A model generated the notes under the pieces. The model saw nothing but the letters and a program-made list of their open reading frames with translations, ran no database searches and was not told where the DNA came from. Made by a program: the position numbers and the translations under genes. DNA of 64,000 nucleotides from Antedon mediterranea. Its lineage: Eukaryota > Echinodermata > Crinoidea > Comatulida > Antedonidae. This document shows positions 1-64,000 of this stretch, in pieces. The stretch spans positions 14,197,201 through 14,261,200 of the forward strand of contig NC_092670.1 of the NCBI RefSeq assembly GCF_964355755.1, written 5' to 3'. How positions within the stretch are numbered: position 1 is the first letter of the stretch; each line of letters opens with the position of its first letter.

Positions 1-1230
1 ATATTAGGCTATATTGTTTTCAAGGTTGTGTTAATATTTATTAATCGTTTTACGACTGCCACTTTCTCTTTCCTATTAACTGATGCTTTTTATACTTATC
101 AGCCGTGTGTACGGGGCGCCATTCGGAACATTGCTAATAAAAACATAATTATGCACCTACATACTTATGATTATTCTACAGTATCGTTCGTCGCCATATT
201 TGTCATTCTGGTTACGTAATGTCTTCGCCATCGTCTTTATGATCGCGCCGCTATTCGCTGACCGCTTTCATCTTATCGTCGCAGTTCATTGAGACTCAAT
301 CGTGGCTCTGAGTCTCTGTCAACATCGCTTCGCAATGAATTGTAAGGAAACAGATTGCGGAAATGTAGAAGGTAATTCGATTTAAAACCTTGTACTTTAA
401 TAAGATAATTAATGCAACTATAAACAGATATATTATTGTTGGTGAAATTTGGTTTCAGTGTAGTATATTAAAGCTTGTTTCCCAGCGCAAGGACGTAAGC
501 CGCAACGCAAGCGATTGACCAATCATAAGAGACATTTCGAATAATCCATCGCGTGTGATTATCGTACTAGTCAATTTGCTTGCATGCGGCTTACGTCCTT
601 ACTTTGCGTCCTAGTGAGAACCAAGCTTAATCAGCAATTAACCAATATTCTCTAACCGATTCTCTTTAGGCCTGGCCTACTGTAACAATAATTCTTAGTA
701 TTGGTATATTCTATGATACATAATTGTAACATGTCTTTCAAGTGTGACGACTGTTTCCTAGACCATGAACAACCTTTAATATAATGCAGGCTACACATGT
801 GACACTGATTACAGAATTTGCCTATAATTCTGGCCATTTAATGTCATAGGAGATACAGAGAATTGGTTGCTTATTCTTCAAAAACAGTTCGATTGAGCTG
901 ATCATTAAATTCGTCACTGCGTTTGTATGCAAACTGTACGCGTTTTAACAGTACTCATTATAGGCAAAAAAGCGTACGTTTCTTTAAATTAAGCTCACTC
1001 ATTCAGTTTTCAACATATGTATATTTAATTCATAAACAATATCTAAGCTGTACATATTTTATTTACAAAGCATTGCAGTTTCTTGTATCTTCTTATCAAC
1101 ATAGAAAAAGCCTAACAAAAACTTGCCAAATGTTATAATAATTATATAGGTTTACTTGCATAGATCTTATTTAGTCCGATTGTTGGTTTTTTAATTATTT
1201 GTGGTCCTTCAGTAAATAAAAATTCATAAT
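1..1230. other. No gene seen apart from one MITE
   Basis: AT-rich sequence with only short ORFs that lack recognisable domains or plausible splice context. Apart from the hairpin element at 468-629 I see nothing assignable. Confidence 0.5.
468..629. mobile_element. Hairpin MITE, family B
   Basis: An imperfect inverted repeat. The left arm begins AAAGCTTG, then GCGCAAGGACGTAAG; the right arm carries CTTACGTCCTT and ends GAGAACCAAGCTT. The centre holds ATTGACCAATCA-type sequence. The same motifs recur at eight or more other places in the window (near 3040, 7632-7963, 8868, 9440, 12849, 18965, 21100, 24065). No coding capacity. The superfamily cannot be told from sequence by eye. Confidence 0.75.
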
Positions 1231-1264
1231 AATTTAGTGGCCGTATTCACACTTAAGTGATATA
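1230..1264. repeat. Solo end of MITE family C
   Basis: The sequence GGCCGTATTCACACTTAAGTG matches the terminal repeat of the complete element at about 52728-52872 (which ends AAGTGTGAATAGGGCC). Only one end is recognisable here. Confidence 0.4.
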
Positions 1265-1308
1265 ATTTTTCTTATGGATTTCCAAAAATGACTTTTACCC
1301 AGTTTGTA

Positions 1309-1688
1309 GTGATTGGCGTCGGAGCCAACATAAATCCGGTAAGAAGTGTTCTTTTAAACTACGGGTCTGCAGTGATTGGCGTCGGAGCCAACATAAATCC
1401 TACAAGAAGTGTTCTTTTAAACTACGGGTCAGCGGCGTGATTAGCGTCGGAGCCAACATAAATCCTACAATAAGTGTTCTTTAAAACTACGGGTCAACCA
1501 TGATTGGCGTCGGAGCCAACATAAATCCGGTAAGAAGTGTTCTTTCAAACTACGGGTTAGTGGTGAATGGCGTCGGAGCCAATATAAATCCTACAAGAAG
1601 TGTTCTTTCAATCTACGGGTCTGCGGTGATTGGTGTCGGAGCCAACAGAAACCCTGTAAATAATGTTCTTCTCCACTTGTTATGATGC
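1309..1688. repeat. 63-bp tandem array copied from the C1q exon 3' end
   Basis: Six head-to-tail units begin at about 1309, 1372, 1437, 1500, 1563 and 1626; five are 63 nt and one is 65 nt. The unit at 1626-1688 is the genuine last part of the C1q coding exon on the minus strand. The others lie beyond the stop codon (1613-1615). Read on the minus strand, each unit encodes a near copy of the terminal peptide (RTLLTGFMLAPTPIT), and most end in a Asp-Pro-stop or similar. The period equals 21 codons, so adjacent units stay in one reading frame except for the 65-nt one. Confidence 0.95.
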
Positions 1689-4600
1689 AACTTTACCTTA
1701 GGATTCAGATGTAGCCATATTCTATCCCCTTTTACAAGAGTCAGTATAATACTGCTTGCTGTTGAAGTGCGCTCGTTCGGCTGCGCAAAATCGTCAATCG
1801 CCATTATGAACTCATCGTTTTTGTGTAGGCGCACTGACGGATTCTTCATGACTTTATTTTTATAAACATGTGTACTGAAGTAGTAGGTTCCATTTAGCGG
1901 ACATGTATACGTTCCGGTATTATTATCGAAGTCGTTGCCTACATTAGCGTAGACAATATTGAAAGTTATTGCCGTGTTGTTTCTTGTTGAATCCGGTAAG
2001 ACGGGAGTACCGCGTGCCGCTGAGAAAGCAGACGTACGGCCGCCGTGTAATGATGGTAGAGCATATGTCTCCACGTACGACGCTGGATTTCTTTTGCCTG
2101 CTAGTTCAACTTCACAGGTACATGTACCTTTTTCACCTTTCAATCCATGAAAACCTGAAAAATAACGCTAGAAAACTTAATTATTGTGTAGACCCTCCTT
2201 GACGAGGGTAGGTTGAAGGGTGGGGGAGAAAGATGGGTTCGCCTAACTAGCTTTGTGCAGCTGAACCGTAGTGGAGTTCAATCCGTCCAATCCCAAGGTA
2301 CAGGGTTCAATCGTGACCTAGTGTCAGGTTTGTAGACTGACTCAACTCTTCAACACTCCACTCTCAGCCTCTAGTTTATAATCAATAATTTTATAAAAAT
2401 TAAGGTTTATCCTAATTGGCAAGTTTCTCTCCGTTGGATAATTATTTGATATTTTAAAGTTTCTTCGAAGAGTCTTAATTGGCCTTGACAGAGATGAAAC
2501 TATAATAATGTTACATACACGTCGTTACATTAATGTTAGGCCTCTGATTGAGAACGGCGCCAAAGATGACGCCAAAGATGACAAAAAATGAAAATCATGT
2601 TTATTGAATATGACATCAACTGTCCATGCCAAGTTATGGAGGAAGCAAATATAATATAAAGTTTAGGTCTAGAACCCCGAATATTGGCTTACAAAACCAA
2701 TGAAATAATACAGGACGAAAACAATTTCAATATCTAAGAATTTGAATAAATTTAGTTTAGCATCATCTTACCAATAGGTCCAATTTCACCTTTTTGTCCA
2801 ACCAACCCATTTTTACCCGGTATTCCCTGAGGTCCTGGGCGACCGGGTGATCCTCTGCAACCTTCTATACCTATGTTGAAAAGACAAATTGATAATGAAA
2901 TATATTAAGATTCCACTAGAACGTGATGGAAGGACGTATAAGACCGAGTACAACGAACGTTCAAATGATGCGTTGCTAGCATTTTTAAAATCGCACTGTG
3001 TCCATAATACCTTTAAGTATGCAGCGCAATGTTAAGCGCACAACAAGTAATTTAACGTACCAATCACGACGCATGAATCATCCGAGCTCTAACTTTTCAT
3101 TTCGTTTACGTTGCGTTCTAGTGGAAACCAACTTTAGGATAATTGGAGATCATCAAACCAATACGAAATACGTCATATTAAAAGCGCCATGCTTTGCTAA
3201 TAATATATGATGCCGAAATGCGCCACTCGGTGAATCCGTGTAGCGAAATGTTTGGTAGTAAAGTTTGACTACGTTGATGAAGAGTTTTACGTCACTGTCA
3301 AATGGCTTGTTATTTTACTCGGTAAAAAAAAAACAGGTATAAAGTACCGATAACAATTATTACAGGTGTTTAACAGGAGTTCACCATTTGCAATTATGAC
3401 CTGATTTTAGATGATGTAGGGCGGCAAGGAGAACTCTTTATCCATATAGGCTACTTCCTTGTTTATGTAGCCTTTACCGACTACATGTATGCAAATAAGC
3501 TAGTTTATTTATAGTAACTATATTGTTCAAAGATAGTTGGGTGGTTAAAATGAATGTTCGAGCAGCCAATTTAAAGCTGTCTACACTATCAAACTAGTTT
3601 GATAAAAAAATGTGTGATGTGCCCAAATTTGGTGATATGCTCAAATATGGTAGTGATATGACATCATCATGTCACATTTTGTTGTAGTGTAGACCGAGCT
3701 TAAACCTACCCTTTTTAAAGATGCTCTTATTTTTGGAACTTACGCCAATGGAGAGCAGGTGTTTCAGCTTAAAGTTTATGAAAAAGTGTTTAGCCCTATA
3801 TGTGAAGAATGAAAGTATCGAGCTATATTACAACCAAGGATATAATGTGCTCCACCAGTAACTACCTGGTGAAGAAATGAGAAGATTGAACCGTGTGAAA
3901 AGTCAATGAGGTACATCAGTGAATGAATTCCAGATACGTAAAAATATTCCAAGGTAAGTCCTAATTAAACTTTTATTCAAATACAACGATCATTGTACTA
4001 AATTGTTTCCGATTCGGGTGGGTGTTAAATGCATTTATGTCTGTATTAGTATGTATTACATTACATTCATAACCACCATAAAAGTAGGCTACGGGGATTC
4101 ACATCATTAAGCGATTCTTATCTTTAAAAACAAGCCTTCCTTTTAAATAAATATCAACATATCTGTTTTCCTCATTCAGTTTTATATTAATGGGGTATTG
4201 TTCGTATATAAGTGCGTTAATGTCCTGCTTAATGTCTACTGAGGTAGTAATAATATTACCTCAGTAATACCTCAGTGTTATATAATATAAAACCATCTAA
4301 AAGTGACACACCCCACTAATGCATTGCATTGGTGGCACCATAAAGAAATAAGTTAGGATTATTTCTCCGTGGTGGCACTAAATCCAATAAAAAAGATGGC
4401 GCGCCGAACGATATGTTACAAAATGATATTTCAAAAAAAAAAAAACCCTGATTGATACTGAGTAACAATTCTATACTTCAATTAAAATTCATAAATGACT
4501 GGATAATCGTTTTTTATAATAATGGTAATCAGACTATTTTAGAGTAAGTTTATTTCTTTGGCACCCGGGTGAGTATGATACATACTCGGGTAAATCCATG

Positions 4601-5450
4601 ATATGGATATCCATGTTATTAAGTTATATTTAAGTTCAGACAACTAACAGTTTCTTTGGCACCCGGGTGGGTATGATACATACTCGTGTAAATAACGATC
4701 AAGCTTCGACCGGCCTTAGGCACAGAAGAGAAAAACTGAAAAAATGCATTACACCCCTTGATATACGTATCATGCTATTAAGTTATATTTTTTGACAGTT
4801 TACGGAAATAACATTTTTCAAAATACTTTCTTAATCAATAAAAACGAATGGAATGGAAATTCAATATCTTTATTCATGTCTTTCTTGTCGGATGTTTTGT
4901 TATGATCTTCGCGTATACCACCGCGAGAGTAGGCCTACATTTATTGGAGGCTTGCGATAGGTAGGTTAACATAATCATTCCCATGGTAAAGCTGTTTTCT
5001 ATTTCACCCTCCGCTAAAATACCCGTAACGGTCATTAACTGTGAAATCAGTCGCATGGTTTCCCATGCCTTGTGGTTTCTTTGCAATAAACAGATAACAT
5101 ATCATTATGATTTATCCTCTATAATATACATTTTGAATATAGCACTTTAAATGAACTTACGGATGTCAAAGTTGGTTACATAAAAAAAAACAGCGGACGT
5201 TCCCCTTCTCCCTTGAATCGTCAAAAGGATACTTACCTGGTGATCCTCGTGGTCCTTGTATTCCCTGGACCCCTGGTATGCCCTGCGGTCCCTGTGCACC
5301 GTCATAACCTCGCCGGCAAACATTTGAGCCACATGATGACGTTGTTGGCGATACAGTAGACGCGGCATTTTGTAGACGTACAAGTGAAGCTGTTACGCCG
5401 TAATTCCATTTGTTAAATGACAATAGACATATCAGTATCAATGAAAACAT
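1613..5450 (-). CDS. Secreted collagen-like/C1q-domain protein (3 exons, 284 aa)
   Basis: Coding exons in transcript order are 5450-5237, 2870-2772 and 2154-1613; they total 855 nt with matching phases (1, 1) and GT/AG introns. The start ATG (5448-5450) opens a short hydrophobic N-terminus (MFSLILICLL) that looks like a signal peptide. A Gly-X-Y collagen-like stretch follows at about residues 48-116, crossing both introns, with Cys40 and Cys45 just before it. A C1q globular domain lies at about residues 145-280, with family-like segments such as SAFSAAR, GTYTCPLNGTYYFSTHV and FTGFLLAP. C1q-domain proteins of this build trimerise through the collagen and head domains and bind ligands outside the cell, often in innate immunity; the ligand here is unknown. 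The 3' end runs straight into a 63-bp tandem array copied from its own last codons (1309-1688). Fusing domains this way is usual for invertebrate C1qDC genes. Confidence 0.92.
3571..3703. mobile_element. MITE, family A (copy 1, intron 1 of the C1q gene)
   Basis: About 130 bp with inverted ends: AAAGC.GTCTACACTATCAA at the left and GTGTAGAC.GAGCTT at the right. The interior has GATGTGCCCAAAT, ATGGTAGTGATATGACATCA and similar blocks shared with six other copies in the window. It lies in the intron between exons 1 and 2 of the C1q gene. Confidence 0.8.
4549..4775. repeat. Imperfect direct duplication (~95 bp)
   Basis: The block TTTCTTTGGCACCCGGGTG plus GTATGATACATACTCG occurs at about 4554 and again at about 4650. 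Each is followed by a TATTAAGTTATATTT segment (about 4617 and 4775). This looks like a diverged tandem duplication within the C1q gene intron. Confidence 0.55.
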
Positions 5451-7631
5451 ATTTTATTCCTGAAAATAAATGTTTATTATATTTTAAGAATGCGCCTAGA
5501 AATATTGATATTTCCACCAGCATTGGCTAAAATTTTAATTAACCAAATACTGTAGGTAATAACGCATCACATTTTTTTTATCTGAAACGAATTATGTTAT
5601 ATTTTAGTAATGGTATTTATAAGAGTAATATTCCGCATAAATGCAATTGCGAACCAGTATTAAATAACCAAATAATGATATAATATCAATATTTGGAAAA
5701 AGATTGTTATTTTAAATAATAATATATTGTTTATGTAATATCGCATCCATTCAATATCTCCGTTTGTAAACCCGTCATTCAACATTAAAACTCTGACAAC
5801 TATGGAACGCCATAAATGTTGTTTGATAAAACTTTGGTTGATGCAGTAAGTATCGCTATTCTAATGCCTAGATTCAGATATCGCATTAATTACGGTCTCT
5901 ATAATGATATTCTTACCTGATGCGTCTTCCAATTATTGTTGTAATTCCTAAACGTTCCTTTATTCTCGAAGGAGCCAAACTTTTGATTTGATGAGTTGAA
6001 CATCTCGCAGCTTTAAATAAGCCAACCAAAAGTTTGTGAAAATATTTCAGAGTAATCACGTGACATGCGCTTAGGACTGAACCATTGTTAAAGTAGGTGT
6101 GCCCTATGAAGTCTTTGAGTTACGATGAGGGTGTTGTTGCGTTCTCTGATTTCCCATAATATGGGCACTGACTTGATAATGAGAGCTCTAATCAAATCAT
6201 ACCCTGAAATTCTCGTTATTGTTTACAAGTAATAAGAGTTCAAAAGTAGGCCTATGCTGCATGCATTATTTTTTTTAATGTGATATATAATCATAATTCA
6301 TTTATAAAGTAGGTTTACATTCTGATAATGTTTAATTCTTTTCTGACAAATGTCACCTGTTTTCCGAAAATGTCACGAAATATTTCCTTTTCTCTCTGTG
6401 GCCTTTCTTTTTAAATTGCGATTTTTTTAATGCATAGTTCTCTGAAATGCTTCAGTGGACACTGGTGATTTAGTGCAGTTTCATCGGACCCTTAGTGTAA
6501 TATAGGCCTAAAATGTTTAACACAACACTGATCATTCAATTCATAGAACAGTGGCTGACGTACTCAAATTTCGATGGAAAATAGTCTGTACATGTTTATG
6601 TTTATAATAAAGTTCTCGAAGGTAATCTGCATTTTTTCCTATTTTTGTAATATTAAAAAAAAAACAGTTTAACAAACAAATTTTATATTTTTAATAGATT
6701 TTAAAAACAATTTAAATAACTTTGTAACCTTGTATACAAACATGCAGTCAGTTACATCAAGGTGCCTTGGTTATATAAAACATTGAATATGAGCAATCAG
6801 GGATGTAACGTCCTGTCTCATATTTGTTATTGGTATCGTCATTAAATACCTTTTTATAGACGTTGACCCAGACATTCATCACCTCGTAATATTTATATCA
6901 TGCAACGTATTCGAATGTTTTGTGACATGAATTAAATACAAATTTATTTGTATTTCATTTGGAGAGAATGTTTCACGCACGAATACCTTTTTTGTCAGCG
7001 GATGTATTCAATTTCTTTCTCTTGATCCGCTGTAGTTGCTTAGCAATAATTCGTTTTTATTAAATACTGTATACATGTAAAAACTATATGCAGATCATTG
7101 TGTTTGATGGACGCGCCTAAATAGATATTGTGTGCCGTGAAAAATCGTACCAGCTTAAATGTATAGGCACATTATGCTTTTAGGGTAAAACATGCACTTG
7201 TAATTACCCATAGGTAGGCCCACTTTGAGACATTCTTTTCTTCACGAATAAAAAACACTGTGTGTAAAAAGAAAGAACATTTATGTCGACATATTTTGTG
7301 TGACTTTGAGTTGCGTTCAGGCGGCGCGCGTGTGTACTTCGGTTGGGTTGACTCCGTGTAGACATCAGCCCCTCTTTACATATAAACCTAGTTCACAGTT
7401 GACAAAATAAAACTATAGCCCTAAACTCTGCTTTCTAAATCCTAAATAAACAGTTTAAGCACTTCATTGACTTAACCTACATATGTGATAAGCTAAACCA
7501 ATTTCGAATCGCATTAGGCTTATCTATGACGGTACGTTGTCATTCCATGTAGACGAAGAAAATTAATGACATATGGATTAAAGAATATTTAATATTACAA
7601 TTTAGGCCTACCTAATGCTTGCTTACCATTG

Positions 7632-7963
7632 CAGACGCAACACAAGGACGTAACGCAACGTAAAGCGTGGTTCCCACTAGCGACGCAACACAAGGACGTA
7701 ACGCAACGCAAGAGAATTGACCAATCACAAGCGATAGCTTATTCGCTTGTGATTGCTAACTGTCTATAACTTCGCTTGTCATTGGTTAAAACGCTTGCGT
7801 TGCGTTTACGTCCTTGCGTTACGTTCTAGTGGGAACCAAGCTTTAGCGATTCGATCAATCACAAGCGATGTATCATTCGAACTGTTGCATGCCGTTGGTG
7901 GTCTACGCTTGCGTTTCGTCTACGTTCTTGCGTTGCGTCTAGTGAGAACCAAGCTTTAGGCGT
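7632..7963. mobile_element. Composite of family B hairpin MITEs
   Basis: Two or three tandem or overlapping family B copies. The motif GACGCAACACAAGGACGTAA occurs twice at the left. TTTACGTCCTTGCGTTACGT with AGTGGGAACCAAGCTTTA occurs near 7805-7845, and a second right end with GTGAGAACCAAGCTTTA ends near 7960. TGACCAATCACAAGCGAT-type blocks lie between. This is the clearest family B locus for building a consensus. Confidence 0.75.
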
Positions 7964-8867
7964 GTATACCGCAATTGTTTACTTCTAATATGTGCTTTTT
8001 ATACACTGATCCGAGCGGGTATGTCCATGCGTTTCAACGATCATGTTTTATCCCGTTCATCAAGATCCCTGCGGTGGCCGAGGTTCATTTTTAAAGCTTG
8101 TGTATGTGTGTTTAACCGACACGTGTCCTAGTCTCATTCAAACATGTACTTGTCCGTATTCGTACCCACCAGTCTCGTTCAATATTTTCTACCACACATT
8201 TTTCTTTAATCTGGGTCATTTTTGTAGGAGGACTTTTTCTGTTTTATTAATAACCAGTTGTTTGTTTGTGCTCAACCGTAACCAAATTATTATTCCAAGT
8301 ATAATAGCAAGATTATTTTTAATAGTTCTAAGTAGCCAATTCATGTATTTTTAACCTATAAAAAGTAATAGTTGGACGGTTATTAAAGTCACACTTCTAC
8401 CACAATTTCCTTAAATATGTTCCTTATGTATCTCCAGGAAGGTCATTAACATTCTAAATTAACTTAAGTACAATATATAGTAATGTTATTGATGATCATA
8501 CAAAATTTCCGAAGTTAGTTATAATAACATAATTCAAAACCTTATGGCATCTTGCCATAAAAATAGAAAAGACAAACAAACCCAAGAAAATCCCCAACTT
8601 GGCCCTGAAAGTTTTATCAAGTAATTTCGAATTAAAAATGCATCTTACAACGAAATAGTCTTTAAATGTTATTTAAGTGATTAGGGAGTTTGTTTAACTT
8701 TCTCGATTAAACTGCATTCGCACGGAGATGGCGACATTCATTATTAAAGAATGGAACGTCTGTTCTGTGAAATTGAACAAGAGGGATTTAAAAGAGAATA
8801 TTAGATGCCTTTTCCGTCGAGCTCATGTGATACTGTTCCGGTGAGCTCATATGGGAGCTTAAATCTC

Positions 8868-8962
8868 TGTTCCACTAGGACGCAACGCACGCAACAGTGG
8901 AAGCGTTGACCAATGATAAGCAGTTCGAATAATCCATCGTTTGTGATGGGTCAACTCACTTA
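8868..8962. mobile_element. Partial family B MITE
   Basis: One end (TTCCACTAGGACGCAACGCA) followed by the shared interior (GTTGACCAATGATAAG, AATAATCCATCG, TTGTGAT). The right arm is missing. Confidence 0.6.
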
Positions 8963-9439
8963 CTATACGTTTTATTAATAAAAATGAAAAAAAATTAAAC
9001 ATTTTCTTATATTCATATTATTTTATTTAGAACTCCAGCCTGTTATATAAATCAACAAAATCATCAACTGTACACCATATTTTGATAGAATTGTTTAATT
9101 GATTCGTGTCAATGGTGCTCTAATTCTGTGTTTATTAATATTTGTTTTATTATCCCGTGAGGCAATGTTGGTAACATGTCGTTAAAAATTGTGATAAAAT
9201 TTAACAAACATGAACGCTAAATGTCAACATATATTAGGCATGCGTGATGGTATGTGACGTCATGGCGATTGAAACAACAGTTGGTTGGGATTTATTTTAA
9301 GATATTGCCATTTGAGTGGAGTAATAAAATGAATGAAATGTATGACCTGTTCCGTTTCACAGAATGGAACACGGTTTTTTTCAATACTTACAAATCATAT
9401 ACTGTATAAAGAAGTGATCTTCAGTCCTGCCTAACAGAT

Positions 9440-9523
9440 TAAGTGCGAATGTAGCGCATCGCAAGCCGTTGACCAATCACGACGCAATAGATCATTCGTT
9501 GCGTCCAAGTGGGAACCAATCTT
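9440..9523. mobile_element. Short family B MITE
   Basis: An internally shortened copy: GCAAGCCGTTGACCAATCAC interior, and a right end with TTGCGTCCAAGTGGGAACCAA. Confidence 0.6.
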
Positions 9524-9534
9524 GTTGTAGATGT

Positions 9535-9850
9535 ATTGTCCCCCAAAAACATGAAAAAAGAAGGTTACTAAAATAAGACTTTGAATAGGTTATTTTGTAG
9601 TTTTAACAAAGTTAATCACTTCCGTTGAAAAAAACAACCCACAAAAATAATGTTTTCACTTATAAATGACAAAATAAATGGTAAAATTCAACCAAAAACC
9701 TATTGGCTGGCAGCTAATTTGATTATTTTTTGCTTTTAATTACAGTTTTTTCGGGTAAATCATTTTTTTAAATTTTTGGTCAAAGTGAATAACTATTATG
9801 TGACAATATTAACATACACACACTTTTTTTTCAGGGAGACAATACACCTT
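9535..9850. mobile_element. MITE, family D (ATTGTCCC...GGGACAAT type)
   Basis: Left end GTATTGTCCCCCAAAAA and right end TTTTCAGGGAGACAATACACC form an inverted pair about 310 bp apart. The interior contains AAAGTGAATAACTATTATGTGACAAT, which in part recurs in the copies at 42698-43236 and 58170-58530. No ORF. Confidence 0.7.
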
Positions 9851-12848
9851 TGATAATAATTATTGCTCGTTATTTATAATTATGTGAATTTCGAATTTTG
9901 AAGAAAAAGTTTTTATTGAGACGGTATTCATTAGGCCTATTTCTTTTTTAATCGTTTGAAGAGGCAGCGCTTGTTTTATAATCTGCATTGATATGCTTAA
10001 TCGTTTCAAACAACAGTATAAATAAAAATACGATATAAAAATATTTAGTCATAGTCTACACAACATTTTAGCTGTTTATTAGACTAGACAAAATGTCAAA
10101 ATTTTCCTTACGATTAAATAAACGGGCCAAGGATGTGTCTTTTGTCTTAAAAATCGAATTCATCAGGAATTAAATTTATAAAACGTTCGGACGTAGGCGG
10201 AAGAGTGTGTTCACATCAAAATATTCCCATGTTGACCCCTTCCTAGCGACATGCCACCGGTGTATAGCTAATGTCAATTTGGTTTTAATATATCAAGGGT
10301 TACATAACATATCGTCATATGCGTATACCATAGAAAATCATGGAACACTTAAAGTATTAACCGATTTTTCCTTCTGAACTTTTTGAGGTTGACGTGGCAC
10401 AGTTTAACTGATTAGGTTAGGAAGCTCATAAAGGGCCCACAGAAGCTCTAAGCTTTTTTGGGCTAAACTTCCATTTTTTTTATTTTTTCATGTTATCATT
10501 TTGTATATTTTTTATAATTATTTTCAAATAAATTCAAATCAAATAAAAAAGAAATAAACATTAAAAGTAGAAAAACATAATTATTGAAAAAAAATATGCA
10601 GAAACCTCAGCAGATAAAATTATTGGGAGAGGTAGTGGTGAAGTGGGTATTTCAACAACATCAGTAGGCCTACTATATTGTGTATTATTGGCCTATCATA
10701 CCAATCAGCACGTATGTGTCGATACCATATTAATTAGTTATCTTATAGACTTCCTTTATCTTAATTTTCTAAAAATCATAATTGGTGCGATGTCCGTGAA
10801 CCGACTTCTTGTTTACACAAAATTAGTGTAGGCAACGTACTGCTTCATGAAAAATGGACTTGTTTCTAAGAACGACAGCAGAATGTAAGAGAAAAAATAA
10901 TGAAGGCCAGTCGGATACATTAATGATGTGCATCGATAGTGCATTTAAGGCTTCCTGCATCGGAAGAGGTTTTTTTTAATTAGTTGTCAATCATGTAAAA
11001 ACAAATAATAATATTTACACCAGTAGGCCTATATGTGATTATACCCATAATTATTGCTGCTAGTCGGTGGACAGTAGACTTCCGCCAAATCTGTAGTTAT
11101 TGTCTTTTTTTTATGTTAGTCCACACTCCATGATCCACCAGTTGGCGTTTCGATTTTTTTCTGACTCTTTTTCATTTTTTTAAATAAAGCACTAGAAAGA
11201 CTATGTTAAATAGAACATGTTGGCCTATCCAGAAAGTGGAATGTTTTGACCTTTGACACTCAAATCATTTTTAATGTGTTGTCGGAAGTCAAGAAAGAAA
11301 CTGCTGAAAAACAGAATCCGTTTGCAGCTTCAGTTGACTGGGTAAAACTTACTTAATACTTCTTGAGTGTTAGGGTCGGTTAACAAGTACAATAGCTTAT
11401 ATGACCCTTCCTTTTCTTTCTTCTTTTTCACTACTATAAATTGTATAGACGTTTGGGGGATCCGGGTACGAACAATGATTGTTTATAATATATCAAAAAG
11501 ATAACTGTAGTGACAATATTTGAGTTTGGGTGTTGGAGATGATGTGGTGAAATGTGAAGTGTGAAAAAGTAAACTTGCAGTCAATAATAATACAAATGTT
11601 TCAAAATCACCTTATGAATTTAGGCCTACGGGATTTTGCGTGACGGTTTCTATTATAATTTTAAATGTCACTCAGGGCCTATAATGTTGATGATATCATA
11701 AGATGTTATAGATAATAGGCCTACTCTCTATCTGGTGTCAACAGAGGTTGAACAGACTTCGTCAGGCGGATTTGCTCAGATGTATCGAAACTGTCAAAAC
11801 GAAAGTCGAACATGCTCTGTCTGGTTATAAGAATTAGAATTATGGTTAAAATAGTTAGCATTTGTGTTAGTGTTAGGATTAGTGTTGGGATATGTTAGAA
11901 TTGGTGTTAAGTGTCTTTCTTGGGTCTTTCTATAAGCATGCTCGTCTTCATTCGTTTTTGTTTGTATTCTTCAAGATCCTATTTCTCTATATGCATCACT
12001 CACTTTTAAACATGTATCTTAGGTCATAAAACTGCACTTGTATCTGCACCTGTATTAATTCTTAAAAACTGTACGTCTAATAATAAAATATTTGTAGATA
12101 CGTTCAAAGTATTGGTCACGTTGCGAAAGCTCATGGGTGATTCGTAGGCCTAATTTAGTAATATCCCTTGCTTGGGATGTAGGCTAATTCCGGGGCTAAT
12201 TCTTCACCTGACGTGTTTGCTAATTATTTAACTGAGACCATGTAACCGTTAACAAAAATATTTACTAGGCCTATTACGTTCCTGGTGGCACATTGGGTAA
12301 ATGCCTTTAGAATTTATAACCAAATCCAATATAACCCAACTGGTTTTAACACGGAATTGGCTATCGACAATTAGTCCCACTTCAATGTGGAATTTCCCCC
12401 AATTATTTGACGATTTTCATAGCTTCTTTTTATGGGCAAATTTTACTAGTTAAAAACAGTGTGTTATGCTAAAATCAGCTAAAGATGTAATCAAATAACG
12501 TTCAAATGTACTTATACAATATTATGTTCGGAGTTCATTCAAACGCCCATATTATTTCATCGACCTTCAGAAATTATCTAATTTTGATGTTAAAATAAAT
12601 GGAAAGGAATCTAGCACATGTTGTTAATTTCATTTGGGCGATTCGGTTGAGTTCGATGAAGGCTATTATTTCGATTAACTAATAGGTCGTTGGCTTGCGT
12701 CCCAGACAAGCATCAGCAACAAAAATACATATAAAATATAGCACCTTCCGCTGTAATCAATTACATATGTTTTTATAGACAAGATGTTAAAAAAGGGAAA
12801 AATTAAAAAGGTTAAATTATTATTATATTCAACAGCACAACATCTAAA

Positions 12849-13008
12849 CTAAAGCTTTGTTTCCACTACGACGCAACGCAAGGGCGTAAAGGCTAAGCAA
12901 TTTGACAAATCACAAACAATGGATCATCAAAACTCTCGCTTGTTCATCATTGGTCAACTCGCTTGAATTGCGTTGCGCGTGCGTCGTTGTGTTGGTCACC
13001 ATGCTTTT
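12849..13008. mobile_element. Hairpin MITE, family B (near complete)
   Basis: Left end AAAGCTTTGTTTCCACTACG then ACGCAACGCAAGGGCG; right end TTGCGTTGCGCGTGCGTCG and CACCATGCTTTTA. The interior has TTTGACAAATCAC and CATTGGTCAACTCGCTTG. Ends and interior match the copies at 468-629 and 7632-7963. Confidence 0.7.
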
Positions 13009-14831
13009 AACCTGTTTTACCCGTAATGTTGTGGCAGACACTAAATTCGTTAGTTTAAAACCAAGCAAGCGTGTTCGTTCAACAAAAAATGAGCATCGAC
13101 ATGCCACTAACTTTTGGACTATTTTCAGGAAAGAGTATTGTAACATAGAAATAATTGTACTAACGCAACTTGCATATGCAAATATTTGTATCTCTTTGCT
13201 TATATTGAAGTGTGGAGCGAGTTTTTAAGAGATAAAAAAAAAAGAACCTTAAAATGTAGGCCTATACATCATCACTTCTAATAAAATTGTTAGCGAATTG
13301 CTACTGCGCCCGAGTATGTGTGTCCACACGGGCATTTTAACTTACGAGTTAAAGACCACTACACATTGTTTATGAACTAATAATGCGAACATCTGCAAAT
13401 TCATAATTTAGGCGAATGGTGGCGATATTTCAAATATTTTTCTTCTATTATACATGTATTCAGTATTTAGTTGATCCGATCATACACTCTTTAAATATGT
13501 CGGTCAATGTATACGTACAAACGACAATCGGCTTAATTCATTCGTATTCCACATCTCTGGCTTACATGGTACAATATGATAACGCTTTAAGGTCAACTCA
13601 GAAAGCGTTTTACGCTGTTTGAAATTTAAACATTTTAAAGGTCTTGTGACGACCTACTACGCCCGACGCAATCTCAAGACGACTTGTCTCATCGGGATTC
13701 AACCCAGACAGCACCAACGAATCAAGACTTTTCGTTGGGCCTCGTCGTACGAAGCTGTCGGTTAGTTATTCTTCCTCGGTCACATTTGCCTCATTTGAAT
13801 ACACGATCACAGTATCTATTTATGCCCGTTTATGCACTATGTTCATTAATTACTCACGTAAAACGAATTGTAGTAACTAGCGCCATCACAAATTACGCAC
13901 TGGTGGGTATCGTAGTCGTAACCGCTCGACCAGGATTTAAATAATTGAATATAAACAAATAATAACATAGATGTCGCACACTAAATTATCCCATATTATT
14001 TTATTAAAATTCCTAACCTTATATAACTTCCGTTTATATAATTTAAGTATGCAAGTTATTAATTTTGAAAATGTTTGCAGACAAACTATATAATAGATAA
14101 ACTGTTTTTAAAATTATAATTGGAAAACTGCATAATTATTAGAAAGTATTTTAAATATTTTTATAATATTACACGAAAAAATAAGTATATTTCAGTGACT
14201 TAAAATAGAGTAAGCTACGTTCCCCATTTCTCACTATTTTTTGAATACCAACATGTGTCAATACTGCACAACAATTTAATAAAAAAATTAGTGTGCGTTT
14301 AAGGAAGGAAAAATGTCTCGAATCTCTTCATACATGTACTGTAAGGATAGAAACAATTAAGCCTAGCTATGTATTTTGGCGAGGAGTTCGACAACATAAA
14401 ACCCTTCGTGCCGCAGAAGTAAGTTGAATTAAGTGTTGTTAGTGAATTTATGTCAGCCTTTCAGAATCCACCAGAAGTGAAGTCAATATAAAATGAGGCG
14501 AGTCCAGCGTTTTCCCATTTGGTCACAATCCTCATGACGGGACGTGAAGTTGAGGACAATGATAAGACCCATTCTACTGCAGTTATTACCACTTATTTTA
14601 ACAGTGGCCTATGCTTTATGCAATTATTTAGCAAGTTTATATTGGCTAATCACACACTGTTTATTGCAATGGCTGCCTCGTAAACAATCACATTTTATTG
14701 CAGTAGAAAAATGTGTTACTGCAGTACCTGCAGTAGAATAATTTTGACATGATTCCTTACGTGTAACCGTGTTTTTCCACAGTGCAACGCCAAATACTAC
14801 GATGCGTACGCATCAGCAGTAGACTGTAAAT

Positions 14832-14837
14832 TTTATT
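14832..14837 (-). promoter_or_regulatory. Candidate poly(A) signal of the Patched-like gene
   Basis: AATAAA on the minus strand, about 90 nt beyond the stop codon at 14925. It is the nearest canonical signal, so it is plausible but unproven. Confidence 0.4.
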
Positions 14838-14924
14838 TGAGCGTGCGCATAACATATGACATGTTCAAGTAGTAGTTGCATCTGACACCAAATGTTTACA
14901 CAGTATTATTCATTATTTATAATA

Positions 14925-17908
14925 CTATAAACACGTTTCATCTTCAAATATAGCAAAATTATCATCTATTTCTACTTTCCCATTGATATTAATATCGTAA
15001 GTACTTCCATTATCAGTTGCATTTTTGGAATTATTATCAACTACGTATACATCCCGTGCTGATGAATTTAACTGTTCAAGTTCAATCGGTTCGTGACGTA
15101 ATATAACCTGACGAATTTTCTTCCACGATCCAAGAACCGATAAAAACACAGGCAAGAAAATGAGTCCGTGTATCACACCTATAACAGTCACTAAGAATAT
15201 GATTTTGAACACTGCACTTAAAATGTACGTGCTAGCGTTGCTGAGGGCTAGAAGTCCTAAAACGGTTGAAAGACCTGCCTGTAGCATTGGCATTCCAACC
15301 GAGTACAACGCATATATCGTTCGCTTGTTGCCCAGTTTGTATGGGGCTACAGAGTACGTGTACGCTATATGAGCAGAGAAATCAACACTGAAGCCCGTGC
15401 TAAGTGTCACAAAAATACTAGATTGAAAATCTAAGTTTATGTTCCATGCCGTCATAAAGCCCAACACTCCAAGCTCAATAGAAATGATGGTGAGAACGAC
15501 CCAAAGCGAAACAAGTGGTCTTGGAATTAGAAGTAATGAAATAAATAACATGGCGATTGCAGCGTATATCATATTCTTAATCGTGTTGGGTAATATAAAG
15601 AAGTATTGATCATAGTAAATGAATTCTGGATTGAAGACATGCATTGGAAGAGTTGATTGTTCAGCTAGATCTCGAGATGTCCTCGCAAGGTCCTGTTCAC
15701 GACTAGAAGTATCGATGTCTTTTGATAAAACGTACGCTCGAGATGCGAGTATACCGTCATTTCTTTCGTTAAAAACTATATCTAGGTTATACTGTAAATA
15801 TCTAGGATCTGCCAAGAATCTGCTTAAATTACGCATGAAATCCTGCTTTGCGATCGCTTGAGGATTATTCAAATATGCTAAATAATCCTTCAGCCAAAAC
15901 GTAGTGAACCGGTGAGGGTGATATAAACCACTTGTTTCAAATTGAACAATATCATAGTTTATTTGGTCTTGAACAGATTTATTCCAATACTCGAGCTCTT
16001 CGTCAAAGAATATGCAAATCTGTGCGCCAAACAGTTTAAATTTGTCTGCTTCTAGTGTGTAGTAGCGTTCGATGGCAGTATCTTTCGGGGCTAATAAACG
16101 TCGCTCAATTCCTATTTTCATTTGAGTTATAAATAATATTGAAATCGACAGATATCCTAAGTAGATGAACAGTACAAATAATTTTGTCCATCCATTCATT
16201 AAAAACTCGCCATATACGTCCCTGAAAAACTTCATGATGACATGGGGATGTTTTTCTTGGCCTCCAATGTCTAATTTATCAGAACCGCCAGAACAGCAGA
16301 TCTGATATGCGGTTGATGTCGATTTGTTTTTTGGAAGTACTGGCAAGCACGTGACCGCGTGCCGGTTAGCTCGTTCGCGCTTCCCGGTAAGAACCATGAA
16401 AGCTGAGAAAAATGTCACCTGGTATGCAAAATCAAACATAACAGCTACACCTGTGTATAAACAAAATGCTTGTACTGCAGGGAATGGCGATATTCCGCCG
16501 AAGGCAAATGCCAGTGTGTTGGTTAGACTTGTTATTGTGATTGAGAGGGCTGCCTCTTGCATCGCTTCTCCCATTCGGTGTTCAATCTTTGCTCGAATGC
16601 TGGTCTTTCTCCAGGCCGCAATAAGGATGAACATGTCGTCAACACCAACGCCTAAAACGTGGAAAGATAAGGAAAGAAAGCATGAAATTACGTTTTAATG
16701 AAGTCAAGGAAGAAGTGGGGAGAAGGAGTACCAGTGAGTAGTATATTAGTCTACCCACTGGAAGAGGGAGAACACAGACTTTCATAAAATGATGATGTAA
16801 TGCATTACACTATAATTACAGTACTTTTAATTTGCAGCCTTGAACATACTGGAGAGCTTGCAAAACAAACATTTTGTAAAACGTTTATTTAGTAGCTTCT
16901 TATTACCAGAAATTATGGCCTACACGCATACTTACTTATAACAAGCACTGGGGTTGCAGTAATCAGTACATTGAATTTGACTCCAAAGTAGCTCATTAGC
17001 CCGATTGTAGACAAAGTCGCTAGGCCGGCTGACACCACACCTAGCAGCGCCAATATCGGTTTATTCTGTGCACAGTCAGATTTCGTGCTACTCAACACAG
17101 AAAATGTCACTAGGATTAATATACATAAAACAATTTGTGGGTTGGTATCCTCCCTAGCCTGATCAAGAGCTTTAGAAAGTGACGATGACGCCGCACCATA
17201 TGCCTCAACTTCTGTTGATTTCAGTTCATCTATATACTTGATAAAATCCTCCTCCCATTCGTAACTGCTAGGCATTGAAGACAATGCATAATATAGTCTA
17301 ACAGCTGTGCCGTTGACTAGTTGGTTTCCATTCACTATCTGCACGCCTCCAATTGATGAACCGATAAAATACGGTTTATTGGCAAGTACTCCATCAGGGT
17401 ACGTTAGAGTCATGTGCTGATCTTGACTGTTGAGGTACTGAAACACGTCAATGATATCGTTAGACGGACATCTTCCAAAGTACATCAGGCACAGAGATGA
17501 ATACGTTCTTTCGTCAATACTTTTAACTTTAGTTTTAATATCTTGGTCTATTCTTAAAATATCCCGAATCGCATCTATGCCAATGATGCTCTTGCGTGGG
17601 TCTTTGATAACTAGTATGACGCTTGCAGTTGCCGTAGGTCTTGTTAAGCGATTGGCTAAAGTGCCGTTCACAGTCATTGTGTCGTTAAAGAACGTTTCTT
17701 CAAGTTCTCGTTCAAGTTTACCATCACTTTGATCAGGCGTAAATAGTGTTTCTGCGTCTGATTCTATTTCTAGAAGTGCGATTCCAGCTCCCAATATGCC
17801 AGTCACCACAAGGGAGACGATCACGACTAGCAGAGGGTGTTTAGCAAGCCAACAACCATAAGCATAATACATACGGGCCAGCGGCCTTTCTATACAATCT
17901 GCCTTCAT
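14925..17908 (-). CDS. Patched-domain (RND-type) membrane protein, 2 exons, 899 aa
   Basis: Coding exons are 17908-16936 (973 nt) and 16651-14925 (1727 nt), separated by a 284-bp GT/AG intron; together they give 900 codons including the stop. Residues 26-46 form the first membrane segment and are followed by a large extracellular loop. A cluster of membrane segments starts near residue 260 (a sterol-sensing-domain-like block). The intron splits the Ser codon of the conserved ISVGVDDMF motif (about residues 324-332). A second loop and a second membrane block (GVLGFMTAWNINLDFQSS; VTLSTGFSVDFSAHIAYTY) give the duplicated RND topology. Length and motifs fit the Patched-domain-containing (PTCHD3/ptr-like) family rather than Patched itself, which is longer, or NPC1, which has an extra N-terminal domain. 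Such proteins act in the plasma membrane or cilia/flagella; the substrate is unknown. No break is seen. Confidence 0.92.
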
Positions 17909-18255
17909 GATGAATCAAAACTGTCAAACCTATAAGAACAAAAATAAGGGTTACATTTTACCCGATGTCTCCAATAAAATAGTAATATTTAATTGGTAAT
18001 ACAACATAACTTGTGTTCACATGGACTATTTTTCCCCATAACATGATGATACAAAAGAGATACTGTAATAAATTTTTCTTGATCTGCAATGACGTCATTG
18101 ATTGAATGTAATAGAGCATTTAAACACACAGGTTTTCTTTCAGAAACTATAAATTAGCTGTAAGGCTTCCGTTGCATATGTAATATACGCATAATAATCA
18201 GTAGGCTATAGTATAACACGAATGATAAACCAGCACGCATTTATTTGTCGAGTAC

Positions 18256-18367
18256 ACGTCTGCTCCTCCTATCACATCAGTATAACGGTTAGTTTGGTCC
18301 TCGCGTGTGCACGTCTGTTGCTCCTATCATATCAGTATAACGGTTAGTTTGGTCCTCGCGTGTGCAC
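18256..18367. repeat. 55-bp tandem duplication
   Basis: Two adjacent copies beginning ACGTCTG, sharing ATCAGTATAACGGTTAGTTT and GGTCCTCGCGTGTGCAC. They differ by a few bases. Confidence 0.85.
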
Positions 18368-18964
18368 ATATATTACACGAATTTGATTCTTCTATTTATT
18401 CTACAGTACGTTGATAATTCTCCCACCCTCACCTACGACACTGTAAACATTACTGTTTTTTGTAACAATGCTTTCTGATTGACGTTTAACGCCTACATCG
18501 TAGGCCTAGCAACAAGCTTTGACAGATTCCAGGCTTTCGTACGCATTAACAACATTAATTAATGAATAATGCCTAATAATAACGTGTCAATTATGAATAT
18601 TTACAAAATTGATCTATCATATTGTATACAGTTATATTTACTTTACAATAAACACAAAACCGATTCTTACCGGTATAGGCCTAGGTATAATTTATACAGT
18701 CACATCGATTTATTATAATGGTAGGTTTAATTACGCGCTGATTATCAACATTTATAATGATGCTAGTGCTTATGACAGAAAAACAATCTTCCACGAAGCC
18801 CTTTGCGTTTCTACGTCCTCGTAGGCATATGGTTTCGTGTCGACAGGATTTCATCTTTATTGCATACATACAGTAGTAGCATGACTTGATTGCTTAAAAA
18901 ATAGGAAGGGTTTTTTAAAAAGACCGCATATGGGGGTGCGAATACATTCCCATTCCTCTCCTGG

Positions 18965-19120
18965 CTAGACGCAAACGCACGGACGTCCAGTTGCGGACGT
19001 CCCTGCGTTGCGTTAGTGAGACTGAGAGTAGACGTAACACAAGTGATTTGACGACCAATAACAAGTGATTGGTTAAATCACTTTCGTCTTCGTGTTACGT
19101 TTTTGGCATTAGCACCCTTT
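18965..19120. mobile_element. Diverged family B hairpin MITE
   Basis: Contains GACGCAAACGCACGGACGTC at the left, ACAAGTGATTTGACGACCAAT and GTGATTGGTTAAATCAC in the middle, and CGTGTTACGTTTTTGGCATT at the right. These match the family B inverted-repeat logic with divergence. Confidence 0.55.
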
Positions 19121-22100
19121 TCTAGACCTGAAATATAAATGTGTATTAAATTCCATCAAAATTGTAAAAAACACAAACGGCTTCGAGACATTTTTTTAAC
19201 CAAACCGTATCTCACATACTTCCATCGTGTTTAGTACCAAACTGGAATTCACGAACCATTATTATTAAATACCGATCATTCTTTTTTTCCAAATGTAGAG
19301 AGAATTTTTTCGTAAAAATATGAGGATTGACCATTAATTTGTAGGATATCATGCTAGCTAAAAGTTACACTTTTGGCTATAAAATGTTAACCTTAAATCC
19401 CGTGAAAATGACTGAGCTTCGTCTGATACAATGGGGCGGGGCGCCTGCCGGTATATCTGTGCTGATCTATTGTAGGTCTAGGCCTACTAATGTTATAGCT
19501 TGCTTGGGATGATGGAGGGTATATACGTAGTTGAAACGACTGTACTAAAATCACCATGCCGATTTCAGCTAGAGATCCATTACAAGGTATTTGACTACCA
19601 ATATGTATTATGAAGTAAAATGAAAGAATGGTCTGAACTTTTGTGACCCCCTCTGTTGGCTTAATTCATTCATTCATACATACATACATTTTTAATGTAC
19701 CTGTTGTTGATGCGTGGATATAATAGGAAATTAAAATCAGTCGGGAATCATGTTTCTTATGTATACTTTCATGTAGACTTACTTACCCCAAGTCTGTATT
19801 TATTGTCTCATTTTTATGTTAGTCAACCAGTCAGTAGGCGTTTCGATGTTTGTAAAAATACGAGCTCATGTATTATTAAGTATAACGTCATGTTCCAACA
19901 TATTTATCGTTTTACTAAAATTTCGGTCTAGAACTACGACTAAGTTCCATGATCTGATATTTGAACCACCAGGTCAACAGGTAGTTGTTATGATCTTGTA
20001 ATATATCTGGATATATTAGCTAGGCCTATTGACGTGTATACAATAATTATAAAAGGAGATTGGGCGGATCCGGGGAGTTGGAGGTGGCGAGCTGGAAAAC
20101 CCAGGGGTTTCAGTCACTCCTTACATTCCGGGCTGGGGATGGGGGGCACCATTTCAAAATCGTAGATTCACCAACGAGTGGTGGTGTACTGGAGTTGAAC
20201 AACAACAACAGCGGCGGTGACTCATTTTATATAAACCCATAAACTAACAATTACTATATTAATTTTTCTGTGAAAATTAATATGGAATCACTTGAATTTT
20301 ACATTGAAGCTTCGTTACGCATGGCCGGCTGAAGAATGATAGATATTTTAAATGAGACCCACCCTATACCAGAGAGATTTTATATCAAAAATATAGTTAA
20401 TAGTTAACATATATCCCACCGTTATATAGAACAGTAGGCCTATAGTCTTATGTTATCAATGATAAATGTTAAAAAATGACGAATATAAGCTTGCTTACTT
20501 ACTGATATCTGTAGAATCCGGCATTGATGATTCCAATCGTTAAATACAGTATATTAAACCTTTGTATACAAAATTCTACGTATTATGACAATAATGCATC
20601 CAATGCTGCCTTTATTATTGAGCGTCATGGGTCATCACGTAACAATACTATGTATGCTGTATGGTTAATTAACTATATAGATGAATGAACACTGACAAAA
20701 AACATACAATGAACAAAACAGGATAAGTACCCGGCTGCGATTGCACCATTTTAGCCGAATCATCTAATAACCGGATCCCGAAACGAAAACGGATTCGAAG
20801 GATCTAGCCTATTATCTGTATAATTATAATAAAAAAAAAAAAATAGACTCATTCATCATTCATCATTTTCATTGCTATACCATTTTACATTTCATTATTT
20901 TCATATTAATATGATTTGATAAAAGTATTTGTAGGCCTACTATTGTATGTATAAAAATTACATAGCCTACAATTACATAATAACGTACGTGAAAAGAAGA
21001 TCTACCCCTCGAGATTGGCCCCCCGTGGCCTAACATTGATTTGATATCTAAACGTTTGTTTCCCTCTTGACCCGACACTACCGGACGGCCATCGGAACTC
21101 TCTTGGTCAAACTTGCGTTGCGCGTACGTCTTGAGTTGTGTCATAGTGACCAACAACCTAATAGTCTGACCAACTGTTACTTTCAAAAGACCACGCTGCC
21201 CGGTAGTTTAGTAGTACTACACTGTGTTTCCATGCAATACATTTGGACATGCGACGATTAGCCTAACTTATTTCGCCATTGCCTAAACCAACATCATCCA
21301 AATCAATTATTTCCGTTCGATATCACTTCTTGTAGTTTCAGGACACATATCAGGTGATCAGTACATTCAATTATAATATTAAGGCTTAGGCCTAAAGCAT
21401 CTGAAACGAAAAAATATTGTTTCAAAATGTCATTTTTAATACATCTAGGCCTACCGTTTAAAATAATAAAACATGTTTAGGCCTACATGCGATGCCCAAA
21501 TGTTAATAATTAACACGGTTTAATTCAGTTAAACAATATTCATTTACATGCCTAAGGGATCATGTCAAAGGTACGGTACTGCAGTGACTTCTTAAAACTG
21601 AAATAGTCTTTAGGAGGTGTCTGCATCTGCAATGCAGTATGTACGATCAAATGGCCAAAAAGCATGCTAAATTAATAGCGTAATAAGTTGAGTTATTTTA
21701 TTAAACACTGCAGTAATAGCGGCAGAATACTTTTTACATGGTCCTTATATTCATACTGAAGTTGTCAAACTGTTATATGAGGCACATAAACCTATTAACA
21801 ATCTCATTACAAGAACACACACACTATGACTTGTTACTTGTGATGTACACGGAGTTTCGCCGAATTGGTGTTGGTAAGACCATGGAGTTACTTCATGATA
21901 AGACCATGTTGGTTTCTAGTTCATGTATGTTAGAATTAAATGCAGGGTTGTCAAGGCAACAACATTAAACGCAAGAGGCTCAGTCGCACACTTTTTCTTT
22001 GTATGTAACTGAACAAATCCTCTTAAAAATCTGCTCATGGGCGCGGGCCTACTATTAAACAAGAAATATATCTTACAAAAAATGCCGAATATAACTGCCT

Positions 22101-22941
22101 AAAGGAGCGGCGCGAAAAAATACGTCGAAGATATCGGAGGAAGTGGCTTAGAACATAGAGATATTTAATATCTCTATGCTTAGAATCAAACACCCACTCT
22201 GCCTAAAAAGCAAACATAAAGACAGAACGGCAAGTTTGCTTAGTGTTCACGTCTGAAGAAATCTTCTGTACAACTATTTATTTTTGTCGGCAACAGTGAA
22301 ATTAACACTCTTCTTTGGGTTTGGTTGATATTTACAAAACAACCTTGGGTAAAGAATAGGGGTAGAAAACGTACGCCTAAATGCGCTATAATCTGTAGGC
22401 CTAGGCCTATAGATGAATCGGAGCCATTTTAAAAAATTATACAATCAATTAATAACCAATCTATATATTTTTTTGGAACATCAATTTGGAATTTTAAGTA
22501 TACGGTGTCCAGTGGGCTTGCCCAAGTCTGTACTTAATTAGGCCTAGTCATTTTTATGTTTGTCCAATTTTTGTCTGGAAAAGTGTCTTAGCTCACGGCA
22601 CGTGCTATGGCCTACGTATGAAACCCCGTATGTGTTAAAACATTTAATCTTTATGTTAAATAGAAACAGTGTAGAACCTGGTGTTCCGAAACACTGTAGA
22701 TCCATTACCTTTTGTTTCTATATGATCGATAGATATACTTGAGTGTGTGGTTGTTTCATTAGACAGACATCCTTCTTCATACCATCCAGTGAGCGGAACT
22801 TCTTTACTTTTCCTTCCGTCATCTAAGCCACTGTGTGCTACTCTGATTCAGAGGTGTTTTTTGGTGAATCAAAGTATATTGTCTGCAACCACCAACATTG
22901 TTATTCCCAAACAACGCGGCAGTTTTATTAGTTCCTGTTAC

Positions 22942-22971
22942 CATGGATTAAAGAATATTCTTTAATCCATG
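22942..22971. repeat. Perfect 30-nt palindrome
   Basis: CATGGATTAAAGAAT is followed immediately by its exact reverse complement. A closely related 31-nt palindrome lies at 45126-45156 and a 22-nt one at 44084-44105. Confidence 0.95.
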
Positions 22972-23079
22972 CTGTTACTTACCAAAGTTTGGTTAATATC
23001 ATGCAAGTATTTTGACAGTATTTTATTTAGGGTTAGGCCTACTGTTCATGAGAGTTATAACACGTCATGATCGCTCATG

Positions 23080-23600
23080 GGTTTCGGTTTTTTTTTATAG
23101 AATATAAAGTAGCACCTACTTGGCATTACGTTGCGCCATACCCCCTTCACACCAAACTCCGCAGTGATCTCAGGAGACACCCCTGGGTATGTGACCATTC
23201 AAAACGTCGTTATGAGGGTTATTATAACACTATATCGTTGTTTATGACGAATGCCTCGGAACAGTTTAGGCTACATCATAAGTTTCGGGGGATTTTTTGG
23301 GTAGAATATAAAATAGCACCTCCTTAGCATTACGTTGCGCCATACCCCTTTCCCACCAAACTCCGCAGTAATCACAGGAGACACCCCTGGGTATGTTCAA
23401 AACGTCGAGAAACTCTGTTGTTATCATGATGACTGCCTAGGAATGCTTTTTTTTTTTAGGCTATAGATCATAAGTTTCGAGTTTTTTTGGGTAGAATAAT
23501 AGTTTAGGAGGGTTTTTTGGGTAGAATAATAATTTCGAGTTTATTTTTTAGAATATAAAATAGCACCTCCTTAGCATCACGTTGCGTCCAAGTCGGAACT
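23080..23600. repeat. Three imperfect direct repeats of ~200-245 bp
   Basis: The segment TAGAATATAAA.TAGCACCT followed by AGCAT.ACGTTGCG occurs at about 23098, 23304 and 23550. The first two copies also share CACCAAACTCCGCAGT and GGAGACACCCCTGGGTATG. The third is truncated and joins a family B-like end (GTTGCGTCCAAGTCGGAACTA). Confidence 0.7.
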
Positions 23601-24064
23601 AAGTTTGATTGATTGATATTAGTTTTATCGCGTATGATCGCTATTGTGTAAGTTTTAAACTTTATAGGAACGCATTTCCATTGCTTTTCTAACACTGCAC
23701 CATACGTTAGGAACAAGCGAAAGTTATTGCAATGCCGGGCCTATACTTTCACTTTACTAATTGCAATTCATCAGGTTTCAGTTTAAAATTTTTAAAATAC
23801 TTAATATCAAGGAAATTGCAATCCAACGTTTGTAACAGCAGATAAATGGTAAATAGTACTTTAACCTTTAAACAAATGTAAACTATTTCTTTAAAAAAGA
23901 AGAAAATTCACGCATGAATGAATGGTAACGTAGGCATAACATATGATACACACAAAAGGTGTGTATATTAAGTGCATTTAACAGGGACACAACAGTGTGC
24001 AGATGAAATCGCGAGCTTGTCGAGGCTTTCAATCTACTATTTTGCAGCAAAAAAAAAATACTCA

Positions 24065-24165
24065 TAACCAATCAGATTAGACAGTTCAAATAATCCATCA
24101 CTTGTGATTGGTCAAATTACTTGGGCTGCGCTTACGTTCTAGCGTGGCTAGGGAACTCAGGTTTA
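24065..24165. mobile_element. Partial family B MITE
   Basis: Contains AACCAATCAGATT, AATAATCCATCACTTGTGATTGGTCAA and a right end with GCTTACGTTCTAGC and GGGAACTCAGGTTTA. The left terminal arm is missing. Confidence 0.55.
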
Positions 24166-24378
24166 GAAATAATGTACAACAAAACACCATAAACCTTATA
24201 TGTATGTTTTTATATAAGTTATCGCATAAGTTTCTATAATATCATAGATTTAGTGGTCCTATCTCGTATGAATACATGCAATTTCTTGTGATGACCATCA
24301 TATATGCATCTCGGGTAAAGGTATACACATATCACAACTATTAAAGTTAAAACACATTAACACTTGCCTTATAAAGAG

Positions 24379-24384
24379 TTTATT
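24379..24384 (-). promoter_or_regulatory. Candidate BYSL poly(A) signal
   Basis: AATAAA on the minus strand about 205 nt past the BYSL stop codon. It is the first canonical hexamer I see downstream, close to a family D-like remnant (24400-24530). Confidence 0.35.
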
Positions 24385-24589
24385 ATTTTGGTTTATAGAC
24401 GTATTTCCCCCCCCCCCCCAAAAAAATTTTTTAAAGTTTTAATAAGTTTTTCACTTCCATAGAAAAAAAACAACACTGATGATATTTAAAAATACCTATT
24501 ATGTGACAAATTATAGTTTTTATGGTGTTTATCTTGTTGTCATCTCATTCTGTTTCTTTTTGGTTTTCAACTTTGTTTTCATTTAAATA

Positions 24590-27500
24590 TTATGCCTCTG
24601 TTATCATGTCTTCTGCGTCTCTACATTTTGAGTGCATTAATTCTCTCCTAACTTCTGGCGTGATAGTTTCGTGAGGGTGTGCCCTCAAAAGTTCCATCAG
24701 AGCTTCCTTTTGTTCGCTTGATATGTCCTCTTTGTATCGTTGAACAAAGGTTAGCAAACTCTGATGCCATAAAACGGGTAACACTCTTTTATCGTTCACA
24801 AACCTAAATAAAAAAAGAAATTAATTGTTTGAATTTCTCATATTTATATTGAAAAAAAGGACATGCCAAAAATAAAACCAAAATGGAGTTGGTATCCATC
24901 AAGTACTTTTTGTATTATTGTTTTTATTTATAGTACTTTTTGCAGTTTATAGTTTCAGTTTATAAGTTTTTCTTACTAGTTTTATACCGTTTTAATTATT
25001 TGGCTCTTCTCTACGTCATGTTTAAAAGCCTTATTTGGACTTCATTTGTGATTTTTTGTTTTAGATAAATGAAAATGTTTTGTATTGTATTGATAAAGTA
25101 CTCTATACAGTTTATGGATTACCTGAGAAAATGGTAAACAACGGCATCAATGACTCGGTACGGTAAAGCATATTTTTTATCCAATAATAATTTGAGGAAT
25201 ATACTGTTGGCACCGGTGTAGTCCATTTCTGAGATTTTAAGCAGAGCAGCGCTTGAATGTAAAACAGGGATAGAACACTTGCTTACAATGCTACCAACGA
25301 CAGTAGCTTCTCTCAGCGTACACGTCCCGCACTAGAAAGGAATAAAAGCAAATATATTTAATTTACGGATATACTGTATTATTAATTAATTCTTGATAGT
25401 TTCAAGCTTGGCTCCCATTAGGTCGTATCAAGACAGGATGCTGAGCTCCAGAGATCAAAGGGTTTATCTGTGGCTGCGACACGTTCAGTTCCACGCCTTT
25501 TGACAGACAGAAATAGTATAGTACTGTGGTATTTGTCGCAGCCAGACATAACTTAGATGTTACGAGTTCCTATCTTGGCAAGACTAGTTCAGTATCCCAT
25601 TGTTAGATTGCCATTTTTGGCCCCTCTATTTACAACATGTACAAAAGAGTAGGGATTTTATTGTGTATTTTAAATATCCCCTCACTTATACTGTAAGAAA
25701 GTAAGTGTATAATATTATATTTAACAAAAAAGCAAAAAATGATAAAAAATAGATTGATAATTATTATATAATTTGTTTTTGTTGGCTGGCCTTTGAAATA
25801 GATACTAGGAATTAGTTGTTACTCTGACTCCGACTTTATTTGGAAAGTCATTTCAATCTTTTGTGTGGTTTCTAAACCATGTATTATTATATCTTGTTAT
25901 GACACATGAGTCACATAATACTAAAGTCATGGTGGAAATTTGTATAGGAAAAATTGTATGAGTTTTTTGGATGTGGTTGTTGTTCCTTGCATGAGTTTGC
26001 CATCATTTATGATTTTATATACCTTTTGGGCACAAACTTAATGAGAACAGTGCATGCATTATATAGCATGGTCATTTTCATATTTTTGACATTTTGAACT
26101 ATAAAAAAATAACTGTCTAAAATATGTAAATAATTTTCAAGTCAAGTCAAGTATCATTTATTATCATTTGTTTAAAGAAAAAACATAGAAATTCTGTTTT
26201 CTCTGTTGGCGGAGCACAATATCCAACGGACACAACACGAACTCAAAAACAAAAACATTACAAAAAAAGTAAGGCTATAATAGCTCCTGGAAAGAAACTA
26301 TTTGTAAATCGTGCCTTATTGGCCTTAATAAAACGAAATCGCCGACCGCTGCGCATCAACTGGAACATATTAGAGGCCGGATGAAATTGATCATCTTTGA
26401 TAGCCACTGCCTTTTTCAGAAGACGATCCGAAAATATGTTCTCCAAAGGCAATTGCGCAGATCCAATTATACGCAATGCGGTCTTGACTATTCTATTTAG
26501 GTCACGCTTTTCATTTTCGGTAGTGCTACCGAACCATACCGTTAAAGAATACGTTATGACACTCTCTATAACTGACCTAAATATCATTTTCATGCTGTGT
26601 ATAAAAAATGTGTACAAAATTTAGACACAAGAAATTGGTCAAAACCAATTGTTAATGCAATCCCAGTATAATTCCACCTTCTAATGTTCGTCAAATTTTG
26701 TACCCAGACCCCATGGGACTATATTCGGAACATGAATAATCTAAATAAAGTATATATTTTACACTGTAATTGGTGTACCTGTTTACACTGTTGAATAGGA
26801 ATTACAAAAATAGAGTGCCATACAAATAATTATGTCTATTAACTATATAGAGGGATTCATGTATAATACAGAGAACAATAAGATGTCACTAACCTCACAC
26901 AATGGTAGCAGAATCCCTTTGAAAAATGCAGCAGGCTTGAATAGAGATTTCTTTAAAGCCTAAAATCCCGGAAAAACATAAATACGTTTAATGAAATCAT
27001 AAAAAATACCACTAATAGTTGGTGAACTTTAAGCCCTATCTACACCATCAAACTTTATGTGACAAAAAAATGTGATGTGCCCATATACAGTATGGACATA
27101 ATGATGTCATGTCACTACCATATTTGGGTATATCACTACCATATTTGGGCACATCACACTTTTTTGTCAAACTAGTTTGATAGTAGACAGAGCTTTAGAT
27201 TCTCCTTAAATTTGCTGAAATTCATTTTTAGGAAAAAAAATTAAATACATTCAATAAAAAAAAGCTTGAAGAACTACCGCTAATAATTTAACTTAAAAAG
27301 TTGGTAAATTTGCTAATACTGAAGTCAATTTTAGTTGTTCACGCAAAATTATGTAAATGTATTTTAAATAAAATATATTCTTATGCATACCACAATTAAA
27401 CAACATTTTTTGTTTTGTTTTTGACGTTATCAAATTTTTATTTTCTTTTAAGTTCCGTTATTTATTTGTTAATTTCGTAGCTTAAGTTTCGTAGCTTAAT

Positions 27501-30500
27501 TAAATACAATTTTTTGTTTTGTTTTTGACGTTATCAAATTTTTATTTTCTTTTAAGTTCTGTTATTTATTTGTTAATTTCGTAGCTTAAGTTAGTTAAGA
27601 TAAAAGGTACCAAGCTTGATTAGCTTCGGCTATATCTTGGCTACCTTTTGTATATTGAAATTGTTTTTGTTTGATACAATAAAGAAAAAGAATAAACTGA
27701 AAAACTAATCAAACACACACATGGCAACATAAATAATGTCGTAACATTAATGTATTTTTCTGCAGCTTAAGTAAATCCAAAATATATATGGTTTTGAAGA
27801 AATCAAATGTTGATATAAATTTTGCAGTACACCACGTATATTAGTTCTGAAAAGAACTGTTGAGTTTCTTGACGTTTCGATCAATATGCTTGTTCAACCA
27901 GATGTTGATTAATGTTATTTATTATTAGTTTGTCCATTTACTATTCACCTAATAAATGTTAATTCACCGTATCAATTAATAAATAAAATTTTATAATATT
28001 CAATTACTTTGAAATTTGATTAATTTTTCCAAAATTGATTTACTAAAAATGTTAAAACCAGAATCTGGTTCTGAAGATTGTAGCACCCTCTATTGTTTGG
28101 CTATGCTTTCTTAAAGTCTCCTAATGTTATGTTTTATTTTTTCAAGTTAGTATCTAATTAGTCCTAATTCTTTCTTAAAAATTTTTAATTCTGAAAACCC
28201 ATTGAGGCTTTGAGATACTAAAGGGTGTTGATTTCTTTTAAATTTTACTATAGGTATGTTGGACATTGACTAATTTTTGTTTTTATTGTTTTTCGACAAT
28301 TGTCTAGCATTTATTTTTTACTTTTCAGTTCGTTTGAATTAATTTTAATTTTACTTTGTTGCACTGTTATTATTATATTCAATTAAAATTTTAAAATTTA
28401 AAAAAAATAAATACCATATATAGATGGAAGTTCAGTCTCTTGTACTCTGCAATATCATCTCTTACTCGAGGCAGCAGAACTAAATTAAAAAACCTAACAA
28501 AACAAAAAATAATTTAAAGTAAAAAAAGAATTCTCAATATCTTTTAAGACCTGAAGCACATTTGTCATTATCATATCCATTTTTTATATTTTATTTAAAT
28601 TTTACGTCTTTAGGCACATGTGGCCGAGGATTACCATCCAATATTAAATTAATCACTGACCGGAGTAACCAATAATTGGGTTAAAAAAAAAAAGTTTTGT
28701 ACACAAGGACAAACTGTGTTCACTTGGCCTTTATAGTCTTTATCCGAGAAGACTTGTTTCACCACCAAAACTAGGAGTGAGTCAGCCTTGAACCCATGCC
28801 AATATTGTTGGTTCTTTAGGTACAAAAACAGTGTCCCTGCCTTAACCGCTCAGCCATTTGACTTGTGTAAATACATGTACATGCACAGCTCAGATAGCAT
28901 TCGGAACATTTTTAAAGATCTATATTACCGTTGTGCCATCTTTGCATTTAGGTTACTGCTGAAGATTCTTGTAGCTTGGTACATAGCAGCTGCCGTCCAT
29001 CTCTCCGGTTCAGTCAAGTATAACACCTACCAAATACAAAGATCAAAGTTTATATAGTACAGTAGTATTGCGAAATCATTAGTGACTGTGTAATTCTATA
29101 CTAAGGGTGGCGCACTATGTGTTCTTTTTCAGCCGAAAGAAAAATGGGTACCAGTAACTGTTGAAATAGCCTGCAATATGAGATATTTCAGACTACACTC
29201 CATTCCACAACAAGTGTAGGTAATCAGTTTCGTGAATTACATATAAAATGTTTAATTATAGCAAGTAATTTAATTGGTATTATGTTTTCATTACCCACCT
29301 GTTCCCATGATTGTAAACTTGGTACAATTTTAAAGGCTTTTGGAAGTTTACCACTTCTATATCGGCTGAGAATCTGACCAACACCTTTGTACACCTCAAT
29401 GACTCTAGGATCCAGGTCGATGACGCCTGCAGTCATATCTGTATGGAGAACAATAGGGCGACATTATTAGATAGATAGAACTCCACCTTTGGGACACCTC
29501 TATTAACGATGCACTTTCCTTTGAAACGAATGTAGAAATGTATATGGCCAACCACCTGATCAGTGTACACCTCTATGAAGACAGTATTTTGTTCCTGAAG
29601 GTGTCCCCTTAAACAGGGTTAAAGACCCCTTCCCTGCAACGTAGGGAATGGGGCTTTAAACTATAACTTAATGTCAAAATATCAACAACAAAAAAGTAAT
29701 GCAAGACTAACCCGACATTTGAGATGCTACCTCCGTCTTTTTTTCTGTCAGTTTTTCCATTATTATATCAGCTAGTGTCTTTGTCGCTGGTGCGGACTTG
29801 TTCATAAAGTTTTCCAAGGCCTTCTCATCATCCTCGTCAATTTTCTTATCAAAAATAACAAAAACATAATTCACATCCTTAAATCCCAATGCAGTTTTTT
29901 ATAATTTAATAGTAGGGAGCTGTCGAAGACCACCGACCTACCTAGGTCAGGTCAATCGATGTGTTATTGGCTGTTGCTAGAAACTATCAAACTGTGTTGA
30001 GGTGGGGAGCAGGGAAATATCCCAATATCCCTGTATAGGCACAGTGAACAAACATGACATGCTTTGGTAATTGCATATCTGGTCACTCTGGTGACCGACA
30101 GACAGGACTGAAATTAAACTTTCCACACGGATCCACCGAGGAATTAATTAATTACATTGACTGTATGTATTACTATTAGTGTCTCTGACTGTATTTTCGT
30201 ACTGTAAATACTTACAACCACCTCTTCATAATATTCATCATCCTCTTCGTTAAACTCCTCTTCTTCATCTGAGCCTGTTGATTGCCCCAAACTTGTTGTT
30301 TTTTTCCTAATAAAATAGAAAGTGATCAAAATTAAAGAAATTAGGTTTTTTCAATTATATTGTTGCATATTAATACATGGTATGCATCTTTTACGTCCAC
30401 TAACAAAAATGGTCGCACAGTTGTTTATGATTCAGGGATTATTTAGAGTGTAATAGGTTCGGAAGATATATTTACAGTGTCTTTTAAGTGTGTATACAGC

Positions 30501-31229
30501 CGATTTTTATTTAGGTAAACAATGTTTTCCTATGTTTAAAGTTGAAGTAAATTAAACTTAGTGTTTCAATTCAAGTTATTTAAGTTCAAATGTGATTAAA
30601 TACCTAGATGTTGTAATCCCACAGTCAACCTCTAATTCCTCCTGCTGCTGTCTGGCTTGATCAAGGATTTTTCGAGAAAGCTTTTCATCCACATACTACT
30701 TTTGAAAAAAAATTCAGGTAACATACAAAGAAAATCATATATTTTATTTTCGATAACAATAATTAATAATCTTAATTAAAAACATAAATTAATAAATAGC
30801 CCTTACTAGCCTATAGGGCTAGGCTAGGCCCACCAGGGTAGTAATGTCTTATTATATTTTATAATTTTAGAAATATTATTTGATTTCACATTAACTATAG
30901 TCAGTACTGTATTGATAAATTTAATGTATGTTTATGTATTATTTTCAAAAATAAGGTTAGGCCAGCACATTAGATTTCCTAGATCGGACCGGTCTGATCC
31001 GGCGGTGCTGGATGTACACATCACAGACAGGCAGATCGACAGCTGCTGCCCACACAAATTTCATTATTGATTGGCCTACCGTTTCATCATCATCTTGTCG
31101 CTTTCTTATCTTATTTCTTTGACTTTCTCGAACAGATTTATTTTCAAGAATCTGTTCTGACAATGAGGTAGTTTGGTATACAGGATCCCCAGCTCCTTTT
31201 TTTGTTTTTCCTTTTTTAGATTTACCCAT
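24590..31229 (-). CDS. BYSL: Bystin, 40S ribosomal subunit assembly factor (10 exons, 423 aa)
   Basis: Exons in order: 31229-31080, 30695-30604, 30306-30216, 29844-29712, 29438-29299, 29026-28929, 28493-28415, 26959-26894, 25331-25123, 24803-24590 (1272 nt, all phases consistent; the human protein is 437 aa). The N-terminus is basic ([12 protein letters not shown]), then a Gln/Glu-rich helix (ARQQQEELE) and an acidic tract in exon 3. The conserved bystin core follows: [85 protein letters not shown] and [10 protein letters not shown]. Bystin (yeast Enp1) is a nuclear pre-40S factor needed for late 18S rRNA processing and export of the small subunit. Introns carry a MITE (27029-27196), a LINE 3' fragment (26130-26617) and a SINE (28612-28866), but no coding damage is seen. 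The gene is divergent from SMPD1. Confidence 0.98.
26130..26617 (-). pseudogene. Non-LTR retrotransposon 3' end (reverse-transcriptase C-terminus)
   Basis: The minus strand encodes about 119 codons ending in SFFPGAI, with [20 protein letters not shown] and [19 protein letters not shown]. These are typical of the region after the reverse transcriptase in LINE ORF2 proteins. After the stop it ends in a short repeat (CAAGTCAAGTCAAG on the plus strand), the usual LINE 3' tail. It is 5'-truncated and lies in the same orientation as BYSL, in the intron between exons 8 and 9. The clade is not certain (a CR1/L2/Jockey-like type). Confidence 0.8.
27029..27196. mobile_element. MITE, family A (copy 2, BYSL intron 7)
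   Basis: Ends: AAGCCCTATCTACACCATCA at the left and TTTGATAGTAGACAGAGCTTTA at the right. The interior shows a duplicated block ATATTTGGG(T/C)A(T/C)ATCAC. It lies just downstream of exon 8 in genomic coordinates. Confidence 0.85.
27393..27600. repeat. 104-bp tandem duplication at a LINE 3' region
   Basis: TTTTTTGTTTTGTTTTTGAC through AATTTCGTAGCTTAAG is present twice with about 104-bp spacing and few differences. It directly abuts the LINE tail at 27601-27700. Confidence 0.8.
27601..27705 (+). mobile_element. LINE 3'-UTR remnant
   Basis: TTGGCTACCTTTTGTATATT followed by GATACAATAAAGAAAAAGAATAAA has the form of a LINE 3' end with an A-rich repeated tail. No ORF remains. Confidence 0.5.
28612..28866 (-). 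mobile_element. tRNA-Ser/Leu-like SINE in BYSL intron 6
   Basis: On the minus strand the sequence begins with a polymerase III A-box-like TGGCTGAGCGGTTAAGGC. It has a B-box-like GGGTTCAAGGCTGAC at about 28783-28797, followed by a body including TCTTCTCGGATAAAGACTAT. The head resembles class II tRNA (Leu/Ser). It lies 63 nt from exon 6 and does not disturb it. Confidence 0.7.
29923..30112. mobile_element. MITE, family E (BYSL intron 3)
   Basis: CCACCGACCTACCTAGGTCAGGTCAATCGATGTG is split here as CCGACCTACCTAGGTCAGG and CAATCGATGTGT. Both, and further interior blocks (AACTGTGT, GGTGGGGA, CCCAATAT, CATGACAT), match the complete element at 33019-33249. The far end has TGGTGACCGACAG. Confidence 0.65.
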
Positions 31230-32200
31230 TTCTTAACTTTTTAACAACTCCATACACAGAATCAGAATCGACACAACAAAAACACATGTGGACACTTTGC
31301 GCTGAGTTGTTAAACGCGTCAACAAACGAAACAAATGTGTTAACTATTCGTTTTACCTTCTGCTGAATCAATGTTTATCGTGCTCTTGTGCTTTCAAAGT
31401 GTTCAAAATATTAATTCAAAACATTAAATACTCATAAGAATTAATATTAAAAACATAAAAGATAATTTTTGGTATAAAAACTTAGTGAAAAACGCTAGTC
31501 TGTCAGATGTTAACGAACTGTGATACAGTAATTGTCCAGCAGAACTGTCTTAATTTAGAGGGCGACAAACTGATAATTACTATCGTCATAATCCATAATC
31601 ATCAAAGAAATAAGTTTCTCTTCAGCAGCATTGAGGACGGGAGTTGAACCCGCGACCTCCTAATCAATAATAATAAAATCTTTATTTTAAAACGTTCAAA
31701 CAACAAAATGTGTTCTTCCACGAGGCCGTATAAAAGAAATAAAACTACAATATCACAATAATTTATCAAACAATTGAAATATAACGTACAAAATGAAATA
31801 AATCATATAACGAAAATGAAGAATCCGGATATATAACCAGATTTCGCACAATCAGACCTATTCTATTATATGATTATAAAATCGGTCATTGACATTTAGG
31901 ATATTCACGTAACTATTTTCCGGAAATAATATAGATAAGACATCTGATTTCTACTTGATGTATTGCTCACTCAGTAATTTTTTATGATTTATATTAAAAT
32001 TAGATTTCTTTATAATTAATAATTTAAAACATTTTATTTCAATTAAACATAAATTATTATTAGTATAAAATGTTGTTTTTTTAATTGTTTTTATCTTATG
32101 ATATTGATAAACTGAGACCATACATTTTAATAGGCGTTTTACATGGGGCATTCATGGTGGTAGGTACGTCGTACACATATCTTTAAAAAGTGGGCGTGTA
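31230..32200. other. BYSL upstream region with retroelement remnants
   Basis: No TATA box is obvious near the BYSL start. At 31283 there is CACATGTG, an E-box-like palindrome. Further upstream lie a tRNA-like fragment and a LINE 3' end (31620-31870). I see no other gene in this stretch. Confidence 0.4.
31620..31870 (-). mobile_element. LINE 3' end joined to a tRNA-like (SINE) fragment
   Basis: Read on the minus strand, 31870-31664 has a LINE-like 3' UTR (ACGGCCTCGTGGAAGAACAC, then AATAAAGATTTTATTATTATT). It is followed at 31658-31622 by a T-arm-like GGTCGCGGGTTCAACTCCCG. The LINE appears to have inserted next to or into a tRNA-derived sequence. Confidence 0.5.
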
Positions 32201-32203
32201 TTA

Positions 32204-32234
32204 GTCACATGATGGTTTGTGTGCGTCACATGTT
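32204..32234 (+). promoter_or_regulatory. Paired TCACATG (M-box/E-box-like) sites upstream of SMPD1
   Basis: AGTCACATGAT (32203-32213) contains the MITF/TFE-type core TCACATGA. CGTCACATGTT (32224-32234) repeats the core 21 bp downstream. They lie just before the probable non-coding first exon of SMPD1. In mammals MiT/TFE factors drive lysosomal genes through CACGTG/TCACATGA sites; use here is inferred. Confidence 0.4.
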
Positions 32235-32249
32235 TTGTTATCAGAAATC

Positions 32250-32391
32250 ACCTGATCCAATCGCCTTGTCGATCGGGATCGTCAAAAGGTTTTTACGTTC
32301 ATTGATGATATGATATTTTTGTGTTGATATTATGAAACGATATTGTCACATCGAAACTTGAAGTACTGTACTTGCTTGAAGTATTTGATTT
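32250..32391 (+). other. Probable non-coding first exon of SMPD1 (5' limit unknown)
   Basis: A strong donor, TTT|GTAAGTAAA, lies at 32392. A strong acceptor with a long pyrimidine run, TTTATTTACAG, lies at 33461-33471 before the first coding exon, implying a spliced 5' UTR. The start of the exon is a guess. Confidence 0.35.
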
Positions 32392-32465
32392 GTAAGTAAA
32401 GATATCAGATATTTATGTGCTATAAACTTTACAGGTTACTTACAACCTAACTAATTAATTAGCCG

Positions 32466-32520
32466 GAATGTAGGCCTAGGCCTAGGCCTACTAGGCCTAG
32501 CTAGCCTAGGCCTAGTGCTT
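32466..32520. repeat. Cluster of overlapping TAGGCCTA palindromes
   Basis: Within about 50 bp TAGGCCTA occurs repeatedly, with overlaps, alongside CTAGCTAG and CCTAGG. This is the densest example of a motif found dozens of times in the window. Confidence 0.9.
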
Positions 32521-33018
32521 GACTGTGTACTGACTATGTTATGTGTGAGAGAGTGAAGGTTGTGTATGGGATGTGTCCAGAATAACCTGAATATTGAATG
32601 TGCCTTTATTTTCATTTTAGTTTAACATGTACAGGGCCGGGCTCGACAGGCTGGTCATGGACAGGCTTATATTATAACTTAAGTTATATTATAGACGTAC
32701 AATATAGAGCTTTTAGTTTTAGGTAGGCCTAACTAAACTAGGCCTATTATATAGGCCTACTCTACCCTATATACTACTCTAGCTAGGCTATACATACTGT
32801 AGTGCCTCTAGGCCTTAGCCAATAATTAAAATTATTAATATTATGTATATAGTATTTTACTCATGTCATGGTATTAACTATTATTACCGGAGCAATATAA
32901 CCACGATGAAACAAAATAATACAGAAAATACAAAAAATTCTTAACCAGAATATTATTAAAAAATCATTTTATACTGGCATTTATTTACAGTAATTTGTGC
33001 CATTCCGTAAGCTTTCGG

Positions 33019-33249
33019 TTTGCAACGACCGACGACCTACCTAGGTCAGGTCAATCGATGTGTCAAATGTCATTTTATTCAATAATGACGCAAAATAGGG
33101 AAGCACCCAATTCTAAATTACATCTGTCATCACCTGGACCTAGAAACCATCAAAACTGTGTCGGGGTGGGGATTAAGGAAACAATCCCAATATTCCTGGA
33201 TGCACTCACTCAATTGACATGACGTAGTTTGGTTGTCGGTCGTTGCAAA
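33019..33249. mobile_element. MITE, family E (complete, 231 bp)
   Basis: Perfect 15-bp terminal inverted repeats: TTTGCAACGACCGAC at the left and GTCGGTCGTTGCAAA at the right. A diverged partner lies in BYSL intron 3 (29923-30112). No transposase. It sits between the probable SMPD1 first exon and the first coding exon. Confidence 0.85.
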
Positions 33250-33592
33250 TTGTACTAACAATGTCTTTTATGAGAATCAAACTTGCACTACATGTTAGCG
33301 TTTACAGCAACCGATATAATTATCACATTCGTAAGTTTTTCTATTGAGCTACGTCAAGAATTTGTTTCCACTGGTCCATAGCATTGCCGTAGACAAGTAC
33401 TTGATTTAGTAACTCAATAATAACAATCATGGTCTCAAAATATGCTCTACATTTTTTTTTTTATTTACAGCACCAAGGGAAACATGACAGCCAGAGATTT
33501 GCTATAAAATGCCTAGAATCATCACACATTTACCAATTCCCATCCTTTTTATACTTTCAGAAAATAAAGAATATATCTACAGACCTGAAGTC

Positions 33593-36500
33593 ATGAAAAC
33601 CTGTATTTTTTTACTGATTTTATCTACGTATTCCGTAGTAGGAAAACCATTACATTTCAACTCATACGATTTATCAGCTGGAAAATTTAAATCATGGGGA
33701 CTTAGTCTGAAAACTCTGGACTGTTTTGCGTGCAGGGTTGCCGTGAAGGAGATTGATGACCTCATCAAAACAAACGCTACTAAAGACGATGTTGCAAAGT
33801 TGGCAACAGATATTTGTGATTTACTTCAAATCGAGACTGATCGCGTTTGCGAGTACATTGTCAGAGAATTTGAGGTACGGTATACGTCTTGTTTTGTTAA
33901 TTCATAAACACCCTTGGAATGGCCCAAAATGTAATAATTTTAGACAATTATTACATTTTTAAACTATTATTAGACTTGTTAGTTGTTTTTTATGTTGTAT
34001 TCCTTTATGGTCATTTTCAAGTATAGGTATTGTACATACAGTATGACACGCCATGTATCCAAAAATATTTTCTTTAAAGCTCAGATACAGGCATGAATTT
34101 TAAATATAATACTGGTTAATTGTACATAAATCAAATATTTGTAACAAAAATCAAGACGAAAAACATGAATTTCCTTTAATATGGTCAAATACAACATTTG
34201 GAAAAATTCTTCTATAAAAACCAGGAAGACCTTTTTTCAGTAGTTAGATAGTTTAACCTAATGTAATAACATGTCTGGTGACTCCCTAGAAGGTGAAAAA
34301 AGATGGTGGATATACGGTGGATAATTTTTGCTATTAATAGCATGAAAATAAAAATCTGAAGTTGAATAAAAATATCATAATGTAAAATTCAAGTTATTTT
34401 ACCTATATTTAGTCATCTGATAACATTTTTTATAACACCGTTTATTTTTCATAGCTTTTTAAAATGCCTCTCTATTTACAAAATTTGTGTACAAAAGAAT
34501 AGGGATTTTACTGTGTAATTTGAACTATCCCCCCACTGATAAGAAAGTGCTTATTTTCAACAAGATGTAACAGAAATAAAATCCCCAAAATTATGAAACA
34601 TAGGGGAAACTATAGATCGATAATTATTGGGTGATCAATAGAAATTTTTTGCCCGCACCTGGCCTTTAACAATTGCTGTCTACAACCTAAACTAGTGTAT
34701 ACTTCTTAGCATACATTTTCCTATTCTTGCACCTCATAGACACATAAACACCAACTATTTACCCGACCCATTCAAGTCTAATATAGTAAAACTCATTTTT
34801 TAATTTCAGCCTGAAATATTTGGAGTGGCCGTAGGTGCTGTTATTTCACCAGATGAGTTGTGTACGCGGTTGCTGGGAGTGACCTGTGGTGACCCTTCAG
34901 ATCCTGGTAGTCCTTGGAACGTGACGTTTCCCAATATTCCCAAGCCTACACCAACCCCTCCAAAACCACCAAAGGTAAATATACTATTTAGAATGCGATT
35001 GATTGATTTATTCATTAAAATCACAGAACATGAAACAATGACAAAATTAGACAATGAACAATCCATAATATTTTTAAAATAAAATGTGAAAAATCGGGAG
35101 AACGCAAACACAACCAAAGATGCTACCGATAAAGGTCTTCAAGCAGATCAAACAAATAATAATAAAATTATTAAAAGTCAGTGTGACAGTTACCTTTGAT
35201 CGTACTACTACAATACTGTATTACAGTTACTGCAGTATCGATATAGTTTCTGTAGTACTGTACAGTATTATTGCAGTTTCTATAGAAAATTAATTTCAGA
35301 AATCTTTTCCTTTCAATTCACAAAATATATTTTATGGGTTGTTTTATCATAGATTAGTTTCATTTTTTATATCCAATTGAACTCTGATCTAATTACTTAA
35401 TTATTTAATTACGAGATAAAACTGGAATGTGTTATATATTATTAATATTTCTTGTTTCTAGGCTGGCTCTCCTACACTGCGTATTTTACATTTGACAGAT
35501 CTGCACTATGATCGACGCTATAAGGTGGGGTCAAATGCAGAGTGCGGAGAACCTTTGTGTTGCCGTGACAATGACGGACCACCAGGTACAACTTGTTTGA
35601 TGCATAATTTAAAAAACTTTAAACATTTTTAATGTATATTATTTATCCAAATTAAATCTTATCATGTTCAGGAATTTATGTTTGAATAAAATGTAGTCAA
35701 TTTTTTGCTAATCATTTCATTTTCAGCTAAGGGAGTGGCTGGAGCAGGAGCATGGGGTGATTATCGGTATTGTGACAGCCCTAAGTGGCTCATCATCAAC
35801 TTGCTTGAGCATCTATCATCCACTGAAAAGGTAACTTATCTAAGCTGAATTACACAAATTCAGAAGTCATAGATTTTATTTTTAGGCATATTTCTAAAGA
35901 ATGGCAACCGTTCATTTGACCACTAATAAGTAGCATGTGCTTACATGACTACACATACTATACAAGATGATGTATATAAACAAAAGTACTTTCTGTTTTT
36001 TTAGCGTGTGCAAAAAAATGATGATGTCATATCACTACCAATGGGCACATCACATCCATATTTAGGAACTTCACACTTTTTTTGTCAAACTAGTTTGATA
36101 GTGTAGACAGAGCTTTAAACAGGATTTGAATCTAGGACTGGCTGTCAAAATACAGTATATCTCCACTTCAATGAATTCATTTTTTCCTCTCTTTATTTTT
36201 TTATATAGTTTGATGCAATTTACATGACAGGGGATCTTCCAGCCCACAATGTTTGGAATCAAACTAGAGACGATGAATTAGAAATCCTCAATGAAGTGAC
36301 AGACATGCTTCTAAAGTATTTCCCAAATACCAAGATATTCCCAGCTATTGGCAACCATGAAAGTGCCCCAGTTAATAGGTATACATTTAGTAACAACACA
36401 AGAATATGTTGAGTTATTCAAAACTGCAAACAAAGTTGTATTTTTGGCAACCAAACAATCTCATTATCAATTGCCAAGCCTACAAAATCTGACTTGGCTG

Positions 36501-39500
36501 AGTGGCATATAATGTGTACCCGATTCTCAGTGCACACACGTCAATTTACACAGTGTCATAGAAAAATTACATAATACAGCATCACATGTTATATCAGTAA
36601 TGTATATGTAATTTAATAGATTTAAGGGTTAGGTTATGGTTTGTAACATTGATACTAGGCCATACATGTGATGCTGTATTACAGAGTTTTCCTATAATAC
36701 TCTAGGGAAATCTAGATTCAGTAAACCGATTATCTTGTTTAATGTGACACCACTAAATCTACCGTATAAAATAAATGCTTAGCTAATTTCTTTTTTCCAG
36801 CTTCCCACCACCATATGTGAAGGGTAAGAATTCTATCGACTGGCTGTATACTGCATTTGGTAAAGCCTGGATTGACACAGCCCATTGGCTTCCTGAAGAC
36901 ACTAGGGCTACAATAAAACAGTAAGGCTCCTACAACTTGCTTTATATTAATTGACATTTATATAACATTCCCTAGACTTTTTCATGCTTATACAGTAGTG
37001 TCATACCTCTTCTGATTACAATGTGTCAACCTCAGTGTAGAGTATACCAACATGTTGATCAAAAACATGCTATTTAATCATTCCTAGCACATTCGTGTCA
37101 CAATTCATAGTTTATATATACTGTATCTCACTCGCACTAACAGAAGATGCCTTATGTCAACATCATTGTTGCTTGATGACAAAGAATACACATAGTGGAT
37201 CAAATATGTATTCAGCGTGTTGGCTTACTATTAACTAAATTGCAAATATTACAATGTTCCGACATCAATACAGTGACATAACGTAGAGACCAAAGGCTCC
37301 TGGTTTCGTAAACCTAAGTGGCCCTGCAACCATGGAGGCCTCGGGCATTTTCAGCCTTTTTTCAACATATTTTAATGCCTGTTTTTTCCTCGGGCACTGC
37401 TCAGAGGCCCCATAAGCTTAGGGGCCCCTGGGTTTAGCCAGTGAGCGCTCATAGCCGTTACGTCACTGCATCAATTGCCAATGTACTGGGCCATCATAGA
37501 TTATTCAACACATGAAGCCAATGTCTCTAATACTTTTTTTTTAGGGGAGGATATTATGCAACAGAATTTTTCCCAGATCTTCTAATTGTTTCTCTAAACA
37601 TGAATATGTGCAACAACCAAAACTGGTTAGTATACTACAATATTCTTTTTGATTTTATTTTGTGCTAAAAAAATATTTTTTATTTTTTTATTTTATTTCA
37701 TCATCACCCTACAGTGACCAAACGTCACCATTAACAGGGTTGAAAGTCGTAAAATATAACATATTATATACAAGCAAAAATCAAAAGATAACAAGACAAC
37801 ATTTAAATATTACTGACATTAGACAAAACCTTGTGACGGAAACAAGCAAGGGAATCAAAAAAAATATCAACAGATCCATCAATTTTACATAGTGAGTGGT
37901 ATAACTTAGGCAAACGATTAACAAAACCATTTTTAGTAATATTTACCCTCCCTCCTGATATAGAAAATAAAGCAGGATTACGCAATTGATATTGTGGAAC
38001 AGAAATAGGAAAGTACACTTCAAAATTACCATGGAAAATTGAGTTCACAGCCTTAAAAAGAAAAATTAAATCAAATAACTTACGCCTACCCGCTAAATTA
38101 ATAAGAACATCTTTGCTAATAGAACCAAATTTACGCACATAAAATCGACAAAACTTGTTCTGAACACTTTGTTCAACAATACCAACAGTACAAACAGTAT
38201 AATATGTAGTTTTTAACTTCTTTATTAATTGTTTAATTTAAGTGCAGGTGGCATTTAAGATCTTCTTTTCTTGTGTGAATTTTTATGTTTAATTTAAATT
38301 CAAGTGGCTGTTTAGAACTTCCTTTTAATATTTTACTTTACAATTTTAGTTTTGTTAAGAACTTCCTTATGTTTTCCATTAATTTAAATGCAGATGGCTT
38401 TTAAGAACTTCCTTATGTTTTCCAGTAATTTACTGTTTTTTTAAAACTGAAGTACAAGTAAATACTATATCAAGATCGTGTATGCGTGATCTTTGTGTTA
38501 AAAAGACGCTAATATGTAAGCTACATAGGCCTACTGTACACTCTAAAAATTATTCATGACATGAAACTTTTGCAAATTTCAATCAATCGCTAAATTCACC
38601 AAAGTTTAATGTCCGCGGAAGTTTCTTTTTCTTTTTTCGTTTTACAGTATATGCAGGTGGTTTTTAAGAACTTCCTTCTTATGTTTTTACCTTAATTTAA
38701 ATACAGGTGGTTGTTAATAAATGAGACTGACCCGGCAGGTGAATTGCAATGGTTGATATCAACACTACAGAAGGCTGAAGATAAGAATCAAAAGGTACAC
38801 ATTCTAGGACATATAGCTCCAGGTAGCGGGGATTGCTTGAAATGGTGGAGCTGGAACTATTATCAGATTGTCAACAGGTATGTATCATATTATAATATCT
38901 CTATGATTAGGCCTAGCTTATTTTCTCTGTACATACAAATTTCTTTCTGAAGAATTTCTAGCACACCATTGTTTAGTATCCTTTTCTAAAGCTCTGTCTA
39001 CACTATCAATCTTTCTGTGACAAACAAATGTGACGTGCCCATATTTGGACATGATGATGTCATATCACTACCATATTTGGGTACATCACAATTTTTTGAT
39101 AGTGTAGACAGAGCTTAAGAACAGTTTCAACAACAGTTCTAAACAATTTCTAGGACACCATTGTTTAGTATCCTTTTCTAAGAACAATTGAATTGCCTAA
39201 TGAGGTGATTATGTCACAGTTCAACACTGTGACCTCTGACCTTTTATTATTATTTTTTTTTCCCTTAAGATATGAAAGCACTATTACGGGTCAATACTTT
39301 GGACACACTCACATCCAGAGTCTGGAGGTGATGTACGATTTAACAAACAAATCACGACCAATCAATGTTGTGCATATGCCAGGCAGTGTCACCACGTACA
39401 AACATCTTAACCCGGGCTACAGGATATGCGAGATGGACGGACACTACAATGGTTCATCCTATGTATGTAACTTTCCCAAAATTTCTAATTTATACTTCGT

Positions 39501-40990
39501 AGTATAGAACCATAACAATATGTCGACTTTTTGTTGAGGTTTCTAGTTTTGAGTGTCTGTGCCCATATTTCACTTTGAATTTCACTTATATCAAGGAATC
39601 TTTTGTGTTTCTCTTGGCATATATCTGAATTATGAATATGGCCATTAGTCTGCTTTTCTGACAGGTAAATATATACAATATGTCCAGACGATTTTTAAAA
39701 ACTCATGTGGTCTCATGGCAGGGTATCTTCACGTCAAACAGGGTCCGAGTTCAAATCTGAGCAACTCTATATTACAACTGTGTCCACACACATTACAAAT
39801 TGTGGTTTATTTTTCTTTTAGATGATGTTGGACTATAACAACACTATTCTAAACCTCACAGAAGCAAATCTAACAAACAAGCCAGTTTGGCAATTTGCAT
39901 ATAATCCAAAGGTATGTCACATGCATTTCATTGTTCATCTAAGTTCAAAGATCGGATAAATGAACATCTGGTCACATGATATTTCTGATGATGCATTTCT
40001 TTGGCATGGAATCAAAATGTATTAAAGGCCAAAGGCCGGATTTACGACCCAAATACATGACCATTTCGGTAAGATCACATAATCTATTGCAAGGTTATAT
40101 TTGCATACAATATAAAGTAAAGTCACATGATCACTAAAACAAAATAACAAAGAAAAAAAAGGCTTTTAGCATGTTTACAATATTGAATATAAGTTGCATA
40201 CAAGAAACAATAATACCTCTTGATATTGTCGTCATCAGACAAATTATTGCAAATCAAAGGTTCAATGAAAACAATATCAAGTAGGCTAATTCATATGAAT
40301 GACATATACATTATAAAGTTCTGTACACTATCAAACTAGTTTGACCAAAAGCGTGTGATGTGCCAAAATATGGTAATGATATAGCATCACTGTGTCAATA
40401 TATGCACATGTCGTATTCATGATATAACAGATCCAATTGTAATACGTGTGTATATTGACATAGTGTAGGTCTATATTTGCTATGTTAACAGGAAACTTGA
40501 ATACTATTTCGTATGTAATTTGTTTAACTTTTTTTAGACTGAATATGGAATGAAAAACTTGTTTCCAGAAGACTGGAATGATTTCGTCCAAAGAATGAAG
40601 ACTGACCGTCCTTTATTTGACAGATTTAGAAAGTATGTTTTCATATTATAGGCATGAGTTTAGGATAGTGGGGGTGGGTTGGGGGGTGGGTGTGAAGTAC
40701 TACTACTACACCTCACTTGATGAATTGTTTTTCACTTCTTTATTCTATCAATATCAACCTACCCCGAAATCATTTCAACAATTAACAATAGCGATATGTC
40801 GTCTTAGGTGAGGGAATAATTTATTGGTTTTGTGTTTTGCAGAAATATGTTCAAATCACATGTGACAGGTACATGTGACGAATCCTGCAGAAAAGGTCAG
40901 ATATGTTCACTGGAATCAGGTCGTTCAAATGACGATACATTTTGTAAAGATGCAGACGTTGATTTATATAAAGCAGTCACCTTATGTTAA
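33593..40990 (+). CDS. SMPD1: Acid sphingomyelinase (sphingomyelin phosphodiesterase 1-like), 12 exons, 580 aa
   Basis: Coding exons: 33593-33874, 34810-34974, 35462-35585, 35727-35830, 36209-36378, 36801-36920, 37545-37625, 38707-38877, 39270-39462, 39822-39911, 40538-40632, 40843-40990 (1743 nt, phases consistent). It begins with a signal peptide ([17 protein letters not shown]), then a saposin-B domain (first cysteines at CFAC), a Pro-rich linker ([12 protein letters not shown]) and a calcineurin-like metallophosphoesterase domain. All zinc ligands are visible: Asp162 and His164 (TDLHYD), Asp234 (TGDLPAH), Asn274/His275 (GNHE), His384 (ILGHIAPG), His418 and His420 (FGHTH). The enzyme cleaves sphingomyelin to ceramide and phosphocholine in lysosomes or after secretion. 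The chosen Met gives a clean signal peptide; an in-frame Met at 33509 would precede it with unrelated sequence. AATAAA hexamers downstream lie at 41867, 41915 and 42498. Confidence 0.98.
34985..35175 (-). mobile_element. Probable LINE 3'-tail remnant in SMPD1 intron 2
   Basis: GATTTATTCATTAAAATCAC and CAAATAATAATAAAATTATT flank about 150 bp of A-rich, LINE-tail-like sequence directly after the exon 2 donor. The family is not identifiable by eye. Confidence 0.35.
36010..36117. mobile_element. Family A MITE, 5'-truncated (copy 3, SMPD1 intron 4)
   Basis: Retains TGATGATGTCATATCACTACC, shown here as ATGATGTCATATCACTACC, then CACACTTTTTTTGTCAAAC and the right end GATAGTGTAGACAGAGCTTTA. The left terminus is lost. 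Confidence 0.75.
37700..38220 (-). pseudogene. LINE reverse-transcriptase C-terminal fragment in SMPD1 intron 7
   Basis: The minus-strand frame at 38138-37803 encodes about 111 codons including [20 protein letters not shown] and [11 protein letters not shown], typical of the segment after the reverse transcriptase in CR1/L2-like LINEs. The reading frame continues upstream without a Met to about 38220. It is antisense to SMPD1, 5'-truncated and surely inactive. Confidence 0.75.
38235..38706 (+). repeat. Repeated acceptor-like segments before SMPD1 exon 8
   Basis: Imperfect units of the form AATTTAAAT.CAG.TGG.TTTTAAGAACTTCC occur with AG at about 38247, 38303 (CAA, degenerate), 38393 and 38656. 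The true exon 8 acceptor is at 38706 (AATTTAAATACAG|GTGG). Several units keep both the acceptor AG and the first exon bases GTGG. Confidence 0.75.
38952..39184. repeat. 37-bp direct repeats flanking a family A MITE
   Basis: AATTTCTAG.ACACCATTGTTT followed by AGTATCCTTTTCTAA occurs at 38952-38988 and 39147-39183, either side of the MITE at 38986-39117. Confidence 0.85.
38986..39117. mobile_element. MITE, family A (copy 4, SMPD1 intron 8)
   Basis: Complete: TAAAGCTCTGTCTACACTAT at the left and ATAGTGTAGACAGAGCTTA at the right, perfect inverted ends. The interior has GACATGATGATGTCATATCA. Confidence 0.9.
40318..40480. mobile_element. Diverged family A MITE (copy 5, SMPD1 intron 10)
   Basis: Left end TCTGTACACTATCAAACTAG with the GTGTGATGTGCCAAAATATG interior; the right part (GACATAGTGTAGGTCTA) is rearranged. 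It ends about 60 bp before the exon 11 acceptor. Confidence 0.6.
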
Positions 40991-41059
40991 TACATTTACT
41001 GTATAAATACATTTTATTAAGAGAGATGATAAAATTGGCCACAAAACTACTGCCATCGT

Positions 41060-41165
41060 TCTGTTACAGTTACTGCAGTGAATCTTTTACAGTTACTGCA
41101 GTGAATCTGTTACATTTACTACAGTGAATATGTACAGTTACTGCAGCTACTGAGTAAATCTGCTT
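41060..41165. repeat. Imperfect ~25-bp tandem repeat (TTACAGTTACTGCAGTGAAT)
   Basis: About four units just after the SMPD1 stop codon, likely in the 3' UTR. Similar TACTGCAG-rich sequence occurs at 35200-35285 and 48275-48300. Confidence 0.7.
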
Positions 41166-42697
41166 CAGTGATTCTGTTTATTCCTGATACTGTATATAGT
41201 GTAAAAATACTTCAATGGATTACTGCAGTACAATGGATTGCAAAAAAACCAAATTAGTTTGTAACCAACCAGTTATGATCACAATTTTTTTTAAATAGCA
41301 CTATCAGTTTCTTGTCCAATGGACAGGCACCATCTAATTAGTGAATATGATAACCTCTCTGCAACCTGAAGTGTAAAAATACATTTTTCGCACTAATTTT
41401 CCCTCCTAACATAGCCGAATGAGGAATTAAAAGGTGCTCCATCTCAAAAGGGGCATGTTGTTGTCATGCGATCTGGGAGGAGATAGTAACAAATTTTGGG
41501 TTAGTGCTATTATAATATATAGGGTATATTTTCAATATTATTTTTATTTTCAAATATTTTGCTAACTTCAGGGATAATTTTTAATTCAATTTGAGGAATT
41601 TTTGTTATTTCTCTAACATAGTTAATTTTCATTAGGTAAAATTTATGTGTACATATTTCAATAGGTTTGCTAATTTGAAAAATATTAATAGAATATATAA
41701 AATAATTATTAATAAATATGCAAGGACCACAATTTAATTAATTTTCACTTATGTACTGAAAGTACATACAGTATCATGACAATGTTAATTTTCACAAAGA
41801 TAGGTAGTGTCACAAAAGATACCTAAGTTACCAATTTTTACATGATATGAACATTTAATTTACCTGAATAAAGGTATAGTTTAATGTGACATGTATGTAC
41901 ATGAAAGGACTTATAATAAATTAATGACATATGCGGTAATGATATGGTATGGCGATCATGTATGTAAAACTATAGGTTTCAATTAACAATGCACAGTATG
42001 GTCCTTTGCGCGCACAGACCACCCCCTTTTTTGTTTATCAACTCGCATTAGATCATTGATTCTTAGAGAGTTGTTAAAATATGACGAACTGTATAGGTAG
42101 TTTTTAGCAAAACTGCCAAACGCACAAAAACTGATAACCAATGATAAACATTTTAAGAGTTTTGTATGTTATATTTTAATGAATATTAAGAGTTTAATTG
42201 CCGTCAGTTTTGTGATGTGTATGTATGTGTATATCCTCTTAAAAATTTTATTCATGAAAATATGCAATATTTTATGTTTGAAAATTTATGTTACATTTTG
42301 ATGTTTTGAATCATCTACCAGAGTTGATTGGTATACTTGTAACACATACTTTATTCAATTTATGTAATATATCTATTATATAGTGTTTATAAATAGGTAT
42401 TCCTAACATATATATGATCATGGAAAATGGAGAAATATAAATTTCACATGATATATGAATATTCAGTGTATTTATCAGCAAAATTCAATGCAGTTGAAAT
42501 AAATCTTTATTTGGATTTGAATTTAAATCATTTGTTTTTTTTTAATTGGCATCGGACTGTACCATTTTCGCCTCGATGTAGTGAATTTTCTTAGACACAC
42601 ATTAATTCAAGAATTAAGAGTGCAATTTCCAGAGTCTTATGATTGTTGTTTATTTTACATGTAGCAGTACAATTTTATATCAAATAGGTCTAGCTAG

Positions 42698-43236
42698 ATG
42701 TATTGTCCCTTTGACTAATCCCAAAAAAATAAAAGATTTCGAAAAAAGGTGGGTCATTTTGAAGTATCATAATAGTTATTAACTATCATCAAAAATTTGT
42801 CGAAAAAAAAATCATTTAACTAAAATACAGACATTTTTTTGTTTAAAAAATAACTTTGACTTCCAGTCAAAGTTTTCCATCAAAACATATCCCATAATGA
42901 AACGCGCTTGTTTCGCTACTCTGTATGCATATTTCATAAAACTTCTTTACGATCTGTGTGAAAATACCTTCTCAACTGTGACGAGTTGTAAATAATCCTA
43001 ATTAGCATATGCAATATGCGTACTCGTGGTTTGAAATCTTTGTTTACTTTCGCTTGCGACAATTTTCCAGACGAAATGTTATCAAACTAATTTACTTGTT
43101 ATTTACGTAAACTTGTTGTTTTGGCTCAAATTTTCGACTTAAAGTGAATAACTTTAATATTACTTTGATATGGCCAATTTAAATTTAGAATATTTTGACC
43201 ATCATTTTTTTGTGTTTCAAGGGACAATACATCTTT
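42698..43236. mobile_element. MITE, family D (complete, ~540 bp)
   Basis: Inverted ends: AGATGTATTGTCCCTTTGAC at the left and AAGGGACAATACATCTTT at the right. The interior contains AAAGTGAATAACTTTAATAT, as in the other family D copies. No ORF. It lies between SMPD1 and MSH6. Confidence 0.85.
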
Positions 43237-43638
43237 AAGTTGTTTTTCTTTTCTGTATGATTTCCTGCATTATTCTGTTCGAAACTAACATCCCCACCAT
43301 CATCCAGGAAAAAAAGAAAATAATATTGCACTCCCAAAAAAGATAGGCATCTAGAAAAGTACCATTTTCAAATTCAAACAGGATCCACAAACAATATAAG
43401 TAAGACTAAACTTAACTATTTCCAACAAATGAACAGAAAACCTGAAACTAAACTTGCAGCCAACGGGGCAGCCAATCAAAGCATTTTACAAAGAGTCAAA
43501 ATAACACACATTGTGATTATGCTAATACTAGGCATATTAATTGTTACTATTAGATAGATAGAGATTACATTATATTAGATGTAGTACTTTATTATAATTA
43601 AATTAAAAATCTGTATGATATCATAACGTGTGCTGTGA

Positions 43639-43646
43639 TGACGTCA
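43639..43646 (+). promoter_or_regulatory. Perfect CRE palindrome upstream of MSH6
   Basis: TGACGTCA, 163 bp before the MSH6 ATG. This is a consensus CREB/ATF site; its use here is inferred. Confidence 0.5.
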
Positions 43647-43684
43647 TTAATTCGTGTCATTGACCTTCATCCCCTGAGAATAGA

Positions 43685-43696
43685 TTTTCGCGCGAA
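43685..43696 (+). promoter_or_regulatory. E2F-like palindrome upstream of MSH6
   Basis: TTTTCGCGCGAA, 113 bp before the ATG, fits the E2F consensus on both strands. Mismatch-repair genes are commonly S-phase regulated by E2F, which makes this a credible promoter element. Confidence 0.55.
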
Positions 43697-43808
43697 CTTA
43701 TAATAAACAACATGTGTTTTGAATTGTGATCCGAGTGCGGTGGTTGTCTTCTTTCATGCTTTTAATATAAATATTTCCACATCTAAATGCTACCAGGGTA
43801 TTTTCAAA

Positions 43809-46800
43809 ATGCCTGTAAACACTCTATTCAGCTATTTTAACAAGACACCTAAAGCATCAACGCCAGAAAACAATTCAAAAACTGGCAACTCAACATCGCC
43901 GAAAGAGCAAGCTAAGCAAAAGCTTTTCAGCGAAAAGGATGCGTCCTCACCGGGTAGGCTCGCTAGCTAGGCTCAGGCAGGCTTAGAATTGAACGGCCTG
44001 AATGTTTGTTTCTATATTATCATTATAGGCTAGGCTAGGCTAGGCCTAGATCATATTATAAATAGATTCTATTCGTGGTATATCATGGAGTAACTTTACT
44101 CCATGGGTATATATTAACTCAGCAGGAGCACAATAAACATAATTAATTAGGCCTAGCCTACCTAGGCTAGGTTAGGCCTAAACTAACTAGGCTAATTATA
44201 ATTATTAATTTATCAAAAAGTAGTTTATTATTTAATTTGAATTTATTAAATTACATTTTATTTAGATAGGATATGCCAGGAATTTGCATCTCCCTCTGGA
44301 CAGGCCTAAAATGTACGCCGTGGTTAGGATTCCGGCACCGGAACTCAACGGCCCGGCGTTAGGGAATCCGACACGCTATTGCGCATGCCCAGGGTGAAGA
44401 GTGATCGGCGGCGCTACTCTACAGACTTACAGCGATGGATCATTCATCGTGAAGCTCCTCCATGGCGTAGTAAAATAGCTAGTAGCTACTAGCACTAGCC
44501 TAGATGCTACTAACTAATACCAGTACCAGCTAGACAGTGGCCTATTTATTTCGTAATTAAAAAAGTGGTTGCTTCATTCATATGAATTATAATTACATGC
44601 CAGTTTATGATTTTTTCAAGTACAAAATAAAAGATTTCATATACGCATTATACTGTGCATACAATAATCGTACCAAGTTGATTTGTTGACGTGAAAAAAA
44701 CAAAACTGTTCTGGGAGTCGGGGTCGCTATTCACTTTCGTACATTTCTTGAAATACGCAAGAATATGCTAAAAACAGTGCAGAGTCCATTCCTTTCTACC
44801 TTGATGTTTGTTTGTTTCTTTTTCCATTCACAAAAACATAAACATATAAATAATCATTACATGTATAGTAGTGTGAATCCCAGATACATATTATGTAAGT
44901 GTTAAACACTACAGGCAGAGAGAGGATGTGAAATCGACGTGAGAGGCACATCGCTCGTTTTGGCACAGGGCAGGCCTGTGTTTTTCCCGTTCCGAACTTC
45001 ATACTTTCAATTCTCTCTCTAATAAAATTACAGCATTCGATTAAGATATAAGATACTGATTCTTATCAATATCATAATAATTATTTTAATGTGCGGTGTA
45101 GTTTTATTTTAATTATTAATTCATGCATGGAGTAAAGAATAATTCTTTACTCCATGATTCATGTATGGCGTAGGCCTAGGTCAAGTTTCATCCATCGCTC
45201 TCGCGCGACGACTAAATCTAGTTAACACTTCGACTCTCGGTGTGGTGGTGTAGGTGCAAGCTATAATTAATTCGCTCTGGGCATGCGCAATAGCGTGTCG
45301 GATTCCCTAACGCTGGGCAGTTGAGTTCCGGTGTCGGAATCCTAACTACGGCGTAAAATGTAATGTCAAGGAAGATGTCAGGGGTTGAGTGTGTGCACTC
45401 CTGCTCCTATTCCTAATCCACCCCTGTAATTAGTCAGATTTATTTTATTAATCTTTATTTTTCATGTTTTTGGGGGACAATACATTTTTCAACTTTTTGT
45501 ACAGGTGTTTGCAAGTTTTCAGAAGGCGATGTTGTCTGGGCAAAGCTTGAAGGATTTCCCTGGTGGCCTAGTCTAGTGTGTAAACACCCCACAGAAGCAA
45601 CTTTCTTCAGGGCAAAGAAAATTCATGTTCAGTTCTTTGATGAGACTAAAAGCAGAGCATGGATAAACAGCAAGTTAGTAGTATTATTATTAAAACTTTC
45701 GGATGTTTTTTCAATGAAGTTGTGCTGAAGTTATGATTACAAAATATAAAAATGTTTACTACATTTTCTTTTGTCTAGGTTTGTTGAAACATTTGAAGGT
45801 TTAAACGAGAAAGGTTTCCAAAGGGGTGGACGCTTTTTCTCTTGTCAGCCAGAAATTCGCAAGGGAGTACAAACAGCTGCTGAAATTGCTGGAAAGGGAG
45901 TTGATGAACGTTTAAAAATTATTGTTTGTTGTCCGTCAGACAATGAAGAAGAAGATGAAGAGGATATGGATGTGGATTCCGGTAATTGAAATTAAAAAAG
46001 TTAAAAAAACGTGTATCCCAAAAATGCAATACGAAAGATAGAACATAGGTTAAGTCCTAATTGTTATACCAGGTCCCCCCCCCCCCCCTATTCAAAATCT
46101 TGCCAATGATAGCATCCTATTATTAAAAAATATCTTATCTTGTCAATGTAGAAGAAATCAATACAAGTAATAAAGAGAATGATTCAGAAGAGAATGTAGA
46201 GGAAGATGTCAAGGAAGATACAAAGAACAATAAAAGGCCAAAAAGATCCGCAGTTGTCCAGTCAAAAAAGCGACGCAGAATTGTAGTGGAATCTGGCAGT
46301 GAAGAATCTGATGGTAGGTGATTCTCTCAATCACATTCTACCTACCGTTTCCTATTCCTTCCTGAAATGCTAAAAGAATATCCTCACATACATACCATTC
46401 CGTGTTGTGAGAGCTTCTGCAATGACTCCAATTATTGAAATTCAGAATCATCGCAGAAGCTATTACAGCATAGTGTGGTATGTGAACATGTGAAGATGTT
46501 AGTTAATCTGTATTGGTTCAGTGCCAGTTACCAGAAACTTATGACAGACCTTTGAATTACTGATAATTTGCTAAAATGTTGAGTTTCATTTCAAAAACAG
46601 GAGATGAATTTAAACCAGGGGAAGAAGAAGGATCCGATTCAGATAATGAGAGTAGTGGCGTTGAAGAAGAGGAGGAAGACAGTTCAGTTAATTCAGATCC
46701 TGAAACTCCACAGGTAATTGAATTCACTAAACTAAATATTTCTAATAGGAGACCTATTTGGGACACCCAAATTCATAAAATCACTTACAGTAATTGCATT

Positions 46801-49800
46801 TAAATACAATTTTTTAACTGTTTTAATTTCAGAAATCTAGAAAACGTAAACGAAGCACAAAACCAAGTGTTTCTTTAGCTCCAGGTAACAGAGCGGTTAA
46901 GAGAAGCATCACAGAGGTCATTGGAACACCAAAGACACCTGCAACACTCGCACCAAAAACACCTACAACACTCACACCAAGGGCAACTTTCACACCTTCT
47001 GCAGTTAAAAGCTTCCCTTCAGTCAGCCTAGCAACAAAGTCAAAGCTGTCATCATTCAAAGCTGAGGTTTGAATTGTTTTGTTTTTCATTGTAAATACTA
47101 CATTACACAGTATTAACCATTTTATTGTAATGCATGGTTTGCATAGGCTTTGACACTTTTGAGTTCAGATCCTCTCCAGGAATAAGTTTGCCTTTCTTTC
47201 AATTTTCAACCAATTTTCTAAATCTAAAATGTGTTTTTCCTCCATTAATGCATCACCAACTATATCCAGTTTTCCAGTATTCTGTTTCCTATACACTTTT
47301 TCCTATTAACTTTAGATTTCGTCCCCATCTGGTCCGCCGACAGAAGATGGAGAAGCCAAATATCCCCATCAAACGTACGATTGGTTGAAAGATGGGAAGC
47401 GAAAGTAAACATTTCTTTTATTTAAAAACTATAGTAAAATTTACTAGAAGGCATGTAAGAAAACTTTAAAGATCCAGGATGTTCATAATGCATTGTGGGA
47501 TGCAAGTTAAAGTACTGTTCTCTGTGCAGTAAATTAGTTTAGACAGTACAGGTACTTTCACATCTGTTCTTTTTCATAGAATCGAGGATAACACAGTTTA
47601 GTTTAATAATTGAATGTTGTCATATATTCTGTGAAACGGGTGTCAATGTACCTTTAAATGTAGACTGGATGAAAGTTAGGCTAGGTGATATGATGCACCT
47701 TCAGCATGTCGCATTTTAGCCTGAATATTATATCAAATATTTGAAATGAGAAAACAATCCTTTTGACTGTAACTTACAGAGACCTGAAAGGACTGGTGCA
47801 TGGCGACCCAGATTATGACCCTTCAACTTTGTACGTTCCCAAGTCATTCCTTGACAAGTGGTGTACACCGGTGAGTAATGTAATGAGGAGCAATATATGT
47901 TTTAACACTACTACACTGACCTTTTTTCAGTGGATTAAGGGGACACTTTCATGAAACAAATAAAAAGAAATATATGCTTCAACACTACATCCTATCTTTT
48001 TTCAGTGAATTAAGGAGACACTTTATTGAGTCCCAAAGATATGGATTCAAATAGGTATTATATTGTATAAAAACTAAATAAGTGACATTTGCCAATGTTA
48101 TTAAAGTGGACACCCATGTAGATTTATATTTTATATTTTATATTTCTTTTTAGGCTATGAGACAATGGTGGGAAATGAAGTCTAAGTATTATGATTCAGT
48201 AATGTTCTTTAAGGTAGAGTCCTAAAATTGTATTTATTTTTACAAACTGCTTTAGGGACCATGTCAAAATTATTCTACTGCAGTTACTGCAGTAAATAAA
48301 TTCTGTTTGCACTTTAAACTCTGTATACAATTGTTTATCAAGTTTCTTTTTGGGTAATCATACACTTTACCTACAATCTCCATGTTGTATGAACATGGGC
48401 AGGTCATAGGTTAAGGTCAGACATTTTTCTCTTGATGCACATGGTTCTGTATGTTTGTTAGAACATTTCTGTTGATTTGTTATAATTGTTTTAATGGATT
48501 TTGTTTTCTTCATAGATGGGGAAGTTTTATGAGTTGTACCACCTAGATGCTGATATTGGAGTTAAAGAATTAGGAATAATATATATGAAGGTATTTAAAC
48601 TTAGACTTGTTTAAATAGCTGTATCTAGGCCTTGCGGAATGGTTGCATTTTGTATTGTACATGCTATGTGTAATACTAATATTTCTATCTTTATATATAT
48701 AAATCCCAAGGCAAATTACTGAAAAAATGACAATGCTGTGGATATATATATTTCTAACATTATTTGAACAATATGTTTGTTGTAGGGTGGAATTGCCCAT
48801 TGCGGTTTTCCAGAGATTGCCTTTGGCCGCTACAGCGAAACATTGGTTCAGAAAGGATACCGTGTACTGCGTGTTGAGCAAACTGAAACGCCAAATGATA
48901 TGCAAGAACGTTGTCGAAAAAGTGAGCTGTTTCATTTCATTTATTCATCTCAAAACAATAAACAAACAATAAAATACACAAATATAATCATAATAGATAA
49001 CAGCAAGAACAACAATAGATAACAGCAAGAACAACAATATTCCAATATTTTTTGCTTTACCTATCTAAGACTGCAAAGCAATATTATTTTTATTGTTAGA
49101 ATCTTGTGTTTCCTAATTTGTGATGTTGTATTATTAAATATCAGATCATGATGGTTTATTATTGTAACATTCTTTTTCATAAAAATATTAAAGAAATATT
49201 TTTGTTTTGTTTTAGTGGGTGGTGGCGCAACTAAGTTTGACAAGGTAGTGAAGCGAGAGGCATGCCGGGTTACTACATTGGGTAATTAAATGATTCATTT
49301 TAATCAAAGTCTCTAATTTGAGAGTTTTACATTTTGAGGTGGGGACACCTGATGCTAAATATGATTAACTCCTGTAAAGTTACACTGTTTAATGTTAACT
49401 GTAAAATGTAAAGATGCCACTCCACTCCTCCAAGCCTCTGCATGAAAGTTCATCATTAATTTAGGTGCTGGACTGCAGCTAAATCAGGCCAACAGGACCC
49501 AGCCCATATCTCCATTTGTAGCGTACTATACCTTGGACAATAAAGATATTATTAAAATGTAACTTTGTCATTTATGATGTATACATTTTATTTTTAAGAC
49601 AACAAAACCTTCACTTGATTTCATCTCAATATAAATATCCATTTAGGAACAAGAACATTTAGTTTCATTGACGGTGTCTCGTGTGATGCGAAGAACAACT
49701 ATTTACTATCAATTGCTGAAAGACCATCTAAGGACACAGCATCAGGTGGAACAAATTACGGTGTTTGTTTTATAGACACTTCAATTGGGAAATTTCATGT

Positions 49801-52800
49801 AAGTCATGTTAATGTTGTTTTTTAAAAACATACACTCTTTCATCTTGAGTCTGGTTGTTACATAGTGGCTTTGTTAGGTCAGTTTCAGTGCCTAGTCTTT
49901 CTTTCGAACCCAATCTTTAGCCTAGATATAATTGTTTCTCTGTTAATAGTATTGTATTTGTGTCTATTAATTATAATGTGTCATTTTATATTATATTTTT
50001 GTATTCTTTATCTATGTAACTTTGATAGAAACCAATGAATGTTGATTGGTTGTTTTTGACTGGTTACAACAAGTTAAGGATCTGGAAGAAAAAATGCAAA
50101 TACTACTTTAGGTATCCAAAGGTACCTTCAAAGGGTTTGGTTATTGTGCTGTATAGAGTTCTGCGGTGCTGACGCACAAACAAAAATTAGTCTTTGACTC
50201 TTGTTAGAAGGCTGTAAAATAAACATTAAGGCTCTTTAGAAGATTTTAAAGGTTGGATTCCAGGCTCACCTCTGCCCATCGTAATTGCTTTTCAAAGCTC
50301 CTTAACCACATATGTTGTAATGTTTGAGACAATTTGAAAGTGTCTTAATTCAATCTTGCAGATTGGTCAGTTTCAAGATGACCGGCACTGCTCTCGTATT
50401 CGGACATTACTTGCTCACTATACACCAGCTCAGGTGAGTATTCAAGCTTTTTTTGGAACACTCCTGTACTGAAGAGGTCACCCTATATAAAGAAGAATTT
50501 AAAAATAAATAATAATTCAAAATATTTTTGTAGGTTTTGTTCGAAAGAGGAAAACAACAGTTGCAAACACAACAGATTCTTAACAACAACTTACTATCAG
50601 TATTAAAAGAGCCACTGGCACCGGGGAGCCAGTTCTGGTCTGCTGAAAAAACATTGAAACATTTTGTAGAAGAGAACTATATGATGGGTAATGAGGAGGG
50701 TAATAGTGATGGTGGACAAAACGTAACAAAATGGCCAGAAACACTGCAAGGATTGCTAGCAGAGGGTAAGCATGTTAGAAATGTCTCGTAAGAGGTTTAA
50801 CTTCACAACATTAGTAATATGCGTTATACCACTAGAGTACAAGACTAGGTAATAAATGGGGATGTAGTGTATTGTATATAGACACACAAAAATAGCAGCA
50901 TCTGAGTAATACATTGCAATGTAATGTTAATATGTAGTTATATATATGTGAGATCCTTAAAATGGTAGAGCGTTACTCGCACAACCGTCTCATCCTTTAT
51001 TTTTAGAATACAAATTTCTCCCATCATTTGTCCGTATTAGATCTCTTTACACTCGAACTGGTAGATATAGAAAGTCATTTATTTCGAATTCCATAACTCA
51101 ATATAACAGCAAAACATCAAGATTAGTATAACTAGAAACTGTGTCTCAATGTAGTCATCATTACTGAATATGTAATACATATTGGCAGATCATGTTTAAT
51201 GACATTTAATGATGATTTATTTATAGGAGACTCTCTTGGTTTGACACCAAGGGAAGGAAAGGAACTTGCTCTCAGTGCTTTTGGGGCTTGTATTTGGTAA
51301 GAATTAAAGTTAATCGTAACCGTTCTTTCTTTTATATTTTCATCTGGCTATAATTTTCAATTAACTAGAATAATAACATCAATAATGAATACATTGTAAT
51401 TCAGTCAAATAAATTTATTTAATTTTATAGGTATTTAAAGAAATGTTACCTACACCAGGAACTGCTGTCCATGAAGAATTTTACCACATATGTACCAGTA
51501 GATGACAAAGATAGTATTGAAATTAAAAACATTCCAACTGATTTCACAACTAGAAATAGACACATGGTAAGTAATATTATTTTTAACACTGAGCTTTTTA
51601 AAACACTAGTAAAGTTGGGTTTTCCAGGGAAGAGAGGCCAGTGCTCTGCAATACCTTTTCAACCAATCGTGTACAATATTCAATGTGTTCTTGCAGGTTT
51701 TAGATGGTGTGACACTGGCCAATCTGGATATTTTAGAGAATAAGCTCACAGGAACCACGGAAGGAACGTTACTTGGTACAATGGAACAATGTTCAACGCC
51801 ATTCGGCAAGCGATTGTTCAAGCAGTGGCTCTGTGCTCCTCTATGCAACCCAGACGCAATCAATGACAGGTGAAGAGAAAATGAGTTTAAAGCGCTGTCT
51901 ACACTATCAAACTTTATGTGACAAACAAATGCTATGTGCCCATATATGGACATGATGATGTCATATCACTACCATATTTTGGCATATCACTACCATATAT
52001 GGGTACATCAAACTCTTCTTGCCAAACTAGTTTGGTAGTTTAGACAGGGCTTTAGAAATATTCATAGTAAAACAATGGTTTCATTCTAACTGTTAACGAA
52101 TTATCTATTATGTGACATTAAATGGCCTATTTAACAGAACATATTTTTTTCAGGGGGGCAATATAACTTTAAGTTGAAAATCCACAGAAATGTTCATTTT
52201 TTATCAATGATATATTTCTGAATATTTTATTTTACAGATTAAATAGTATTGAAGATCTGTTGTCTGCCCCTGAAATTGTAGGAGAAGTAAAAGAGATCCT
52301 CATTAAACTACCAGACCTTGATAGACTCTTAAGCAAGTATGTTTTAGAGCAGGTTTTAAAATTAGAGACTGTCATCATATTCATCTTCCATAAATAAAAG
52401 AGCAACACAGCCTGGAGTACCTATATTCATTTATTTTTTCAATAATGTAGTTGATAATATATCATCTAAATGCCGACTACTTTTTTTTAATCTCGAGTCG
52501 GTGATGATCAAGACAAAACTGGTGCTGACCAGAGATCAATTTGACCGAAATCCTGGTTAGCAATGAGGGCATATCCCCATGGAGGGGGGGGGGATATCCC
52601 CATGGGGGGGCATATCTTCATGGGGGCATATCCCCATGGGGGTTTTTTGGCATGGATAGTTTTTCAGTTTGTATGTACAGCATTTTGAGGTCTCACAATA
52701 TTAGGCCCTAGATAGCGCTTACATTTCCAGTGACTGTATTCACCATTCACACTTAGACTAAGGGAAACACTTATAATTTAAGAGAAATACTTAAATATGT

Positions 52801-55800
52801 ATGAGTTAAGTGAAATAACTTAATATTTCCCTTTAAGTTTAATATTATCTCATTTAAGTGTGAATAGGGCCACAGAATATTATGTATTGTATCCGTCTAC
52901 ATATTCAAAATCAATTATTGCTTTTTATTTTTTTAAAAACCAGAATCCACTCACTTGGTTTAAAAAGAAAAGGAAACAATCACCCTGATAGTCGTGCCAT
53001 CTTTTTTGAAGATGTCGCCTACAGTAAAAAGAAAATTGAGGACTTTTTGGTGACATTGGAAGGGTTTAAAAGTGCCATGAGGATCACTAAACTATTTGAG
53101 AAAAAAGAAGTTAAGTAAGTACTGTATGTATAACATTAGTGCCTAAACTAAAATTCTGTTTTTATTTCTGGCCTTTATTTCCTTTTAGTAAGTTTATTTA
53201 ACTTTTATTAACACTTAATATTTACAATGTACAGTTCTTTTTAGGACTAATATGTATACGTGTTGTACCACAAACACAACACAATGTAATTTCCTTAGAG
53301 CGCCCTCTTTTGACTTTATTTGAGTATACAAATAGAACTTGTCAAATAATAATGATTCATTTTTTATGTGAAACAATAACATTAAAAAATGAATATTTTG
53401 ATTTGACTCATAATATTGGCACAGCTTCAAGGCAATTCTCAGATAAGGGCATCTGACTATACATTCCCAGTGCATCTTTCGAAAAGACTAAGGGTGATCT
53501 GGTCCATTTAGATCCCATTTACACTTGAGGTTGGCTCCGAGCCAACAGTGTACAAGTGTAAGCACTCTTGAAACAACCGAGCCGGCGCAATTGATCCTAG
53601 TCTAGTGTAAACACTCGCTGTCATATAATGAACGTTCTGGGTCAACTATAGTTTAAAGTTTACGAAACTTATTGGTGATCAACGGGAATTCTTTATTGAA
53701 ATTAAATTGGTGAAGATGTATACAGAAATAACATATCGTTTTCAGGGGATTTCAGGACACCATGCGGCACCTATGCTTATACACTGTGGTGTTTTTTTCG
53801 ATGGCCTTTAAGAAGTGAAAACAAATTTTCTAATTTTTTTCAATCACACAGTTATGTAGGCTAATCTTTAAAGAACATTTTACAGTAAAAAGTTTGTCAA
53901 TACAATTACGATTTTATAAGTAACTTGTCCTCGAAAAATAGGCTGAAAACGCTGTTATTTCTGTTGGTTACGCTTCGTTGCATGGCATTGTTTGTCATCG
54001 ATCGAAGATGTCTTCCGTTTCGAGAAAAAGGCGTATTGATCTGCTACTATTCCTCTGAAAACGAGACGCAAACATTAGTAGTAAAGCAATAATACAATTG
54101 TTTTGATCCATATTAAATACCGTTATTTGATTCTTTTTTGATAAAGTTTGATAGGCCTAGGTCAAGTGTAGATTGACAACGCTTAATAATATTAACTTTT
54201 TAAGACGGTTACCGTTGGTGGGCGCACATGAGCGGATAGACGTAAATGTAGCGAAATCGTATCATCGAGCACTCTTCCGCGAGAGCAAGTGTAAACACAA
54301 TAGTAGGGGCCCGAGGCCGGCTTTTTGGGTAAATGTAAACACATTGCGGTCTAAAAATAAAGCCGACTTCGGGCCAGCTAATAAAGCATCGATGAAGGGT
54401 AAAGGGGTCTTAGAGAGAACATTTTGATTAACTATAACTGCTGATCAATCTGAATATGGCATAGGAGACATAGTTTTGTGTTGTGTTTTTGGCTATATAC
54501 CATTTGATAAATGCGTATATATAATAATATTTGTGTAGAATTAACATAATTTCTCTTTATTCATCTATGCCTATGCTACACTGACTAAAATATTCCCTGC
54601 ATTATCACTTATGACTTTACCAGTCAAGCACTTTGTTATGGAAGCCGCATACATGACCCTATGCCCCAATAGTACAAAAGGGAATTAAGTAATAATATTA
54701 GTTGTATGCCAAAATGGTATTTATATTAAACTGACTCATTGAACATAGAATGTGTTTATTGGGTTTAATCAATTGCTTAATTGCGTGAATCACTGAAGAG
54801 TAAGCGCATTGTTCATAGAACCTTTGTTGTGTCAAAAAATGTGTAACGATAGGTTTGTCTGTCATAACGGATGATTGATAAAAAAGAGTCAATGTTTAAT
54901 GTTGTGTACTTGTCTTCTATAGTTTCTGTATACATATGGTGCACTGTGGTAATTCATGCATAATGAATGCTTGTTCAAATTAAGTATGTAAACATGTAAT
55001 TTCATAGAATTATGAACAAACCAAAAATATTTAATTTACTCTCTAATTTGAATTGAACGCTATTGGAACAGGTACAGGCCAAGTATACAATGCAGCTAAG
55101 AGGGTGTTCAGACCTACAGATTTATGGTTTTAGGTTGGTGGTTTGTGGTTTGTGGCCAAGCGGTTAAGACAGTGGAACCGTATTACTCACTCCATGGTTC
55201 TGGTGGTAGAATGAGGACTATAAAGTGTTAGTCCAGTGTACACAACTGCCTTACGTGCACTTTTAAAGAACCTAGTACATCTTCCAGGACGAGTAGGAGG
55301 GTTACCCCAGTGTACTAATATACACACAGCCAATATCACAAACAGACAGTTATACCGTATTTTTATACCCATTTCTGCTAACAATACTTCTTGGGTGATC
55401 GTGTTAAATTTCATCATTTTTACCCAAATTGCCATTCATTTATTTGGTCGATAATTAAAAGTCGCAATAAAGGAAGTTTTACGTCTCACTTTCAACAGCC
55501 TAGCCCTAGTGATAGAGAGGTTGTGAGAGCACAGAAAACAACATCGTAATGAGGACAAGTAATTCGTTCCCTTTCCGAGTTATTGTCTTTTACAATCTTT
55601 TACTGCTTTCGCAGGCTCTTCAGCTTTGAATTTACTTGCTTTGGAGACAAGTCTATTCCGTACTCCTGCTTTATTTTTTTAGAAATGTCTTTATAAATGT
55701 GGTTGTCCCTTTTATTACCTTTTAGTTGGCCGGACATTTTAGCTTCCCCATCCCCTCCTTCCCCACCCCCTCCTTTCCCATCCCGATTTGACGTCTTCGC

Positions 55801-58800
55801 TCCACATTTTTGCAGAATATCTATACACGTGTGTAAAACAGCTGACAGCGACAGAAAATAAAAACACGATGTTGACCTCATGCTGTAGGTAAAAAAAAAT
55901 ATGGTATTTTTTATTGGCAGCAGAAAAGGGTAGAAAAAATATGGTATAAATTTGTAAATACCGTATTTTATCCACAAATTTTGTGGGGAAAATACGGTAT
56001 AAAAAATACGGTATTTTTTTTATTAGCGCAGTTTCTGCTGCCAAAAAAATACGGTATATATACGGTATTAAAAAAATACCGTATAAAATACGATATTTTC
56101 TTGGCAGCAGAAACAGGGCCTTAGATGGAACAAACCCTAAAGGCGTATGAAATAACCTTTACAAACTTTTTTTTTTAAAGCAATTAAATACTATTTTTAA
56201 ACTCCAGAAGCAAATTTTCTCTTTTGTCCCCAGAGTTTTATTGTTCATTTGTCCTGTTTTTATCTTTTACTGATCTTTCTGCGTTTTATTTTCTCCCATA
56301 AACTATATTGCATCTAATTTTATTTATTTATTTCCTGGTGTATATGGTGTACCATAAACTTTTTTTATGGCAAATAAATTTACTTAAATAAATGATACTA
56401 ATTATTTAGGATATAAATGTAAATTGTTTGTTAACAGTATGGTAGATTTTATACCCCTGAATAAAGGTTGGCCATAGTTTACATCTCTTACAAACCTGAA
56501 ATTGTGTTCGTTATAAGCTCAAATTATTTCAGATATGATAAAAAAAGTCACACTTTTATAATTTTGACCTCAAATTCATTCTGAATACCAGTTTTTAATG
56601 AAAGCATCTAGTAAATCAAGTCAGAAATATTTGCTGTTACGACTCTAATTATAATGTTCCTTGCTTAACAAAAGAAAGCACCCACTTAGATGGAACATAC
56701 TATAAAGGCGTATGGAATAACCTTTACAAACTTTTTTTTTAAAGCAATTAAATACTATTTTTAAACTCCAGAAGCAAATTTTCTCTTTTGTCCCCAGAGT
56801 TTTATTGTTCATTTTGTCCTGTTTTTATCTTTTACTGATCTTTCTGCCTTTTATTTTCTCCCATAAACTTATTTATTGGAGTGTTTACTATATTGCATCT
56901 AATTTTATTTATTTATTTATTTCCTGGTGTTATGGTGTACCATAAACTTTTTTTATGGCAAATAAATTTACTTAAATAAATGATACTAATTATTTATGAT
57001 ATAAATGTAATTTGATTGTTAACATTGTGGTAGATTTTATGCCCCTGAATAGAGGTTGGCCATAGTGTACATATCTTACAAACCTGAAATTGTGTTTGTT
57101 ATAAGTTCAAATTATTTCAGATATGGTAAGAAAGTCACACTTTCATAATTTTGACCTCAAATTCATTCTGAATACCAGTTTTTAATGAAAGCATCTAGTA
57201 AATCAAGTCAGAAACATTTGCTGTTACGACTCTAATTATAATGTTCCTTGCTTAACAAAAGAAAGCACCCACTTAGATGGAACATACTCTAAAGGCGTAT
57301 GGAATAACCTTTACAAACTTTTTTTAAACGCCGTGGCTAAAGATACAGTACCGTATCCTCCGTTTGCTAAAGATACGGTAAAATTTCATTATGTCATAAT
57401 TAGCCAATGGGGTGCTGGTACGTGTGTGACGTCATCGTATAAGGACTTTGGATTTGTTTTATCGCGAAAACAGTGATCAACCGCTTAACATTTTCTTTAT
57501 GCTTAATTTATCGCTATTATCGCCGTTGTGTGTGACAAAAACTAAATGTAGCCTGCTATTATTGAAAAGCCAAAACATGTTGATTTTAATTATAGAATAC
57601 AGAAAACCGTTTCAAAAGTGGCCTACCACGTACTATAACCTATAGCCTCATTATATGAGTTTGTTTGTGTAGGGAAAGCAGTGCCAGGCCAGCTGCATGT
57701 GTACGCTGATTTATGTTACTCAGCCACAGCGTTTTTTAAAAGCAAGTAAATACTATTTTTAAACTCCAGAATCAAATTTTCTCTTTTGTCCCCAGAGTTT
57801 TATTGTTCATTTGTCCTGTTTTTATCTTTTACTGATCTTTCTGTTTTTTATTTTCTCCCATAAACTTGTTTATTGGAGTGTTTACTTTTTTGCATCTAAT
57901 TTTATTTATTTATTTCCTGGTGTATATGGTGTACCATAAACTTATTTTTTGGCAAATTAATTTACTTAAATAAATGATACTAATTATTTATGATATAAAT
58001 TGTTTAACATTATGGTAGATTTTCTACCCCTGAATAGGGGTTGGCCATTATAGTGTACATGTGTTTACATTTCCCCTTGTTTGTTTCACACTGGAAAATA
58101 TCACCTTAATAATGGTATTTCCTGAACACGCTTGTCCCAAAGGAGGGTTTTCAACTAATATAAATCTATTAGTTAAAAATTGTCCCTCTGAAAAATAATT
58201 TTTCAAATGTTTTTATTGAATATGCCATTTTGATGTCCAAAAGTTTCATTGGAAAACAATTTTTTACCGGAAAAGGCTGTAGTTTATAGCATTAATATGA
58301 CATTTTAATGTCACATAATAGTTATTAACTCTGAAAAAATGTAATTTAAAGCAAAAAGTACTTAAATTGTCTGTCAGACAATAGTTTTTGGTTAAAATTA
58401 AACGTTTCTTTTGTCTTTTTATCAGTGATGTGTTTTTTATTTTACAGAAGTGAAAAACTTTATTAAAGCTGCAAAATGGCCTATTTAAAGTCTGATTTTA
58501 TTTATTTTTGGGGACAATACATCTTTAACCAAATACTTAAATATTATTAATCCATTTTAGATCAACACTTTTAAACAAAAGCGTTACTTTATTGGGTCCA
58601 GAATCTCAAGGAATTTTTCCAGACCTTGCGAAGCTACTTCGTTTCTTTGAAGTAAGTTGATAACGTATTTAAAAATTGTTTTGATTTTTGTTAATTATAA
58701 ATCATATTTATCAATTTTTATTTTCATTGTGTGCGATTAATTTCCTCTGTTTATAATTGTTTTATCTGTCTTCAACAATTTCAAACAATTTGATTTGTAT

Positions 58801-61800
58801 TCATTTAAAGAAAGTTGCAACAAACCTTTATGGTGGAAGAAATCCAACCAACAGAGATAAAACAAAAAACTAACAGATTAGATAAAACAAAAAACTAACA
58901 GACTTAGATAAAACAAAAAACTAACAGACTTAGATAAAACAAAAACTAACAGACTTAGATAAAACAAAAAACTAACAGACTCAGATAAAACAAAAAACAA
59001 GATATTCGTATACAATTTAACACGTTTACTTTTCCTTCTTGTTTAGCATGCATTTGATCACAAAAAAGCTAAGCAACAGGGAGCTATTGTTCCAAGTCCA
59101 GGGGTCAACCAAGACTATGACACAGCCATAGCTGACATCAAGGGGTTAAACCGTGAGCTAAATGCTGTGTTGGAACGTCAAAAGAAACGTCTTGGCTGTA
59201 GCGTAAGTTCCTACCTCGTAAAAACCTATTTTGTCCAGTATCGGGCAATTTCCATAAATGTCATGGTTAGGTGAAGAGTTTTTTTTTTTTTTTTTAGTTT
59301 CATTTATTTATTCATCCAAATTTCATTTATTTAGTCATCCAAATTTTAAAAAAAATGTTTAAAAAATACATTAAAAGATGAACAGAAAGGTGGTTAGGGT
59401 CTATTATTCTGTCTACACTATCAAACTAGTTTGACAAAAATAGTGTGATGTGCCCAGATATGGTAGTGCTATGCTTAAATATGGTAGTGCTATGCTTAAA
59501 TATGGTAGTGCTATGCTTAAATATGGTAGTGATATGACATCATCATGTCCATATACATCATATTTTTTTATCCCATAAAGTTTGATAGTGTAGACAGAGC
59601 TTTATAAAATCATCACATGTGTTCAACACATGAGATTCTGTTTCACATTTTCCTGTTAGAAATTACAGTCAACAAGAATAAATTATTATTATGTTATTCC
59701 ATTATGTACAAACTTTGGTCCAAACATAGTAAGTATTTTTAACCCCATTACCATGGATTACCATGGAATCTTCAATTTCTAATAATTTCCTGTTTACAGA
59801 AAATTACATATTGGGGAACCGGAAAGAACCGCTTTCAGCTTGAAATTCCTGAAAGCGCCCTCTCTCGTCACACTCCAGACGAGTATGATCTACAATCTCA
59901 GAAGAAAGGATTCAAAAGGTATTGGACTAATGAAATTAAAGAACTTCTTGAGAATATGATGGCTGCTGAGGATCGGAGAGACAGTGCTCTAAAAGACTCC
60001 ATGAGGGCGGTATTCCACCAGTTTGATGAAAAGTAAGTTTCGATTGTGTTTTTAAGTTTGTATACTGGAGGAGTGGGGTTATACTGGGAGAGTGGGGTGA
60101 GGTACAGTGTGGCCAGCGATACAAATGCTAGGCACAATTATGGACAAAATGGCAAAAAATATGCTTCAGAATTGGGTTTTGAAATTTTGCCAAATTATGC
60201 TAGATTTTCTAAAATTACACCTAGTATAAATGCCAGATGCCAGATGGGTCAAAATTATGCTAGATAGCATAATTATATGCTAGATTTGGCAACTAGGGTG
60301 AGGAGGAAATTCGGATTCAGAAAAATGCGATAATGCCTTATAGTTTGTTTTTTTTTTCATTGCAAACAAGTGTAGAAACCTGTAAATACATACTGTAAGT
60401 GCCAAAATGAAATACGTGTAAAAAATAAATAACTTAAAGACAGTTTGACTGGACTGGCCACACTGGCTTTTCTTTATTTTGCTTTTAATTATTAACATTG
60501 TCTTTTTTGTTCCAGTTATGAAGAATGGCAGGCCTGTGTTCAGTGCCTTTCTGTGCTAGATGTCTTGCTTAGCCTAACGTCTTATAGCCAGGCACCAGGC
60601 ATGTGCAGACCAAAGCTGGTTCTGCCTGGAAATGATGAGAAGGTATGACAACAAAAAAACATTTTTGTTTATTGTGTATCAATTTTAATATATAAACACT
60701 GGTGCATTGCTAAATTCCATTAGCCGTTACCTAACTTCAAATTCCTAGGCTTTGCAACTGCACCACTGACTTTTCAATATTGTGAGATGACCATGGAAAA
60801 TTATTATCAGCCGCATAAAAAAGTTATACATTCATTTTTAATTTATATCGACAGTAAAAAAATCGATATTTTCATCCATCTGTTTTATAGTACTTTTTAT
60901 TTCCTTAATTTGTTGTAAAAAGCTAAGGTAATTAATCATTACTAATAAAATATATGTACATGGTTTGATTTTTATTTTTTTTTTCAGCCGTTCATATCAA
61001 TCAGAGACGCCAGACATGCATGTATCGCACACACTGCAAGTGGAGATGACTTCATTCCTAACGATACATACATTGGTATTGCAAACGTACGTCTATTTCA
61101 ATTGAATATATTTTGAATTCTACACATTTTGTAACAAAAATGTATAGTTAACGTTCCCCATTTTAAGGGAAATTTGATTTGGATCTTCATCGTTATTAGT
61201 TTTCACAATTATCATGTTAATTATCACGGAACTAGGTTTGGTCATGGATTGGGCCCTCTACAAAGCTGCTACTGCCAACGTTCACAACTTATCATGATCA
61301 GCCCATCAGAAATGCCTATTCATTTAGCTTATTGAATTCTTTCAATGTGCATTTATGTGTAACTATATAAATAAAACATTTTTTAATAGGAAAATGATTC
61401 AGATAGTTCAGCATCTGGATCTTGTGTTTTAGTTACCGGTCCAAATATGGGCGGTAAGTCAACATTGATGCGACAAGTTGGGCTAGTAGTGGTCATTGCC
61501 CAACTTGGATGCTACGTACCAGCTGAAGCATGTACTTTGACCCCAGTAGATCGCATCTTTACTCGACTTGGGGCTAGTGACAATATTATGGCAGGTAAAT
61601 GTTTTATTTGTCTATGGTTTTCACTGTGCAAACACATTTAGTTTCTCCCTAATATTCTTTGATCATAAAATAACAGTTTGAATACATTTCTACTTGTACT
61701 GTTCTTGATTACGCTCCGTAGGTGAAAGTACATTTTTTGTTGAGCTGAGCGAAACATCTTCCATCCTACAACACGCAACAACCCATTCATTAGTGCTACT

Positions 61801-63996
61801 GGATGAACTCGGCAGAGGGACAGCGACGTATGATGGAACAGCTATTGCCAGTGCCGTTGTCAAAGAGTTAACAGAGAACATCAAATGCAGAACACTTTTC
61901 TCAACTCATTATCACTCGCTCGTTGAGGATTTTGCACACGATCCAAATATACAATTAGGCCATATGGTAATTTTGGTTTGATGTACCCTTGATTTCATCA
62001 GTTCTCCTTTAAATTGTACATAATTGTCTCGCTTTTTTATAAACTACAAAAGGATCAACGCACCATATACCAACAAATCAACTCGAAACCTTTGAAATGT
62101 GTTGATAATCAAAAACTGGCTGCTCAAAGACTAACTGAGAAAAAAACTATTTGTGCAAATTTTGAGTTTTGTTTTTAGGTAAATAGGTTATTTATTATTT
62201 GTTCCACTTTTTTTCAGGCTTGTATGGTTGAAAACGAAAATGATGACGACCCTAGTCAAGAGACAATCACATTCCTGTACAAGTTTGTGAAGGGAGCATG
62301 TCCAAAGAGTTATGGGTTTAATGCAGCTAGGCTAGCTAACATCCCAGATGAAGTAAGTACTGCGTCTAACCATTTTGTCACTGGCGGAGAAGGGTGCAAT
62401 GGGGTTTGGAAGGGTGTTTTATGATCCCATTTCGCAATTGAGAAAATGACTACTGACAGGCTATTGTATGCGTACAACAGAGAATTGAACATTTCACGCT
62501 TGAATGAATCAAATATTTATCATTTGAGGTTTAGATCCACACAAGATTGTTGTTCCCTGGACATGCACAAAAGCAGTTTCCCTTTGAAGCACACAATTTG
62601 GCATAAAATGATATTTAAGTACAAAGAAAAAAGAAAACAATTGTATGATTTATTAGAAATTATTGTGTGATTTAAGCTTAAAAGTACTGTCCACCATGCA
62701 GCTAAATTAATAGTCCAAGTCCTAGGTTATTTTGTGAAAAAAACATTTTGGCACACATTGCGTGCCATACAGATACTTGAGCTGGAATCATTGTCTAGGC
62801 AATGTCACATCCTTTGCTACTTCAATTCCAAGGTACAAAAAAACAAAATGTTTGCCGATGACAACAATTTAAAAAGAAATAATAACTAGAGAGATGGGGG
62901 CAAGCCTGTGGCGCAGTGTGTTGGACATTGGCAGAGCCATATATAGAGAGAGTTTCGACATTGCGTTCACAGATTTTAGAAAGTCATGTGGTGTGCACAC
63001 CGGCCATCTTTGTGTCCAACTATGCTTATATAGCGTATGGAGTCGAATCATTTGCTTAAATATCGTATTTAATATCAAAACAAGTTTTTTGTTAAGATAA
63101 TAACAAAATCATAAAGTTACTGAGAACATGATTTTAAACAACAAAATGTAAAAACAATGCATTACTATAGAGAATCGCTGTACAAACTAAACGCGTAAAG
63201 CGTGCATGGAGCGCGTAACCAAAGCCATTCCGAAATTGCTATTTTTTTTTGTTTAAAATCATGTTCGCAGTAACATTATAATTTTTTTATTATTTTAACA
63301 AAAACCTTTAAACAAATTGATTGTTTCGATATTAAATTAGATAATTAAAGCCTTTTGAACGTTATACATTTTCAAAACAAAAAACTCAACTCCATACTCT
63401 ACATAGGAATAGTTGGACACAAACACGGCTTTTAATCCATTCAATGTCGAAACTCTCTCTATATATGGCTCTGGACATTGGATTTGTGATCGTGAGTTTG
63501 AATCCAACTCTCGCCGCATGGCTTGTATTCTTGGGCAAGATATTTTACTTACATTTGTCTCTCTCCACCCAGGTGTATAAATTGGTTAGATCAGGATACA
63601 ATTTTGCGCTGATTATTAGCTGCATTATGGGAGTATGTTGCCATACATGTTTGATAAAAAATATGACATGGTAATACTGTGAAGCGCATAGAAGCATTGT
63701 GCAAAAAGCGCTATATAAGAACAAATATATAAGAACAAATATATAAGAACAAATATATAAGAACAAATATATAAGAACAAATATTAATAAATTGATAATT
63801 ACCTTATTATACTTTAATGAGTGTCAACAAAACATAATCTTTTTTACAGATTATTAAGGTTGCCAAGAAAAAAGCCGCAGATTTTGAGGCGTCATCTGAA
63901 CGACTTAAACTATTGAGGGCGCTGAACAGAATCTCAACCTCATGCAAAATAGAAGATTTGATATCAATGAGAAATTCCATAAAACTAACTCATTAG
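43809..63996 (+). CDS. MSH6: DNA mismatch-repair protein MSH6 (29 exons, 1361 aa)
   Basis: Exons: 43809-43953, 45505-45673, 45779-45981, 46152-46313, 46601-46713, 46833-47066, 47316-47404, 47780-47870, 48154-48213, 48516-48590, 48786-48921, 49216-49281, 49647-49798, 50362-50433, 50534-50765, 51227-51296, 51431-51566, 51697-51869, 52238-52336, 52944-53114, 58561-58651, 59047-59202, 59800-60032, 60516-60642, 60988-61086, 61390-61594, 61722-61966, 62218-62352, 63850-63996 (4086 nt; phases agree; human MSH6 is 1360 aa). In order: an N-terminal PCNA-binding box (NTLFSYF), a PWWP domain (exons 2-3), an acidic/basic disordered linker (exons 4-6), the MutS mismatch domain with Phe426-Tyr-Glu428, the lever and clamp domains, and the ABC ATPase (Walker A 1135-1142, Walker B Asp1214-Glu1215). 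With MSH2 it forms MutS-alpha, which binds single-base mismatches and small loops in the nucleus. An in-frame ATG at 43719 lacks similarity; the ATG at 43809 places the PCNA box at the N-terminus. Confidence 0.99.
44084..44105. repeat. 22-nt palindrome
   Basis: CATGGAGTAA-CT-TTACTCCATG, related to the palindromes at 45126-45156 and 22942-22971. Confidence 0.9.
44315..45354. mobile_element. 1040-bp non-autonomous DNA transposon with 78-bp inverted repeats (MSH6 intron 1)
   Basis: Terminal inverted repeats 44315-44392 and 45277-45354 match at 74 of 78 positions by my comparison (start ACGCCGT.GTTAGGATTCCG). They are flanked by identical AAAATGT at 44308-44314 and 45355-45361, a 7-bp target-site duplication. 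Further inside, AGCGATGGAT blocks are also inverted. The interior has no transposase-like ORF. Superfamily unknown: the 7-bp duplication and ACGCCG terminus are not typical of hAT, Tc1 or piggyBac. Confidence 0.9.
45126..45156. repeat. 31-nt near-perfect palindrome
   Basis: Arms CATGGAGTAAAGAAT and its reverse complement with a single A between them; inside the 1040-bp transposon. Confidence 0.95.
45440..45491. mobile_element. Family D MITE end, 13 bp from the MSH6 exon 2 acceptor
   Basis: TTTTTGGGGGACAATACATTTTT matches the right end of family D. The exon 2 acceptor AG is at 45503-45504, so the pyrimidine tract sits directly against MITE-derived sequence. Confidence 0.6.
45505..45981 (+). 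other. MSH6: MSH6 PWWP domain (exons 2-3)
   Basis: Residues about 50-150 include [19 protein letters not shown], with the aromatic PWWP signature, and [13 protein letters not shown]. In mammals this domain reads H3K36 trimethylation and brings MutS-alpha to chromatin before replication. Its presence shows the animal-type MSH6 form; yeast Msh6 lacks it. Confidence 0.95.
49440..49562 (+). mobile_element. LINE 3'-end remnant in MSH6 intron 12
   Basis: A non-coding segment ending TACCTTGGACAATAAAGATA and TTATTA, the form of a LINE 3' UTR with a polyadenylation-like tail. Confidence 0.5.
51888..52054. mobile_element. MITE, family A (copy 6, MSH6 intron 18)
   Basis: TAAAGCGCTGTCTACACTAT at the left and GTAGTTTAGACAGGGCTTTA at the right, starting only 18 nt beyond the exon 18 donor. 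The interior has a doubled ATATCACTACCATAT block. Confidence 0.85.
52060..52175. mobile_element. Family D MITE right-end fragment (MSH6 intron 18)
   Basis: TATTATGTGACATTAAATGG and CAGGGGGGCAATATAACTTT match the right side of family D; the left end appears replaced by the family A copy. It lies 60 bp before the exon 19 acceptor. Confidence 0.5.
52567..52645. repeat. Short tandem repeat of CATATCCCCATGGGGG
   Basis: Four degenerate copies, each with a CCCCATGG(GG) palindrome, in MSH6 intron 19. Confidence 0.8.
52728..52872. mobile_element. MITE, family C (MSH6 intron 19)
   Basis: Ends GTATTCACCATTCACACTTA and TTTAAGTGTGAATAGGGCCAC are inverted repeats. A solo end of the same type lies at 1230-1264. 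It ends about 70 bp before the exon 20 acceptor. Confidence 0.6.
55135..55330 (+). mobile_element. tRNA-Ser/Leu-like SINE (MSH6 intron 20)
   Basis: Head TGGCCAAGCGGTTAAGACAG resembles a class II tRNA A box. The body has GAGGACTATAAAGTGTTAGT and GGACGAGTAGGAGGGTTACC, which also resemble the SINE in BYSL intron 6 in part (ACTATAAA). The B box is eroded. Confidence 0.65.
55500..55760 (-). pseudogene. Decayed Myb/SANT-like (trihelix) DNA-binding domain
   Basis: The minus-strand frame gives [20 protein letters not shown], then [12 protein letters not shown], an in-frame TAA, and continues [20 protein letters not shown]. This matches the second half of the Myb/SANT-like domain, which usually ends with a conserved TCP-(F/Y) segment. 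One stop interrupts it where a Tyr codon would be usual. Such domains occur in Harbinger-type transposons and in host trihelix proteins; origin undecided. Confidence 0.6.
55880..56115. repeat. TACGGTAT-rich inverted-repeat block
   Basis: Eight or so copies of (A)ATACGGTAT or its complement, bounded by TTGGCAGCAGAAA motifs at about 55915 and 56102, and CTGCTGCC at about 56035. It looks like a foldback element or nested pair. Confidence 0.6.
56120..58060. repeat. Three copies of a ~570-bp direct repeat
   Basis: Units begin CTTAGATGGAACA at 56120, 56685 and 57272 and share AAGGCGTATG.AATAACC, AGAAGCAAATTTTCTC (ATCAAATTTTCTC in copy 3), GTGTACCATAAACTT and CCTGAATA.AGGTTGGCC. The third is split by a ~410-bp insertion (57327-57737) and is 3'-shortened. 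Confidence 0.9.
57327..57737. mobile_element. Element nested in the third 570-bp repeat
   Basis: Imperfect 13-bp inverted ends AAACGCCGTGGCT and AGCCACAGCGTTT break the repeat inside its poly-T tract. The flanking T-rich sequence hides the exact target duplication. It contains a TGACGTCA site (57427) and no coding capacity. Confidence 0.65.
58170..58530. mobile_element. MITE, family D (MSH6 intron 20, before exon 21)
   Basis: ATTGTCCCTCTGAAAAATAA at the left, TTTTTGGGGACAATACATCT at the right, with CACATAATAGTTATTAACTC inside. Its right end is about 30 bp from the exon 21 acceptor (58559-58560). Confidence 0.8.
58850..59000. repeat. 26-bp tandem repeat (AGATAAAACAAAAAACTAACAG unit)
   Basis: About six units with the core AGATAAAACAAAAA and ACTAACAGACTT, in MSH6 intron 21, just before exon 22. 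Confidence 0.9.
59408..59605. mobile_element. MITE, family A with internal amplification (copy 7)
   Basis: Ends TCTGTCTACACTATCAAACT and TTTGATAGTGTAGACAGAGC. A 21-bp internal block (GCTATGCTTAAATATGGTAGT) is repeated three to four times, explaining its greater length. MSH6 intron 22. Confidence 0.9.
61390..62352 (+). other. MSH6: MSH6 ATPase core (exons 26-28)
   Basis: [14 protein letters not shown] (Walker A), [11 protein letters not shown] (signature), [16 protein letters not shown] (Walker B and D-loop) and [11 protein letters not shown] (His switch) are all intact across three exons, so the gene appears functional. Confidence 0.97.
62894..63784 (+). mobile_element. tRNA-derived SINE split by a hAT-like insertion (MSH6 intron 28)
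   Basis: A-box-like TGGCGCAGTGTGTTGG at 62909-62924 and B-box-like AGTTTGAATCC at 63495-63505 are separated by the insertion 62932-63473. With that removed they have normal tRNA spacing. The 3' body has CTTGGGCAAGATATTTTAC and CTCTCCACCCAGGTGTATAA, and the tail is a 14-bp repeat (TATAAGAACAAATA) five times at 63714-63784. Confidence 0.85.
62932..63473. mobile_element. 542-bp foldback hAT-like MITE with 8-bp target duplication
   Basis: Perfect ends CAGAGCCATATATAGAGAGA and its complement (at least 32 bp) are flanked by GACATTGG at 62924-62931 and 63474-63481. The 8-bp duplication and CAGAG terminus fit the hAT superfamily. The inverted arms continue imperfectly for about 200 bp each, leaving a ~100-bp loop. 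No transposase. Confidence 0.92.
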
Positions 63997-64000
63997 AACC

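Follow-up and report, generated by a model that had tools for sequence, protein, structure and literature searches.

The 63-bp tandem array at the end of a collagen-C1q gene of Antedon mediterranea is an ordinary minisatellite that derives from the last (~17) codons of that gene. With high confidence, we regard it as a neutral minisatellite of the 3′ untranslated region (UTR), produced when a tandem duplication spanned the end of the C1q coding region, the first unit (U0) being under selection and the later copies (U1 to U5) drifting. More specifically, a short tandem duplication with its breakpoints close to where the C1q coding sequence stops would have created the 63-bp minisatellite. Slippage or unequal exchange would then have raised the number of copies to about six, partly in blocks of at least two units. 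U0 would have gone on encoding the last strand of the C1q domain and its tail under purifying selection, and the copies past the first stop, most likely 3′ UTR, would have drifted neutrally. Coordinates are those of the window (the whole stretch of DNA that was analysed, 64,000 nucleotides) unless another locus is named.

The host, a collagen-type C1q immune gene, lies on the minus strand; its spliced model joins three coding exons at standard splice sites, stays open and in phase, and encodes 285 amino acids. The first coding exon (5237..5450) carries the start codon, a probable signal peptide and the start of the collagen-like region, and is followed by donor GTAAGTAT; the second (2772..2870) continues the collagen-like Gly-X-Y pattern in phase between acceptor ...AACATAG and donor GTAAGATG; the last (1613..2154) completes the collagen region and encodes the entire C1q domain, with the stop TAG at 1615-1613. 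The product has the two components of a collagen-C1q protein, namely 23 Gly-X-Y triplets (residues 48-116) and a Pfam C1q domain (PF00386; 88.6 bits against a cut-off of 23.7, E 5e-25), and the C1q domain of the host exon matches the heads of cerebellin-1, adiponectin and C1q in the PDB. The gene is intact, and its C1q domain ends in U0. In gC1q structures, the N- and C-termini are both located at the base of the trimer that faces the collagen. A genome search for the C1q exon listed 61 places, the host exon among them, and the nearest relative is 46% identical. The signal peptide-like start, the Gly-X-Y region and the C1q domain contained in a single exon are shared with collagen-C1q proteins of invertebrates and vertebrates; the tail APTPITADP beyond GFLL, however, is longer than that of most paralogues in this genome, which stop 1-4 residues past GFLL.

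Within an intron of the C1q gene, a stretch at 2911-3135 is bounded by inverted arms TTCCACTAGAACG / CGTTCTAGTGGAA; it resembles another stretch at 470-630, bounded by inverted arms AAGGACGTAAGCCGCA / TGCGGCTTACGTCCTT, and both look like non-autonomous inverted-repeat elements. Elsewhere in the window there are exons of a Patched / sterol-sensing-domain protein (14925-17914, minus strand) and an exon that encodes a saposin B type domain and perhaps a signal peptide (33488-33907, plus strand).

The array occupies 1302-1669 on the minus strand, with 5.7-5.8 copies of the 63-bp unit. Tandem Repeats Finder places it at 1309-1670 (period 63, 5.7 copies, score 496, 85% matches) and gives a second row for it with a 128-bp period. 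Chance falls far short of explaining the array, whose head-to-tail units are of minisatellite size (~10-100 bp). The six units start on the minus strand at 1669, 1606, 1543, 1480, 1415 and 1352, and are 78-94% identical in pairwise comparisons, those with the partial U5 left out. U0 (1607..1669, 63 bp) consists of the C1q C-terminus RTLFTGFLLAPTPITADP, the stop and 6 nt, and is the genuine end of the gene, reading ...RRTLFTGFLLAPTPITADP-stop. Then follow the full copies U1 (1544..1606) and U2 (1481..1543), each of 63 bp with TAG at the end in register, U3 (1416..1480, 65 bp), in which a 2-bp insertion shifts the continuous frame, and U4 (1353..1415, 63 bp), with TAG at the end in its local frame. 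U5 (1302..1352) is partial, with 51 nt of homology, and lacks the TAG, its frame running 10 codons into unique flank. The sequence-only reading, which had seen the array as copies of the final C1q codons with a single unit off length, is confirmed on both points, U0 being the gene's own end and U3 (+2) alone among the full units departing from 63 bp. Misassembly is possible in short tandem arrays, which are generally known to be prone to it, and the copy number could be suspected on that ground; here, however, the six copies are all different and the array (0.37 kb) fits in one long read, so that an artefact of assembly is extremely improbable.

The array is confined to a single locus. Searches of the 354-Mb genome with the array, one dimer and a core 19-mer (up to 2 mismatches) found no second locus, and a dispersed satellite is ruled out so far as these searches can see. 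Minisatellites are frequent in this genome, and therefore one that overlaps a gene end is unsurprising: counting arrays whose period is 15 or more and whose copy number is 3.5 or more, there are 4 in the 64-kb window and 12 in 99 kb of sequence surrounding other C1q exons, many of the 12 having an 18-bp period and possibly being collagen-coding repeats. The closest paralogue (L003, 1985-2188; G000 C1, about 33,279,924-33,280,127) has an array of 33 bp x 6.5 at ~85 nt beyond its stop, and another C1q gene (L004) is followed at ~1 kb by one of 110 bp x 5.1; both are unrelated to the 63-bp array. A 1.2-kb array of 18 bp x 66 is found downstream of yet another C1q exon (L011, 2158-3350; G000 C9). 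The literature titles and abstracts searched held no account of the 63-bp array.

Under the gene model the coding sequence holds U0 only, and U1 to U5 lie 3′ of the first stop. U1 and U2, which stand in the continuous frame of U0, read RTLLVGFILAPTPFTTNP-stop and then RTLLTGFMLAPTPIMVDP-stop. The local frame is common to the units, with the core RTLL(V/T)GF(M/I)LAPTP kept, and U0, U1, U2 and U4 have the TAG in register; in U3 it is present as CCCGTAG, out of the running frame, and a further stop immediately precedes the RTL motif of that unit. The proposal that all units carry the same frame, usually followed by a stop, is accordingly right unit by unit, but the insertion in U3 moves U4 and U5 out of the continuous frame, and the stop is out of the running frame in U3 and missing from U5. 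Several units in one open frame, as in a coding repeat, are not found in the array, given the TAG of U0, U1 and U2 and the 2 extra bp of U3. Because of the stops in U0 to U2, and the stop and insertion in U3, the protein cannot be extended by the array; and since only one unit is translated, a period of 63 bp has little meaning (a 1-in-3 chance). On the opposite (plus) strand one frame stays open over 1261-1440 and 1485-1685, with a repeated GVGANINP...; this open antisense frame of the array simply results from the 63-bp period and is broken by the same 2-bp indel.

Downstream copies could also reach the protein by splicing, if acceptor-like TTCTTGTAG/G, present in the three units U1, U3 and U4, allowed the end of the C1q exon to be exchanged for an alternative last segment, and a donor-like AAG/GTAAAG does exist in the C1q exon upstream of U0. 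However, this donor is in phase 0, and joining the acceptors in the unit frame would take phase 1, so that the product would read DLYWLRR..., which is not a C1q strand; U2 and U5, moreover, lack the AG. Splicing into the unit acceptors was ruled out on phase, and there is next to no chance that the array supplies alternative ends in this way.

Beyond the array, the minus strand has two possible poly-A signals, ATTAAA (1190..1195) and AATAAA (1063-1058), both of them pattern matches only. Their positions are consistent with a 3′ UTR containing the array, and U1 to U5 are most likely part of it. A location between the stop and possible poly-A signals would also suit a regulatory array, acting as structured RNA or as repeated binding sites. 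Yet the predicted fold of the array does not stand out against shuffled sequence (z -0.48), no Rfam family exceeds its threshold (the search of the array gave one row only, far under its gathering score), and the shared core is accounted for by descent from coding sequence; a regulatory function is thus very unlikely.

The pattern of substitutions points towards neutral drift of the downstream copies. Over the unit codons (51 nt, with few changes), mean pS is 0.126 and mean pN 0.146 within U1-U5, and the differences between U0 and U1-U5 are mainly synonymous (pS 0.314, pN 0.163). The comparison of synonymous and nonsynonymous differences between units, which the sequence-only reading had put forward as a check, detects no codon-level constraint on U1-U5, at low power, and locates the synonymous excess between U0 and the rest. 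More specifically, U0 differs from the U1-U5 consensus at 9 bases and 3 amino acids where 5.8 amino-acid changes are expected, for which a neutral simulation that ignores the shared history of the units gives a one-sided P of 0.03. These figures support, rather than prove, a constraint limited to U0. Some of the differences among U1-U5 are conservative (V/T, I/L/M), which is what a hydrophobic codon set would lead one to expect, though it may also reflect weak constraint. Neutral growth of a 3′-UTR repeat, one of two outcomes considered from the letters alone, is favoured by the in-register stops, the frameshifting indel, the lack of detectable constraint on U1-U5 and the position of the array before the possible poly-A signals.

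The other outcome, in which the array changes the C-terminal strand of the C1q domain, would make it a reservoir whose downstream units diversify the C-terminus by recombining with U0, through unequal exchange or gene conversion. The common local frame and the preserved core would fit such a role, and exchange among the downstream units has probably occurred, judging from codon 5, where a GTA/ACC difference runs V-T-V-V-T along U1-U5 (a dimer pattern), and from the 128-bp period, which suggests block duplication. U0, however, is an outlier: its average distance from the rest exceeds that of any other full-length unit, and at least six alignment columns (7, 9, 10, 18, 22, 36) carry base states private to it and absent from U1-U5. 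Since conversion would erase such states, nothing points to exchange into U0, and no recent conversion of U0 by U1-U5 is seen in this one genome assembly. The bias of its differences towards synonymous changes likewise opposes the idea, and the stop in each full unit restricts the exchangeable part to 17-18 codons at most. We consider diversification of the C1q C-terminus by the array highly improbable.

The flank past the last copy continues the unit frame (...PITTNWVKVIFGNP-stop / TTNWVKVIFGNP-stop), and the TAG of the other units sits in a junction segment of 11-12 nt that matches neither flank clearly. If a simple tandem duplication is assumed, the flank after the last copy would be the ancestral 3′ flank, and the candidate ancestral C-termini would be ...ITADP-stop and ...ITTNWVKVIFGNP-stop. 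The birth of the array might then have altered the protein, the stop in U0 being a by-product of the duplication junction and an older tail having been trimmed, a scenario that we regard as unlikely; alternatively, the last copy may have decayed.

With its 63-bp unit, about six imperfect copies, signs of block duplication and single locus, the array resembles ordinary minisatellites at gene ends, from which it differs in that the founding unit takes in a gene's stop and the codons just before it, so that the array starts in coding sequence. With coding minisatellites such as the Prdm9 zinc-finger array (PMC3890296), it has in common a unit that is a multiple of three and an origin in coding DNA; here, by contrast, the first copy alone is translated, each full downstream copy has a TAG and one copy shifts the frame.

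Beyond annotation, the importance of the array is small. It cautions that a repeat of coding origin that looks in-frame need not encode protein, and offers a clean example for comparing constraint between a coding founder and its untranslated copies. If the stop in U0 was indeed made at the duplication junction, the C1q gene would be a minor instance in which a minisatellite reset the C-terminus of a protein.
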